Below are positions 1 to 53,074 of a stretch of 53,074 nucleotides of DNA, piece by piece. Origin of the DNA: Verrucomicrobiota bacterium. GTDB taxonomy: Bacteria; Verrucomicrobiota; Verrucomicrobiia; Limisphaerales; UBA11358. A program made the translations under genes and the position numbers. Location: positions 1 to 53,074 of the forward strand of contig JAJPJM010000101.1 of the NCBI GenBank assembly GCA_021324235.1. Reading direction: 5' to 3'. The notes under the pieces are model-generated. The model had not been told where the DNA came from. It saw only the letters and a program-made list of their open reading frames with translations, and searched no databases. How positions within the stretch are numbered: position 1 is the stretch's first letter; each line of letters begins with the position of its first letter.

Positions 1-3
1 AAA

Positions 4-1554
4 TCATTTGGGTTTGAGCTGCGGGAACAAAATCACGTCGCGGATGCTTTCCTGGCCGAGCAGCATCATGCACAGGCGATCAATGCCCATGCCCATGCCA
101 CCCGCCGGCGGCATGCCGTGTTCCAGCGCAACGAGAAAATCCTCATCCAGCTTTTGCTGCTCGCCGCCGGCCTGGTGTTCCAGCCGTTCACGCTGCTCGA
201 TGGGATCGTTCTGCTCGGTGTAGGCCGGCGCGATTTCCTGGCCGTTGATGCAGCATTCGAAGACTTCGACGGTCGTCGGGTCGTCGGGTGATAATTTGGC
301 GAGCGGCACCAGTTCCTTCGGCAGATGCGTCACAAACGTGGGTTGAATCAACGTCGGCTCGATCAATTTTTCAAACACCGCGCCGGTGACTTCAAAGTCG
401 GCGTAATCTTTGGTAATTTCCGCGCCAAGATCATGCGCGCGCTGACGGCGTTCGGCAGGAGAAACCTCAAACCAATCCGCACCGGCCTTTTCTCGAACGA
501 GGTCCTTGTATTTGGCCCGACGCCAGTCCGGCGTGAGGTCAATCGCCTTTACAACTTTGCCTTCGGCATCTTTCGTTTCAACTTTCAATGTCCCCAGAAC
601 CTTTTCCGCAACATGGCAAATCAGGGATTGGACCAGTTCCATCATGCTCTCGTAATCGCCGAACGCCTGATACGCCTCGAGCATGGTAAATTCGGGGTTG
701 TGTTTGCGCGAGAGGCCTTCGTTGCGGAAGTTGCGGCCGATCTCGAACACCTTGTCCACGCCGCCGACGAGCAGGCGCTTGAGATACAGTTCCAGCGCGA
801 TGCGCAGGTAAAAATCGCAGCCGAGCGCGTTGTGATGGGTCTTGAACGGTTGCGCCGCCGCGCCGCCGGGAATCGCCTGCATCATCGGGGTCTCCACTTC
901 CACAAAGCCGCGCGCCTGCAGAAAATTCCGGATCTCGGTGATGATCCGGCTGCGCTTGAGAAAAACCTCTTTCACTTCCGGGTTCGCCATCAAATCGAGG
1001 TAACGCTGGCGATAACGGATTTCGGTGTCTTCGAGTCCGTGCCACTTGGCCGGCGGCGGGCGGAGCGCCTTGGCGAGAATGACAAACGGTGGATTGGTGG
1101 GGCGAGCGTCCTCGCGAGCCGATTCCGTGGTAGGGACGGCGCGCTGCGCCGTCCGGTCATCGCAGCGCGATGACCCTACCTGTGGCGCGCCACCTAATTT
1201 AATGGAAATCTCGCCGGTCTTGGTCGTGAACAACGTTCCCTTCACACCGATGAAATCCGCCAGATCGAGGTGGGTGAAGATGTTCCATTGCTCATCGCCG
1301 AGCGTATTTTTCTGCGCGTACACCTGGATGCGTCCGCTCTGATCGCGCACATCGATGAACATCGATTTGCCCATGTCGCGGTGCGCGGTCACACGGCCAG
1401 CCACGGCCACTTCGCGGCCTTCGGTGTAATTCTTTCGCGCGTCGGCGCACGATTCCGTGGGCGTGAATTTGTTTTTGAACGGATCAATGCCCTGCTTGCG
1501 CAGCGCGGCGAGCTTGGCCTTGCGCTGTTCGATCAATGAATTCGTGTCGTCCAT
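4..1554 (-). CDS. lysS: Lysine-tRNA ligase, class II, with in-frame repeat insertion
   Basis: Charges tRNA-Lys with lysine in the cytosol. Visible are an N-terminal OB-fold anticodon-binding part (through TKTGEISIK), class II motif 2 (FEIGRNFRNEGLS, HNPEFTMLE) and motif 3 (GMGMGIDRLCMMLLG near the C-terminus). I chose the ATG at 1554, which starts MDDTNSLIEQRKAKL as in the family; an upstream start would add 39 residues with no family resemblance. The protein is 516 aa, slightly longer than usual. About 36 extra residues (roughly 118-155) lie between TGEISIK and FVILAKALRP, where other LysS proteins have only a few. They are encoded by a palindromic repeat (see 1088-1203). All catalytic motifs are intact, so the enzyme is probably functional. 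Confidence 0.96.
   Translation of the reverse strand: MDDTNSLIEQRKAKLAALRKQGIDPFKNKFTPTESCADARKNYTEGREVAVAGRVTAHRDMGKSMFIDVRDQSGRIQVYAQKNTLGDEQWNIFTHLDLADFIGVKGTLFTTKTGEISIKLGGAPQVGSSRCDDRTAQRAVPTTESAREDARPTNPPFVILAKALRPPPAKWHGLEDTEIRYRQRYLDLMANPEVKEVFLKRSRIITEIRNFLQARGFVEVETPMMQAIPGGAAAQPFKTHHNALGCDFYLRIALELYLKRLLVGGVDKVFEIGRNFRNEGLSRKHNPEFTMLEAYQAFGDYESMMELVQSLICHVAEKVLGTLKVETKDAEGKVVKAIDLTPDWRRAKYKDLVREKAGADWFEVSPAERRQRAHDLGAEITKDYADFEVTGAVFEKLIEPTLIQPTFVTHLPKELVPLAKLSPDDPTTVEVFECCINGQEIAPAYTEQNDPIEQRERLEHQAGGEQQKLDEDFLVALEHGMPPAGGMGMGIDRLCMMLLGQESIRDVILFPQLKPK
1088..1203. repeat. Double-hairpin palindromic repeat inserted in frame in lysS
   Basis: Seen directly. Positions 1129-1180 have outer arms GGTAGGG and CCCTACC. 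They enclose two perfect hairpins: GACGGCGC/GCGCCGTC with loop GCT, and GGTCATCGC/GCGATGACC with loop AGC. Just before this, 1096-1121 is a 26-bp block whose exact reverse complement occurs at 19730-19755, after carB. The block keeps the lysS frame open. The same arm-hairpin-hairpin-arm plan occurs inside hemL (45708-45762). Confidence 0.85.
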
Positions 1555-1660
1555 CAGAATTTGCGGATTAAACCACAAACCCCTTTCCCGCGCACGGAAT
1601 TTTAAGGAAAACGGCTTTGGACGGTGAACACGGTAATTATTCCATCCAAAGCCGCCCCCT

Positions 1661-1697
1661 GCGACCAGCATTGGGGGTTGAGTTGACCACTGGTCGC
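1661..1697 (-). terminator. Possible stem-loop after the ferritin-like gene
   Basis: GCGACCAG (1661-1668) pairs with CTGGTCGC (1690-1697) across a 21-nt loop. It lies just past the stop codon of the minus-strand gene at 1702. No T-run follows, so it may be a 3' structural element rather than an intrinsic terminator. Confidence 0.3.
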
Positions 1698-1701
1698 GAA
1701 A

Positions 1702-2850
1702 TTATTCGTCGCGGCGGGCTTCGTCGGCTTCCTCCGCCAGTTCGGCCAACAGGTCAAAGAACCCGGAGTTTTGGCCATTGAACAGCCCCGAAGCCGTCAA
1801 TCCGGCGACCGCCGCCATGGCGCCGGCATTCGCCGTGAGGGTCGGCCGGACGATCGAGCAAAGCGGCAGGTTCGTGCTGATAAACTTGCACGGCGCGGGC
1901 ATGATCTGGTTCGTGAAATCAGGCTGGGACGGGTCGGTCCCGTCGCCGGGAAAGAAGGTGTTGCCGTCCGGCCCATTGGGAGCGACGGGAAGTTGCGGAA
2001 AAAGTCCGGGGACCGCCGGGGCATTGCCGGCCTTGTCCTCCCAGAGCAGGAAATGCATGATTTCCGTGCCGCCGATGGCTGCGACAATACGGCCGACTTC
2101 GGTGCTGGTGACCTTCGGTGCGAACGAGGCATACAGGCTCGAACCGCCCTGTTCGATCGTCGCGAAGTGGAACCCGGCGGCATTGGCGATGAACTGAATC
2201 GCGTCACTTCCCACCGGCAGATCACTGTTGGGAATCACAGGCACGTTGACCAGATCCACAATCTGCGCGAAGGAATCACCGAAATCCGGATTGCCTGGAA
2301 AACGGTAGCGATTGAACCAGCTCGTATCCACCGTCAAGTTCAGCAGGTTGGTAAGTCGTTTCCCGCCTTTGGAACCGGTCGCCTGGCTGCCCGGCAGCGT
2401 GCGGAAATGCTCGAGGTTGACCGCCTTCTGGCCTTTGGACATCAGATAATGATTGATGAAGTTCTGATGGCTGAACTCATCCCGGGTATTCTGATTCACG
2501 TAGGTGGGCATGTCGCCGTCTAGCTGCTGCAAGGCTTTCAGGTAAGGCAGGTTCCCCAGCGCGAGCTCCGTGTACTGCTGCCACAAATCGGTTTCCAGAA
2601 TTTCGGCCGCGGCCAGAAACCGCAGAATGGCAACATCGCCCGACGTGAGCCGGGAACTGCCGCCGGCGGCGCGGGCGCCCATCTGGCTCATCAACAGGGT
2701 TCCGGCGGGCAACGCGGCTGCACCGGCCAGTCCCAATCGCTTCATAAAAGTGCGGCGGCCGAGGGTGCTGCCGCAGGCGTTGGGTTGAGCAGATTTCGTT
2801 GAAGAAAACGGATGCGTCTCCGAAGAGGAGCTGGTTTGATCGTTTGACAT
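1702..2850 (-). CDS. Tat-exported ferritin-like domain protein
   Basis: A 382-aa protein. Its twin-arginine leader (GRRTFMKRLGLAGAAALPAG, residues about 31-50) predicts folded export by Tat, with cleavage near ARAAG. The mature part resembles the ferritin-like (ferritin_2) family of exported proteins. Candidate di-metal ligands lie on helices: AAEILETDLW, RDEFSHQNF, and a late GTEIMHFLLWED. The role is unknown; relatives have been linked to stress or desiccation, which is family knowledge and not shown here. The start is well supported by an AAGGTGA ribosome-binding site just upstream of the ATG. It appears monocistronic, 230 bp from msrB. The C-terminus ends in an acidic stretch (ELAEEADEARRDE). 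Confidence 0.85.
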   Translation of the reverse strand: MSNDQTSSSSETHPFSSTKSAQPNACGSTLGRRTFMKRLGLAGAAALPAGTLLMSQMGARAAGGSSRLTSGDVAILRFLAAAEILETDLWQQYTELALGNLPYLKALQQLDGDMPTYVNQNTRDEFSHQNFINHYLMSKGQKAVNLEHFRTLPGSQATGSKGGKRLTNLLNLTVDTSWFNRYRFPGNPDFGDSFAQIVDLVNVPVIPNSDLPVGSDAIQFIANAAGFHFATIEQGGSSLYASFAPKVTSTEVGRIVAAIGGTEIMHFLLWEDKAGNAPAVPGLFPQLPVAPNGPDGNTFFPGDGTDPSQPDFTNQIMPAPCKFISTNLPLCSIVRPTLTANAGAMAAVAGLTASGLFNGQNSGFFDLLAELAEEADEARRDE

Positions 2851-3080
2851 AATTCACCTTTCAGTTCTGGCGGTGCCAGTTATTTATTTCAATCAAGCGG
2901 ACTTAACTCCGCTCTCTTCATCAGAGTGACTGCGGATGGAATTGTTCCCTTTTATAAATTGGCTTGTCGCGGGAACAAAACTTGAAGAACGGCCTCCACA
3001 CCCGGGATGCTGAAAGGTGAAATTCCTCCCGCGGTCACGGAGGTGAAAAAGCCGCGTGGCAAATCCGGTTTTTGAAACCG

Positions 3081-3752
3081 TCAACGTTTCGGCGGCGGGT
3101 TCGCGGGTTGGTACAGGCCGGCCTTGATGAAGGGTTCGAGGCGGTCGCCGTAGCCTTCCGCCTGCATTTGGTCCAGGGGGATGAAGCGCAACGACGCCGA
3201 GTTGATGCAGTAACGCAGATGCGTCGGCCCCGGACCATCGTCGAACACGTGGCCGAGATGCGAATCGGCCGCGCGAGAACGGACTTCGATGCGATTCATA
3301 CCGTACGAATGGTCGGCGTGTTCGGTAACTTCCTGGCTCGAAACGGGTTTCGTGAAACTCGGCCAGCCACAGCCGGAATCGAATTTGTCCAGCGAGCTGA
3401 ACAACGGCTCGCCCGACACCACGTCCACGTAAATCCCCGGTTCGTGATTGTCCCAATACGCGTTGTGGAAGGCCGGCTCGGTGGCGGCTTTTTGCGTCAC
3501 GGCGAATTGTTCGGCGGTCAGTTCTTTTTTCAACTGCGCCTCACTGGGCTTCTTGAAATCTTTCATATCCATGGGTTGATTGGTTGAAATGGCTGCCGGC
3601 TGCGCGTCAACGATGCTGCGCGGGAACGCCACAACGCCCACCGCCAGCAACGCGGACGCCGCAAAGAGAATGACTCCGGCTGATCGCACGCGGTTTCGAC
3701 GGATTTTATCCGGTTCGTGTTCAATGTTCCTCGTATTCAGATGAATTCCCAA
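3081..3752 (-). CDS. msrB: Peptide-methionine (R)-S-oxide reductase, exported
   Basis: Reduces methionine-R-sulfoxide in proteins. The 223-aa chain starts with a basic segment and one hydrophobic helix (about residues 24-43, [17 protein letters not shown]), so it is exported or membrane-anchored and would act in the periplasm. The MsrB domain follows: [58 protein letters not shown] and the catalytic cysteine in RYCINSAS (about C182). The CxxC zinc pairs of many MsrB proteins are missing ([11 protein letters not shown] replaces a CxxC), so this is a zinc-free type. It overlaps the upstream MEKHLA gene by 16 bp, suggesting translational coupling and a redox-stress role for the operon. A small hairpin (CGGTTT/AAACCG, 3066-3080) touches the stop. 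Confidence 0.94.
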
Positions 3753-4201
3753 CGGTCAAACATCGCCGCCTGGCCGCAGGGCCTGCCGTCGCCGGCCACC
3801 AGATTCCAGACCATGGCGCGGGCGATGCGAAAACGCCGGCCGGTCTTTGAAACGCGCACACCCGAATAATCGTCGATAAATCCACGTTGCGCCACCGCTG
3901 CCAGCAACCGTGCCCGCGCTTCGCGATTGGGCACCTCGGCGGTGAGGCGCGACGGCGTGCGGGTCAGTTCCGCCCACGACATTTCCCACAAGGTCAGCGC
4001 TGCGCGATTGCCGTAGTTCAAAACCGGATCGGCCTCCGTGCCATGCGACACGAGCACAAACGGCGCTTCAAAAACCTTCCGCGCCAGTTCCACCGGGCTG
4101 GAAGCGCCGGCCAGCAATTCGCGTCCGGTCCAATGTTTCAGGCTATGCGCCAGGCACGTCGTGTGCGCAACCACAAAGTCGGTTTGCCAGATGGAGTCCA
4201 T
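3737..4201 (-). CDS. MEKHLA domain protein (PAS-like)
   Basis: A 154-aa cytosolic protein matching the MEKHLA family, a PAS-related fold first named for the C-terminus of plant HD-ZIP III factors and found alone in bacteria. Typical segments are [57 protein letters not shown] and a C-terminal [11 protein letters not shown]. It may sense a small ligand or redox state; no biochemical role is established. It starts 10 bp after the iron alcohol dehydrogenase and overlaps msrB, so it is translated within the same operon. No DNA-binding or output domain is present. Confidence 0.85.
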
Positions 4202-4211
4202 AACGCCTTGG

Positions 4212-5366
4212 TCACAAAGCCAGTCGCAACGCGCCGGCCAGTTCTTCCGGCGTCAGCGCGACAGGGTTCGCCTTCATGCTGCTGGCGTTCGCGGCTCTGG
4301 CCACCAGATCGGTGACGTGTTCGTCGCGAATGCCGTAACGGCGGAGCGGCTTGATGGGTAGATCACCGACCAGTTCGCGGACCCATTTCACACCGTCATC
4401 ACCGATGGCCCCGGCGTTGCCGGTCAACCACCGCGCCACCTGGTCATAACGCCGCAACGCCTCACCGGCCGGAGCGCGTTGCCGGAGCGCGCGGAGGTTG
4501 ACGTCCATCACATGCGGCAGCAACGCGGCGCAAACCGCGCCATGCGGGGCGGGAAACCTGCCGCCGATCGGACCGGCCAATCCGTGCACCGCGCCCAGAC
4601 CGGCATTGGCCAGCGCCAGGCCACCGAACAAGCTTGCCACGGCCATATCCTCGCGGGCGGATTTGTTTTGGCCGCTGCGAACGGCTTCCCGCAAAGACCG
4701 TGCGACGCGGCGGATGCCTTCAGCACATAAACCGTCCGTCATCGGGTTGGCGCGCAGGCAGACGTAAGGCTCGATGAGTTGGGTGAGCGCATCGAGGCCG
4801 GTGCTCGCGGTGAGCGCAGGGGGCAAACCGTAACTAAGTTCGGGGTCCACCACCGCCACGCGCGCCAGCATCAAGGGGCTGCGCAGGCTGACTTTCAATT
4901 GGTGTTCCGGTGACGCCAGTACCGCGTTGCGCGTGACTTCCGAGCCGGTGCCCGCCGTCGTGGGAATCGCGATGAACGTTGCGGATAATTTCGTCAATGC
5001 CTTGCCACGGCCGATGATTTCAAGGTAATCCAACAAATCGCCTTCGTTCGTCAGCATCGCGGCGATGGCCTTGGCCGCATCCAACACGCTGCCGCCACCG
5101 AAACCGATGACCAGTTCGCAACGCCCCGTTCTTGCCAATTCCGTCCCCTGCTCCACGGTTGAAAGTTCCGGTTCACCGGCCACGGAAAAAGTCGTTGCGC
5201 CCACACCGGCAGTGCGGAGCGAGGCCAGCAGTTCTTCTGCGCGCGATGAATCACGTCCCGTCACCACCAGCGCGCGCGAACCAAATCCCCGGCTGATCGC
5301 GCCCATTTCACACAACGTGCCGGCACCGAAGATAATCCTCGTGGCGGCGGCAAATTCAAAGTGCAT
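4212..5366 (-). CDS. Iron-containing alcohol dehydrogenase
   Basis: An NAD(P)-dependent group III (iron-dependent) dehydrogenase of 384 aa. The N-terminal Rossmann-like part has the nucleotide loop GFGGGSVLDAAKAIA and the conserved TAGTGSEVTRNAV. The C-terminal helical domain carries likely iron ligands in GLGAVHGLAGPIGGRF and APHGAVCAALLPHVM. The substrate is not predictable; maleylacetate reductase or a general alcohol/aldehyde enzyme are options. I start at the ATG at 5366 (MHFEFAAATRIIFGAG). A longer reading to 5423 would translate a palindromic repeat (5386-5407), so its first 19 residues are not credible. It is followed 10 bp later by the MEKHLA gene. Confidence 0.9.
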   Translation of the reverse strand: MHFEFAAATRIIFGAGTLCEMGAISRGFGSRALVVTGRDSSRAEELLASLRTAGVGATTFSVAGEPELSTVEQGTELARTGRCELVIGFGGGSVLDAAKAIAAMLTNEGDLLDYLEIIGRGKALTKLSATFIAIPTTAGTGSEVTRNAVLASPEHQLKVSLRSPLMLARVAVVDPELSYGLPPALTASTGLDALTQLIEPYVCLRANPMTDGLCAEGIRRVARSLREAVRSGQNKSAREDMAVASLFGGLALANAGLGAVHGLAGPIGGRFPAPHGAVCAALLPHVMDVNLRALRQRAPAGEALRRYDQVARWLTGNAGAIGDDGVKWVRELVGDLPIKPLRRYGIRDEHVTDLVARAANASSMKANPVALTPEELAGALRLAL

Positions 5367-5380
5367 GGTGTTGTTAATTT

Positions 5381-5460
5381 GGCAGGGCGCGATGTCCTCA
5401 TCGCGCCGCAATATTAAACTCATCTCCCGGCGGCGGACTGGGGCCAGCCCGCCCTATCTG
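5381..5460. repeat. Double-hairpin palindromic repeat between ABM and Fe-ADH genes
   Basis: Contains the perfect hairpin GGCGCGATG-TCCT-CATCGCGCC (5386-5407) and a second imperfect one, GGCGGACTGG/CCAGCCCGCC (about 5432-5453). On the minus strand it begins ATAGGG and ends CCTGCC, resembling the GGTAGGG...CCCTACC arms of the repeats in lysS and hemL. It contains the stop codon of the ABM gene (5454-5456) and lies just upstream of the Fe-ADH start. Confidence 0.7.
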
Positions 5461-5768
5461 GTTGGCCATCGGGCATCTTCTGGAAAAACGTTATCGAACT
5501 TCACGCTGCGGCGCGGCCCGGCCATCATCGGCGCCACCGCGTCGCGCCAGACCGCATAATGCGCCGTTTCCTTGTGCGCGGCGGCGGCGGCGGCATCGCG
5601 ATACACCTCCACGAATACAAACTGCGCGGGATCATCCTGCTGCTGAACAACGTCAAACCGCGCGACGCCCGGTTCCTGCAGGCTCGCGCGCGCGTTCGCC
5701 AGCGTCGCCGATTTGAAAGCTTCCACGCATTCCGGTTTAACCTGAACATGAATGTGTACCACGAGCAT
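5454..5768 (-). CDS. ABM-domain (antibiotic biosynthesis monooxygenase-like) protein
   Basis: A 104-aa dimeric ferredoxin-like alpha/beta barrel of the ABM family. It begins [18 protein letters not shown] and contains the typical [35 protein letters not shown] and [10 protein letters not shown]. Family members include LsrG-type AI-2 processing enzymes, heme-degrading enzymes and quinol monooxygenases; the substrate here is unknown. The ATG at 5768 is chosen because GAAAGG lies at good spacing before it. The stop falls inside the palindromic repeat 5381-5460, so the last residues (about DARWPTR) may have been set by the repeat. It is upstream of the Fe-ADH gene in the same direction. Confidence 0.88.
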
Positions 5769-5926
5769 CGTATGCCTTTCTTTAGACCACCTCCAGGTTT
5801 TGTCTCTCGCGATGAAGGTGAGAACCGCGAACGGATTGTTCGTCAACCGATGACTGCCCACAATCCTTCGATCCTGAAATCCATTGGCCGATTAAATACC
5901 GCGATTGCTCCGGCCAGGTCAAACCC

Positions 5927-7192
5927 TCAGGCACCGGATTTGGCCGCGCGCTGGGTCAAACGAAACTTCCCGGAAGCCGCCGGCACCAAAACCGGCATGA
6001 CTTCGGTCTTGATGGCATTGCGGAGAGCGAGCCGGTCGCCGAGTCCCGAGAGGACGCGCTCCAACTCCCCTGCCGACGGCCCGGTGCCGTCCGGCACCAA
6101 TCGCAGAACGCAATCGCCGTTCTCATCCTGTCGCAATTCGTAATGGGCAATGCCGTCCGTTCCGGCGAAGCACTGGTCCACCTGCCAGGTCGTGATGCGG
6201 CGTCCGTCGCCCGCCGTCAGCGCGTCGCGGATCCGGCCGTGAACCACAAAATCGCTGGCATAGGGACGTTCGATCCGTTCGGCCAGATCACCAATGCGAT
6301 AACGCAGCAACGGCATGTAATCATTGGTCAGGGTCGTGACCACCAGTTCGCCAACGCCGCGTTCGTCCGCATCCACGACCTCCAGAAACGCCGTGTCATA
6401 GCTGGGTTTCATGTCGCCGTGCTCATTTTCCATGAGCAGATGGCCGGTCTCCGTCGAGCCATACAGGTTGAAAACCGGCACCCCAAAGACGCGCGCCAGA
6501 ATCCGGCGATGCACCACGCTGACAAATTCATAGCTGCACAACACAAACCGCAGGGAAGGAAAGCGGATGCCCTGCTGCTCGCAATACAGCGCGAAACGCA
6601 CACCGTGCACCGGGTCCAGGTCAAGGAATTGCGGCGCCCATCCGGCAATCTCCGTCGCCATGCGCGCCAGGTCCGCATCGCCCAGCAGAAACGGAATGCG
6701 GGCGAGGTTCACGTACAGCGTGTTGCCCAGCGTCCGCTGTTCGCGCGACATCCAGACCGTCGGACACGTCAGGCCGTTGCACGCGGGCGGCACCAGGGTG
6801 GCGCGCCGGGCCTGGGGATGTTCGTCCAGCACGCGGGCGACTAAGCCGTTCAACCGCAACGCACTTTCCTCCTGCGCGTTCCACCAGCCGCGACCGAACA
6901 TCACCGGCAGCCGTTCCTCGGAAGTGCCGGAGGTGTGTTCCAGTTCCACCAGATTTTTCTCCAGCAATCGTTCGAGGGACTGCCCGTCGGCAAGGAAATT
7001 TCGCGGAAAACCATTCCGCATTTCATGCTTCCTCAGCAAGGGCAGGTTCTTGAAGCAGTCAAAGGTGGGGGGTTCGCACCCGGCCCGCGCCAGCGAATCA
7101 CGATAGAGCGGCACCTCCCGCCACCGGGGAAGCAGCCCCTCCAGTTGCGGTATTTGCGCGGCTTCACGAATCAGTTCCGGCGTCGCAAGCAT
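5927..7192 (-). CDS. PaaK/CapK-like adenylate-forming enzyme
   Basis: A 421-aa protein related to phenylacetate-CoA ligase and coenzyme F390 synthetase (CapK group). Recognisable parts are the N-terminal LPRWREVPLYRDSLARAG, the phosphate loop HTSGTSEERLPV, FNLYGSTETGHLL, the hinge region LRYRIGDLAERI and a C-terminal VHGRIRDALTAGDGRRITTWQVDQ. It probably activates a carboxylic acid as an acyl-adenylate; substrate and acceptor (CoA or other) are unknown. I used the ATG at 7192; the alternative at 7225 is TTG and would run into the upstream GH1 gene. It follows GH1 by 20 bp and precedes the ABM gene by 158 bp. No carrier protein or synthase gene is nearby, so a classical biosynthetic cluster is not supported. 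Confidence 0.85.
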   Translation of the reverse strand: MLATPELIREAAQIPQLEGLLPRWREVPLYRDSLARAGCEPPTFDCFKNLPLLRKHEMRNGFPRNFLADGQSLERLLEKNLVELEHTSGTSEERLPVMFGRGWWNAQEESALRLNGLVARVLDEHPQARRATLVPPACNGLTCPTVWMSREQRTLGNTLYVNLARIPFLLGDADLARMATEIAGWAPQFLDLDPVHGVRFALYCEQQGIRFPSLRFVLCSYEFVSVVHRRILARVFGVPVFNLYGSTETGHLLMENEHGDMKPSYDTAFLEVVDADERGVGELVVTTLTNDYMPLLRYRIGDLAERIERPYASDFVVHGRIRDALTAGDGRRITTWQVDQCFAGTDGIAHYELRQDENGDCVLRLVPDGTGPSAGELERVLSGLGDRLALRNAIKTEVMPVLVPAASGKFRLTQRAAKSGA

Positions 7193-7212
7193 GGGCGAAA
7201 TATACACGCTTT

Positions 7213-8499
7213 TTACGGAATGCAAATCCGCTGAATGGGAACGGCAGCATCCGGCGGCGCCACCGCGGCCGCGCGCGCCCGGCAGATGTCACGGTAAAAC
7301 TCCCCGACGCGCGTCATGGTGCGCGGCAGATTCTCGTCGTTGAAATTCACCGCCAGCAGGCCGAACCGTTTCGAGTAGCCGAATTGCCATTCAAAATTGT
7401 CGAGCAGCGACCAGTAGAAAAAGCCGCGCACATCCACCCCCACTTTCACCGCGCCATGCAACTCGCGCAAATGTTCCGTCAGGTCGAGGATGCGGAAATT
7501 CTCGTCGGCGGATGCCGCCCCGTGCTCGGTGATGTAAAGCGGCAGCCCGTACCACCGGTGAAGCTTCCGCAGGATGGTCCCCAAACCACCGGGGTGGCGC
7601 TCAAACATGTCGTCGCAGACCACCCCCAATCGTGTCAGTTGTTTCGGGCACGCGCCGCCGGCCGGAACCATGGGCTCAAAATTTTTGAACCGCGTCAGCC
7701 CGTAATAATTCACCCCCAGAAACGTGGACGCCGCCCGCCGCGGGCCGCCTAAAAATTCATTCAGCACAAAACGATTGAAGATGTGATGGGAAATACCCGC
7801 GAGCAAATGGTCCCACAGCGCGTGCTTTTGGAACGACCCGAAAAACGTCCAGTTCTTGGCGATGCCGATTTCCGGCGTCCGGCCGCCGTTGCCCGCCCGG
7901 CGGATGACTTCGCTCGCACGGATGTGCGCCGCCGCCATGTGTTTGATGGTTTTCCGATACGACCTCAGCCGCCATCTGTGAAACGGCGGAAATCCGCCCA
8001 GCAGATACGTCAACGACGCATACGTGTCCGGCTCGTTGAAGGTGTTCCACAAATAAACCCGTTCCTTCAAGGCTGACACCAGCCTGGCGACGTAATCCAC
8101 AAAGGCCGGGACCGTGGCCGGATTCAACCAGCCGCCGGCCGAAGTGATCCACGGCGGATTGGAAAAGTGATGCAACACGATCATGGGTGTGATGCCCGCC
8201 GCCTTGAGCCGGTCCAGCAGATCCACATACCGCTCCAGTTCCGGCTGGTTGAGCGGCGCAAACGGCGCGGCCTGCAGCCGCGACCATTCGATGCCCATGC
8301 GATAAGCGTTCACGCCCAGTTGCGCCATCCACTCCACGTCCTCGGCGTAGCGGTGATAATGATTGCAGGCCACGCGACAGTGACCGCCGTCCGCGGCGAC
8401 ATAATCCGTCCATTCATTGGCGACGTGGCCTTCCACCTGGGTCGGCGAGGTGGCCGTGCCCCACAAAAACCGGTCCGGAAACTTCAAAGCGCCTGACAT
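7213..8499 (-). CDS. GH1 family beta-glucosidase-like protein
   Basis: A 428-aa TIM-barrel glycosidase. GH1 signatures: FPDRFLWGTATSPTQVEG at the N-terminus, RMGIEWSRLQ, acid/base glutamate in NTFNEPD (about E156), nucleophile in YITEHGA (about E325), and WSLLDNFEW near the end. The usual TENG motif reads TEHG, so the residue after the nucleophile is His rather than Asn. There is no signal peptide from the chosen ATG (8499), suggesting cytosolic hydrolysis of imported beta-glucosides. The longer reading to 8625 adds 42 residues unlike the family and is rejected. It is divergent from the gene at 8688 and heads a minus-strand run ending at msrB. Confidence 0.92.
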   Translation of the reverse strand: MSGALKFPDRFLWGTATSPTQVEGHVANEWTDYVAADGGHCRVACNHYHRYAEDVEWMAQLGVNAYRMGIEWSRLQAAPFAPLNQPELERYVDLLDRLKAAGITPMIVLHHFSNPPWITSAGGWLNPATVPAFVDYVARLVSALKERVYLWNTFNEPDTYASLTYLLGGFPPFHRWRLRSYRKTIKHMAAAHIRASEVIRRAGNGGRTPEIGIAKNWTFFGSFQKHALWDHLLAGISHHIFNRFVLNEFLGGPRRAASTFLGVNYYGLTRFKNFEPMVPAGGACPKQLTRLGVVCDDMFERHPGGLGTILRKLHRWYGLPLYITEHGAASADENFRILDLTEHLRELHGAVKVGVDVRGFFYWSLLDNFEWQFGYSKRFGLLAVNFNDENLPRTMTRVGEFYRDICRARAAAVAPPDAAVPIQRICIP

Positions 8500-8687
8500 G
8501 CTTGCCGACAATATGAGACAGGGTTGACGAAATGAACAGTCTGGAGTCGTCGGGGAGGCGGCGAAAAAAAATCCGGTCAAACCATGGGCTTGCAAACAAG
8601 TCATGGACTTTCCCGCCTTTATCAACGATACTGACCTCGCTCCCGCCTAGCGAGCCGGATCAAGGTTTATTTCGACCCAAAAATTTT

Positions 8688-9113
8688 ATGCCCAAGAAAC
8701 CAGTAGCCAGTACGCCGTTGCCTGACCCACCCGCGGTCAGTGAAACGGCGGAGCAGCATTTTGACCGCATCCTGTCGCGCGACCAGTTCAAAACCCTGAA
8801 AGCCGTGCTCGACGAACTGCAGTCCGATGCCACGGCGATGCACGCGGCGATTGTCACCACCAATTCCTATCAGAATTTTTTGAGCAAGCTGGGCTATCGC
8901 GTCATCCTCGTGCCGCAAATCCACGAACAGGATTGTTACTCCCGGCTGGGCCCGGCCGGCGGCATCCGCGCCGTGCTGCCGGTTCACGACATCGCCACCT
9001 ACAGCACCCTGGTGACGCTCGTGAACTATGATTCAACGGTGACCACCACCACCAAATCCGTCGACTTCTACGATGACCGCCTGGCCGAATTCAAGACCCA
9101 GTTGATGAAATAG
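8688..9113 (+). CDS. Conserved hypothetical protein
   Basis: A 141-aa acid-neutral protein that I do not recognise. After a proline-rich N-terminus (about 20 residues) there is a helical stretch (ETAEQHFDRILSRDQFKTLK, LDELQSDATAMHAAI). A beta-rich part follows (GYRVILVPQIHEQDCYSRLG, DIATYSTLVTLVNYD) and ends in a charged segment. No signal peptide or membrane helix is visible. The ATG at 8688 is the only start that avoids translating the divergent promoter region shared with GH1. It is convergent with the flavoprotein gene at 9143. Confidence 0.6.
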   Translation: MPKKPVASTPLPDPPAVSETAEQHFDRILSRDQFKTLKAVLDELQSDATAMHAAIVTTNSYQNFLSKLGYRVILVPQIHEQDCYSRLGPAGGIRAVLPVHDIATYSTLVTLVNYDSTVTTTTKSVDFYDDRLAEFKTQLMK

Positions 9114-9142
9114 CGCGGGCAACAGGTCCACCGGAAGCAGGT

Positions 9143-10366
9143 TCACGCCATGGCGCGACCGGCCATCCAGCCGGTGGTCCAGGCCGCCTGAAAATTGAAA
9201 CCGCCGGTGATGCCGTCGAGGTCCAGCAGTTCTCCGGCAAAAAACAGTCCCGGACAAATGCGGCTCTCCATGGTTTTGAAATTCACCTCGCCCAACCGGA
9301 CTCCGCCGCACGTCACGAATTCATCCTGGTTCAGGCTCTTGCCGCTCACGGAAAATTCCGCGCGCCGCAACTGTTGAACGAGCCGGTGCTGGGCGGACCG
9401 CGACAGCGCCGACCACCGTGTTTCGCGCGGGACGCCTGACGCCAGGACGAGTTGTTCCCACAGGCGCGCCGGCAACGGCGGGACGGGCGCATTCACGATC
9501 TGCCTGGCCGGTTGCGAATGGCGCCGCGCCTCCAGTTCCGCCGCCAGCTTCTCCGCGTTCAGATGGGGCAACCAGTTTACATGTAACGGAAAGGAATAAT
9601 TCATCTTGTTCAATTTCCGCGCGCCCCACGCCGATAATCGGAGAATCACCGGACCGCTCAGGCCCCAGTGCGTCACCAGCAGCGAGCCGCGTTCGCTCAG
9701 TCCTGCGCCCGGCACCGATGCCTCGACGGATTCCACCGAAATCCCCGCCAACTCCCGCAACCACGGGGTCATGATGTGAAAGGTGAACAACGACGGCACC
9801 GGTGGTTCCATCGTGTGCCCGAGCGAAACCGCCAGTTGCCCCAACGCAGGCGTCCGGCAACCACCCGTGGCCAGCAGCAGATTATCGCACGCCATCGTTT
9901 CACCGTTGGCAAGCACCAGATTGAAGCCGTGGGGCACGTTCCGGGTGACGCTTTCCACGCCGCAATTCGTCCTTAGCTTCACGCCGGCCTGGCGCGCCCC
10001 GTCTAGCAGACAATCAATGATGGTTTGCGACGAATCCGTCACGGGAAACATCCGGCCGTCGTCCTCGGTTTTCAATTTCACGCCGTGGGCGGCGAACCAC
10101 GCCACGGTATCGCGCGCCTGAAACTGATGGAACGGCGCAATCAACGCCCGTTCGCCCCGGGGAAAGCGGGTGGCGAACTCGCGTTCGTCGAAACAGGCGT
10201 GCGTGACATTGCACCGGCCGCCGCCGGAAATTTTGACCTTGGAAAGAAACTGCGCGGTTTTTTCGAGGATGACAATTTCCGTGCCGCCCCGCGTTTCTGC
10301 GCACGCCAGCGCGGCAAAAAATCCCGCCGCCCCGCCGCCCACGATGACTGTGCGCCGCGGGTTCAT
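9143..10366 (-). CDS. HI0933/YhiN-family FAD-dependent oxidoreductase
   Basis: A 407-aa flavoprotein. The N-terminal FAD-binding dinucleotide motif is RTVIVGGGAAGFFAALACA. The family signature KVKISGGGRCNVTHAC follows at residues about 43-58, with LLLATGGCRTPALG mid-protein. A C-terminal FAD-contact block reads CPGLFFAGELLDLDGITGGF, then FQAAWTTGWMAG. HI0933-like proteins (BaiN/aminoacetone-oxidase type) are widespread, with poorly defined substrates; one member reduces bile-acid intermediates, so no specific reaction is assigned here. It starts 6 bp after the stop of the upstream ABC-F gene on the same strand, indicating co-transcription, although a functional link is not obvious. Confidence 0.92.
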   Translation of the reverse strand: MNPRRTVIVGGGAAGFFAALACAETRGGTEIVILEKTAQFLSKVKISGGGRCNVTHACFDEREFATRFPRGERALIAPFHQFQARDTVAWFAAHGVKLKTEDDGRMFPVTDSSQTIIDCLLDGARQAGVKLRTNCGVESVTRNVPHGFNLVLANGETMACDNLLLATGGCRTPALGQLAVSLGHTMEPPVPSLFTFHIMTPWLRELAGISVESVEASVPGAGLSERGSLLVTHWGLSGPVILRLSAWGARKLNKMNYSFPLHVNWLPHLNAEKLAAELEARRHSQPARQIVNAPVPPLPARLWEQLVLASGVPRETRWSALSRSAQHRLVQQLRRAEFSVSGKSLNQDEFVTCGGVRLGEVNFKTMESRICPGLFFAGELLDLDGITGGFNFQAAWTTGWMAGRAMA

Positions 10367-10372
10367 CAGCGT

Positions 10373-12337
10373 TCAAGCCATGGCCGATAATTTGCCGGCC
10401 TCGGCTTCCCAGACGGGGTTTAGTTCCGCCAGACGCTCCTGCGCATGCACCATCTCGCGGTTCACCTGCGCGGCGCGGCCCGGCTTTTCGTAGGTCGCAG
10501 GCAGTTCCAGCTCGGCGGTGAGTTCGGCGAGCTGCGTTTCGAGTTGCAGGATTTCCGCTTCGAGCCGGCTCACGATCTCCTGCTGCGCCTTGCGCCCGCG
10601 CGAACGGGCCTGGCGTTGCTCGGCTTCGAGGCGCTTTTGGTCCTTCCGGGTCGGGGCGCGTTCCACCGCGTCCCGGACCTTTTCATTTCGGCGGGAAGCG
10701 CCGGCGGCTGCGTTCCCGCCGGTGGACGTCAACGCCGCGCGTTCGGATGACGCCTGGGTTTTATCGAGATAATACTGGTAACCGCCGGGGTAATGGGTGA
10801 GCCGGCCGGCATTCACGTGGACCACGTGGTTCGCCAGCGCGCGGATGAAGTACACGTCGTGGCTGATGAGGACGAGCGTGCCTTGAAACTGGTCCAACGC
10901 GTAGGCCAGGGCATCGATGCTCGCCATATCAAGGTGCGTGGTGGGTTCGTCCATCAACAGCAGGTTCGGCGGGTCGAGCAGCAATTTCACGAGCGCCAGC
11001 CGGCTCTTTTCGCCACCACTCAACACACTAACCGGCTTGAAGACGTCGTCGCCCTGAAACAGGAAACAGCCCAGCAACGTGCGGATGAACTGCTCGGTGA
11101 CGCGCTGCGGCGTGTTGAGCGCCTCCTCGAGCACGGTGTGGCCGGGGTTCAACATCTCGACGCGGTTTTGCGAATAATAGCCGGCCTTGACGTTGTGGCC
11201 CAGTGTCCGCGTGCCGCTTTGCGGAACGACCACCCCGGCGAGGATTTTCAACAGCGTGGACTTGCCGGCGCCGTTCGGACCGACCAGGACAATGCGTTGC
11301 CCGCGCTCGGCCTTGAACTCCATGCCGCGATAAACCGTCTTGTCGCCGTAAGCCTGATGGATGTTTTCGAGCGTGACGACCTTCTGCCCGCTGCGTTGGG
11401 GTTGCGGGAAACTGAAGCCGATTTTCCGCTCGTCATTCGTGGGTGCGGCGATTTTGTCCATGCGCTCAACCTGCTTGAGTTTGCTTTGCGCCTGCGTGGC
11501 CTTGGACGCCTTGGCGCGGAACCGGTTGACGAATTCCATGAGTTGGCCGATTTCGCGCTGCTGATTTTTGTAGGCGGCGAGGAGCTGCACCTCGTACGCG
11601 GCGCGCTGGTCGAGGAATTCATCGTAGTTGCCGTGGTAACGAAGCAATTTGCTCTGGCGAATTTCGACGATGCTGCCGACGAGCCGGTTGAGAAATTCGC
11701 GGTCGTGCGAGATGACCAGGATCGCGCCCGGATAATTTTGCAGATACCCCTGGAACCAGAGCAGCGCTTCAAGGTCGAGATGGTTGGTCGGTTCGTCCAG
11801 CATCAACAGGTCCGGTTCCTGCACGAGCAATCGCGCCAGATGCGCGCGCATCACCCAGCCGCCGCTCATTTCACGCGCGCGCCGTTCGAAGTCGGCCTCG
11901 CGAAAACCCAGGCCGGCGAGAATCTGCTTGGCCTTCGCCTCGAGCTGGTAACCGCCCAGTTCGTTGAACCGGTCGTGCACGTTGTCGTGGATTTCATCCG
12001 GATGCAGCGCCGCGACGGGGTGGTCCGCCTCCCAGGCCTTGATGATGCGGCGCAGCTTCACGAATTCAGGCGTGATGGACGTGGCCAGTTCGACGACGGT
12101 TTCATCGCCGGCCGGCGCGCTTTCCTGCGGCAGGTAACCGACCGTGACGCCGCGTTCACGGCTCAATTTGCCTTCATCCGGCGATTCCGTGCCCAGGACG
12201 ATGGAAAAGAGCGTGGTCTTCCCCGCGCCGTTCGGACCGACCAACCCGATGCGGTCCTGGCGATTCACCTGCAATGCGACGTCGTCGAACAACACCCGCC
12301 CGCCGTACGCCTTGCTGATGCCGGAAAGAGTCAACAT
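10373..12337 (-). CDS. ABC-F family ATPase
   Basis: A 654-aa soluble protein with two ABC domains and no membrane segments, hence ABC-F (ribosome-associated) rather than a transporter. Domain 1 has GPNGAGKTTLF, MSGGWVMRAHLARLL and MLDEPTNHLD. A charged linker follows (RFRAKASKATQAQSKLKQVE, about residues 270-290), corresponding to the P-site-tRNA-interaction motif. Domain 2 has GPNGAGKSTLLKIL, LSGGEKSRLALVKLLL and MDEPTTHLD. The last ~110 residues are a charged coiled coil, as in Uup/YheS relatives. Members act in translation factor roles or antibiotic resistance; the length and C-terminal coil suggest Uup or YheS type. The downstream flavoprotein follows after 6 bp. Confidence 0.94.
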   Translation of the reverse strand: MLTLSGISKAYGGRVLFDDVALQVNRQDRIGLVGPNGAGKTTLFSIVLGTESPDEGKLSRERGVTVGYLPQESAPAGDETVVELATSITPEFVKLRRIIKAWEADHPVAALHPDEIHDNVHDRFNELGGYQLEAKAKQILAGLGFREADFERRAREMSGGWVMRAHLARLLVQEPDLLMLDEPTNHLDLEALLWFQGYLQNYPGAILVISHDREFLNRLVGSIVEIRQSKLLRYHGNYDEFLDQRAAYEVQLLAAYKNQQREIGQLMEFVNRFRAKASKATQAQSKLKQVERMDKIAAPTNDERKIGFSFPQPQRSGQKVVTLENIHQAYGDKTVYRGMEFKAERGQRIVLVGPNGAGKSTLLKILAGVVVPQSGTRTLGHNVKAGYYSQNRVEMLNPGHTVLEEALNTPQRVTEQFIRTLLGCFLFQGDDVFKPVSVLSGGEKSRLALVKLLLDPPNLLLMDEPTTHLDMASIDALAYALDQFQGTLVLISHDVYFIRALANHVVHVNAGRLTHYPGGYQYYLDKTQASSERAALTSTGGNAAAGASRRNEKVRDAVERAPTRKDQKRLEAEQRQARSRGRKAQQEIVSRLEAEILQLETQLAELTAELELPATYEKPGRAAQVNREMVHAQERLAELNPVWEAEAGKLSAMA

Positions 12338-12422
12338 GAAGCGTTAGAAGTTAGATTGAACGGGCGGAAACTCAAGAACCGGTTGCGCGACCGGATGTGC
12401 GGGATCGAAGCGGACGTGCCGG

Positions 12423-14006
12423 CTAATGCACCCGTTGGATCCGCAACGCCATCCACTGCCGGCCCGGCAGCGGGATGTCCCGGCCCTGCTCGTCGGCAAA
12501 AGTGTAGTCGTCTTTTTTACGGACCGTGAAGACGCCATCCACCGGGGTTACGGTCATGTTCCACGTATCGAGCACGTCCACTTTGAATTTCATGCCGTCC
12601 GCGAGCCCGAATTTAGGCAGTTCAAACCGCCAGTGGGCCGGTGGGTCCTTGCCGAAATAGAGCAGATAATATTCACCCGGCTGGCCCCCGAGGTTCACTT
12701 CCTGCCATTTGTCAATCGGATCAATGCCGGCGGCCGGACTGTCGGCCAGTACGCGGCGCAGAAACGCCAGCCGCGCGGGACTCTGGCCGTAAAGCTGGCC
12801 TCCGTCCGAAGTCCAGAGCCGGCCCGACGCGTTGGTGAGAGTTTCGCCGTGCGTGGCGTAGGTGCCCGCGACCGTGGCGTTCCAGAAACGGAACACCAGT
12901 TCCTGCGCCGACAGGTTGCCCCACCGTTTCGAGATGTTGCCTTCGTACTTGATCTCGTCGTAAATGACCGGCTTGCGCCAGACGTCACGGTACAATTCGG
13001 CGCGCCCGGGGTCCTCCACCGCCGAGCCGTTCTGGATGCTCGCGTGCGTGACCCACGGCTGCGCGTTGTTGTAAATGAGGAATCCATTGTGGATGGAGCG
13101 CAAATGTCCATATGGGTCCGCCGCTGCCACCACCTGAAACAACCGGTCCCAATCGGCTTCGGTCTTGTTTTTGTTGAAATCATATTCGTTGGACAGTGAC
13201 CACCAGACGTTGCGGTACGCCGCCAGCCGGCTCACGAGGTAACGCACATAACGGTCGTCCACGGCCGGTGGCATCCGGTCGAATCCCCACCGGCCCTTGT
13301 CGTAAGGATCAAATAGAATCACGTCGGCTTCGATGCCCAGGTCGCGCAGGTCGCCAACACGCTGTTCCAGATGTTGAAAGAAAGCCGGATTGAACCGGGA
13401 AAAATCCCAGCCTTTCGGCGGTGTTCCTTCGAACGGATACAACGCCAGTTCGTTGGTCTGGCCGGGTTCATGTTTGGGGAAGACGCACATGCGAATTTTG
13501 TTGAACGGCGAGTCCGCCAGCGTTGCCAGCGTTTCCGCTTCCAATGGCTCTGCCATGTGCCACCAGTTGTAGGCGGTCGTGCCGATCGGCCAATACGGCG
13601 TGCCGTCGGCGTAGGCAAAGTGATACGTGTAACAAACTCTTACCGGCCCGTGATGGTTCGCCGATGGCGGCGTGACGGTGAACTCGCCGGTGTGGCCATC
13701 GAGTTCCGGGACATTGCTATGCGTCGCATATTGCCAGCGGCCGGGCTGCTCCGGCATGAAGCGGACCCGATAAACGCCGGCGCCGTCGTAAAACCCATCG
13801 GCCGTGATATTGGTGTCGCCGAGCTGGAATCGGCCGGAAAACTGGACGTCCAGGAACGGGTTGCCGTTGGTCGGACCAGTCAGCGAAATTTCAAAAATAC
13901 CCCATTGCTCGACGGTTGGTTCGGCGGCAATCGCCGGCCGAACCGGTGAAATCAGCAGGGCCAGGCCGGCGACGCAAATGGCAAGCTGCTGACGGAAAGG
14001 GCGCAC
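12423..14006 (-). CDS. Exported glycoside hydrolase, DUF5060 + DUF4038-like
   Basis: A 527-aa secreted protein. A signal peptide (residues 1-28, ending AIAAEP) precedes an Ig-like DUF5060 domain (about 32-110: VEQWGIFEISLTGP, NPFLDVQFSGRF, MPEQPGRWQYATHS). A TIM barrel of the DUF4038/apiosidase-like type follows (PYWPIGTTAYNWWHM, FNKIRMCVFPKHE, VWWSLSNEYDF). A C-terminal beta domain resembles DUF5605. Likely catalytic glutamates are in SLSNEYDF and VIYDEIKYEGN. Related GH140-type enzymes cut plant cell-wall side chains such as apiose; the exact substrate is not predictable. The start is GTG at 14006, and no in-frame ATG gives a signal peptide. It stands alone, 85 bp upstream of the ABC-F gene. 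Confidence 0.88.
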   Translation of the reverse strand: MRPFRQQLAICVAGLALLISPVRPAIAAEPTVEQWGIFEISLTGPTNGNPFLDVQFSGRFQLGDTNITADGFYDGAGVYRVRFMPEQPGRWQYATHSNVPELDGHTGEFTVTPPSANHHGPVRVCYTYHFAYADGTPYWPIGTTAYNWWHMAEPLEAETLATLADSPFNKIRMCVFPKHEPGQTNELALYPFEGTPPKGWDFSRFNPAFFQHLEQRVGDLRDLGIEADVILFDPYDKGRWGFDRMPPAVDDRYVRYLVSRLAAYRNVWWSLSNEYDFNKNKTEADWDRLFQVVAAADPYGHLRSIHNGFLIYNNAQPWVTHASIQNGSAVEDPGRAELYRDVWRKPVIYDEIKYEGNISKRWGNLSAQELVFRFWNATVAGTYATHGETLTNASGRLWTSDGGQLYGQSPARLAFLRRVLADSPAAGIDPIDKWQEVNLGGQPGEYYLLYFGKDPPAHWRFELPKFGLADGMKFKVDVLDTWNMTVTPVDGVFTVRKKDDYTFADEQGRDIPLPGRQWMALRIQRVH

Positions 14007-14151
14007 GGTGGCATCTTAACGAAATCCGCCGTTCCGGACAATTCCTCTTTGAGGGCGAAGCTGGAGCGTCACACGAAGAAAACGGGTAATTTTTGTCGCT
14101 TGCCCCGGGAATGGGAGTGCTTCAATTTCGCGCCGACAAAACGACATTGGC

Positions 14152-14922
14152 ATGAACGCGTATCTTTTTACCGCCGTCACCACCCGGTCCCAGGTGCGTC
14201 CAACCATGGGTCGCTATGGCATGGCCGACTCGATTCAAAACTGGGATGCCTGCGCGAGCCTGGTCGTGCTCGGCGACTCACCGGACGAGGCACAAGGCCG
14301 GTTCGAAACCTGGTTGCGCGCGACGCCGGAAGGAGAAAATCCGGTGGAAGTCACCTTCCGCAAGATCACCGCCGCCCAATTCGTCGATCAATTGTTCACG
14401 GAATCGGGCGGTGCGCCGCTGAACTGGCCGGAAATCCTGAAACAGGCGGAATCGCAACTGGAATCAACGTCGGTGGATGACTTCGAACAGGGTTATTGGG
14501 TGGACGTGGACCAGGTCGTGCGCCCGGGAAAGTTGAGCTTCAGCGCCGGCACCCTGCAATCGGACGTGCCGGAAGACGTCCGCTCCGGTTTGAATTGGTC
14601 GTCGGACAGGAAATTCCTATTCATATTAAGCGTTCTCAGCCCGCCGGCGCCCCCGGCAGAACCCGCGGACGAACCGGAAACAGACGACTCCGATTCGGTT
14701 GAATCATCGGACGAAGAAATTGAAAAAATCGAGCCGATCGGGATTGGCGAACTGTACGCGACGTTTCCACAGGCGCTGGACAAGGAAGCTGCCGGGCTGA
14801 TTCAGGCCCGGAATTCGGTGGTGGCCGCCTGGCTCTGGCGCCGCTATGCCGCCGATACACCCCTGGCCGCAAACGCAATTCGCATTGATCCCTGGTGTGG
14901 CGTGATGGGAATTTCGACGTGA
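14152..14922 (+). CDS. Hypothetical protein with acidic Pro-rich linker
   Basis: A 256-aa cytosolic protein that I do not recognise. The N-terminal region (1-170) is mixed alpha/beta (YLFTAVTTRSQVRPTMGRYG, LVVLGDSPDEAQGRFETWLR). It is followed by a low-complexity linker (about 163-195: PPAPPAEPADEPE, DDSDSVESSDEEIEKIE) and a short helical C-terminal domain ending GVMGIST. The linker suggests two separate binding modules. ATG 14152 is the first start in frame, after 145 bp that contains no other gene. It is convergent with engB. Confidence 0.65.
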   Translation: MNAYLFTAVTTRSQVRPTMGRYGMADSIQNWDACASLVVLGDSPDEAQGRFETWLRATPEGENPVEVTFRKITAAQFVDQLFTESGGAPLNWPEILKQAESQLESTSVDDFEQGYWVDVDQVVRPGKLSFSAGTLQSDVPEDVRSGLNWSSDRKFLFILSVLSPPAPPAEPADEPETDDSDSVESSDEEIEKIEPIGIGELYATFPQALDKEAAGLIQARNSVVAAWLWRRYAADTPLAANAIRIDPWCGVMGIST

Positions 14923-15041
14923 TGCCGGTTCGGTTCAAATTCCGTCCGCATTTCGGGACGTCGCCTGCATCTGCCCGTACGATCCGTGTAAATCCAGCCG
15001 CCCGGTTCGATGTCAATCTCCTCGCCCGCCGCCAGCTTCCC

Positions 15042-15743
15042 TCACCAGGGGCGCGAGCGATCGGGCCGCCGTTTGGAGGTTTTCGGCACCTCCCCGGCAG
15101 GATCCGGTAAACCGTCGGGAGAGACCGTCGTTTGTCCCAACCCGGCCTGTATCGCCGTCATTTGCTCGTCAATCACCCCGAGCAACTCCTGCCGGCCGTG
15201 TTCCGTCGTGGCCGAACAGGTAAAAATCGCCGGCAGTTTCTCGAACCCGGCCGCGATGCGCGCCGTGAACGCCGCGATGTTCGCCTGCACCGTGGCGGAC
15301 GTCACCTTGTCGATCTTGGTGAAGACGAGAACGAAGGGGACGGCATTGCGGGCGAGCCATTCAACGAACTCGACATCCATTTCCTGCGGTTCGAGCCCGG
15401 AATCAATCAGCGCAAAGACCAGGCACAGGTTGGTTCGTTCCTTGAGGTAATGGGACACCGCGTGATTGAACCGCGCACTGTCCTTCTTCGCGCCTTCGGC
15501 GAAACCGTAGCCTGGCAGATCCACCAGCCGCCACGTTTTGTTCATCGTGAAAATGTTGATGAGCTTGGTGAAACCCGGCGTGGTCGAGACCCGGGCCAGA
15601 CCGTCTTTGCCAGCCAAGGTGTTCAACAACGACGATTTGCCGACGTTGGACCGGCCGATGAAGGCGAATTCAGGCAGCGACTCGTCCGGACACGAATCCA
15701 GGTCCGGCGCACTGCAGTCAAAAATGGCGGATGAAATGTGCAT
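15042..15743 (-). CDS. engB: Ribosome biogenesis GTP-binding protein EngB/YsxC
   Basis: A 233-aa TrmE-Era-EngA-EngB-like GTPase needed for large-subunit assembly. G1 is FIGRSNVGKSSLLNTL, the switch I threonine lies in STTPGFTK, G3 is DLPGYGFAEG, G4 is FTKIDK and G5 is FTCSA. I used the ATG at 15743 (MHISSAIFDCSAPD), which has AGGT upstream; a longer start to 15785 adds 14 atypical residues. The C-terminal ~25 residues (PDPAGEVPKTSKRRPDRSR) are a basic tail beyond the usual family end. It is convergent with the hypothetical at 14152, with a repeat island directly upstream. Confidence 0.95.
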   Translation of the reverse strand: MHISSAIFDCSAPDLDSCPDESLPEFAFIGRSNVGKSSLLNTLAGKDGLARVSTTPGFTKLINIFTMNKTWRLVDLPGYGFAEGAKKDSARFNHAVSHYLKERTNLCLVFALIDSGLEPQEMDVEFVEWLARNAVPFVLVFTKIDKVTSATVQANIAAFTARIAAGFEKLPAIFTCSATTEHGRQELLGVIDEQMTAIQAGLGQTTVSPDGLPDPAGEVPKTSKRRPDRSRPW

Positions 15744-15799
15744 GATTGGCAACCTATCGCCATGGTCGCAGCAAATCGGTCGCACCGATACACCTATTT

Positions 15800-16060
15800 T
15801 CCGGTTACGACCCCGTTTAACTCCAACGGAGTTGTATCATGCAGCCCGGTGTTGGCCGATGAAATCGGGCTACGCCGGGTGGCGGATGACAATTGTGAAC
15901 AACTCTGAAAGAGTTGGATCTACACGATGGCGGGCTTGATACAACTCTTTCAGAGTTGATAAATCGGGTAATGGCCTCCCAGGGTAGCGCGGTCCGTCCG
16001 GTCCGAACCACGCCAACCCTGGGCTGACGGATGGAATCCCGTTGGGATTCCCAAACGTAT
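15800..16060. repeat. Island of short palindromes between engB and YdeI-like gene
   Basis: A 300-bp gene-free stretch packed with dyads: AACTC/GAGTT (15819-15833), CAACTCTGAAAGAGTTG (15900-15916), CAACTCTTTCAGAGTTG (15942-15958), CCCAGGGT/ACCCTGGG (15978-16023) and GGAATCCCGTTGGGATTCC (16033-16051). The GTTGTATCAT beside the first and the GATACAACTC at the third are inverted copies of each other. This looks like a composite of an interspersed repeat family rather than a gene. The rest of the gap to 16144 shows nothing recognisable. Confidence 0.75.
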
Positions 16061-16144
16061 CACGGGAAAGTGAATGATGAGATGGGCATGGGCGTTCGAA
16101 TAAAGCGGGGTTGATAACTGCCACGGTCTTTTTATCCTTTGCCC

Positions 16145-16723
16145 ATGCCAAAAAAAGACCCGCGTGTTGACGCCTATATCGCCAGGGCTGGCGAATTCGC
16201 CCGGCCGATTCTTAATCGCATACGCAAGCTCGTCCATGCCGCGTGCCCGGACGTGCAGGAAACCATGAAATGGCGTGTGCCGTTTTTCGCGCATAAAGGG
16301 AATTTGATTACCATGCCGGCGTTCAAACGGCATTGCGCACTCATTTTTTGGAAGGGCCGGTTGTTCCTGAACGAAGACCAGAAGACGAAGCTTCGTCGTC
16401 TCACTTCCATTTCCGAATTGCCCGGCGACAAAACTCTCACCGGCTACATCAAGAAAGCCATCGAACTCAATGAAGCCGGAATCAAGATTCCGCGTCCCAA
16501 ACCGAAGCCGAAAAAACCAGTCGTCGTGCCGGATTACTTTCTGACCGCGCTGAAGCAGAACAAGAAGGCGCTGGCCGCGTTCGCGGATTTCAGTCCCAGT
16601 CACAAACGGGAATACGTCGAGTGGATTACCGAAGCCAAACGCGAAGAGACGCGCGCCAAACGCATCCAGGCCGCCGTCAAACTGATGGCCAAAGGAAAAT
16701 CGCGGAACTGGAAATATGAGTAA
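16145..16723 (+). CDS. DUF1801 / YdeI-OmpD-associated family protein
   Basis: A 192-aa cytosolic protein. The N-terminal DUF1801 (YdhG-like) fold, residues 1-100, includes ARPILNRIRKLVHAACPDVQ, MKWRVPFFAHKGNLI and RHCALIFWKG. A basic proline hinge (RPKPKPKKP) leads to the C-terminal YdeI/OmpD-associated segment: FLTALKQNKKALAAFADFSP, HKREYVEWITEAKREETR, then RIQAAVKLMAKGKSRNWKYE. Family members are linked to bacteriocin or peptide stress protection, but the mechanism is unclear. ATG 16145 is preferred to the TTG two codons upstream. A degenerate palindromic repeat begins 3 bp after the stop codon. Confidence 0.88.
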   Translation: MPKKDPRVDAYIARAGEFARPILNRIRKLVHAACPDVQETMKWRVPFFAHKGNLITMPAFKRHCALIFWKGRLFLNEDQKTKLRRLTSISELPGDKTLTGYIKKAIELNEAGIKIPRPKPKPKKPVVVPDYFLTALKQNKKALAAFADFSPSHKREYVEWITEAKREETRAKRIQAAVKLMAKGKSRNWKYE

Positions 16724-16725
16724 AT

Positions 16726-16770
16726 TGGTGGGGCGAGGCTACTGACGAGCCGGCTCGCGAGGATCACCGC
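16726..16770. repeat. Degenerate copy of the lysS/carB repeat
   Basis: Starts GGTGGGGCGAG and later has CGGCTCGCGAGGA, the two arms of the 26-bp block at 1096-1121 and 19730-19755 in rearranged order. It lies directly after the stop codon (16721-16723) of the YdeI-like gene. Confidence 0.6.
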
Positions 16771-16836
16771 AGGGCGGGACAGGCGCTCCCCATCGAAAGT
16801 TGCAAAATTGACCACCCAACTCAGGAAAGCACACAA

Positions 16837-17961
16837 ATGAAGATTGCCAGAATGATATGGAGTGCCGCGTTGCTGTGCGCGACGTTGAATTTGCCGGCCC
16901 AATCCACCACCAACCAACCGGCCCGTTCCACGCCCCCCACCCACGATCCGCACACACCCGGATATGTCACGGCCACGGAATTGCCCGACGGTTCTGTTCC
17001 GCCGGCGAATGCCGACGGCAACTTCATCATCGGCCCGACTCATAACCGCGCGCCGGAAATGATTATGCAGACAAATGTGCCACTGGGGACGGTCTATCAT
17101 TTCACCATGAATTCGGCGGACAGTAAAATTTACCCCGGCATCGCGCGCGAGCGGGGCACTTTTGGCACAGTGGACCCCACCGACCCCGCCAAACTGGTGG
17201 TCACCACCAGCCACCCGGCGCCTTACACCCGTCACGTGGCGGTTTATGTCCCCAAACAATACGTTCCCGGCACGGTCGCGCCCTTCATTGTCGGGGCGGA
17301 TGGACCCGACCACACGTTGTTTACCGCTTTGGACAATCTGATTGCCGAAGACAAAGTGCCGGTGATGATTGCCATCTCCATCGGCAATGGCAGCGGCGAC
17401 GCCCAGGGCAGCGAACGCGGTTTGGAATACGACACCATGTCCGGCCTGTACGCGGAATTCGTCGAGCAGGAGGTGTTGCCGCTCGTGGAAAAACAATGTC
17501 ACGTGATGTTGACCAAAGACCCGGACGGCCGGGCGACAATAGGCGGCAGTTCCGGTGGCTCATGCGCCTTGATCATGGCATGGTACCACCCGGAGCTTTA
17601 TCATCGTGTGCTAACTTACTCTGGCACCTATGTGAACCAGCAATGGCCGCCGAATGCAGAGACCCCGCATGGCGCCTGGGAATTTCACGAACACCTTATC
17701 CCGAACAGCCCGGTCAAGCCGTTGCGAATCTGGATGGAAGTCGGCGACCGGGACCTTCTCAATCCGAACGTCCTGCGCGACAACATGCATGATTGGGTCG
17801 TGGCGAATGAAAACATGGCCCGCGTGCTGGCGGCCAAGGGCTATCATTACCAGTTTATTTTCGCCCGCAACGCCGGGCACGTGGACGGCCGGGTGAAACA
17901 ACAAACGTTGCCTGAAGCCCTTGAATGGCTGTGGCAGGATTATCAGCCAGTGACAAAGTAA
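16837..17961 (+). CDS. Exported esterase (Fes/EsteraseD-like alpha/beta hydrolase)
   Basis: A 374-aa protein with a signal peptide (MKIARMIWSAALLCATLNLP, cleavage near residue 21). After an N-terminal carbohydrate-binding-like beta domain (to about 120) comes an alpha/beta hydrolase of the enterochelin-esterase/feruloyl-esterase type. It has RHVAVYVPKQYVPGTVAPF, a GGSSGGSCALIMAW nucleophile elbow, an acid in MEVGDRDLLNP and a histidine in ARNAGHVDGR. It probably de-esterifies plant or xylan side chains in the periplasm, consistent with the GH genes around it; a siderophore esterase is possible but no siderophore genes are seen. AGGAAAG lies upstream of the ATG. Confidence 0.88.
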   Translation: MKIARMIWSAALLCATLNLPAQSTTNQPARSTPPTHDPHTPGYVTATELPDGSVPPANADGNFIIGPTHNRAPEMIMQTNVPLGTVYHFTMNSADSKIYPGIARERGTFGTVDPTDPAKLVVTTSHPAPYTRHVAVYVPKQYVPGTVAPFIVGADGPDHTLFTALDNLIAEDKVPVMIAISIGNGSGDAQGSERGLEYDTMSGLYAEFVEQEVLPLVEKQCHVMLTKDPDGRATIGGSSGGSCALIMAWYHPELYHRVLTYSGTYVNQQWPPNAETPHGAWEFHEHLIPNSPVKPLRIWMEVGDRDLLNPNVLRDNMHDWVVANENMARVLAAKGYHYQFIFARNAGHVDGRVKQQTLPEALEWLWQDYQPVTK

Positions 17962-17979
17962 CGCAGGGAAAACGGAAGC

Positions 17980-18948
17980 ATGGACACAAAAGCTTGGAGA
18001 CCGCAAAATAATCCAGAGGGCGCGATGAGCAGCCTGAGCGACCTGCTGTGCAGAATTGAGGTGAAGGAGAAGCATACGTTACCTGACCTTCATGAAGGGC
18101 ACACCTTGCTCGTGGTTTCTGACTATAGTGGCCAACATGCGACCGCTAATTTCGAAAGCCTATCATTCCTCATTGCAGATTTAGAAAAATGCAATGAGTG
18201 GGAGCAAAAACGAAAACTATGGCGGCAGAAATGCCTGCCAAATGGCGGAATAATGGCATTCAAATCTTTGAAAGACGGGAACAAAGCACGCGCCTTGGAA
18301 CAATTCCTTGACGCTGCTGATAATATTGTCGGCCTTTCAATTACAATTTTAGTTCGTAAAAACGTCAGAACTCTTTTTGGAAATAGCGAACGCATCAATT
18401 GGCAGAATCCAGAACTAGCGCCATACCGTCATTGGCCGGAACACACTTTTGAGAAAATGTTGAGAGTCGTTCACTTCGTGAGTTTTTTTACTGCTGGCTT
18501 CTCTCAGCCTGGCCAAAATATTTTGTGGATTACGGATGAGGATGACATCGCTGCCAATGAATCTCGCCTGCGGGAATTAACCAAAATTCTGGGAAATGTT
18601 TCAAGCCATTACGTAAACCACAACTTGGGGCATCTTCGATGTGGAACTACCAAATCCGATAACGGCTCATATCAACTTGAGGACTTGGCCTCAATCCCCG
18701 ATTTAGCGGCGGGCATGTTGGCTGAAGTAGTCAGCGAGCAGTACAGTCAAGGTCTGTTAGCCAGTGGTGGAATCGTAACTCCGCCGCCGAATCGACTACG
18801 GCCGAAGGTTAGCACGCTGACAAACTGGTTTGCAACAAATCGAAAGAAACTCAAAAGACTTGTTTTCTTGATTGAACAAGTCCCGAATTCAACGCAATTG
18901 GAAATCAAGCGGCTGAAATTCCACGGTTCAAACGATTTACCAGACTGA
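17980..18948 (+). CDS. Unknown protein in AT-richer DNA
   Basis: A 322-aa cytosolic protein not assigned to a family. Early and middle segments (HTLLVVSDYSGQH near residue 43; NILWITDEDDIAAN near 188) place acidic residues at strand ends. The arrangement resembles RNase H-like DUF3800 proteins, but I cannot confirm this by eye. Other features are a Cys/His-free core, SHYVNHNLGHLRCGTTKSDN and a basic C-terminus. It starts 18 bp after the esterase stop, with a weak ribosome-binding site. Base composition is clearly more AT-rich than neighbours, and codon use differs (many AAT, TTG and ATT), suggesting horizontal transfer. The ORF6N gene and repeats follow. Confidence 0.65.
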   Translation: MDTKAWRPQNNPEGAMSSLSDLLCRIEVKEKHTLPDLHEGHTLLVVSDYSGQHATANFESLSFLIADLEKCNEWEQKRKLWRQKCLPNGGIMAFKSLKDGNKARALEQFLDAADNIVGLSITILVRKNVRTLFGNSERINWQNPELAPYRHWPEHTFEKMLRVVHFVSFFTAGFSQPGQNILWITDEDDIAANESRLRELTKILGNVSSHYVNHNLGHLRCGTTKSDNGSYQLEDLASIPDLAAGMLAEVVSEQYSQGLLASGGIVTPPPNRLRPKVSTLTNWFATNRKKLKRLVFLIEQVPNSTQLEIKRLKFHGSNDLPD

Positions 18949-19054
18949 TTCTAATCCAACTCAATTCTTCGCCGCTGCTAGCCCTTCTTCAAAATCCACA
19001 ACCATTCTAATGCGGAATTCGGATTGCGGAGTGCGGAATGAAGTTGGCTGCGGT

Positions 19055-19603
19055 TCAGCGCCTTCTGGCCTTGGGTTTGTCCTCGTCACATTTCACATGG
19101 AACCCGATTTCCCGTCGTTTGGGTTCCGGCGGTGACATTAGCTGCCGGATGGCATCGAAGACAACTTTGAACTGCCGGTCGTATTTCTTTTCCATGGCAT
19201 CCAGTTTGCGGGCCAGTTCGGCATTGGAGGCCAGCATTTGCCGCAGCCGCACGAACGCGCGCACCACCATGACGCTGGTCTGGGTAGCCCGTTCGCTGTT
19301 CAACACGTTAGCCAGCATCAACGCACCGTGCTCGGTGAAAGCGTAGGGCAAATACTTCCGATGCTCCCCGCGCTTTAAGGTCACAAATTGTGACCTTAAA
19401 GATTCCCACTCCCCAGCGATGAGTTGGAACATGAAATCAGGCGGAAAACGGTTCAGATTGCGTTTGACCGCTTGATTGAGAACTTTGGTGGGAACACCGT
19501 AAAGCTCGGCCAAATCGCTATCGAGCATCACCTTCTCGCCGCGAATGGAAAGGATTGCCCGCTCAATTCGTTCCACCGGAACCAAACTCATTTGCCCGTC
19601 CAT
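19055..19603 (-). CDS. ORF6N domain DNA-binding-type protein
   Basis: A 182-aa protein with the ORF6N domain, first seen in phage and mobile-element proteins and thought to bind DNA. Seen: [47 protein letters not shown] and [20 protein letters not shown]-terminal helix (about 115-150) resembles a coiled coil and ends in a basic tail. No phage structural genes are near. A perfect 29-bp palindrome (19373-19401) lies inside the coding sequence and encodes LRSQFVTLK. Palindromes with the same core form an array upstream (19622-19727). The start could be ATG 19603 or the ATG four codons later. The gene may be autoregulated through, or mobilise, its palindromes (inference). Confidence 0.88.
19373..19401. 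repeat. 29-bp perfect palindrome inside the ORF6N gene
   Basis: Left arm CTTTAAGGTCACAA, central A, right arm TTGTGACCTTAAAG, perfectly complementary. It shares the GGTCACAAATTGTGACC core with palindromes upstream of the gene at 19681-19697 and, with one mismatch, 19649-19669. Confidence 0.9.
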
Positions 19604-19621
19604 TTCAGGCCTTTCACCCAG

Positions 19622-19727
19622 AGGTGGTCACAGTCTGTGACCACCTTCAAGATCACAAATTGTGACCTTAACCCGAACCGGTCACAAATTGTGACCGGTT
19701 CTTTGAAATGCCAAATTGGCATTTCAA
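19622..19727. repeat. Array of four palindromes upstream of ORF6N gene
   Basis: Four inverted repeats in tandem, each centred on a single base: 19622-19646 (AGGTGGTCACAG-T-CTGTGACCACCT), 19649-19669 (GGTCACAA type, one mismatch), 19675-19701 (GAACCGGTCACAA-A-TTGTGACCGGTTC, perfect) and 19703-19727 (TTGAAATGCCAA-A-TTGGCATTTCAA, perfect). Three share the CAAATTG core. The array covers the promoter region of the ORF6N gene and abuts the carB-associated repeat at 19730. Confidence 0.9.
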
Positions 19728-19729
19728 GA

Positions 19730-19775
19730 CGGCTCGCGAGGACGCTCGCCCCACCGGCGCGTGACGCGCCCTACC
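19730..19775. repeat. Palindromic repeat immediately after carB
   Basis: Positions 19730-19755 are the exact reverse complement of 1096-1121 inside lysS (26/26). They are followed by the hairpin GGCGCG-TGA-CGCGCC and CTACC (19756-19775). The repeat lies 3 bp beyond the carB stop codon and 2 bp from the ORF6N-linked palindrome array. Confidence 0.88.
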
Positions 19776-19778
19776 TGG

Positions 19779-21314
<1,536 letters not shown>

Positions 21315-21425
21315 CGTTCAAACGGCCACAGATGAAACACGAATCCGGCGCGGAGTGAAAGCAAATTGCAGCGCGAACACCAACCTTTGCCGCTCAACGC
21401 CCCCGGCGCCTGCCGGTTGCGGCAA

Positions 21426-22154
21426 TTATTGCAAGGGCGTTCGCACGTCCTTGGTAAAATCGATATGGCTGTCCATGAACAGGCGGTTGCGACCGCCGGC
21501 GTGTATGGTGCGGCCCGACATCCCGGGGGGCACGGTCGGAACGGTCTTGGGAAAATAAGGGTCCACCGTCAGCTCAACGGCACTGGGGCCAATGATGAAG
21601 CCGACGGTCGGATCGTTGGTGGACCGCAGATCGGAGACCGCCTGGGCGGTGGTCTTGCCCCAAAAATCCTCGAGCCCCACCGGATCGTCCGGCCGGTCAA
21701 AACGCCAGAGCCAATAGCGCGCCAGGGGCTCATTGGCATTGGTGGAATACGCCTGCATGGATTGCACAATGTTTCCGGCCCGGGCATTGATCGACGCCGG
21801 ACAGGACCAGATGGAATCGGCCGTGCCGAAGGGCTCCAGCACCACCGCCGCCCAGCCGCCGCGCGGATCGGAGGGAGGCCAGGTGGCCCAGGGATGATAA
21901 CCGCCCGGCAGGCTGGACTTCAGATCGCGCCGGTCAGGAAAACGGTCATTGTTATTGCCGAGGCACAGGGCAAACGCGACGCCGATTTGCCGGAGATTGG
22001 AAACGCAGGCAATCCGCTGCGCGCGCTGTTTCGCGGCCGCCAGGGCGGGAAGCAGGATGGCCGCGAGGATGGCAATGACGGCGATGACGACCAGCAATTC
22101 GATCAACGTAAAGCTGGGGCGATTCCGGGACCCGCTGGACGGCGCACGGGTCAT
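21426..22154 (-). CDS. Pseudopilin-type secreted protein (prepilin leader)
   Basis: A 242-aa protein with a type II secretion/type IV pilin leader: basic head, then [20 protein letters not shown] (about 13-32), with serine rather than glycycine before the cleavage-site Phe and the conserved Glu at +5. [20 protein letters not shown], typical of Planctomycetes/Verrucomicrobia pseudopilins, follows. The C-terminal globular domain ends with [19 protein letters not shown], similar to the H-x9-DG-like end of these families. Such genes are often highly multiplied and scattered singly; no secretion machinery genes adjoin this one. Export by a T2SS-like system and assembly into a pseudopilus is family inference. 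Confidence 0.9.
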
Positions 22155-22458
22155 GGCGGTGGAACCCGATAACCCAGGTTGCCCGAGACGGCGGGGTTGA
22201 TGATATTTTGACAGGCCATTTCGATTGGAAACCTTCCAACGGCAGGAGATTCAACACGGACTCAACGCAGAGCGGAAGGAAAAACCGGAACCACACGAAG
22301 GAAGCCAGACACTTCTACCCGCAAATCAATTTTAGAAATGATTATGACAGGTGTGTGTCAGGCACCACCGCAAACCGAATTGTTGGAAAACCGGTTGGAT
22401 AATCCGGAACAAATGGTAAAATTACTTAGCGACAAGAATTGAGAAGATTGAGAAGATT
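22155..22458. other. Gene-free gap between pseudopilin and small secreted protein
   Basis: About 300 bp upstream of two divergent genes, so it should hold both promoters. Just before the ATG at 22459, the sequence ATTGAGAAG is repeated twice in tandem (about 22440-22457), giving two overlapping Shine-Dalgarno-like GAGAAG motifs. I see no RNA gene or other repeat. Confidence 0.4.
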
Positions 22459-22902
22459 ATGAAAAAACTCATTCTGTTCTGCCTGCTGGTGTCTGGCTTC
22501 TGCCTCCCGGCATGGGCGCAGCAATATTCGATCGACTGGCATAAAGTTGCCGGTGGTGGCGGCACCAGCACTGGCGGGACTTATACCGTCAGCGGCACCA
22601 TTGGCCAGCACGACGCCGGCGGGCCGATGACCGGCGGCAATTATTCGCTCACGGGGGGATTCTGGGCGCTGATTTCGGTCGTCCAAACCCCCGGCGCGCC
22701 GACACTTCATATCAGTCATTCGGGCAACACCGTGACGATTTATTGGCAGAACGTGTCGGGCTGGAGCTTGCAACAGAACGGCAACCTGGCCACACCTCTC
22801 GGCTGGTCCGTCAATAGCCGTTGGACCACCTCCAACGGCACAAATTCCCTGAGCCTTACCTCGCCAACCGGGAATCTGTTCTTCCGGCTGAGCAATCCGT
22901 GA
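22459..22902 (+). CDS. Small secreted protein with Gly-rich repeat-like core
   Basis: A 147-aa exported protein. Signal peptide MKKLILFCLLVSGFCLPAWA (cleavage after AQQ region). The mature N-terminus reads QYSIDWHKVAGGGGTSTGGT, TVSGTIGQHDAGGPMTGGNY and SLTGGFWALIS, a pattern I associate with small secreted verrucomicrobial proteins. The C-terminal part (about 85-147) is a beta module ending FFRLSNP, a tail also used by larger exported proteins here. Function is unknown. A near-identical copy of the last ~40 codons lies just after the Kelch gene (27813-27944), evidence of recent segmental duplication or gene conversion. Confidence 0.8.
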   Translation: MKKLILFCLLVSGFCLPAWAQQYSIDWHKVAGGGGTSTGGTYTVSGTIGQHDAGGPMTGGNYSLTGGFWALISVVQTPGAPTLHISHSGNTVTIYWQNVSGWSLQQNGNLATPLGWSVNSRWTTSNGTNSLSLTSPTGNLFFRLSNP

Positions 22903-22984
22903 TCTGTTAATCGTAATCGGGTATCGCAGCCAACGGCGCGGCGAATCGGATGATGCCGTGCTGATGGCTGCCGGCGGGAACCGG

Positions 22985-24031
22985 TCAGATGCCAAACTGG
23001 CGCAAGAGGGCAGCGGCAGCGGTGCGGTTCTCCACGCCCAGCTTGGTGAGAATCCGTTCCACGTGAATCTTCGCTGTGCCCGTCGTCACGCCGAGGATGG
23101 CACCAATTTCGGCGTTGGATTTGCCAGCGGCAATCCAGCGCAGCACTTCCGTTTCGCGCGGGGTGAGCTGGTAGCGGGCCAGCCGTTCGGCGGCGGCGGC
23201 GCTGTTCTCCTCGCTTAATAACAGCAGCAACCGGTTGCTTTGCCGCACGCGACGGATGATGAGCCGGGCTGGTTCACGGTTGACCACGAACGGTTCGCCG
23301 TTCTGATCGCCGTTTTCGCCGAACGCCCAGCGGGAGAGTGTTTCGGGCAACTTCTGTTGGCCGTCAGGTATCGGGAGGTAACCGGTCAGTTTTTCAAAGG
23401 CACCAGGCGTGGCGTGGACCACGGAGCGCGCATTGTTCAAGATGATGACGCCCAGGCCGTTCTCGCGCAGGGCGGTCTGGAGGTCGCGCTGGAGCTGTTC
23501 GTGGCCGGCGAGTTCTTCAAGATGCAGGTAAGCCTGGATGACGTGCGGACGGACGAGGTTGAGCAAAGTCCGGTTCCGTTCCGTGAACGAACGTTCTCCG
23601 CGGGAAAAGCAGAATCCGAGCACGAAATGGTTGTCCACCTGCACGCCGAAGCCGAGTTGATCCTCCACTCCGACGTCTTGAAAAATCTTCCGATAAACCT
23701 CGAGTTGATGATATTCCCGCAGATCCACGAAATCGGAAATTTTTAGTGCCTGTCCGTCGCCGGAGGATTTGAAGTAATTCAACACCGGATGATCCGCGGC
23801 AAATTGGAGCCATTCTTTCGGCGGATCGAAAGGCAGTGGTGGATCGAAGACGTTCAGGAGGCGTTGCCGCGCAAAATCCGCTTCAGCGTAGCAGGCCATT
23901 TCGCATTCTACCAGCTTTCGCAACTCCGACAATGCGTGCTTGGGAAACTCTGCGAGCCGGCGGCATCGGTAAATACCCTCGATGCACGCCAGCAATCGTG
24001 CGTAGTCCTCGTGCGTCAGCGGATGGGTCAT
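22985..24031 (-). CDS. LuxR-family transcriptional regulator
   Basis: A 348-aa regulator. The C-terminal GerE-type helix-turn-helix (about 285-345) reads LTPRETEVLRWIAAGKSNAE, IGAILGVTTGTAKIHVERIL and TKLGVENRTAAAALLRQ. The N-terminal ~190 residues look like a GAF-type sensor (EYHQLEVYRKIFQDVGVEDQ, VDNHFVLGFCFSRGERSF). A PAS-like segment follows (NGLGVIILNNARSVVHATPG). No receiver aspartate signature is present, so it is probably ligand- or redox-sensing rather than a two-component regulator. It is divergent from the Kelch/Ig gene with a 178-bp shared region containing a 16-bp perfect palindrome (24069-24084), a plausible binding site. LTPRE is the conserved start of the HTH. Confidence 0.9.
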   Translation of the reverse strand: MTHPLTHEDYARLLACIEGIYRCRRLAEFPKHALSELRKLVECEMACYAEADFARQRLLNVFDPPLPFDPPKEWLQFAADHPVLNYFKSSGDGQALKISDFVDLREYHQLEVYRKIFQDVGVEDQLGFGVQVDNHFVLGFCFSRGERSFTERNRTLLNLVRPHVIQAYLHLEELAGHEQLQRDLQTALRENGLGVIILNNARSVVHATPGAFEKLTGYLPIPDGQQKLPETLSRWAFGENGDQNGEPFVVNREPARLIIRRVRQSNRLLLLLSEENSAAAAERLARYQLTPRETEVLRWIAAGKSNAEIGAILGVTTGTAKIHVERILTKLGVENRTAAAALLRQFGI

Positions 24032-24068
24032 GGGCGCCTCTTCTACAGCTTCCTGACTGCGGATGGTA

Positions 24069-24084
24069 TATGCCGAACGGCATA
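24069..24084. promoter_or_regulatory. Candidate operator for the LuxR-type regulator
   Basis: TATGCCG-AA-CGGCATA is a perfect 16-bp palindrome between the luxR-type gene and the divergent Kelch gene, 38 bp from the regulator start. A second, 10-bp palindrome TATCATGATA lies at 24105-24114. Size and position fit a LuxR-family dimer site; binding is inferred. Confidence 0.45.
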
Positions 24085-24209
24085 CAGACAGGCAAGACCA
24101 AATTTATCATGATAGCTACAGTTAAAAATTAGCAAGGATGACACCCAGTGTTTCCACAGGTCGTGGCGGCGGGATCAGACTCCGCTGCAGAACTTGAAGG
24201 AACAAGATC

Positions 24210-27200
24210 ATGAATGTGCAACATGCAAGATGGCATGCCGGCCGGAAGTGGGCGGGCATGTTGACGATGGGGCTGGCGATCATGCTGGCGGCTGGCCGGG
24301 CCGGCGCAGACGGGAACTGGTTGACCCTGGCCAACAAGGCGACGGCCGCGGTGGGGAACATGATTCTGCTGCCGGATGGAACCGTCTTGTGCGCCAATAA
24401 TCCGGATGGGGACTCAAGCAATTTTGGATTTGTCTGGTATCGCCTGACCCCGGATGCCAACGGCCATTATGTCAATGGTACCTGGAGCAGCATTGCCCCG
24501 ATGCACGATACGCGGCGTTTCTATTCGTCACAAATTGTTCGTGACGGGCGACTTTTTGTAGCCGGGGGCGAATATGGTTCCGGCTTTGCCAGCGCGGAGA
24601 TCTATAATCCTCAGACTGACACCTGGACACCGGTCAATCCTCCCGCCGCATTGTTGAACCCTGCGAACCTCTCACCCGAGATCCTGTCGAGTTTAAACGG
24701 CGGACTTCAGGGTTTTTACGACTCGGAATCCATGATGCTCCCGGATGGCAATGTGTTGATCTTCCCGGTCGGTGGCAATGCCAGCGGACAAATGCTGATT
24801 TATAATCCCTCCGCCAATTTGTGGACGAATGGTCCGACGGTTCCCGGCCCCAACAGCCTGGACGAAGCCACCTGGCTCAAGCTGCCCGACGGCAGCATTC
24901 TGACTGTCATTCCGAACAGTACCATTGCATTGCGTTACATCCCGTCGATGACCAATTGGGTCGTCGACGCACCGGTCCCGGTTGCGCTCTACAGCGCAAC
25001 CGGCACGGAAACGGGGCCGGCCTTCATGTTGCCCAATGGAAAAGGATTCTTTCTGGGCGGCAGCGGACACACTGTCCTCTACACCCCTTCGGGCGGTTTG
25101 GGCAATGGCAGTTGGACGCCCGGACCGGACATGAGCAACAATCTGGTGTCGGCCGATGTTCCGGCGGCGATGATGCCGAACGGCAAAATTCTTTGTGCGT
25201 TGACCGCGGCGCCTACGGGGCCCAATACCAATGTCAGCTATTCCAGTTTTGTCAGTTTTTGGGAGTATGACTACACCAATGGCCCGGTCGGCAGTTTCAC
25301 ACAGGTCAACGGCCCGACCGGACTGACTGACGGTGTTCAACCGTATCAAACGAGCATGCTCGCGCTGCCTGACGGCAGCGTGCTCTACTGCGATTCGGTC
25401 GAGAACAACGGTCTTTCGTCCGGGGCCAACCTGTACGTCTACGTCCCCTTGGATGGCACCCAACAAACGTTGGGCAAGCAACCGGTTATTAACAACATCG
25501 CTTCGAATCCGGATGGAACCTACACGCTCACCGGCACGGGATTAAACGGTCTTTCCGCCGGCGCCGCCTATGGCGATGACGAGCAAATGGACAGCGACTT
25601 TCCACTGGTGGAGTTTATTGATACCGACAACGGACATATCGACTACGGCCGCACCTTTAATTGGAGCAGTACGGGTGTGCAGACCGGCGGAGCGATTGAA
25701 ACGACCGAATTCGCATTGCCGGCGGGCCTTCTGCCAAAAACTTACGAGTTTAAAGTGATTGCGTCCGGTGTGACTTCTGCGCCGGTGGCCTTTTCGTTTG
25801 TGACCCCCAACCCGCTGGCAATGTGTCCGGGGGAGAGCAATGCGCTCAGCGTCATCCCGTCTCCCCTTCCGGCAACCTATCAATGGTTGTTCAACGGAAA
25901 TCCCATCGCAGGCCAAACCAATTCGACCCTGATTTTTCCTTACGCCACAACGAACCAATCCGGGCTTTACAGCCTGAAACTGACGATCGGAGGCAGCTCG
26001 ACCATCAGTCAATCCGTGCCGGTTTCGGTGGGGGTGTGGGAGTATGCGCCGCCCTCGCCCACGAATACCGCCATCCTCTGCCAATCGAATACCTTGTCAG
26101 CCACGGCCCAGGGCAAAGGGGAACTGACCGGACAATGGTATCGCAACGGCCTTCCCGTGGACCTGAGCGCCGGTTCCGGGATCACCACCAACATCACTTC
26201 GCAATTCGGTGGCGGAACGACGCTGTCGCTGCACTTCAGCGACGTGAAATATCAGGATGACGGAACTTACACGCTGGTAATCTCCGACGATTGCGGGCCG
26301 GTGACCAATTCCCCGTTTACCATGCGGGTAAAGCCCAATCCGCCGTGGGTGTTGGTGGCAACGAATGGGCCCTCGTCCCGCTATCAAGCGGCCATGGCCA
26401 ATGATCCGTTCCGGGGTGTCACGGTGTTGTTCGGCGGACAGATAAATGCCCAGAGCGGCTCGCCGGTGCTGAATGACACGTGGGAATTCGACGGAACGAA
26501 TTGGACGCAGAGATTTCCAGCCACATCGCCACCGGCGCGTTCACAGGCGCAGATGGTGTATGACTGGTCACTGCGCAAAGCGGTCCTTTTTGGCGGCCAG
26601 ATCTACACGAACCTGCAAATGCATATCACCCTCGATACGTGGACGTGGGATGGGACAAACTGGCAACCGATCATTACTCCGAACACTCCGGATTGGACGC
26701 AGCCGGGTCCATTTGGCGCCTGTTACGATATTGGCAACAACGAGATGTTGATCTTCGGGGGCATCAGCAGCACCGGCCGGGTCAGTGAATTGTGGGCCTT
26801 CAAGGGCACGAATTGGGTGCAAAAGACACCGGCCCCGCCGACACCCGTCGCGACCACACCCACGGTCATGGCGTATGATGGTTACCGGAATGTGTCGGTG
26901 TTGCTGGGCGCCAATTCGCAGGCCTATCCTTTGCCGTATACCGCGGCAGCGGTATGGGAGTGGGACGGTACGGCCTGGCATGAAAAGCCCCAGTCGGGCC
27001 AGGTGATGGCCGGCGCCAGCGCGATTGATGGGGCGGTCTACGACTCTTTCCGCCATGAAACGGTGCTCTATGGTGAAGTGTTCGGGATTATCGATGGGAT
27101 ACTTTCATCCAGTTATACGCCTTACCCGTACGGCTACCGGTTCGTGTGGCGCTGGGATGGCGCTGATTGGCAGGCCGATCCGCCCACACCCACCCTTGGG

Positions 27201-27812
27201 GTCACTTTACAATTATATCCTTCCATGGTTTTCGATGTCGATCGGAACGCGATTGTACTGTTTGGCGGACAAGACAACAGCAGCCTGCCCGCAACCAACT
27301 ATACCTATGAAATCCTCTACCAGGATGACCCTGTTGTACTGGAGCAACCGACCATCCAAGCTTCATTGATCGGGCAAAAAGTGCAATTATCTGTCCTGGC
27401 CGCCGGCGCACCACCCATCGCTTACCAATGGTCCAAGGATGGCGTCAATCTGGCGGACGGCGGACGCATCTCGGGGTCGGGCACGAACATTCTCACCATC
27501 AATCCGGCCAGTGTCGCCGATTCGGGGCAATACCAGGTCACGATGAACAATCTTTGCGGCTTGGGCGTCAGCCAGCCCATTGTAGTCAACGTGGCTGCCG
27601 GTTCAGACATACTCGCCATCGCTCTTTCCGGCGGCGGTGGGAGTGGTTCCGGTCAAAAGATTGTCATAACCTGGGGCGACAGCGCCGCAACGCTGCAAAG
27701 CTCCACTAATGTTGCCGGTCCGTGGACGACCATCACCGGTGCCACAAGCCCCTACACTTACACCATCAATCCAGCTTTCCCTGCGCAATTTTTCCGATTG
27801 CTGGCGCCTTGA
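24210..27812 (+). CDS. Large exported Kelch/Ig-like protein (galactose-oxidase-like N-half)
   Basis: A 1200-aa protein with an export signal (about residues 1-34, ending GRAGADG). Residues about 40-430 form a Kelch propeller with repeated LPDG/MPNG blade motifs (MILLPDGTVLC, MMLPDGNVLIF, KLPDGSILTV, MLPNGKGFFLG, ALPDGSVLYC). Next comes a galactose-oxidase-like C-terminal domain (YGDDEQMDSDFPLVEFIDTD, RTFNWSSTGVQTGGAIETTE). Two Ig-like domains (about 535-705) precede a second propeller (DPFRGVTVLFGGQ, DTWEFDGTNWTQRFP, TWTWDGTNWQ). A third Ig domain (AYQWSKDGVNL) leads to a tail ending QFFRLLAP. Copper ligands of true galactose oxidase were not identified, so a binding or surface role is as likely as catalysis. 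A ribosome-binding site GAAGGAAC precedes the ATG. It is probably controlled by the divergent LuxR gene. Confidence 0.88.
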   Translation: MNVQHARWHAGRKWAGMLTMGLAIMLAAGRAGADGNWLTLANKATAAVGNMILLPDGTVLCANNPDGDSSNFGFVWYRLTPDANGHYVNGTWSSIAPMHDTRRFYSSQIVRDGRLFVAGGEYGSGFASAEIYNPQTDTWTPVNPPAALLNPANLSPEILSSLNGGLQGFYDSESMMLPDGNVLIFPVGGNASGQMLIYNPSANLWTNGPTVPGPNSLDEATWLKLPDGSILTVIPNSTIALRYIPSMTNWVVDAPVPVALYSATGTETGPAFMLPNGKGFFLGGSGHTVLYTPSGGLGNGSWTPGPDMSNNLVSADVPAAMMPNGKILCALTAAPTGPNTNVSYSSFVSFWEYDYTNGPVGSFTQVNGPTGLTDGVQPYQTSMLALPDGSVLYCDSVENNGLSSGANLYVYVPLDGTQQTLGKQPVINNIASNPDGTYTLTGTGLNGLSAGAAYGDDEQMDSDFPLVEFIDTDNGHIDYGRTFNWSSTGVQTGGAIETTEFALPAGLLPKTYEFKVIASGVTSAPVAFSFVTPNPLAMCPGESNALSVIPSPLPATYQWLFNGNPIAGQTNSTLIFPYATTNQSGLYSLKLTIGGSSTISQSVPVSVGVWEYAPPSPTNTAILCQSNTLSATAQGKGELTGQWYRNGLPVDLSAGSGITTNITSQFGGGTTLSLHFSDVKYQDDGTYTLVISDDCGPVTNSPFTMRVKPNPPWVLVATNGPSSRYQAAMANDPFRGVTVLFGGQINAQSGSPVLNDTWEFDGTNWTQRFPATSPPARSQAQMVYDWSLRKAVLFGGQIYTNLQMHITLDTWTWDGTNWQPIITPNTPDWTQPGPFGACYDIGNNEMLIFGGISSTGRVSELWAFKGTNWVQKTPAPPTPVATTPTVMAYDGYRNVSVLLGANSQAYPLPYTAAAVWEWDGTAWHEKPQSGQVMAGASAIDGAVYDSFRHETVLYGEVFGIIDGILSSSYTPYPYGYRFVWRWDGADWQADPPTPTLGVTLQLYPSMVFDVDRNAIVLFGGQDNSSLPATNYTYEILYQDDPVVLEQPTIQASLIGQKVQLSVLAAGAPPIAYQWSKDGVNLADGGRISGSGTNILTINPASVADSGQYQVTMNNLCGLGVSQPIVVNVAAGSDILAIALSGGGGSGSGQKIVITWGDSAATLQSSTNVAGPWTTITGATSPYTYTINPAFPAQFFRLLAP

Positions 27813-27944
27813 ACGTCGAACACCAATCTGGCCACGCCTGCCGGCGGTTCCGTCAATAGCCGTTGGACCACCTCCAACGGCACAAATTATCTGAACCTTA
27901 CCTCGCCAACCGGGAATCTGTTCTTCCGGCTAAGCAATCCGTGA
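27813..27944 (+). pseudogene. In-frame duplicated C-terminal tail after the Kelch stop
   Basis: Directly after the TGA of the Kelch gene, the same frame stays open for 43 codons (TSNTNLATPAGGSVNSRW, then WTTSNGTNYLNLTSPTGN, ending FFRLSNP and TGA). This nearly matches the last part of the small secreted protein at 22459-22902 (about 22780-22902). It is a fragment left by duplication or recombination between the two loci; read-through of the TGA would append it. Confidence 0.75.
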
Positions 27945-28156
27945 TCAAACGGAATTAATGCCGGTGGACCTGGACGCCTGTTGATTTTCGAATTGCGACT
28001 CGGTGCGCGCGGAAGGCAAGGCAGGCGCCCATCTCCCTGCTTGCGAACTACCACAAGATTACCGGACACTGAGGCATGGAACCGTGCTTCTGGGGAAAAG
28101 TCACCGGATAAAAACTTGTCGGATTTCTTCTCGGGCTGGCGGCCTTCCTGGGGTTT

Positions 28157-28612
28157 TTGTTCGCCAGCGAACCTGGTTTCATCTTTGGCCTGGACCATGC
28201 CAATCTGCTGTTTCATGAGGCGGGACATCCGATCGTCGGGCTGTTCAGCAACCGGCTGGAAACCTACGGCGGCACCATGGGGCAGCTGACGTTTCCCGCG
28301 GTGCTGGCGGTTTCCTTCTGGCGCCAGCGGCAGGCGATATCGTTTGCCGCCTCGGTGATCTGGTTTTTTGAGAACTGGCTGAACATCGCCCGCTACATGG
28401 CAGACGCACGGGCGCTAGAGCTGCCGCTGGTCGGCGGCGGCGATCACGATTGGAATACGATTTTCACCCGCTGGAATGTGTTGTCATACGACACGGAAAT
28501 CGCCGGGATGGTGAGATTCATCGGCTGGACGGGCATGATACTGGCCGCGTTGTGGGTTGGCTGGCGCTGGTGGCGCGACCGGAGCCGCACGGATTCAATT
28601 GAACAATTTTGA
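28157..28612 (+). CDS. Small membrane protein with HEXXH motif
   Basis: A 151-aa protein carrying HEAGHPIVG near residue 20 (zinc-protease-type HEXXH), then hydrophobic segments ([50 protein letters not shown]). It resembles small integral-membrane M50-like peptidases, but the remaining ligands are not clear, so activity is unproven. The start is a problem. The best homologous-looking region begins upstream ([20 protein letters not shown]), yet only TTG 28157 is available after an in-frame TAA at 28109-28111, with an ATG at 28076 on the other side of it. Either TTG is used or a nonsense mutation has broken the gene. Its 3' end overlaps ruvB by 18 bp, convergently. Confidence 0.55.
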
Positions 28613-29614
28613 CTGCCCGCCGGTGGCCGGTTTCAACCCCAGCTTTTTGTAACTCGACTCGGTCGCCACGCGGCCCTGCGGCGTGCGGTTCAAGTAGCCT
28701 TCCATGATGAGATACGGTTCGTAAACCTCCTCAATCGTGTCCGGCTCCTCACCCACGGCCACGGCGAGCGAATTAACACCCACCGGCCCGCCGCCGAATT
28801 TCACGATGACGGCTTCCAGGATGCGCTTGTCCATTTCGTCGAGACCACTCTGGTCGATTTCCAGCATGGCCAGCGCCTTGTCGGCGACGTCGGCGGTGAT
28901 ACGCCCGTCGTGCCGGACCTCCGCGTAATCGCGGACGCGCCGGAGCAGGTTGTTGGCAATGCGCGGCGTACCGCGGCTGCGCCGGGCGATTTCATGCGCG
29001 CCGGCCGGTTCAATTTCCACCTTCAACAGGCGCGCCGAACGGACGATGATTTTGTCCAGATCTTCGGCGACGTAATAATCCAGCCGTTCACGCACAGCAA
29101 AGCGCGTGAGCAAGGGCGCGGTGAGCAGGCCGCTGCGCGTGGTCGCACCGATGAGCGTGAACTTCGGCAGATTCAACCGCACGCTGCGCGCGTTCGGCCC
29201 CTGGTCGATGATGATGTCCAGCTTGAAATCCTCCATCGCCGGGTAAAGGTATTCCTCGATGGTTTTTTGCAGGCGATGGATTTCGTCAATGAACAGCACG
29301 TCGCCTTCCTCGAGGTTCGTCAGCAACCCGGCCAGGTCACCCGCCTTTTCAATCGTCGGGCCGCTGGTGCTTTTCAAATTGGCGCCCATGGCTTTGGCCA
29401 GGATATTGGCCAGCGTGGTTTTGCCAAGCCCGGGCGGGCCATTCAGCAAAATGTGATCCAGCGGTTCCTTGCGTTTCTTCGCGGCGGCCACGGCGATTTC
29501 CAGCCGTTCCTTCACCTTGGGCTGGCCGGTGAATTCGGAAAAGAGCGATGGACGCAACGTCAGCTCCAACGCCGCGTCGGGCTTGTTCAAAGTGGAAACC
29601 GGCCGGTCAGACAT
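28595..29614 (-). CDS. ruvB: Holliday junction branch migration helicase RuvB
   Basis: A 339-aa AAA+ motor that drives branch migration with RuvA. Seen: [20 protein letters not shown], Walker [18 protein letters not shown], Walker [12 protein letters not shown], sensor 1 [11 protein letters not shown], arginine finger region [16 protein letters not shown], sensor 2 [20 protein letters not shown] and the winged helix [17 protein letters not shown]. Start ATG 29614 (MSDRPVSTL) fits the family; ATG 29626 (MLNPMSD) is possible. The start region lies inside a ~50-bp sequence with a diverged second copy at 32110-32160, so the N-terminal codons appear to come from a repeat. ruvA and ruvC are not adjacent. 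Confidence 0.96.
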
Positions 29615-29654
29615 TGGGTTGAGCATGGAAAATGCGCCGCCCCGCGGCAAGCGC
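29606..29654. repeat. 50-bp repeat copy covering the ruvB start
   Basis: Shares GTCAGAC.TTG, GAGCATGGAAAA and GCGGCAAG.GCGA with 32110-32160 in the same order and spacing, with about seven differences. The ruvB start codon lies within it. Confidence 0.6.
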
Positions 29655-29679
29655 GAAGCGAGTGTGAAAAAAATCTTCG

Positions 29680-29751
29680 CGTAGCGGCTTTCGGCAGAAA
29701 GCCGGGCAGATTGCAGCAAAATTTGCGGCGCGCTCCCGAAACGCCGCTACG
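29680..29751. repeat. 72-bp GTAGCGGC...GCCGCTAC palindromic element
   Basis: Outer inverted arms CGTAGCGGC (29680-29688) and GCCGCTACG (29743-29751) enclose a perfect hairpin GGCTTTC-GGCA-GAAAGCC (29686-29703). A small GCAAA/TTTGC dyad and GGCG/CGCC lie in the right half. It ends exactly at the base before the GH31 stop codon, so it forms the 3' end of that transcript. It is a different family from the GGTAGGG repeats. Confidence 0.8.
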
Positions 29752-32019
29752 TCATTGCCGGAGATCCAGCGTGCCACCGGCATTCAAGATGCATTGGGTT
29801 TCGATCTTTTTCCGGGGATCGAACAGAACCACGTGCAGGCTTTGAAAAACATCCCTGCCGGCGTATGGTCCTTCGCTTTGCCAGCTCAACCGGCCAGTTT
29901 TGTCCCGCCAGGTAAACGTGGTGCGGCGAACCTGTCCTTTCAGGTAATCCGTAGTTTCGCCGTCGTCTTCAAACAGGGTGAATGTGGCGTCCCGGCCCGG
30001 ATAAATTTGCAGTTCCAGCGGGCCACCGGGAAGCTGACCGGTGTGCTGGATGACCGGACCCAACGGCAAAATGGAACCGGCCCGGACATAAAGCGGAATC
30101 TCATCAAGCCCGGCCGTGACTTCGAAGGCGCGTTTTCCTTTCAGGGGCAGGTTGGAACCGAAGGCAAACCAGCGACCGGCGGGAAGATAGACCGAACGTT
30201 TGCCGCCGGGCTGAAGAATCGGCGCGGCCATGAGCGACCCGCCCATCATCCATTGATCGGACAAATCGGCGGTTTTGGGGTCATCGGGAAACTCCATGAG
30301 CAACGGTCGCATCAGAGGAACGCCCGTTTGAAAAGTTTCATGCGCCAGGCTGTAATAGAATGGTATCAGACGGTAGCGAAGTTCAATCGCCTGGCGAATG
30401 GCCGCCAAAGCGTCGGGGCCATAAAGCCAGGGAAAACGCGGTGTCGCGCTGATTTCGGAATGGGAGCGCATGATCGGGAAAAAGACCCCGGCCTCCATCC
30501 AGCGGGACAACAGTTCCGGTGAAGGATTTCCGCTAAAACCGCCAATGTCGCAGGTTTCATAGGGCATGCCGGCCAGACTCCAGTTCAACAAACTGGTGGG
30601 CGTTTCAGCCAGCGCCTTCCAGGAACTGTGAATGTCACCCGTCCAGGCCGCCGCACCCAACCGCTGCAGCCCGGGGGAAAAGGCGCGATTGAGCGTCCAC
30701 AAACGTTGACCGGGCCGGTACCGCGCCAGGGCCCCGGCCTCCGCCAGGTTCCAATAATAATACGTGGTGAAGGTCGACTCGCCCTCATCATTCCACCAGC
30801 CGTCAATCCCGGCCGAGAGCAGACCGGCGGATTGTCCGATGTACCACTCGCGAAATTCGGGATTGCCGAAATTGACATCACGCAGATGGTATTTCTCGTC
30901 ATTCTCGATTTGCAGATTCCAACCCTTCGCCCGGATCATGGCCAGGGTATCGCGATTGCCCAGGCGCGGCTTGCGGATGCCGACAAAATGTACTCCCTGG
31001 TTTTTGTACGCCTGTATCTGGCCGGCCGGATCAGGGAAGAGATTGGTGTTCCAGCCGAAATCCGCAAACCCGGCCACTCCATCCGCTGGCAATTTGTAGT
31101 CGGGATTGGTGGTGTACCATTCGAAGTCGTAAATGAACGCGTCCACGGGAATCTTCAAATCCCGGAATTGCTGAAGCGTGTCTTCAATATAAGCCCGGTT
31201 CTTCCAACCCCACCGGCTTTGGAGATAGCCAAACGTCCAACGCGGTGGGACGGGAGCAAGTCCGGTTAAACGGGCATCCGCTTCGGCGGCGTCCTTTAAC
31301 GAAGCGGCCGGCATGAGGTAGAGTTCCGCCTCCCGGCCCGGAAATGTCCAGGTAAGGTATTCTCCATTGGCCGCCGCCTGCCAGCAGGCGGGCTGGTTGT
31401 CATTCGCCGTCACGGCCAAAACCGCATAACCGGCCGCCGACCAATAATAGGGAAGGACCGCCCGGCCGTTGGAAAGCCCGGTCGCGGTATTGGATTGTTG
31501 CAGGGCGCCGACCCCATTGCCGCACCCGTAAACACTGATGGGTTGATGCCGGTCCCAACCGACCCTGATCAGGATGTTGGTATTTTCAGGGGAAGTTGCC
31601 TGATTCAGCCCGCCGATCTCATGCCGGGGAATCAACACCTCACCGGCAGCATTCCGCAACGTCCATTCACCGGTTCGGGGATTGATCAATAACTCACCGG
31701 CTTGTGTCCGGATACCGATCATTCCGTGTTTTTTGATCACTTGCCAGGCAACCGAATCGGCATCATGGAGATCGGCCAGAAAAGAGGTCGGGATGAAGCG
31801 GGGGGGTTCATCATACGCCACGCTCAAACGCAAGGCGTCCGGTGTAGCCGCCGCCAGTTCCACCCGGGCCTGACCGAACCTGACCAGCAGGCCGTGCCGG
31901 TTGGTTTCGACATTTTCCTGCGCGTGGACGGGATTGAGACCGGGCAGGCAGACCAGTCCCAACAGCAGCAGGCACACGGATGATGAAAAAAAACCAACCA
32001 CAGGTTTGGGCACTTTCAT
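29752..32019 (-). CDS. Exported GH31 glycosidase (alpha-glucosidase/xylosidase type)
   Basis: A 755-aa secreted enzyme. Signal peptide about residues 1-34 (VVGFFSSSVCLLLLGLVCLP, ending VHAQ). An N-terminal beta-sandwich of about 200 residues leads to the catalytic barrel (APVPPRWTFGYLQSRWGWKN, PVDAFIYDFEWYTT). The nucleophile is in GIDGWWNDEGE (near residue 410), the acid/base region is WTGDIHSSWKAL, and MRSHSEISATPRFPWLYG follows. C-terminal beta domains have LYVRAGSILPLGPVIQH and FTLFEDDGETTDY. GH31 enzymes hydrolyse alpha-glucosides or alpha-xylosides, the latter as in xyloglucan; the precise substrate is undetermined. ATG 32019 is used; the alternative at 32040 is TTG. A repeat abuts the stop. 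Confidence 0.93.
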   Translation of the reverse strand: MKVPKPVVGFFSSSVCLLLLGLVCLPGLNPVHAQENVETNRHGLLVRFGQARVELAAATPDALRLSVAYDEPPRFIPTSFLADLHDADSVAWQVIKKHGMIGIRTQAGELLINPRTGEWTLRNAAGEVLIPRHEIGGLNQATSPENTNILIRVGWDRHQPISVYGCGNGVGALQQSNTATGLSNGRAVLPYYWSAAGYAVLAVTANDNQPACWQAAANGEYLTWTFPGREAELYLMPAASLKDAAEADARLTGLAPVPPRWTFGYLQSRWGWKNRAYIEDTLQQFRDLKIPVDAFIYDFEWYTTNPDYKLPADGVAGFADFGWNTNLFPDPAGQIQAYKNQGVHFVGIRKPRLGNRDTLAMIRAKGWNLQIENDEKYHLRDVNFGNPEFREWYIGQSAGLLSAGIDGWWNDEGESTFTTYYYWNLAEAGALARYRPGQRLWTLNRAFSPGLQRLGAAAWTGDIHSSWKALAETPTSLLNWSLAGMPYETCDIGGFSGNPSPELLSRWMEAGVFFPIMRSHSEISATPRFPWLYGPDALAAIRQAIELRYRLIPFYYSLAHETFQTGVPLMRPLLMEFPDDPKTADLSDQWMMGGSLMAAPILQPGGKRSVYLPAGRWFAFGSNLPLKGKRAFEVTAGLDEIPLYVRAGSILPLGPVIQHTGQLPGGPLELQIYPGRDATFTLFEDDGETTDYLKGQVRRTTFTWRDKTGRLSWQSEGPYAGRDVFQSLHVVLFDPRKKIETQCILNAGGTLDLRQ

Positions 32020-32109
32020 GATGAAATTCTTGTTCAACAAATTTTAACCGCCGGCGCTGATCCCGGTAATTTCAACCTGCCGGCGACAGGTTCCCGGCGA
32101 AAATCGACC

Positions 32110-32160
32110 GTCAGACGTTGCGTCGAGCATGGAAAACGTGCCGCCCGGCGGCAAGTGCGA
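32110..32160. repeat. Second copy of the ruvB-start repeat
   Basis: Lies in the divergent region between GH31 and hppA and aligns to 29606-29654. It contains the hairpin TGCCGCC-C-GGCGGCA. No gene uses its start-like ATG. Confidence 0.6.
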
Positions 32161-32266
32161 TCCCATCGCCCTCCATCCGGCGCGGGCAGGACTATACACT
32201 TTTTGACAACTTTTTGGCAAAAAATGCTGGATAGTGAGAGTTGACTGCGGCAACCTGCCGGGCCTT

Positions 32267-34744
32267 ATGGGAAGTTACAAATTACCCTTCCGCATCACCA
32301 TGCTGCTGGCGGCGTTGTCGGGCGCGACCAACGCCGTGGCCGGGGACGCGGACATCAATCTGCCGTCGTTGCAGGACGTATCGTTTCATGGCGGCGCGGT
32401 GAGTGGTCATGCCATTCTGTTCTTCGGCCTGGCCGTCTGTGTGGTCGGCGCGTTGTTCGGACTTTTCCAGTACCACCAGACGCGCGCGTTGCCGGTGCAC
32501 CCGTCGATGGGCAACGTTTCCCACATCATTTGGGAGACGTGTAAAACCTACCTGCTGCAACAGGGCAAATTTCTGGCGGCCCTCTGGATTTTGATCGCAC
32601 TGTGCATGATTTATTACTTTATCGGGCTGCCCTGGAACGATCCCGCCAAGACCCATGTAGAATTGATTGGCAACGGCGTGATCATCCTTGCCTGTTCGGT
32701 GCTGGGCATCCTCGGCAGCTACGGTGTGGCGTGGTTCGGCATTCGCATCAACACCACCGCCAACAGCCGCGCCGCCTTCGCCGCGCTCAAAGGCAGCGGG
32801 CTCAAGACGCTTTCCATTCCGTTGCAATCCGGCATGAGCATCGGCCTGCTGCTCGTGTGCGTCGAATTGTTCTGCATGATTGGCATCCTCGTGTTCCTGC
32901 CGCGGGAACTGGCCGGCCCGTGCTTCATCGGCTTTGCCATCGGCGAATCCCTCGGCGCCGCGGCGCTGCGCATTGGCGGCGGCATCTTCACCAAAATCGC
33001 CGATATCGGTGCGGACCTGATGAAAATCGTCTTTAATCTGCCGGAAGACGACCCCAAAAATCCCGGTGTCATCGCCGATTGCACCGGCGACAATGCGGGA
33101 GATTCCGTCGGCCCGACCGCCGACGGGTTTGAAACCTACGGCGTGACCAGTGTGGCGTTGATTGCGTTTCTGGCCCTGGCCCTGGCGACGGCGCCCGCGC
33201 TGTGCGGCAAGCTCATCATCTGGATTTTTGGGATCCAAAGCCTGATGGTGCTGACATCACTGGCATCGTTTTACGTGAACCGGTTCACCAACGGCGTGCG
33301 TTACGCCGGCAAAAAGGATTTCAACTGGGAATCGCCGCTTACGGACCTGGTCTGGCTCACGTCCATTCTGTCCATCATCGTCACGTTCATTGCCAGCAAA
33401 CTGTTGCTCGGTGATTTCACCGACGCCACCGGCGCGCCGCTGCCAAACCTCTGGTGGACGCTAGCCGGCATCATGTCCTGCGGCATCCTCGCCGGCGCGT
33501 TGATCATGGAATTCACCAAGATTTTTGTCAGCACCAACTCCCGGCATGTCCGCGAGGTGGTCAATGCCTCCGGCCACGGCGGCGCGTCATTGAACATCCT
33601 GTCCGGCTTCGTCGCCGGCAATTTCTGCGCGTTCTGGATGGGGCTGGTCATCCTGACATTGATGTTTATTGCCTATTTATTTTCGCAAAACGCCGATCTG
33701 CTCGCGCTCATGCCGGCGCAATTCCAGTTTGCCGCGCCGATTTTCGCGTTCGGCCTCGTGGCCTTCGGTTTCCTGGCCATGGCGCCGGTCATCATTGCCG
33801 TGGACAGCTTCGGTCCGGTCACTGACAACGCACAGTCGGTTTATGAACTCAGCCGGATTGAAGCCGTGCCGAACGTCGGCGCGGAAATCGAGAAGGAATT
33901 TGGATTCAAACCCGACTTTGCCAACGCCAAGCTCGAACTGGAAAAGGGGGACGGCGCGGGCAACACGTTCAAGGCCACCGCCAAGCCGGTGCTCATCGGC
34001 ACGGCTGTCGTCGGCGCGACCACGATGGTTTTTGGCATCATCCTGTTGCTGAACAACACCGTCGCCCACGGCAAGGTGATTGAGATGTTGAGCCTCGTGC
34101 GGCCTGAAATCATTCTCGGCCTGTTGATGGGCGGAGCGGTGATTTACTGGTTTACCGGCGCGAGCACGCAGGCCGTCGTCACGGGCGCGTATCGTGCGGT
34201 CGTGTTCATCAAGGAGCATCTCAACCTTAACAAGGCCGAAGCCTCCATTGCCGACAGCAAAAAAGTTGTCGAGATTTGCACCATCTACGCGCAGAAAGGA
34301 ATGATCAACATCTTCATTGTGGTCTTTTCCTTCGCGCTTGCCCTGCCCTTCTTCAATCCCTATTTCTTCATCGGCTATCTCGTGGGCATCGCGTTCTTCG
34401 GTTTGTTCCAGGCCATCTTCATGGCCAACGCCGGTGGCGCCTGGGACAACGCCAAGAAAATTGTCGAAGTGGATTTGAAACAAAAGGGCACCGCGCTGCA
34501 CGCCGCGACCGTCGTCGGCGACACCGTGGGCGATCCGTTCAAGGACACCAGCTCGGTCGCGATGAATCCCATCATCAAATTCACCACGCTCTTCGGCCTG
34601 CTCGCCACGGAAATCGCGGTAACGATGACCAACCAGGGTTTGAAAACCGGCTTCGGCGCATTCTTCTTCCTGGTCGCGCTGGTCTTTGTTTATCGCTCGT
34701 TCTATTGCATGCGCATTCCCGAAGACAAACAGATCGGGAAATAA
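32267..34744 (+). CDS. hppA: Membrane-bound ion-pumping pyrophosphatase
   Basis: Couples pyrophosphate hydrolysis to H+ or Na+ export across the membrane. An 825-aa, multi-spanning protein (about 16 predicted helices). Pyrophosphate-binding motifs: DDPKNPGVIADCTGDNAGDS followed by VGPTADGFETYG; APVIIAVDSFGPVTDNAQSV; AGGAWDNAKK; and DTVGDPFKDTSSVAMNP. In the diagnostic GNTT(A/K)A loop the sequence is GNTFKAT (about K569). By family knowledge, Lys here goes with K+-independent enzymes, so an H+ pump is favoured. Sequence near the first motif is divergent, which weakens that inference. ATG 32267 is preferred to the GTG at 32234. A TTGACA lies at 32203-32208 but no good -10 follows. It is unrelated to the downstream ebo pair except by direction. 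Confidence 0.95.
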   Translation: MGSYKLPFRITMLLAALSGATNAVAGDADINLPSLQDVSFHGGAVSGHAILFFGLAVCVVGALFGLFQYHQTRALPVHPSMGNVSHIIWETCKTYLLQQGKFLAALWILIALCMIYYFIGLPWNDPAKTHVELIGNGVIILACSVLGILGSYGVAWFGIRINTTANSRAAFAALKGSGLKTLSIPLQSGMSIGLLLVCVELFCMIGILVFLPRELAGPCFIGFAIGESLGAAALRIGGGIFTKIADIGADLMKIVFNLPEDDPKNPGVIADCTGDNAGDSVGPTADGFETYGVTSVALIAFLALALATAPALCGKLIIWIFGIQSLMVLTSLASFYVNRFTNGVRYAGKKDFNWESPLTDLVWLTSILSIIVTFIASKLLLGDFTDATGAPLPNLWWTLAGIMSCGILAGALIMEFTKIFVSTNSRHVREVVNASGHGGASLNILSGFVAGNFCAFWMGLVILTLMFIAYLFSQNADLLALMPAQFQFAAPIFAFGLVAFGFLAMAPVIIAVDSFGPVTDNAQSVYELSRIEAVPNVGAEIEKEFGFKPDFANAKLELEKGDGAGNTFKATAKPVLIGTAVVGATTMVFGIILLLNNTVAHGKVIEMLSLVRPEIILGLLMGGAVIYWFTGASTQAVVTGAYRAVVFIKEHLNLNKAEASIADSKKVVEICTIYAQKGMINIFIVVFSFALALPFFNPYFFIGYLVGIAFFGLFQAIFMANAGGAWDNAKKIVEVDLKQKGTALHAATVVGDTVGDPFKDTSSVAMNPIIKFTTLFGLLATEIAVTMTNQGLKTGFGAFFFLVALVFVYRSFYCMRIPEDKQIGK

Positions 34745-34790
34745 CCGTGGCGGGAGGAATGCCGCCGTAGGGCCTTTGGACGGCCTAACG
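34745..34790 (+). terminator. Possible 3' stem-loops after hppA
   Basis: GGCGG/CCGCC (about 34749-34766) is followed by TAGGGCC/GGCCTA (about 34768-34787, one bulge). No T-run follows, so this is weak evidence for a terminator; it may be a degenerate palindromic repeat. Confidence 0.25.
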
Positions 34791-34857
34791 CAATGGCCCG
34801 CCATTTTGCTTCAAATAAAACTCGAAAATTGTTGTCCAAGATTTCAGATTGGCGGTC

Positions 34858-36051
34858 ATGTCTGTCATTCAGCGCTCCATTCAGGTCGGCTGGCAACTAC
34901 GCGTCTTTTTTACCGAAGACGTTTTTGCCCCGGCCAATCTTGTCCTGAAAACCGCGCTGGCCGACGGCACTGCCAACGCACTCCGGAAGGCGCTCGTTGT
35001 CCTCGACGAATCGCTCGCGCAAGCGCAACCCGATCTCTCCCGCCGGATTGAGGGTTATTTTACCGCCCATGCCGGCCGCGTGAAGCTGGTTGGTCCGCCA
35101 CTGGTCATCGAAGGCGGCGAACGCGCCAAAAATTCCCCCATTCACGTTGCCGAAATCCATTCGCACATTGACCGGCATCACCTCGACCGCCATTCATATT
35201 TGATTGCCGTGGGCGGCGGCGCCCTGCTGGACGTCGCCGGTTTTGCCGCCGCCACGGCGCATCGCGGCGTCCGCCACGTGCGCATCCCCACGACGACCTT
35301 GAGCCAGGCCGATTCCGGCATCGGCGTGAAGAACGGCATCAACGCCTTCGGCAAAAAGAATTTCATCGGCACGTTCGCACCGCCGCACGCCGTCATCAAT
35401 GATTTCAACCTGCTGGCCACGCTCGACCTGCGTGATAAACGCGCCGGCTATGTCGAGGCCGTGAAGGTCGCGTGCATCCGTGACCATACGTTCTTTGAGG
35501 AAATCGAGCGGGACGCGGAAAAACTCGCGGCGTTTGAGCCGGCGGCGATGAAACGGCTGATCCAGCGTTGTGCCGAATTGCATCTGGACCACATCGCCAT
35601 GGGCGGGGACCCGTTTGAACTGGGCTCGGCGCGTCCACTGGATTTTGGGCATTGGTCGGCGCACAAGCTGGAACAACTTTCCAACTTCCAAATCTCTCAT
35701 GGCGAAGCGGTCGCCATCGGCATTGCGCTCGATGTGATTTACTCGCGCCGGACCGGTTTGCTCGACCCCAAAGCCACCGAACGCATCCTTACGCTGCTCG
35801 AACAGCTCGGGTTCGACCTGTTTGCCAACGAATTGCTGAACGTCGCCTCGGACGGCAATTTGCAGGTGCTCGGCGGCCTGAACGAATTCCGCGAACATCT
35901 CGGTGGCGGCCTGACCATTACTTTGCTCCGCGAAATCGGCCGGGGCGTGGAAGTCCATGAAATGAACCTGCCCAAGGTGGTTGAAGCGATTCATGAACTG
36001 CGCGAACGCCGCGCGGCGTGGGCGCAAAAAATCATTCGCGCCGGCGCCTGA
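34858..36051 (+). CDS. eboD: EboD-like 3-dehydroquinate-synthase family protein
   Basis: A 397-aa NAD-binding sugar-phosphate-cyclase fold. Seen: LIAVGGGALLDVAGFAAATA, RVPTTTLSQADSGIGVKNG-type segment (RIPTTTLSQADSGIGVK) and GKKNFIGTFAPPHAVI. Probable metal ligands are Glu in GYVEAVKVACIRD, His in DFGHWSAHKLE and His in ISHGEAVAIG. Being longer than AroB and followed directly by EboF, it fits EboD, not the shikimate enzyme; this is inference from family memory. Ebo proteins have been linked to export of a cell-envelope-crossing precursor (scytonemin in cyanobacteria). The product is unknown. Its stop overlaps the eboF start (TGATG at 36049-36053), indicating translational coupling. Confidence 0.85.
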   Translation: MSVIQRSIQVGWQLRVFFTEDVFAPANLVLKTALADGTANALRKALVVLDESLAQAQPDLSRRIEGYFTAHAGRVKLVGPPLVIEGGERAKNSPIHVAEIHSHIDRHHLDRHSYLIAVGGGALLDVAGFAAATAHRGVRHVRIPTTTLSQADSGIGVKNGINAFGKKNFIGTFAPPHAVINDFNLLATLDLRDKRAGYVEAVKVACIRDHTFFEEIERDAEKLAAFEPAAMKRLIQRCAELHLDHIAMGGDPFELGSARPLDFGHWSAHKLEQLSNFQISHGEAVAIGIALDVIYSRRTGLLDPKATERILTLLEQLGFDLFANELLNVASDGNLQVLGGLNEFREHLGGGLTITLLREIGRGVEVHEMNLPKVVEAIHELRERRAAWAQKIIRAGA

Positions 36052-37619
36052 TGAACCGGCTCGCCGTCATCAACGTTGTCGGGCTCACGGAATCGCTCAT
36101 TGGCGAACACACACCGCGCATCGCGGAATTCCGGAAGCGCGGCACGCTGGCGCAAATCGCGCCGGCATTTCCGGCGGTCACCTGCACCGCACAGTCCAAT
36201 TACCTCACCGGCAAATTGCCGGCGCAGCACGGCATCGTCGGCAACGGCTGGTACCATCGCGAACTGTCCGAAATCCAGTTCTGGAAACAATCAAACCGCA
36301 TCGTTCAATCCCCCAAAATCTGGGACGCGCTCCACGCCTCAACCCCAGACGCCGGACGCCGGACGCCAGCCCCGTTTGCGGCAGCAAATCTGTTCTGGTG
36401 GTTCAACATGTATTCCAGCGTGGATTATTCCCTCACGCCGCGCCCGATGTATCCCGCTGATGGCCGGAAGCTCTTTGATGTTTATTCCTGGCCGTATTCG
36501 ATTCGCACGGAAATCAAACGTGACCTTGGCGAATTTCCATTCTTCGGTTTCTGGGGGCCGGCCGCAGGCATCAAAACGCCGCAAGGTTCCGTCGATTGCG
36601 CGACGCGCTGGATTGCCGAATCCGCCAAATGGATTGAAAATAAATATTCGCCGACGTTGAACCTGATTTATCTGCCGCATCTGGATTACAACCTGCAGCG
36701 GCATGGACCATACGGTTTAACCCCCCTCACCCGGTCCGGCTTTGCTCGGACCACCCTCTCCCCGCTGACGCGGGGCGAGGGAAAACAATCGTCCGATGCT
36801 GCATCTTCCTCCCTCTCACCGCCCAGCGGGGAGAGGAGCGGGGCGAGGGGCACGTCTCAAATCAATCCTGTCATCATTCCTGACCTGCATGCGATCGACA
36901 CCATCGTCGGCGACTTGATTGATTTCTTCAGCAAACACGGGGTATTGGTGGTTTTGCTTTCCGAATACGGCATCACCAACGTAGATACACCAATCCATCT
37001 CAACCGGGTTTTCCGGCAACAAGGCTGGCTGGCGGTGAAGGACGAGCTCGGCCGGGAAATTCTCGACGCGGGCGCCAGCCAGGTTTTCGCCGTGGCGGAC
37101 CATCAGGTCGCACACATTTACCTCAACGAGGTGTCATTGGAAAAACCCGTGCGCGAGTTGCTGGAGAAGACTGAGGGCGTGGAAAGTGTTTTGGGCAAGG
37201 CCGGGAAAATCGTGGCGGGTATTGATCATCCGCGCGCCGGTGATTTGATGGCTGTGGCAAAAGGAAACGCGTGGTTCACCTATTATTACTGGCTCGATGA
37301 CGCGCGCGCACCGGATTTCGCGCGGACGGTGGACATCCACCGCAAGCCGGGCTACGACCCGGTGGAGTTGTTTCTCGATCCGGCGATTTCACTGCCGAAA
37401 CTGAAAATCGCCGGGCGGCTGCTGCAAAAGAAATTGGGTTTCCGGATGTTGATGGACGTGGTCCCACTCGACGCGACGCTGGTGAAAGGCTCGCATGGCC
37501 GGCGGCCGGCGGATAAAAATGACTGGCCGGTATTCATTACCAGTCAGCCGGACATTTTAGGCGCGAACCAGATTGAATCAACGGATGTTAATAGCACACT
37601 CCTGCAGCATCTAAAATAA
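36051..37619 (+). CDS. eboF: EboF-like type I phosphodiesterase/nucleotide pyrophosphatase, with repeat insertion
   Basis: A 522-aa protein of the alkaline-phosphatase superfamily. The N-terminus reads AVINVVGLTESLIGEHTPRI, with Asn where most family members have metal-binding Asp. The nucleophile region is PAFPAVTCTAQSNYLTGKLP. Later metal-site regions are YLPHLDYNLQRHGPYG, LSEYGITNVDTPIHLNR and KGSHGRRPADKND. About 45 residues (roughly 224-271, beginning LTPLTRSGFARTTLSP) interrupt a conserved stretch and are encoded by a GC-rich palindromic repeat. A shorter extra piece (about 99-107, TPDAGRRTP) comes from GACGCCG tandem repeats at 36347-36368. Start ATG 36051 overlaps the eboD stop. The role in the Ebo pathway is not known; other ebo genes are absent here. 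Confidence 0.86.
   Translation: MNRLAVINVVGLTESLIGEHTPRIAEFRKRGTLAQIAPAFPAVTCTAQSNYLTGKLPAQHGIVGNGWYHRELSEIQFWKQSNRIVQSPKIWDALHASTPDAGRRTPAPFAAANLFWWFNMYSSVDYSLTPRPMYPADGRKLFDVYSWPYSIRTEIKRDLGEFPFFGFWGPAAGIKTPQGSVDCATRWIAESAKWIENKYSPTLNLIYLPHLDYNLQRHGPYGLTPLTRSGFARTTLSPLTRGEGKQSSDAASSSLSPPSGERSGARGTSQINPVIIPDLHAIDTIVGDLIDFFSKHGVLVVLLSEYGITNVDTPIHLNRVFRQQGWLAVKDELGREILDAGASQVFAVADHQVAHIYLNEVSLEKPVRELLEKTEGVESVLGKAGKIVAGIDHPRAGDLMAVAKGNAWFTYYYWLDDARAPDFARTVDIHRKPGYDPVELFLDPAISLPKLKIAGRLLQKKLGFRMLMDVVPLDATLVKGSHGRRPADKNDWPVFITSQPDILGANQIESTDVNSTLLQHLK
36720..36862. repeat. GC-rich palindromic repeat inserted in frame in eboF
   Basis: Three hairpins in a row: GGTCCG/CGGACC (36733-36752), CCCTCTCCCCGC/GCGGGGCGAGGG (36754-36781, one mismatch) and CTCTCACCGC/GCGGGGAGAG (about 36812-36834, one mismatch). 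Flanks CCCCTCACC and GGGCGAGGGG are roughly inverted. The frame remains open through all of it. Confidence 0.82.
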
Positions 37620-37620
37620 A

Positions 37621-38007
37621 TCAGCCCTCGATTTTTCCGTTTACAGAAACAATGAAAGATGAGCCGCGCCGAGCAGTTTTGGCTTTCTCGATAATTTGCG
37701 GAAAGCATTTGGTGAATTTGTGCGCCTGCTCCCAAAAAGAAAGATTAAGCCAACCCCGTTTGAGAAAGAAAATCGTGTGGCCAGCTTCCTTCCACGCTGC
37801 AATTTCATGGGGATTTTTCCCAATGTTCAAGTCGGCCGTCACAATAATCCAATCCTCCTCCTTGGCCAAGCCTCTCATCCATTCAATATCATCAGCACCC
37901 GCTTCGAAACGCTCTCTTAAATGAGTTACTTTATGGTCTGGAGCAACGAAACCATTCAACCCTTTGGCAATTTTTAACGCCAAATTATTATCAAAGAAAA
38001 ATTTCAA
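37621..38007 (-). CDS. DUF5615 PIN-like ribonuclease toxin (VapC45-like)
   Basis: A 128-aa PIN-like protein. MKFFFDNNLALKIAKGLN is the DUF5615 signature with the first acidic residue (D6). Further acidic positions follow in GADDIEWMRGLAKEEDWIIV and TADLNIGKNPHE, and IFFLKRGWLNLSFWE is typical of the family. By analogy it would cleave RNA when free of its antitoxin; the target is unknown. Its start overlaps the stop of the DUF433 gene by four bases (ATGA), the usual antitoxin-first order. The DNA is AT-richer than the surroundings, suggesting acquisition. I see no truncation, so the module is probably active. Confidence 0.88.
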   Translation of the reverse strand: MKFFFDNNLALKIAKGLNGFVAPDHKVTHLRERFEAGADDIEWMRGLAKEEDWIIVTADLNIGKNPHEIAAWKEAGHTIFFLKRGWLNLSFWEQAHKFTKCFPQIIEKAKTARRGSSFIVSVNGKIEG

Positions 38008-38696
38008 GCAGCGAGCGACTGCTCGTAATCAACAGCCTCTTGGACAGATTTAGGATTAATTTCATACCACCTTGCAACTTCTTCCACCGAACCGTTGGCA
38101 CGATAACTTCTAGCCAATGCCTGCGTAGGGATTCCATTTGTTGCGATTGTGGGTTGTCCAAAATTTTTCCGCGGGTCAACCACGACACAATGATCTCTTC
38201 CCAATGGCCACCAGCGCTCAAGAATCGTCCCATCTTTAAATTCGAGTTGTTTTAAAAACGGTTTCGTAATTTCGGTGAAAACACGTTGATCGGTTGCAAT
38301 TTCTTCAAGGCAAGTTTCGCCGGTTTCTTCATGCACTTCTCGGAGCATTTGCTGACCATCCGTAAAAAATTTCTGCGTGCAAAATGGATGATTCGTCTCT
38401 GGATAAAGCTTCTGCGCCTTTTCACGAACCTTGTGAATCATAGACCAGGAAACACCTTGATTTAAAAAGGCGTCAACGAATTTGATTTCAATTAAATCTA
38501 AAAAACCAAGCGCAACTTTGTTTTCGAGCGACGGCAATTGGCTTTTCCAAAGAGGAGGGTAATCCTTTTTGCGCAAGTCAGAATGATAACCGCGCAACCA
38601 ACGACGAATGCGTTCCTTAGAAACACCGGTGAGTCGCCAAGCTTCACTCACAGTGTAGATTCCTGTGTTAAGGTATGTTGTTTTTCTGTCCGTCAT
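38004..38696 (-). CDS. DUF433 antitoxin with N-terminal HTH (VapB45-like)
   Basis: A 230-aa protein. The N-terminal MerR-like helix-turn-helix (GIYTVSEAWRLTGVSKERIR, then RWLRGYHSDLRKK) is followed by LENKVALGFLDLIEIKFVDA and FLNQGVSWSMIHKVREKAQK. A C-terminal DUF433 region reads PTIATNGIPTQALARSYRAN and GSVEEVARWYEINPKSVQEA. Length and order match the mycobacterial VapB45/VapC45 pair (from memory). It should neutralise the DUF5615 toxin and repress its own promoter. Upstream DNA has three 11-bp-spaced ACA-type direct repeats and a 9-bp inverted repeat (see 38701-38789). The DNA is AT-rich relative to neighbours. Confidence 0.86.
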   Translation of the reverse strand: MTDRKTTYLNTGIYTVSEAWRLTGVSKERIRRWLRGYHSDLRKKDYPPLWKSQLPSLENKVALGFLDLIEIKFVDAFLNQGVSWSMIHKVREKAQKLYPETNHPFCTQKFFTDGQQMLREVHEETGETCLEEIATDQRVFTEITKPFLKQLEFKDGTILERWWPLGRDHCVVVDPRKNFGQPTIATNGIPTQALARSYRANGSVEEVARWYEINPKSVQEAVDYEQSLAA

Positions 38697-38700
38697 AATT

Positions 38701-38789
38701 ATTCACAGGTTACTCACAAGTAATTAACAGCGAAAAACAAAAGCTTTCAACTAAAATGCTACTTATTTTTGTCAGCTTTTCTGACAAAA
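38701..38789 (-). promoter_or_regulatory. Promoter/operator region of the toxin-antitoxin pair
   Basis: Three direct repeats with CACAG, CACAA and AACAG beginning at 38704, 38715 and 38726 are spaced exactly 11 bp, about one helical turn. Further out, TTTTGTCAG-CTTTT-CTGACAAAA (38767-38789) is a perfect 9-bp inverted repeat. On the minus strand TTGAAA (38745-38750) lies 17 bp before TTAATT (38722-38727), a weak sigma-70-like promoter that overlaps the third repeat. Repressor binding is inferred. Confidence 0.45.
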
Positions 38790-38799
38790 TGGGTGGTAA

Positions 38800-40041
38800 T
38801 TACCTTCTCCGTCTGGACATGCCGAAGTGGTAGCCGCCGTGGACACGTGCGCCGCGGGCCTTGCCCGGGAAACCACCCTTGGGCTGGCCGGGTTTGCCTT
38901 CCTCGAACAGCATGGTGTATTTGTAGTCGAAATTCTCCAGCTTCACGCGCGGGATTTTCTGGCTGATGAAGCGTTCGATGGCAAACACGTGGCTGGCGTC
39001 CTCGGCGGTCATGATGGTAAAGGCGTCGCCGCTCGCCTCGGCGCGGCCCGTACGCCCGATGCGATGGATGTAATCCTCCGGATGCTGCGGCACATCGTAG
39101 TTGATGACATGGCTCACGTCCGCGATGTCGAGTCCGCGCGCAGCAATATCCGTGGCCACGAGCGCTTCAAATCGTCCGTCGCGGAAACCCTTGAGCGCCT
39201 GTTCGCGTTCGCGCTGGGTGCGGTTGGAGTGCAGCACCGCCACGGCGTGATTGTTGCGCTTGAGCAATCCCGCAATGCGATCGGCACCATACTTCGTCCG
39301 GCAGAAGACCAGCACCGAGTTGTAATTCACGCGCTTCAACAGTTCCAGCAGCAGGTCGGATTTTTGCGAATCGGCCACGGGATAGATGACGTGTTTGACC
39401 GTTTCGGCCGGCGTCCGGCGCGCGCCGATCTCAATCGTTTCCGGATTGCGCATCGCCCATTGAATGAGCGTTTCAATCTGGGGCGGAATGGTGGCGGAAA
39501 ACAGCGCGGTATGGCGCTGGCGCGGGCAGCGTTCGACGATGCGGCGCACGTCGGGCAGAAAGCCCATGTCGAGCATCCGGTCGGCCTCGTCGAGCACCAG
39601 GAACTGGACCTTGTCCAGCCGCATCGTGCCCTGCTCCAGATGATCCAGCAACCGGCCCGGCGTAGCGACAATGATGTCCGTGCCCGCCCGTAGAGCATCG
39701 TTCTGGCGTCCGTAACCGACACCGCCAAACACGACGGTGATTTTCAGGTCGGTAAAGCGGGCGTAATCACGGAAGGCCGTCTCCACTTGTGCGGCGAGTT
39801 CGCGCGTTGGTTCGAGGATGAGCGCGCGCGGGCCGCCGCCAGCGTGCTGGCCAAGTTTCGTGAGAATGGGCAGGGCGAACGCCGCGGTCTTGCCGGTGCC
39901 GGTCTGGGCACTGCCGATGACGTCGCGTCCGGCAATGACGAGCGGGATGGCGCGAAGCTGGATGGGGGTCGGCTCGACGTATCCCGCGGCGCGTACGCCA
40001 TCGAGGGTTGTCGGAGCCAGGCCTAATTTACTGAAAGGCAT
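38800..40041 (-). CDS. rhlE: DEAD-box RNA helicase, RhlE type
   Basis: A 413-aa ATP-dependent RNA helicase. Motifs in order: Q-motif (FSKLGLAPTT, PTPIQLRAIP), motif I SAQTGTGKTAA, Ia PTRELAAQ, Ib TPGRLLDHL, II VLDEADRMLDMGF, III SATIPP, IV VLVFCRTK, V ATDIAARGLDI, VI YIHRIGRTGRA. The C-terminal tail is short, glycine/arginine-rich and basic (KARGARVHGGYHFGMSRRRR), giving non-specific RNA contact. Roles of relatives are ribosome assembly and RNA turnover, often cold-induced. The short leader contains AAGTTATAAATAAGTTA just before the ATG. It lies 116 bp from the RG-rich protein gene on the same strand, which may belong to the same transcription unit. Confidence 0.94.
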   Translation of the reverse strand: MPFSKLGLAPTTLDGVRAAGYVEPTPIQLRAIPLVIAGRDVIGSAQTGTGKTAAFALPILTKLGQHAGGGPRALILEPTRELAAQVETAFRDYARFTDLKITVVFGGVGYGRQNDALRAGTDIIVATPGRLLDHLEQGTMRLDKVQFLVLDEADRMLDMGFLPDVRRIVERCPRQRHTALFSATIPPQIETLIQWAMRNPETIEIGARRTPAETVKHVIYPVADSQKSDLLLELLKRVNYNSVLVFCRTKYGADRIAGLLKRNNHAVAVLHSNRTQREREQALKGFRDGRFEALVATDIAARGLDIADVSHVINYDVPQHPEDYIHRIGRTGRAEASGDAFTIMTAEDASHVFAIERFISQKIPRVKLENFDYKYTMLFEEGKPGQPKGGFPGKARGARVHGGYHFGMSRRRR

Positions 40042-40157
40042 AAGTTATAAATAAGTTAGCAGGACGGCACCTTAAGGGAAGCAATGAATTTGCAGCCGTC
40101 GATGTGACCGGCTCGTTGGTATGGAAAAGCAAAGCGGCCTTACATCCGATGCCGCGA

Positions 40158-41828
40158 TTATGACGGTGATTCAACCGCCTCCTCAGTCGTTGCATCGGGC
40201 GGCGTAATGACAGGTTCCACCGCAGCGCCCGATTCAGCGGTTGAAGGCGGGACGTCGGCCGGGGCGGGAATTTCCACCGCCGGCACCACAACGGCCTCCG
40301 CCGGTGATACGGGTTCGATCGCTGAAATGGCTTCGCCTTCCGCCGTTGGTTTTTCTTCAGCCGGTTTCTTCTCCGGTTTGGGCGGCCGGGGCGCGGGTTT
40401 TTTGGCGGTTTCCAGCCGTCCATCGGCAAACTCAATCACGTGACCTTGATGCACGAGCCAGTGCAAATCGGCAATAATGGCATTCTGCTCCGGGGTCGGT
40501 TCGGCCGTTACGGCAGGAGCTTTGGGCGTTCCGCCTTCAGCCGGTGCGGCGGACGGCGGCGTTTCGGTTTCCGGTTTGATTTCAATCACCGTCGGCGCCG
40601 GCGCGGGCGCGAGCGTTTCGACCAACTGCCGCCGGCTGCATTTCGGGTGCGCGTTGATGTGGGCGATGATGCGCTTGATGCTTTCCGACACCGGCGTGGT
40701 TTCCAGGTCGAGGAACTGCGGGCGCGCCACGGAAACATGCGTCACGGTCTTGTTAACCTTGAAAAACTGCAGGCCGTGCGTGGCGAATTGCCGGCTGAGT
40801 TCCGTGGCCAGTTGCAATGGAAAATATCGCTGCTGCTCCCACTCCGCGCGCACGAGCCGCTGCAAATCGCGGTTGCGCAAATTCCGGCTGGGCACGCCGG
40901 CGATCAGTTGCGTCTCCACCGGTTTGATGATGGTTTCCCGGTGCGTCGCCCGGAAATGCTTTTCCACCTCGTCCAGATCCGGCAGTTTGAGCGGTTCCGG
41001 CACATTCAGGACCACGTATTCGGTCTTGAAACTTTGTTCCTCCACCCACTTTTTGACGACCGCCTCGTCCTTCACGATTTTCACGCGCGCCTTGAACATA
41101 TCGAACGGCATCCGGGCAAACCGTTCGGCGTGCAATTTGCGCAGCCGGTTCTGGTAATCGTGATGGTTGGGCGGGCCGAGAATCACACCGCTCATGCCGC
41201 ACTGCGCGACAAACGTATAGGTGCCCTTGGGCGGCTCGGTGGCAATGCGTTCAGCCTGATAAAACGTGGCAAAATGATTTTTCAGAACGTGCGCCACCGC
41301 CTCGTCCTCGCTCAACCACGGCGTCTCGTCGAGCGCGCAGACAAAGAGCGGCTGGGCCACGGCGCCGTCGGGCTTTTTCTTCACCGCCAGGCGGACCGCA
41401 TAACGTTCCGCCTTTTGCAAAACGAGCTGCGCAATCTGGAACAGTGGATACGCCCGCCCGGTCATCTTGATCTGGCGCGCCAGCGATTCGACACCCTTTT
41501 CGTCCGGCAGAAAAACCACCGTAATTTCCGGCGGCGGCGCGGCCGGTTCGCGAGGTTCGTCGCGCGGACCGGGACGCCGGTCATCGCGCCGGTCGAAACC
41601 CCTTTTACGGTCGCCAAACTTCGGCCCGGAACGCGGTGGACGGGGACCGCGCCGTTCACCGAATGAATCGTTACGCGGTCCGCCGCGCCGGCCTTCGCGC
41701 CGGCGTTCGGGCTGGCTGCCCTCATCGCCGGTGAATTTCTCATAGCGGACGGCGGCCGGTTTTTCCTGCGCCCACGCGGGCTGGAACAAATTTTCCAGAT
41801 CCAAATCCATGTCGGGAGTACGGCTCAT
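40158..41828 (-). CDS. Conserved protein with RG-rich N-terminus and Pro/Ala-rich tail
   Basis: A 556-aa cytosolic protein of unknown function. Residues about 38-95 are arginine/glycine/proline-rich (ERRREGRRGGPRND, RRGPRPPRSGPK, DRRPGPRDEPRE), like RGG RNA-binding tails. The middle (about 100-405) looks folded: ITVVFLPDEKGVESLARQIK, AYPLFQIAQLVLQKAERYAV, FVAQCGMSGVILGPPNHHDY and a wing-like RIIAHINAHPKCSRRQLVET. The end (about 410-556) is acidic and Pro/Ala-rich, with an ATIPEQ-free helix AIIADLHWLVHQGHVIEFAD that may be a winged-helix part. Position between recA (22 bp away) and an RNA helicase suggests a nucleic-acid role (inference). No homologue is recognised. Confidence 0.75.
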   Translation of the reverse strand: MSRTPDMDLDLENLFQPAWAQEKPAAVRYEKFTGDEGSQPERRREGRRGGPRNDSFGERRGPRPPRSGPKFGDRKRGFDRRDDRRPGPRDEPREPAAPPPEITVVFLPDEKGVESLARQIKMTGRAYPLFQIAQLVLQKAERYAVRLAVKKKPDGAVAQPLFVCALDETPWLSEDEAVAHVLKNHFATFYQAERIATEPPKGTYTFVAQCGMSGVILGPPNHHDYQNRLRKLHAERFARMPFDMFKARVKIVKDEAVVKKWVEEQSFKTEYVVLNVPEPLKLPDLDEVEKHFRATHRETIIKPVETQLIAGVPSRNLRNRDLQRLVRAEWEQQRYFPLQLATELSRQFATHGLQFFKVNKTVTHVSVARPQFLDLETTPVSESIKRIIAHINAHPKCSRRQLVETLAPAPAPTVIEIKPETETPPSAAPAEGGTPKAPAVTAEPTPEQNAIIADLHWLVHQGHVIEFADGRLETAKKPAPRPPKPEKKPAEEKPTAEGEAISAIEPVSPAEAVVVPAVEIPAPADVPPSTAESGAAVEPVITPPDATTEEAVESPS

Positions 41829-41849
41829 GCGAAAATGGTCTGGTGGTCG

Positions 41850-42887
41850 TCAGGCGGCCGCGCGTTGGGCCAGGATGGCACCCACAATTTTCTGGGCCAG
41901 CGCGGGGTTTTCCAGGAGCGCCTTTTGCGCGGCTTCCTTGCCCTGGCCGATCAATTCGCCATCGAATTGCAGCCACGCACCTTTCCGGCCCACGACATTG
42001 GCCTCGACGCCCACGTCGAGGATGCTGCCTTCCTTGTTGATGCCGTGATTGTAAATAATGTCGAACTCGGCCTCGGCGAACGGCGGCGCGACCTTGTTTT
42101 TGACGACCTTGACGCGGACATGATTGCCGATGGCGTTGCCGGCGTCGTCCTTGAGCGTGTCCTTGCGGCGGATATCGAGGCGGACGCTCGCGTAAAATTT
42201 CAATGCCTTGCCGCCCGGTGTCGTTTCGGGATTGCCAAACATGACGCCGACCTTTTCGCGAAGCTGATTGGTGAAAATACACGTCGTCTTCGACTTGGCC
42301 AGAATCGCGGTGAGTTTGCGGAGCGCCTGGCTCATCAGCCGTGCCTGCATGCCCATCGTGGCCATGCCCATCTCGCCTTCGAGTTCGGCCTTGGGCACCA
42401 GCGCGGCAACGGAATCAATAACGATGACGTCCAGCGCATTGGAGCGGGCGAGGGTTTCGCAAATGGTCAGCGCCTCCTCGCCGGAATCCGGCTGCGATAC
42501 GAGCAGGTCGTCGAGGTTCACCCCGAGTTTTTTCGCGTAACCGGGATCCAGCGCGTGTTCGGCGTCAATGAACGCCGCCAGTCCGCCGGCTTTCTGCGCA
42601 TAGGCGATGACGTGCAGCATGAGCGTGGTTTTGCCGGACGATTCCGGCCCGAAAATTTCCACGACGCGTCCGCGCGGGATGCCACCGACACCCAGGGCGA
42701 GATCCAACGCCAGCGCGCCGGTCGGGATGACCTCAATCTTCACCTGCGCCCGCGCGTCACCGAGGCGCATGATGCTGCCTTCGCCGTAACTTTTGGTGAT
42801 GCTGGCGATGGCGGCGTCCAGTTCGCGTGCGTGTGACGCGACAGTCTTGGTTTCGGCGGCGGATTTGTCGGCGGCTTTCGGCGGCAT
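41850..42887 (-). CDS. recA: Recombinase RecA
   Basis: A 345-aa strand-exchange ATPase and LexA co-protease. Walker [11 protein letters not shown] (residues about 79-88), [17 protein letters not shown], Walker [21 protein letters not shown], the MAW-type loop ([18 protein letters not shown]) and loop L2 [20 protein letters not shown] are all present. [17 protein letters not shown] follows. The C-terminal acidic tail of E. coli RecA is missing and the protein ends [10 protein letters not shown] found no obvious SOS box in the 135 bp shared with the divergent DUF192 gene. The next gene starts 22 bp downstream. Confidence 0.98.
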
Positions 42888-43022
42888 AAATTCGGGGTGA
42901 TTTCGTTGTTGGTCGTCCGGACTAGGATATTAGTAAATCGGCCGGTAATAGTCAAACCCCGGATAAAAGAAACGGTGCGCAGTTTGGTTGAAAACCTCCC
43001 CGATCTTCGGCAGCTTGTCGGC

Positions 43023-43544
43023 ATGAAAGCGATGAAATGGCTTCCCATGGTGCTGGCCGCCGTCCTGCTGGCCGGTTGCAAAAAGGCTGAAACCGCCGCC
43101 GCGCCGACGTCCCCGGACAGTCAACTGCCCACGCAAGCGCAGCCCAAATTACCCACGCTGAAGATATATCTGGGCGCCGAAACATTGGACGCCGAACTAG
43201 CCATCACCCCGCGCGAGGAGCAAACCGGAATGATGTTTCGCACCAACGTCACCGACGAAAGCGCGATGTTGTTTGTGCTTCATGAGCCGCTTCGCGCGCC
43301 GGATGGATTTTGGATGACCAATTGTCCCGTGTCGCTGTCCGCCGCTTATATTGGTCCGGACGGCGTCATTGAGGAGATTCACCATCTGGAGAAAAACGAC
43401 AATACACCAGTGATTGCTGCACACGATAACGTCGTGTTTGTCCTGGAAGTCAATGACGGCTGGTTCCAGCGGCACAATGTCAGCACCGGCATGTTGATTC
43501 GCACAGAAACCGGTTCCCTGCAGAAAACGTTCTTCCGAAATTAA
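43023..43544 (+). CDS. DUF192 lipoprotein
   Basis: A 173-aa exported protein. The type II signal peptide has lipobox LLAGC (LPMVLAAVLLAGCKK), so it is membrane-anchored after a Thr/Pro-rich linker. The DUF192 beta domain (about 50-170) has LKIYLGAETLDAELAITPRE, EQTGMMFRTNV, AMLFVLHEPLRAPDGFWMTN and DGVIEEIHHLEKNDNTP. DUF192 function is unknown, though structures are small beta-barrels. ATG 43023 fits the lipoprotein leader; a longer start at 42897 would place 42 residues before it. It is divergent from recA and convergent, 10 bp apart, with the oxidoreductase gene. Confidence 0.9.
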   Translation: MKAMKWLPMVLAAVLLAGCKKAETAAAPTSPDSQLPTQAQPKLPTLKIYLGAETLDAELAITPREEQTGMMFRTNVTDESAMLFVLHEPLRAPDGFWMTNCPVSLSAAYIGPDGVIEEIHHLEKNDNTPVIAAHDNVVFVLEVNDGWFQRHNVSTGMLIRTETGSLQKTFFRN

Positions 43545-43554
43545 ACGTGCGAGG

Positions 43555-44658
43555 TTACGCCAGGTTCACCGTTTTGCCGGTGCGGGCCGCCTCGTAAATG
43601 GCCATCATGATTTTTACGTCGCGCAGGCCTTCCTCGCCCGGCACCCGGGTTGGTTCATGGTTCAAGATGCATTGCGCGAAGTCGTCCATTTCCGCCGCGA
43701 ACTGGTCAATCGCCGGCAGGTGGATTTCCTGCTTGTCGCTGCGCAGCCCGCGGATGCCGCCGTAATTGAAGGCGGGGTCCAATTTGAACCAGCCTTTTTG
43801 CGCGTGGGCCGTGAATTGGGCGAGTCCCTGCGCCCCATACGTCGCACTGCAAAAGGCAATGGCGCCGCCGGGAAATTTGGCCTGCCAGACAATCGATTCC
43901 TCGACTTCCCTGAACTTTACCGGATCGGTGACGGTAGTCAGGGCCGAAACCTGCACCGGTTCTTCGCCGGTCAGGTAACGTGTCGCCTGCAAGGCGTAAA
44001 TGCCGACGTCCATGAGCGGCCCGCCGCCGGCCAGATCACGTTTCAACCGCCATTGAGTCGGGTCGCCGATGGGAAAGCCGAAGCCCGCTTCGATGATTTT
44101 AACGTCGCCGAAGACCTTCTCCCGGGCCAGGCGGATGCATTCCAGGTTGTTCGGCTCAAAGTGCAACCGGTAACCGATGGCGAGCTGGCGGCCGGCTTGT
44201 TGGCAGGCATCAATGATTTGCCGGCATTTTTCGGCCGACACCTCCATCGGTTTTTCACAAAGAACGTGCTTGCCCGCTTTTGCCGCCTTGATGCTGTGTT
44301 CGGCATGCAACGCATTGGGCGTGACGACATAAACCACGTCAATGTCCGGATTGTCCGCCATTTGTTCCATGTTGTCGTAGTTATAAATGTTCCGGTCGGG
44401 AATCTGGTATTGCGCCTTCCATTGTTCAGCCTTGGCGGGGTGGCCGGTGACGATGCCGGTGAGGCGGCAATACTTCGTTTTTTGCAGCGCGGGGGCAAGT
44501 TGGCGGGTGCTCAAGTTGCCCAGTCCGGCGAGGGCAAAGCCGATTTTCCGATCCGTGCCCGCGGCGCGGGCACGCGAGGCAAAAGAACCGGCCAGCGATA
44601 CGCTCGCCGCAGCCAGGGCGGTGGTCTTGAGGAATTCCCGACGGGTGTGAATTTTCAT
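43555..44658 (-). CDS. Tat-exported Gfo/Idh/MocA-family oxidoreductase
   Basis: A 367-aa NAD(P)-dependent dehydrogenase-like protein. The twin-arginine leader (HTRREFLKTTALAAASVSLA) sends it folded to the periplasm with bound cofactor, as for glucose-fructose oxidoreductase. Rossmann motif GFALAGLGNLSTRQLAPALQ, then VYVVTPNALHAEHSIKAAKA, the conserved GKHVLCEKPMEV with catalytic Lys, and GGGPLMDVGIYALQATRYLT. Sugar substrates are typical, but which one is unknown. The start is ATG 44658; ATG 44664 adds two residues. It is flanked by hemL (divergent, 92 bp) and DUF192 (convergent). Confidence 0.92.
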   Translation of the reverse strand: MKIHTRREFLKTTALAAASVSLAGSFASRARAAGTDRKIGFALAGLGNLSTRQLAPALQKTKYCRLTGIVTGHPAKAEQWKAQYQIPDRNIYNYDNMEQMADNPDIDVVYVVTPNALHAEHSIKAAKAGKHVLCEKPMEVSAEKCRQIIDACQQAGRQLAIGYRLHFEPNNLECIRLAREKVFGDVKIIEAGFGFPIGDPTQWRLKRDLAGGGPLMDVGIYALQATRYLTGEEPVQVSALTTVTDPVKFREVEESIVWQAKFPGGAIAFCSATYGAQGLAQFTAHAQKGWFKLDPAFNYGGIRGLRSDKQEIHLPAIDQFAAEMDDFAQCILNHEPTRVPGEEGLRDVKIMMAIYEAARTGKTVNLA

Positions 44659-44750
44659 TATCATGATTCGAAATGGTTGGCGTTTACTTTTACAGCGCAA
44701 TCCGGAAAATTGCTCGCTGCTTTGGCGGTTCGTGAATTAAACTGCGCAGG

Positions 44751-46076
44751 ATGAAACAGAGTCAATCGGAAAAACTGTTTGCCGAGGCGTTGAGATTCAT
44801 CCCCGGGGGTGTCAACTCACCGGTGCGCGCGTTCCGCGCCGTCGGCGGCCAGCCGTTTTTCGTCAACCGGGCCCAGGGCGCACATCTGTGGGACGTGGAC
44901 GGCAACGAGTTCATTGATTACGTCTGTACCTGGGGGCCGGCGATTCTCGGCCATGCGCATCCGAAAATCATTTCCGCCGTCAAGGCCGCGGCCGATCACG
45001 GCACCAGTTTCGGCGTCCCCAATCCACAGGAAGTGACCATGGCGAAGCTGATTTGCTCGCTCGTGCCCGGTGTGCAGAAGGTGCGGATGACCAATTCCGG
45101 CACCGAGGCGTGCATGAGCGCCATCCGTCTGGCGCGCGGATTCACCGGGCGAGATAAAATCGTCAAGTTCGACGGCTGTTATCATGGTCATGCGGATTCT
45201 CTGCTGGTCAAGGCGGGCAGCGGCGCGCTCACGTTCGGCCATCCGGACAGCGCGGGTGTGCCGGCGGCGTTCACACAACACACCATCGTCTTGCCATTCA
45301 ATGATGTTGACGCCGTAACGGCCGCGGTCGAAGCGAATAAAAATCAAATCGCCGGCATCATCGTCGAGCCCGTGCCGGGCAATGCCGGGCTTTATCTGCC
45401 CCAACCGGGTTATCTGGAATTTCTTCGGGAAATCACGCAGGCGAACGGGGCGTTGTTGATTTTCGACGAGGTGATGACGGGGTTCCGCCTGGCCCCCGGC
45501 GGGGCGCAGGAACGGTTTGGCATCACGCCGGATTTGATGTGTTTCGGCAAAATCATTGGCGGCGGCCTGCCGGTGGGTGCGTTCGGCGGGCGGGCGGACA
45601 TCATGGATTTGCTGGCGCCGCTGGGACCGGTTTACCAAGCCGGCACGTTGAGCGGCAATCCGCTGGCGATGGCAGCGGGCATCGCCGCGCTGGAGGAATT
45701 GAACATCGGTAAGGACGCGCGGACCGCGCGTCCGACGGACGGCCCGGCGGGCCGTCCCTACCAACATCTGGAACAACTCGGCGCGCAACTGGAAGCGGGG
45801 ATGAAGGACGCCGCGAAATCCGCCGGTATTCCGGTCACGTTCAACCGTTGCGGCTCGATGTTTTGCGCCTACTTCACAAGCGGACCGGTTCATCATCTGG
45901 CCGACGCGATGAAGAGCGACCGCGCGCGGTTCGCCAAATTTTTCCACGGGATGCTGGCCAGGGGCGTTTACCTCGCGCCCTCACAATTCGAGGCGGGCTT
46001 CCTTTCCACCGCGCACACGGCCGCGGACATTGATTCAACGGTAAAGGCCGCCGCAAGCGTGATGCGCGGGTGGTAG
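44751..46076 (+). CDS. hemL: Glutamate-1-semialdehyde 2,1-aminomutase, with repeat insertion
   Basis: Makes 5-aminolevulinate for heme and other tetrapyrroles; PLP-dependent, cytosolic. A 441-aa protein: [60 protein letters not shown] and the PLP lysine in [17 protein letters not shown] (about K267). Near residues 320-338 about 18 extra residues ([18 protein letters not shown]) separate EELN from the helix [14 protein letters not shown]. They are encoded by a double-hairpin repeat (45708-45762). Relatives go straight from ALEEL to a short turn here. Catalytic parts are intact. The upstream gap to the divergent oxidoreductase (92 bp) holds both promoters. Confidence 0.96.
45708..45762. repeat. 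Double-hairpin palindromic repeat inserted in frame in hemL
   Basis: Arms GGTAAGG and CCCTACC enclose GGACGCGCGG-A-CCGCGCGTCC and GGACGGCCC-GGC-GGGCCGTCC, both perfect. Architecture equals that at 1129-1180 in lysS, although the stem sequences differ, so arms and plan are conserved rather than stems. Confidence 0.88.
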
Positions 46077-46147
46077 CCATTCTTGGGAGCCGTTTCTCTT
46101 CGTTTTGGCTGTAACATTTGCGGGGCCATTTTCGTATTAAAATCAGT

Positions 46148-46618
46148 ATGAAAACGAACAAATGGATTACCCTTACCCTGGCCGCCGCGCTGAATCTCGG
46201 CGGCTGGTTGACGACCCCATCACTGGCCGCCGACACCGCCATGCCCGCGCACAGGGGATTTTTTCAGCGCATCGCCCAAAGATTGAACCTGACCGACGAC
46301 CAAAAGGCACAGATTAAAACCATTTTGCGGTCGGAAAAGGACACCCTGAAACCAATGCTCGGCCAATTACACACCGCGCGGGAAAATCTGCGCGCGGCCA
46401 TTCAAGCCGGCGACGCCAACGAGACCTCCGTGCGCACCGCATCGGCCCAGGTGGCCGCCGTGGAGGCCGATTTGGCAGTTGAACGGATGAAAATTTACGG
46501 CAAAATCGCGCCCATTCTGACCGATGAACAGCGTCAGCAAATCAGCGATTTTCAGCAGCGCGCGGACGATTTTACGGACCAGGCCATTGCCCACACCGGC
46601 GACGGGCTGGCCAAATGA
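46148..46618 (+). CDS. Spy/CpxP-like periplasmic protein (LTxxQ family)
   Basis: A 156-aa exported helical protein. Signal peptide residues 1-28 (TLTLAAALNLGGWLTTPSLA, cleavage near AADT). The mature protein has the Spy-type LNLTDDQKAQIKTILRSEK and a second half-motif ILTDEQRQQISDFQQRADDF, separated by a heptad-like helix (REN-RAAIQAGDANE-type). Spy/CpxP proteins are periplasmic chaperones or stress sensors. It precedes an ECF sigma factor by about 85 bp, and a second LTxxQ protein ends the operon, so it may be the sigma factor's target or sensor. ATG 46148 is used; an in-frame start ten codons upstream lacks a signal peptide. Confidence 0.82.
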   Translation: MKTNKWITLTLAAALNLGGWLTTPSLAADTAMPAHRGFFQRIAQRLNLTDDQKAQIKTILRSEKDTLKPMLGQLHTARENLRAAIQAGDANETSVRTASAQVAAVEADLAVERMKIYGKIAPILTDEQRQQISDFQQRADDFTDQAIAHTGDGLAK

Positions 46619-46621
46619 TTT

Positions 46622-46648
46622 CAGGGCTGGAGTTCGGGTTCCAGCCTG
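46622..46648 (+). terminator. Stem-loop between the Spy-like and ECF sigma genes
   Basis: GGCTGGA (46625-46631) pairs with TCCAGCC (46640-46646), perfect over 7 bp, four bases after the Spy-like stop. No T-run follows. It could be an attenuator or processing site. Confidence 0.35.
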
Positions 46649-46702
46649 CCGGGAGTGGCGGAGAACCGCAACCGTGAATTCGCACAACCGGCAGGCCAAA
46701 AC

Positions 46703-47284
46703 TTGAACTCCACCGAAACCGCGAGTAACGATGCCGAATTGCTGGAGCGCATCCGTGGCGGCGCCACCGACGATTTTGCCGAACTCATCCGGCGGCATCA
46801 ATCGCGCGTTTTTGCCATTTTGCACCGATATGAACGTGACGCCCACAAAGTCGAAGACCTCGCGCAGGAAACCTTTCTCAAGGCCTGGCGCGCGCTGGGG
46901 CAATTTGACGGCCGGGCGCCTTTTGAACACTGGCTTTCCCGCATCGCCGCGCGGGTGGCGCTGGACCACTTGAGAAAGGAAAAACGCCGGCAGAATGAAA
47001 TCGGCCTGCCCGAACTTGGCGACGACGCGCTGGACTGGCTGCGCAGCGACGATGAGAAGAGCGAGCTGGACGCGCGCAGCGCGGCGGAACTGCTTGAGCT
47101 GGCGATGCGGGAATTATCGCCCGCCGACCGGGTGGTCATCACGATGCAGGAACTGGAAGGCCGGAGCGTGAAGGAAATTGCCGCGGTGATGGGCGCCTCC
47201 GGCGTGGCGGTGCGCGTGCGGGCGATGCGGGCACGATCGAAACTGCGGCAGGCTTTGGAAAAAATTGCGAAGGAAAAATTATGA
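46703..47284 (+). CDS. ECF-type RNA polymerase sigma factor
   Basis: A 193-aa sigma-70-family factor with only regions 2 and 4. Region 2 (about 10-85): LLERIRGGATDDFAELIRRH, KVEDLAQETFLKAWRALGQF and a WLSRIAARVALDHLRKEKRR segment. Region 4 (about 125-185): LAMRELSPADRVVITMQELE, GRSVKEIAAVMGASGVAVRV and RAMRARSKLRQALEK. The start is uncertain: TTG 46703 has GCAGG upstream at usable spacing, while GTG 46655 gives 16 more residues. Its stop overlaps the next gene by four bases (ATGA). The overlap with a small one-helix protein is the usual sigma/anti-sigma layout. Confidence 0.92.
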   Translation: MNSTETASNDAELLERIRGGATDDFAELIRRHQSRVFAILHRYERDAHKVEDLAQETFLKAWRALGQFDGRAPFEHWLSRIAARVALDHLRKEKRRQNEIGLPELGDDALDWLRSDDEKSELDARSAAELLELAMRELSPADRVVITMQELEGRSVKEIAAVMGASGVAVRVRAMRARSKLRQALEKIAKEKL

Positions 47285-47589
47285 ACGACCGGAAACTGAA
47301 ACGATTGTTTGCGTCGGCACGCCTGGAAACCCCACCCGCGCCTCCCGGGGATTTTGCCGCAGACGTGCTGCGGGCTGTTCGCCGCGGGCCACCCGCGGCC
47401 GCACCGGAAAGCCTCTCCGTTTTTGACCAGTTGAATCTGTGGTTTCCACGCCTGGCACTGGCGGCGTCAACGGTCATCGTCTTGTGCTGCGCACTGGATT
47501 ACGGACTGACCGCGGCGGGTGTTCCGAGTTTGAGCGACGGCGTGTCGCAGCTTTCCGCACAGTGGCTTTTGACGCCGGCCGGACTTTGA
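47281..47589 (+). CDS. Small one-TM protein, likely anti-sigma factor
   Basis: A 102-aa protein with a basic cytosolic head (KLKRLFASARLETPPAPPGD) and an amphipathic stretch (FAADVLRAVRRGP). One membrane helix lies at about 56-75 (LALAASTVIVLCCALDYGLT), followed by a short outside tail. It has no zinc-binding HxxxCxxC motif, so it is not a ZAS-type anti-sigma. Overlap with the ECF gene and single-helix topology make an anti-sigma role plausible by position. Function is otherwise unknown. Confidence 0.65.
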   Translation: MNDRKLKRLFASARLETPPAPPGDFAADVLRAVRRGPPAAAPESLSVFDQLNLWFPRLALAASTVIVLCCALDYGLTAAGVPSLSDGVSQLSAQWLLTPAGL

Positions 47590-47592
47590 TTT

Positions 47593-47979
47593 ATGAAGAC
47601 CTTGAAATTGTTGGCATTGATAACGCTGGTGTTTATGGCCGGGGTGGCGGCCGGCGTGGTCGGCACGCGTCTCGTCATCCGTCACTGGGTGAACACGGCC
47701 ATTCAACGCCCGGAAAACTTTCAGTTGCTCCTGGAACGCAACCTGCGTTGGCGGCTCCAACTCGACCCGCGCCAGCGGGTGAAGGTGCATCGGATTCTGA
47801 CCGATGCGCGCGTCCAGTTGCGGGATTTGCGGCAGGAATATCGTCCGCAGGTCGTCGCCGTTCTTACCAATACCGAGGCGCAAATTTCCGCCGTCCTGAC
47901 GCCCGAACAGCAGGCGCGTTTTGAACGGATGCAACAGGAAAACCAGCACTTCCTTCAGCCAGCACCGCCCGAACGGTAA
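47593..47979 (+). CDS. Spy/CnrX-like membrane-anchored periplasmic sensor
   Basis: A 128-aa protein with one N-terminal helix (LKLLALITLVFMAGVAAGVV, uncleaved or cleaved near residue 25). A helical periplasmic domain has ERNLRWRLQLDPRQRVKVHR and the family LTPEQQARFERMQQENQHF. CnrX-type periplasmic sensors regulate ECF sigma factors through a membrane anti-sigma, as in the Cnr nickel/cobalt system. The order Spy-like, ECF, small TM protein, Spy-like fits that model. Metal ligands (His/Met clusters) are sparse, so general envelope stress is equally likely. It begins 3 bp after the previous stop. Confidence 0.78.
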   Translation: MKTLKLLALITLVFMAGVAAGVVGTRLVIRHWVNTAIQRPENFQLLLERNLRWRLQLDPRQRVKVHRILTDARVQLRDLRQEYRPQVVAVLTNTEAQISAVLTPEQQARFERMQQENQHFLQPAPPER

Positions 47980-48069
47980 ACGGGACCGGGTCCGGACCGG
48001 TCGCGTCGGAAATCCACGCAGATTCCATTTGAGCAAAGCTGCCCGCGCCGGTATTTTGGACGTTGCCTT

Positions 48070-48146
48070 GCGCGCGTAGCTCAATTGGATAGAGCGTCGG
48101 CCTCCGGAGCCGAAGGTTGTGGGTTCGACCCCCGCCGCGCGCACCA
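48070..48146 (+). tRNA. tRNA-Arg (anticodon CCG)
   Basis: A 77-nt cloverleaf seen directly: acceptor GCGCGCG/CGCGCGC, D arm GCTC...GAGC with AATTGGATA loop, anticodon stem TCGGC/GCCGA with loop CTCCGGA (anticodon CCG), variable AGGTT, T arm GTGGG-TTCGACC-CCCGC (one G-T pair), discriminator A and encoded CCA. Anticodon CCG reads CGG arginine codons. Confidence 0.97.
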
Positions 48147-48294
48147 GTTTTCACTCGAAGTGAATTATTAGTTCTTCACAATGATTGCAAAACGGATCCG
48201 ATAATTCGCAAAACAATCCGTGAAAAGGAGCAGGTTGTTGTCTCAACTTGAGCAAAGTGCCGACCGTCATCACCCCGCAAGGGACGACGTCATT

Positions 48295-51200
48295 TTATTG
48301 GTCAGGTGGCGAAGCCACTCCGCCATTCGTGAAGTGGACATCGTCCAACTCGAGATTGGAGATCGGCGCCGACTGGCTCAAAATCTCGAAGAACTGGCTG
48401 ACCGCGGACAGATCCACCTCCGGACCGAAGTCCGACATCGGTATGTCCACCACATGCCAGGCACCGTCGCGTAGAAATCCGTAGGGGTCGCTGCCCGGTC
48501 CCCCGAAGTTGATCCATTTCTGGCCCACGCCATCGAGGTTGCCGCTCTTCATGCCAATCATGAACGAGGTGGCGGAGGTGGTCTTCATGGCAAACTCCAA
48601 ATTGCAATTCGCGTATTGGTACGCTGTCAGGTTATATTTGTTGTTTGGCGTAAACGCCATTCCCGACCAGGTCATGCCAGGCGCGGCAGCCAGACTGATA
48701 TCGTTGGTGCCCTCATACGGGTGTTGCGCGGCGGGCACCATCGTGTTCGCCCAGACGAAAAAGTTTCCCTGGGTGCCCAGAGAGAATGACCCCGCGTTCA
48801 GGTGTGACGGCGTCTCGGTAAAGACACCAAAATTGCCATTCTGAGGGGTCACCCGGGTGGCGCTGGGTTCCCACCAGACATTGTCAATGGACAGGTTCAG
48901 CGCGGCCGCCGGGTTAACGACGCTCGAAATCTGGAACAACTGATTGACCGTGCGGAAATCGACATTGGCGAATCGATTCAAGGGAATTTTCAGTGAATGC
49001 CATTGCCCATCATGAGGAAACCAGAACTCCGATGTCTGGTCGATCCCCAACGGGAGCCAAAAGTTGGCGGCATCACCGGCCAACTGGCCGCTCACGCAAC
49101 TTTGGATTCCCACTTGCATGGGCGTGGCGTCCCCCGCAGTGGCGCGGATGTCGAAGTGAAGATACCCGTCGGAGTAGTTCTTCATATTGCGGAAATTCGG
49201 CAAAAAGACTCCCATGCCGAACCAATTTCCCCCGGCAATATCGAATGACCAGCAAGTGGTTCCCTCGGAAGGGGCCGGCGGGTTGGCGCTCGGAGTCATG
49301 TTGTTCCAGGTGTACAGCGCGGCATTGGTTCCGTAGGCGAAATTCGGTTCCAAGCCTGTACCGTAGGTCAGGGAGTCGTTGACAGGCGTGGTTCCGGCAA
49401 AAACCCCAAAGTTTCCGTTTTCCGCGGAATTATCGCCGAAATACAGTTGCGTAAACCCATTGTCAGTAATCCGAATATAATCGACATCCATCCTCGCTGG
49501 AAAGGCAGCGGTGACGGCGCCGGGACTGTACACCCCCGTGTAGGAGGGATCATAGCCGCCGATGGCAATGTTCAGAATCAGAAACATCGGCTGCTGAAAC
49601 ATGGGGATGTTGGCGATGTTCCAGGAGCCGAAGGGGACATTGTCGAGTGAAAACGTGAGGTTCGTCGGGGTCCAGGACATCTGGTAGAGATGGTAATCCT
49701 GGGTGAGATCCTCCGGAGCCGTCAGCCAGGCCGCGGCATTAACAGCGTTGTTATTGGTATCCGCGTAGTGGATCGCGCTGTCGATCAGTTCCTGCTGGAT
49801 GTTCGAGGCAATCCCGGCGGCGGCGCCCAACTCCATAATATCCAGCTCCCCACAGATGGGCCAGGTGATGGCACCGGCGTTATTGCCCATCATCCAAAAG
49901 GCGGGCCACAACCCATTGGCCGTGTTGGGGACTTTGATCCGGGCTTCGAGATTGCCGTACTTGAATGCAAATCGTCCCTGCGTGAGCATGCGGGCGGACG
50001 TGAAAGAATTTCCCCAATAATTCGTGCGGTCAGCCTCAAGCACAAGATTTCCGTTCGTAATGTAAGTATTCCCGTGTTGGGCGGTGTCATATTCCAATTG
50101 GCCATTGCCCCACCCGCTTCCGCCAACGTCATAAGTCCACGTGCCCGAATTGATCACGCCGCTGCTGAAGTCAGTGGACCACACCACCCCACCCAGGTTG
50201 CTGGCGGCTTGAGCCGGGATGGTGGCGGAGGGATTGCTCGGACCATTGGAACTGAGCGTAATGATCGATATGAAATAGGTTTGACCAGGCGTCAATCCGG
50301 AGATGACGGTGCTGGTCACAAGGCCGAGGTTGATTGAATTGGTCGTCATACTGTTGGTGTCAACGTAGAGAACCTCGTAACCAGTCACACCCGGCGAGGT
50401 GCTGGCGTTCCATGTCAAACCGATGGCATTGGTGGTTCCCGAAGGAACCGATTGCAGGTTTGACGGGGGCAGCACCACAACCGGCGGAATGAGCAAACGG
50501 AAGAACGTCGCGCTGTTGGTCATCGGGGTCAGGAATGACTTGGTGCTGCCATCGCCCATGACCCCGGGAAAGTTGGTATTCCAGGGCCCCGTTCCAAGGT
50601 TGGTGGTCAATTCAGGTTGATACTCAATACCGGAGGTGCTGGGCCAACTGATTTGAGCGACCGGCAGCATGGCTACGGACAGAATATTGGTTACGGTGGG
50701 GCTGCCGGGGCTGGAAGCTCCGCTCCCAAGGACGACGTCATCCATATCAATCGTGGACGTCACTCCCGGACTCGCCGCGCCCGCAAAGTGGAATAAGATT
50801 GTCGCCGACGTCGCACTGGCCGGAGCGGTAACCGAGTTGCTGATCGAAGCGTAAGCGTTATTTCCGGGAGTATATGTTTGGTAACCGGTGTCCCCTCCGC
50901 TGTTCCACAGAATTCGCCACTGTGCGCTGTATCCCACGCTGCCGTCCAGGGCATTGGCATAAAATGTGAACGGGTAGGTGGTTCCCCCCGTCACGGGTAT
51001 GCCAGACTGATTAAACTGAACCACCGGTCCGGCACCGGTGCTGGCCAGATAAACTTGAAAGTCAAACGAGCCGTTGTGCGGTTGGTCGTTGGTGCGAATC
51101 CCATACACCGGGCCGCCGGCGGCCGTATCCACGGTCCAACCGGTGGCGCTGCTTCCGGTTCCATTTTCGAATCCTCCATTCGAAGGTAGCGCGGAAGACG

Positions 51201-51501
51201 CGGGGATGCCGGGGACGATGTCCAAAAGCTGATAGGTGCGCTTGCCGATGGGGAATGGATCAAAATAGGTATTGGTCAGGCCATTACCCGCCGCCGCCAT
51301 AAGGTCGGTCCAGGTTGTAACCGGATTGGCGGACCATTGGAGGTGGTAGCTATCGTTGGTGTTCTCAAGCCAGCTCAACTGAAGACCGGGCAGAAGGTTG
51401 AGTTGCACCTGCGCCCTGCTCACACCCATATCAAAAACAAACACCAAGGCGATCGTTGCCAGATGGATGGGGAGTGCTTGCTTCGAGACGAAGTTCATCA
51501 T
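48295..51501 (-). CDS. Secreted multidomain GH16 beta-glucanase (laminarinase type)
   Basis: A 1068-aa exported enzyme. Signal peptide residues 1-30 (LATIALVFVFDMGVSRAQ). A beta-sandwich binding module (about 110-265, FENGTGSSATGWTVDTAA) is followed by a short FFRLLIP-type segment and a fibronectin III domain (about 350-435). The GH16 domain (about 437-685) has GWGNGQLEYDTAQHGNTYI, LEARIKVPNTANGLWPAFWM and the catalytic GELDIMELG (E552, D554, E557). YHLYQMSWTPTNLTFSLDN follows. Two more carbohydrate-binding-like beta modules end the protein (about 700-880 and 900-1060). The ExDxxE form suggests laminarin/beta-1,3-glucan. An ATG pair at 51501/51498 starts it, 154 bp downstream of the PEP-CTERM gene, same strand. 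Confidence 0.9.
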   Translation of the reverse strand: MMNFVSKQALPIHLATIALVFVFDMGVSRAQVQLNLLPGLQLSWLENTNDSYHLQWSANPVTTWTDLMAAAGNGLTNTYFDPFPIGKRTYQLLDIVPGIPASSALPSNGGFENGTGSSATGWTVDTAAGGPVYGIRTNDQPHNGSFDFQVYLASTGAGPVVQFNQSGIPVTGGTTYPFTFYANALDGSVGYSAQWRILWNSGGDTGYQTYTPGNNAYASISNSVTAPASATSATILFHFAGAASPGVTSTIDMDDVVLGSGASSPGSPTVTNILSVAMLPVAQISWPSTSGIEYQPELTTNLGTGPWNTNFPGVMGDGSTKSFLTPMTNSATFFRLLIPPVVVLPPSNLQSVPSGTTNAIGLTWNASTSPGVTGYEVLYVDTNSMTTNSINLGLVTSTVISGLTPGQTYFISIITLSSNGPSNPSATIPAQAASNLGGVVWSTDFSSGVINSGTWTYDVGGSGWGNGQLEYDTAQHGNTYITNGNLVLEADRTNYWGNSFTSARMLTQGRFAFKYGNLEARIKVPNTANGLWPAFWMMGNNAGAITWPICGELDIMELGAAAGIASNIQQELIDSAIHYADTNNNAVNAAAWLTAPEDLTQDYHLYQMSWTPTNLTFSLDNVPFGSWNIANIPMFQQPMFLILNIAIGGYDPSYTGVYSPGAVTAAFPARMDVDYIRITDNGFTQLYFGDNSAENGNFGVFAGTTPVNDSLTYGTGLEPNFAYGTNAALYTWNNMTPSANPPAPSEGTTCWSFDIAGGNWFGMGVFLPNFRNMKNYSDGYLHFDIRATAGDATPMQVGIQSCVSGQLAGDAANFWLPLGIDQTSEFWFPHDGQWHSLKIPLNRFANVDFRTVNQLFQISSVVNPAAALNLSIDNVWWEPSATRVTPQNGNFGVFTETPSHLNAGSFSLGTQGNFFVWANTMVPAAQHPYEGTNDISLAAAPGMTWSGMAFTPNNKYNLTAYQYANCNLEFAMKTTSATSFMIGMKSGNLDGVGQKWINFGGPGSDPYGFLRDGAWHVVDIPMSDFGPEVDLSAVSQFFEILSQSAPISNLELDDVHFTNGGVASPPDQ

Positions 51502-51655
51502 AAAATATTATGCTGTAAAGACTTTTGTCCGGGAACAAACATGGCCGCCTTTTACTTCCGTCGGCGCTACTCACCCGACCTGCGGCCAAGTGAAAAGATT
51601 GAGGGCCGGATTACACAGGCTCTTTGCCCTGATTTAAACCTGGTCTAAAAGCGAT

Positions 51656-52294
51656 TCAGGCCTTGCCGCTGCGACGAAGTGTCCAAACCCCAAGCAGCCC
51701 CATTGCAGCCAAACCAAGGGTCGTCGGCTCCGGTGCCGCAGTAATTATTACATTGTCAATGCCCATTTGATCCATGGCCCCGATATTGGCTCCGGTGGTC
51801 GCATCAAACTCGATATACAGATGATCGCTTCCCGCCACGCTTGTAAATGATCCGGTGTAGGTCGTCCACGAGGTGGTGGGCGGGAAGTAAGGCCCAAGAA
51901 GCCCGGGGCCTTGACTCAGTACGGCGCCATTGGCCGCTTCATCAAAGATATGAATAAAATCAACTCCGCCAGCCGCCTGATTACCGCCTAACAGATCGAA
52001 TGAGTAGTTTACGAGAACTCCAGCGCCGACCACACTGCCATTCGGAGTCGACTGTGACAAAGCCAGATTATAGGCTTCCAACGAATTGTTTAACCAGACA
52101 TAGTCCGTTGGATTTCCGCCAGTGGGCAGGACGCTTATGGTGGCCCCTGAACCCGCATTCAATGGCGTCCAACCAGTCAAATCTCCGGTTCCGAAACCGG
52201 GATTTACAATCAAGTTTTGCGCGAATACCGTGTTCCCGATTAAAAGTCCCGCGAGACTCGCCAGACCGGTAATGGTTTTTATTGTTATTTTCAT
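51656..52294 (-). CDS. PEP-CTERM sorting-signal protein
   Basis: A 212-aa exported protein with signal peptide (ITGLASLAGLLIGNTVFA). A beta-rich body resembles a carbohydrate-binding module (LIVNPGFGTGDLTGWTPLNA, TTYTGSFTSVAGSDHLYIEF). The C-terminal PEP-CTERM tail has motif APEP, then TLGLAAMGLLGVWTL and the basic RRSGKA. Such proteins are processed by exosortase (EpsH-type, not in this window) and linked to exopolysaccharide or floc formation. ATG 52294 fits the signal peptide; a longer frame to 52585 would add an unlikely 97 residues. Its neighbour is the GH16 beta-glucanase on the same strand, hinting at shared cell-surface polysaccharide use. Confidence 0.93.
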   Translation of the reverse strand: MKITIKTITGLASLAGLLIGNTVFAQNLIVNPGFGTGDLTGWTPLNAGSGATISVLPTGGNPTDYVWLNNSLEAYNLALSQSTPNGSVVGAGVLVNYSFDLLGGNQAAGGVDFIHIFDEAANGAVLSQGPGLLGPYFPPTTSWTTYTGSFTSVAGSDHLYIEFDATTGANIGAMDQMGIDNVIITAAPEPTTLGLAAMGLLGVWTLRRSGKA

Positions 52295-52885
52295 ATTTAG
52301 GCCGTTCTTTCTGTGGCTGGATCTCGCCTCTGGATCTGCTCTATTGGTTGTTTTGAATCTTATGTCATATTTTGTATCACAACAGAAAAATTGTGTCAAT
52401 CGCTGTTTTACGTTTTTGCCAACCCCTTGGATCGGTTTCATCGAACCTGACTGGCGTTCGATGGCTTTGAACCACAATATATGTATGGCATTCCTTTGGT
52501 AAATTTCTGGCATTGCCTTAATTTGTAGGCGAAGAGGTGGCGAGTCGTTTGGGCCAGCACTCCTTACGTCGTGCCCTGCCACCAAATCAGGGCACTGCCG
52601 AATTTCTTAGCGCCTTTAACGTCTTCGGGATGATTTGATTCATTTCAATGGAGAAATGATTTCCCGGCCCCTACCCCGATGTGATGTCGGGAATTGAATG
52701 ACATCCTCCGCGATTGCTTGCTGCTCGACCTTGAAAGTCGGGGAAAAATTATTTTCCAGTCCCAGAATCAGATTGTCAAAATGACGTGGTAGATTCGACT
52801 CCGTTGGACGTTGGACATGTCAAAACCGGGCAATTTATCAGCGAATAAACGACAGCAAAAACCCTTCGATCCGGATCCTCCAAAA
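52295..52885. other. 590-bp gap without recognised gene
   Basis: It should hold the promoter of the PEP-CTERM gene. I see one modest dyad, GCCCTG/CAGGGC around 52578-52598, and GACATC-like partial repeats near 52675-52700, but no RNA gene, CRISPR or insertion sequence. The AT content is higher between 52340 and 52520. Confidence 0.35.
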
Positions 52886-52922
52886 TCAAAAAGGGCCCGA
52901 AGCGAGAGCTTCGGACCCTTTG
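52886..52922 (-). terminator. Intrinsic terminator for the end-of-window gene
   Basis: On the minus strand: AAAGGGTCCGAAGC, loop TCTC, GCTTCGGGCCCTTTTT, then a T-rich run. The stem is about 14 bp with one mismatch and lies 27 bp after the stop of the partial gene at 52949. Confidence 0.88.
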
Positions 52923-52948
52923 AATTATTCACCTGTCAACTCAACAGC

Positions 52949-53074
52949 TTACTGCGGCAACTTGTGCACATAATTGCCGCTGGCATCGCCGGTCGGCTGA
53001 ATCTGGCACACCGGAGTCGTGCTCATGTCACCGATGGTATAGCTGCTGGCAAAGGCCTTTTTCGGATCCAGCGG
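52949..53074 (-). CDS. 3' end of an unidentified gene (partial)
   Basis: The minus strand has an open frame from the window edge to TAA at 52949-52951, encoding PLDPKKAFASSYTIGDMS, TTPVCQIQPTGDAS and GNYVHKLPQ. It is followed at proper distance by a strong terminator, so it is a real gene whose 5' part lies beyond the window. I do not recognise the family from 41 residues. Confidence 0.7.
   Translation of the reverse strand, partial: PLDPKKAFASSYTIGDMSTTPVCQIQPTGDASGNYVHKLPQ

Follow-up and report, generated by a model that had tools for sequence, protein, structure and literature searches.

The 26-base block just beyond carB is probably one arm of a REP/REPIN-like, partly MITE-borne family of mobile palindromes that has been filtered by selection, and not a gene-end signal. 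The repeat is best described as a version of the REP/REPIN kind that is GTGG-tagged, carried in part on MITEs and often translated. The window analyzed here, 53,074 nucleotides long, is the whole of one contig (C159) in a 3.09-Mb assembly of 185 contigs (genome G000), and the nearest named relatives of this genome are Verrucomicrobia subdivision 3 genomes. As originally predicted, positions 19730-19755 equal the reverse complement of 1096-1121 in 26/26 bases; the number of exact 26-nt inverted pairs expected by chance in a window of the same composition is about 6e-7. A genome-wide search with mismatches shows that the pair is not unique, as the block, which we call the A arm, has 35 copies at ≤3 mismatches in the assembly and its reversed-pattern control has 0. 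A joint consensus of the A arm and a second type, the B arm, finds 60 arms in the assembly vs 1 in the reversed control. Of 59 genomes surveyed in the order (Verrucomicrobia subdivision 3), 40 have the same arms, with 0 in the reversed controls.

Table 1. Palindromic units and genes of the window, and RAYT domains located inside essential proteins of the order (window coordinates unless a locus is named).
Feature	Position or genomes	Strand	Context
lysS, 555 aa	4..1671	-	open across the insertion
35-codon in-frame insertion in LysS linker (aa 161-195)	1087..1191	-	built of the three palindromes below
A arm, identical to the copy after carB	1096..1121	+	inside lysS; read ..SAREDARPT.. in frame on the minus strand
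GTAG-tagged REP hairpin GGTAGGGACGGCGCGCTGCGCCGTCC	1129..1154	+	inside lysS
Inverted partner GGTAGGGTCATCGCGCTGCGATGACC	1155..1180	-	completes the REP doublet inside lysS
GCAG-tagged hairpin GGCAGGGCGCGATGTCCTCATCGCGCC, other palindrome type	5381..5407	+	between the ABM gene and the Fe-ADH gene
B-type arm GGTGGGGCGAGGCTACTGACGAGCCG	16727..16752	+	3 nt past the YdeI/OmdA stop (gene 16145-16723)
GTGG-tagged palindromic arm, A type GGTGGGGCGAGCGTCCTCGCGAGCCG	19730..19755	-	after carB
Second, GTAG-tagged hairpin GGTAGGGCGCGTCACGCGCC	19756..19775	-	head-to-tail with the A arm
carB N-terminal half-gene, 511 aa	19779..21314	-	
RAYT in PriA	G000, G022, G031, G035		just before the Walker A motif; G018 and G030 have a different RAYT type at this place
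RAYT-in-priA loci	L131:1593-4514 (own genome, C76); L277, L278, L281, L324, L325	+ (L131)	
RAYT in AlaRS	L155, L312-L316, L318		two sites, seven genomes
RAYT in ClpB	L152, L320, L323		three genomes
RAYT in DnaE	L279, L322		two genomes
RAYT in ThrRS	L280		
RAYT in DinG-like helicase	L321		

The arms follow the pattern GGTGGGGCGAG-N8-CGAGCCG. The A arm reads GGTGGGGCGAG CGTCCTCG CGAGCCG and the B arm GGTGGGGCGAG GCTACTGA CGAGCCG; the two types agree in the outer 11 and the inner 7 bases but not in the middle 8, and the B arm at 16727 is 5 substitutions from A. All six frames of the A arm are free of stops, as read from the sequence. Arms may stand singly, pair as inverted doublets, line up in tandem arrays or form the core of longer elements. 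The stretches of G000 and its relative G023 that were read contain 51 inverted doublets, 34 singlets and 9 other arrangements, the commonest form in these two genomes being an A arm followed by an inverted B arm across a spacer of 0, about 20 or 28 bases. Inverted doublets are 50-89 bp long and fold strongly as single-stranded DNA (-19.4 kcal/mol, z -5.0; also z -3.8), whereas single arms fold no better than shuffles (A, z -0.4; B, z 0.0), unlike classic REPs. The companion GTAG-tagged module, GGTAGGG-N4-CGCGCTGCG-N4-CC, has 37 matches in the assembly, and its hairpin folds well alone (z -4.2). Singlets in G000 are not more decayed than doublets (17.80 vs 17.71 matches of 18), a comparison biased by the 3-mismatch search cut. 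At seven sites common to G000 and G023, arms are 94% and flanks 77% conserved; this contrast is biased by the search at ≤3 mismatches per arm, and we do not use it as evidence. We also observed tandem arrays of GTGG arms in G023 (L257:11-231 and 2126-2337; L265:1699-1988 and 3592-3749; L276), at spacings of 33, 36 or 39 bp, each a multiple of three. These arrays lie within long open frames that repeat the peptide TARGDARPT, as if REP units had turned into coding repeats. Within the window itself, a perfect GTAG-tagged hairpin (GTAGGGACGGCCCGCCGGGCCGTCC) lies at 45737-45761 on the minus strand, within an open frame on the plus strand (44751-46076).

The block after carB had been described as part of a longer hairpin element. 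A second unit does adjoin it, but the two do not form a single long hairpin: a GTAG hairpin of 20 nt and the 26-nt arm stand head-to-tail on the minus strand, and the outer end of the GTAG hairpin is 3 nt past the carB stop codon (19779-19781). Of the two related elements proposed elsewhere in the window, the one after the YdeI-like gene is a B-arm variant followed, to about 16770, by a decayed inverted arm. The other, at 5381, is a different palindrome, more than 7 mismatches from either arm; it comes 47 nt past the stop of the ABM gene (5454, minus strand) and overlaps the called 5' end of the Fe-ADH gene. A scan against Rfam for known RNA families matched only a tRNA at 48070.

The original prediction held that the family favors the first bases after stop codons as well as gene interiors, suggesting a 3'-end or terminator role or an insertion preference. 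The family is dispersed, and copies are found both just past stops and inside genes: of 89 elements from two genomes, 53 are intergenic and 36 are within ORFs, in frame. A preference for gene ends is not supported. Each of the 53 intergenic copies was moved randomly within its own gap, using gene calls from a simple dicodon caller whose ORF starts are approximate. Of these copies, 14 lie within 25 bp of a stop vs 9.5 expected (p = 0.03), a slight surplus; the corresponding figures are 8 vs 6.4 (p = 0.27) within 15 bp and 17 vs 12.9 (p = 0.06) within 40 bp. When GTGG and GTAG units of the own genome are taken together, 17 lie within 40 bp of a stop vs 11.7 expected (p = 0.006). Within 40 bp of a start we found 8 copies vs 16.4 expected, a count that 99.99% of permutations reached or exceeded, and 20/53 intergenic copies lie in gaps bounded by divergent starts, where neither neighbor presents a stop. 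Because the depletion at starts is clear, the excess at stops is weak and these 20 gaps are start-start, start avoidance is the main force, and the copies after carB and YdeI stand out as memorable cases of a weak stop-side trend. A functional 3'-end element, with palindromes kept past stops as terminators or mRNA-stabilizing hairpins, would agree with the units placed 3 nt past the YdeI and carB stops, with the mild stop excess and with REPs elsewhere, which are mostly beside 3' ends (PMC3733652). However, start avoidance accounts for the skew, and neither the copies between divergent starts nor the 36/89 inside ORFs fit such an element. No T-tract or terminator-like site is found at 19720-19780, no run of T follows the hairpins on the carB strand, and quite different DNA lies past carB in 18 other genomes. 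We therefore regard a 3'-end element as highly doubtful and a gene-end role for the repeat as unlikely; we reject termination as the main role on the missing T-tract, the divergent-start copies and the in-ORF copies.

The other copy of the original pair lies inside lysS, where the A arm adjoins a GTAG doublet (Table 1). When compared with 59 relatives, LysS residues 161-195 are missing in about 40 genomes, with 0-7 nt at the junction and collinear protein on both sides. At the level of sequence comparison, this empty site in relatives demonstrates insertion at LysS. At this linker, palindromic inserts of other kinds are found in three further genomes (L079, L102, L103), giving four insert kinds overall. 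Because these inserts have flanking residues in common (GG...PPFVI), the linker was either opened once, with turnover of its content, or entered repeatedly. Further in-frame elements are found in GlmS, LeuRS, PheT, PurL, RibD, MoeA, glutamyl-tRNA reductase (GlutR), XseA, TilS and others; in most cases the frames of the host genes are open and their domains recognized. Separately, the catalytic domain of LysS in many relatives contains an extra, variable stretch about 80-150 aa long (query about 366-374; L102, L103, L105-L107); the sequence of this insertion varies between genomes, and it is absent from the LysS of the window. With 36/89 elements in frame, and with the regularly spaced TARGDARPT arrays of G023, it could be proposed that a stop-free palindrome is kept for a function at the protein level, as a translated module (ARPT / GGAS.ASR repeats) similar to a linker or repeat domain. 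We find this very hard to credit, as the peptides vary by frame and strand among hosts, most copies are intergenic, and the insert is absent from the LysS of about 40 relatives.

A longer form of the element carries a 12-bp terminal inverted repeat (TIR), GGTAGTGGTACA...TGTACCACTACC, outside the arms, and similarity ends beyond it. This TIR is carried by about a third of the intergenic copies, and by 17/58 intergenic vs 2/36 in-gene elements (Fisher p = 0.007); TIR-bounded elements are 90-145 bp long. Seven copies with both ends have 8-bp target site duplications (TSDs) outside the TIR, for example GAATTTTC / GAATTTTC (permutation p = 0.0004), and none of the 51 naked doublets has a TSD of at least 4 nt at its edges. 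The carB copy is without TIR or TSD, and only the long intergenic subset qualifies as a MITE. In G022 (L344-L346), the REP modules enclosed by the TIR GGTAGTGGTACG are of the GTAG and not the GTGG type. The same TIR ends are thus found around GTAG modules, and therefore the TIR/TSD-bounded element has exchangeable REP cores. No TIR pair 1-2 kb apart, as would mark an autonomous element with GGTAGTGGTACA ends, was found in three genomes. The TIR and 8-bp TSD of the full copies, together with the other cores that the TIR carries, could mean that all copies are remnants of one 90-145-bp MITE mobilized by a DDE transposase, the short ones having lost their ends. However, in-gene doublets, including those at sites common to two genomes, have neither TIR nor TSD, an exact in-frame loss of both ends across many genes is unlikely, and the core also builds tandem arrays. 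On balance, we consider a pure MITE origin unlikely.

The preferred reading, a REP/REPIN-like family borne only in part on MITEs, places the repeat among several known systems. Opitutus terrae, a verrucomicrobium, has GTAG-20 REPs, most of them with a GTGG tag (Di Nocera et al. 2013, PMC3733652), with which the family is compared here by description. As in the GTAG superfamily, a tag stands at the foot of the palindrome, GTGG on the A and B arms and GTAG on their companions, and 60 GTGG arms and 37 GTAG units are dispersed in 3.09 Mb. Like GTAG-tagged REPs (PMC3733652), the elements are short tagged palindromes that form inverted dimers with variable spacers, belong to several families per genome and have many ORF-internal copies, including ones in tRNA synthetase and DNA-repair genes. 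Unlike those REPs, single GTGG arms fold weakly, a subset is TIR/TSD-bounded and no adjoining RAYT was found. Inverted REP doublets that form one long hairpin and outnumber singlets (51 vs 34) recall REPINs (Bertels & Rainey 2011, PMC3116915), yet REPINs are extragenic and near their RAYT, and their singlets are more decayed. The present family differs on each count: 40% of its elements lie in ORFs, no adjoining RAYT was found, and its singlets show no greater decay than its doublets. Rickettsia palindromic elements (RPEs; PMC3733652) are likewise in-frame palindromes within housekeeping genes, but their tag is CGTC and not GTGG or GTAG, and they belong to another phylum. The long form is MITE-like in its TIRs, its 8-bp TSD and its want of an ORF; unlike MITEs, the family includes naked doublets without TIR and TSD, and its cores are exchangeable REP modules.

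When single-stranded, the paired arms of a doublet form one long hairpin. We infer that the naked doublets spread by single-strand transposition of the HUH/Y1, RAYT type, and that the TIR-bounded form would be moved cut-and-paste by a DDE-type transposase acting in trans. The companion GTAG-tagged REP module can fill the same core. Y1/RAYT-type transposases are encoded in all nine genomes examined for them. In these nine genomes, whose assemblies are incomplete, 0/34 RAYT loci are directly flanked by GTGG arms and 3/34 have a doublet within 1.5 kb; the missing adjoining RAYT counts against RAYT-driven transposition of the naked doublets. The visible copies would be those spared by selection, lying off starts, past stops, in intergenic DNA or where they encode a short tolerated peptide, and the carB copy would be a by-product of this filter and not a 3'-end signal.

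The carB gene of the window is only half-length, which raises the possibility of truncation by the element. This was ruled out: in 40 relatives carB is as a rule half-length too (about 500-530 aa), as is usual in the order, so the repeat has cut nothing off the gene. Beyond the stop of carB the DNA is different in almost every genome, and the 18 other genomes noted above carry unrelated DNA there. Only G045 also has an A arm after carB; with it come GGTCACAATTTGTGACC palindromes and a fragment of ORF6N that matches 19055-19603 of the window at 87% identity. Judged by sequence, the regions downstream of carB in G000 and G045 are one common module. Because carB 3'-end fragments recur 0.5-5 kb further downstream (G001, G005, G006, G010, G038, G044, G045), the comparison suggests that the carB 3' end is an integration site for cassettes; among the papers listed in a literature search on carB in such a role, none was relevant. 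The cassettes seen after carB (window 19055-19779, L108-L127) include an ORF6N gene, a methylase-like gene and, in G001, a Y1 transposase. Near-perfect palindromes (GGTCACAAATTGTGACC, TTGAAATGCCAATTTGGCATTTCAA) in 19373-19735 flank the ORF6N-domain gene of the window (19055-19603) and recur with ORF6N after carB in G045; they are possibly operators or ends of the ORF6N cassette.

Across the order, complete Y1 (RAYT) domains with HUH and YIxxNP motifs are also found in frame inside essential proteins (Table 1), which is more surprising than the finding from which we started. No report of in-frame RAYTs in essential genes was found in the open-licence papers searched; REPs in genes are known (PMC3733652). 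The priA insert of the own genome is bounded by inverted GTAG-tagged REP pairs, and the REP of this RAYT has only 4 copies in the genome, where abundance had been expected. About 50 relatives have an uninterrupted priA. Between G000 and G022, dS is 0.30 for the RAYT and 0.83-1.26 for PriA, with a RAYT dN/dS of about 0.15; between G030 and G031, PriA is 90-93% identical and the RAYTs only 32%. The lower RAYT dS in the first pair and the divergent RAYTs within near-identical PriA in the second therefore argue that the cassette entered, or was replaced at, the priA site after the hosts diverged. We offer tentatively, and with more doubt than confidence, that REPs and RAYTs in Verrucomicrobia subdivision 3 may follow an intein-like strategy without splicing, in which stop-free palindromes and whole REP-flanked RAYT cassettes would insert in frame into essential genes and be retained there as protein insertions that the host tolerates. 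RAYT cassettes would repeatedly re-enter the same sites (PriA before the Walker A motif, the two AlaRS sites, ClpB, DnaE) in the manner of homing endonucleases, and the repeats after carB and in lysS would represent the small, non-autonomous part of the strategy.

These findings have a practical side for annotation, where such inserts create spurious "domains" in tRNA synthetases and helicases. An apparent gene-end motif has resolved into an order-wide family of mobile palindromes that enters essential housekeeping genes in frame, and REP modules, MITEs and RAYTs are linked in one mosaic. The LysS and PriA sites, seen both empty and filled, offer concrete material for testing how coding DNA is invaded by small palindromes and HUH transposases and how the host proteins accommodate the inserts.

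Follow-up and report, generated by a model that had tools for sequence, protein, structure and literature searches.

A probably autoregulated ECF sigma factor operon enclosed by two Spy-like proteins in Limisphaerales-type Verrucomicrobiota: conserved gene order and a proposed envelope-stress switch

What controls an ECF sigma factor whose gene lies between those of two Spy-like proteins, and would such a module respond to envelope stress or to metals? The question is raised by a locus on contig G000:C159 of a draft verrucomicrobial genome (3.09 Mb, 185 contigs); this contig, the whole stretch of 53,074 nucleotides that was analysed, is here called the window. The original prediction had described a periplasmic Spy-like protein, an ECF sigma factor, a one-helix protein without a zinc motif and a membrane-anchored Spy-like protein, and had read them as a compact envelope-stress or metal-sensing module.

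Operon structure and predicted promoter

Four co-directional open reading frames occupy positions 46148-47979, where they had been predicted, in the order secreted Spy-like protein (P0001), ECF sigma factor (P0002), 102-aa protein (P0003) and membrane-anchored Spy-like protein (P0004). They are flanked by hemL (44751-46076, named from its protein) on one side and a tRNA-Arg(CCG) gene (48070-48146) on the other. The sigma stop codon and the P0003 start overlap as ATGA, and 3 bp separate P0003 from P0004; the set of reading frames and both junctions are as first described. The features of the locus are as follows.

46110..46139, plus strand: predicted ECF-type promoter, TGTAACATTT-N13-CGTATTA (-35 TGTAAC, 17-nt spacer, -10 CGTATTA)
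46148..46618, plus strand: P0001, secreted Spy/CpxP-like protein of 156 aa (Pfam LTXXQ and Metal_resist above cut-off; family profile matching Spy and CpxP structures)
46620..46722, plus strand: insertion with a strong RNA hairpin at the usual sigma start site (folding energy, comparison with close relatives)
46655..47284, plus strand: P0002, ECF sigma factor (Sigma70_r2 and r4_2; start GTG 46655 or TTG 46703, uncertain)
47281..47589, plus strand: P0003, 102-aa protein with one transmembrane helix, probable class II-like anti-sigma factor (ATGA overlap, predicted helices, sigma adjacency)
47593..47979, plus strand: P0004, membrane-anchored Spy-like protein, probable sensor or co-regulator (helical model, profile kinship to the P0001 family and to Spy)

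The search for an autoregulated promoter upstream of 46148, proposed together with the original prediction, returned the predicted motif at 46110-46139; even with three mismatches allowed, the window contains no other match (0.02 expected by chance). The pattern [TG]G[AT]AAC-N17-CGT occurs within 150 nt upstream in 17/17 aligned operons with a P0001-type Spy gene (alignment A3, which excludes L015, L016, L018 and L026 for having no such gene), a descriptive count since the pattern was derived from these same sequences. In these operons the C of CGT always lies 14-16 nt from the Spy ATG, and most spacer columns are unconserved. With 16-18 nt spacing, a stricter form of the -35 element is present at 20 of 27 distinct loci, where shuffled sequences would give 0.1, and stands at another position in two of the 20 (L026 and L106). 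A fairer test than counting on the source sequences is the open search of 49 genus genomes with TGWAACNTT-N14-CGT-N10-13-ATG, in which 37 sites matched, compared with 3 for the reversed pattern. It recovered the Spy operons in 11 of 13 operon genomes, missing G592, which differs after the -35 box, and G616, which is without a P0001-type Spy.

Because a sigma-type promoter precedes Spy in every aligned operon, the operon is very probably autoregulated from this promoter and includes the Spy gene. The gap of only 3 nt between Spy and sigma genes in many relatives likewise places P0001 in the operon, so that the coupling originally proposed for the last three genes has to be extended to all four. 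If transcription starts, as is usual, some 12 nt from where the -10 box begins, the Spy mRNA would have its 5' end 0-5 nt before the ATG and be nearly leaderless.

Similar motifs occur elsewhere. In five relatives, hemL and the operon are separated by an additional Spy-like gene (L019 1920-2432, L020 757-1278, L021 1945-2424, L024 1937-2428 and L029 1960-2427), which is absent from the window; TGTAAC-N16/17-CGT precedes it in 5/5 and mostly overlaps the hemL stop codon. Ten matches of the open search precede a DUF1800-like gene. In the source genome, TGAAAC-N17-CGTCT at G000:C21:3714-3754 (L100/L165, minus strand) lies 15 nt before a DUF1800 ATG, and a like motif stands before a DUF1800 protein, recognised by N-terminal likeness, in nine more genus genomes. 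Some of these genomes have no Spy operon, for which reason the DUF1800 promoter was not assigned to the P0002 sigma factor; it probably belongs to another ECF sigma factor, again with a nearly leaderless message. The motif match at L099 lies inside a peptidase-like gene and was rejected as chance.

In close relatives the sigma gene starts at a GTG 3 nt past the Spy stop codon. In the window, about 100 nt are inserted at this site and the usual GTG is gone, the replacement start being either GTG 46655 or TTG 46703 within the insertion, a choice that is uncertain. The region 46600-46730 is predicted to form a hairpin of -57.7 kcal/mol (z -3.9). The insertion (46620-46722) is absent from the close relatives compared and is present in single copy, the only full match in its own genome being itself; its effect may be to reduce the level of sigma compared with that of Spy, or it may be an assembly fault.

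Conservation of the operon and lineage of the sigma factor

Relatives of P0003 were matched in 15 genomes when 196 genomes of the order were searched. The relative is immediately preceded by an ECF sigma gene in 15/15 (the sigma frame of L015 is broken by a stop) and immediately followed by a P0004 relative in 14/15, and a P0001 relative stands upstream of sigma in 11/15. L017 is the exception, with a P0003-like N-terminal stretch heading a longer protein and an ECF sigma gene again adjoining. Within the genus, a full P0003-type match (profile A1, at least 94 bits) occurs in 13 of the 49 genomes, all 13 with sigma and a P0004 relative and 12 with a P0001-type Spy. The phylum scan gave 26 matches among 387 genomes, mostly weak, with the four-gene order in L103 and L106 and also, with a weak Spy match, in L115; L112 has sigma and relatives of P0003 and P0004, with Spy on the opposite strand. 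Among plasmids, nothing matched P0003 at E 1. Two contigs judged by their length to be duplicates were left out (L005 = L020, L008 = L025), seven further locus pairs are identical over the last 120 sigma residues, and alignment A4 excludes L013 (start unsure) and L015 (broken sigma frame).

In the nine wider loci inspected, hemL is matched upstream in L019, L020, L021, L023 and L026, and a downstream tRNA-Arg(CCG) is present in L019, L020, L023, L024 and L026; upstream of L024 and L029 the longest-ORF choice fell on the opposite strand where hemL was expected. Since the same order recurs across many genomes, the arrangement goes beyond chance, and the idea of a compact module of sigma factor, membrane regulator and Spy protein is borne out. 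The operon is conserved in Limisphaerales-type Verrucomicrobiota, where the module is real but patchy.

P0002 contains Sigma70_r2 (3.9e-21) and Sigma70_r4_2 (2e-12), both above the Pfam cut-off, with no Pfam match for region 3, and is an ECF sigma factor by this combination of sigma2 and sigma4 domains; its closest PDB sequences are of the sigma-H/RpoE type, with CnrH weaker. The best 80 of 287 loci encoding a relative of P0002 were examined. Among the 14 best, P0003 and P0004 relatives are present at nine and absent at L027, L030, L031 and L032; L028 is cut off just past the sigma gene. Among the other 66, a related neighbour occurs only at L054, L071 and L085. The sigma factors of L027, L030, L031 and L032 share 49-56% identity with P0002, carry C-terminal extensions and have no recognised anti-sigma or Spy gene adjacent; because such close sigma factors occur without the operon, the lineage can exist without it.

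In the sigma tree (55 rows), 27 operon sigmas, five operon-less ones and one from Opitutaceae (L054) share a common branch (100/99), and 22 of the 27 form one supported group (98/95). The sigma factors of Y-X-H-order loci fall on another branch in 11 of 12 cases (99/96). CnrH is distant, and the placement of its long branch is unsure.

The small membrane protein and the two Spy-like proteins

No Pfam family was found for P0003. Its predicted model (mean pLDDT 78, pTM 0.35) comprises helices at 3-15 and 25-34, a long helix at 47-78 within which the membrane helix lies, and a tail helix at 84-96; this predicted layout, with two cytoplasmic helices before the membrane helix and no zinc motif, fits that of class II anti-sigma factors. 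The Hx3Cx2C motif of ZAS proteins is absent, the sole Cys pair of P0003 sitting in the membrane helix. The original description of an anti-sigma factor not of the known ZAS type is accurate to this extent, but the type is not new: non-zinc anti-sigma factors have been described, including the class II protein CnrY, whose two cytoplasmic helices embrace CnrH (PMC7406223, PMC4598750).

Family searches gave distant matches at best. NCBIfam NF052375 ('anti-sigma factor') matches 14 of 21 P0003 family members weakly at E <=0.1 (best 3.4e-5), P0003 itself scoring 17.6 bits against a cut-off of 100, and NF033790 (CnrY/NccY), which gives CnrY itself 137 bits, matches 0/21 at E <= 0.1. Between P0003 and CnrY, hhalign detected no sequence similarity (probability 0.1%). 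PDB sequence searches returned nothing at E 10 for the P0003 family and one chance match for P0003 alone; in the fold search, the best Foldseek E was 3.6 and the best VIA Z 3.9 (54 residues, 4.3 A), and CnrY was not listed, which proves nothing. Near the N terminus, CnrY and 19 of 21 P0003 members have hydrophobic residues at i, i+3 and i+4 followed by A-R at i+7 and i+8 (0.6% by chance in shuffles; 5 of 1539 ORF starts), a pattern missing from the small protein of Sphingomonas; it was written after viewing both sequences and is not counted as evidence. These positions presumably matter in CnrY, and a literature search on their importance there found no paper. P0003 is a probable membrane anti-sigma factor of CnrY-like architecture. 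Elsewhere in the genome, L129 (G000:C175, 1000-1836) encodes a larger protein in which a similar PxxFxxxVLxA helix is found together with a single membrane helix; its neighbours, named by eye, are an unrelated secreted protein and a gene resembling hemE, and similar weak matches occur in many genus genomes.

P0001 scores 40.6 bits for Pfam LTXXQ (cut-off 24.3) and 39.8 bits for Metal_resist, also above its cut-off; with LTXXQ above cut-off and a signal peptide, judged by eye, it belongs among secreted Spy/CpxP proteins, and its family profile matches the structures of Spy (2.8e-6) and CpxP (7e-4). P0004 matches these two families only below their cut-offs (scores of 22.0 and 19.3 bits), and by that measure lies outside Spy/CpxP. 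Its family profile matches Spy in the PDB at 8.1e-5, with CnrX not listed, and aligns with the P0001 family (hhalign 2.5e-10); by these profile comparisons, the putative sensor P0004 and the putative effector P0001 are homologous. In the predicted model of P0004 (mean pLDDT 84, pTM 0.53), a membrane helix runs into further long helices, and basic residues flank the membrane helix on both sides, the topology being not certain. A PDB sequence search with P0004 alone gave nothing at E 1, and its fold search reached a best Foldseek E of 0.6 and a best VIA Z of 5.7 (49 residues, 2.4 A, an unrelated globin domain); the lack of CnrX and Spy from that list proves nothing.

Proposed switch, alternatives and known systems

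We consider it rather probable that the operon forms an autoregulated envelope-stress switch with CnrYXH-like logic, in which P0003 would act as the anti-sigma factor, P0004 as the gate and soluble Spy as both chaperone and feedback. At rest, the ECF sigma factor would be held at the inner membrane by the two N-terminal helices of P0003, and P0004 would maintain P0003 in that state by binding its periplasmic tail, which is short and partly conserved. Once P0004 is occupied by unfolded or damaged envelope proteins, P0003 would release the sigma factor, and the freed sigma factor would read the predicted TGWAAC-N17-CGT promoter, yielding more Spy, sigma, P0003 and P0004. Finally, soluble Spy, as the homologue of the sensor, would take up client proteins and the switch would reset. 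The protein contacts, the stimulus and the release step, whether conformational or proteolytic, are parts of this scheme that we infer.

A more specific and tentative proposal, possible though somewhat doubtful, is that the CnrY-like anti-sigma factor is gated by a Spy paralogue tethered to the membrane, which senses unfolded proteins directly; one chaperone fold would then be both the sensor and, in its soluble counterpart translated from a nearly leaderless message, the output. If true, this would be a sigma switch that works by chaperone titration and is distinct both from proteolysis of the RseA type and from metal sensing of the CnrX type. Should the envelope-stress reading hold, the CnrYXH arrangement would not be solely a metal device: sigma factors of separate lineages would share its wiring, here with a Spy-like sensor that has no CnrX metal site. 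Verrucomicrobiota would thereby gain a defined sigma system for envelope stress, together with its predicted promoter, and the question would arise how a Spy-like protein relays a signal across the membrane.

Other readings assign different roles to the same proteins. P0003 might be no anti-sigma factor at all and instead a neutral or positive partner, for instance an anchor for P0004, given that no curated anti-sigma family scores above its cut-off; with P0003 overlapping the sigma gene, a sigma gene adjoining its relative in all 15 matches and a class II-like helix layout, this is very improbable. Proteolytic control is an unlikely reading, yet less so: the sigma factor would be freed by degradation of P0003, as with RseA, with no conformational switch, and P0004 would merely shield the tail. 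The roughly 24-residue periplasmic tail is short enough for direct intramembrane cleavage, by analogy with site-2 protease substrates; P0003 ends soon after its membrane helix, and the SxQWL part of the tail is conserved in many members, but the operon contains no protease gene.

The other half of the original prediction, metal sensing, was not supported. It would have P0004 bind periplasmic Ni, Co, Cu or Zn and the sigma factor drive metal resistance, in keeping with a gene content like that of CnrYXH, with the Metal_resist matches of P0001 and P0004 (the latter below cut-off) and with an alphaproteobacterial CnrX relative that adjoins copper genes (L160). However, HxxxH (within the first 60 residues) or HxFxM was found in 0/21 sensors and 0/17 Spy proteins, and both motifs are visible in CnrX itself and in the Sphingomonas protein. 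Cys is absent from all 21 sensors, and the only His column above half reaches 57% in the P0004 family and 82% in the P0001 family. CnrX Met123 is reported as required and conserved (PMC7689651), and no efflux or metal gene was recognised in the nine wider loci, inspected by eye and by matching to the window genes. Because the CnrX ligand motifs are missing, metal sensing was rejected as the main reading and is quite improbable; P0004 may have other kinds of metal site.

The envelope-stress switch that we favour recalls several known systems. Spy and CpxP of E. coli are targets and feedback factors of Cpx. P0001 is likewise Spy/CpxP-like; unlike in the Cpx system, it adjoins an ECF sigma gene, and no two-component system is present among the four genes. 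CnrYXH and NccYXH of Cupriavidus metallidurans also combine a small one-TM anti-sigma factor, a membrane-anchored helical sensor and an ECF sigma factor in one self-regulated operon, with two cytoplasmic anti-sigma helices (PMC4598750, PMC4803752); for P0003 such helices are predicted. They differ in their Y-X-H order (the true order is seen at L159), whereas the operon described here runs Spy-sigma-P0003-P0004, has no CnrX-type metal ligands, includes an extra secreted Spy and encodes a distant sigma factor. Between CnrY or the CnrX sensor domain and P0003 or P0004, hhalign finds no similarity beyond the N-terminal membrane stretch, and direct homology was rejected on this ground.

The source genome contains a second module in the true CnrY-X-H order (L002, G000:C19, 1060-2449), made up of a 103-aa anti-sigma-like protein, a Cys-rich CnrX-like protein (Metal_resist below cut-off) and an ECF sigma factor. 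Comparable sets are found repeatedly in the genus. This module differs from the P0001-P0004 operon in its order, its Cys-rich sensor and its sigma factor, which falls in a separate clade.

In the limited literature collection that we searched, no publication describes an ECF module flanked by Spy genes in Verrucomicrobia. In Azospirillum, RpoE8, a hypothetical protein and a periplasmic heavy metal sensor, which is of the Spy type, are named as one operon, in that locus-tag order (PMC12826043). The resemblance of these three to the last three genes described here is drawn from their description in a list of upregulated proteins, and that account mentions no leading Spy gene (PMC12826043). As this operon is already in print, the arrangement itself is not unprecedented. 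By gene content, the verrucomicrobial operon belongs to the kind that joins an ECF sigma factor, a small membrane anti-sigma factor and a Spy/CnrX-type sensor, and departs from CnrYXH in gene order, in lineage and in lacking the CnrX-type metal site.
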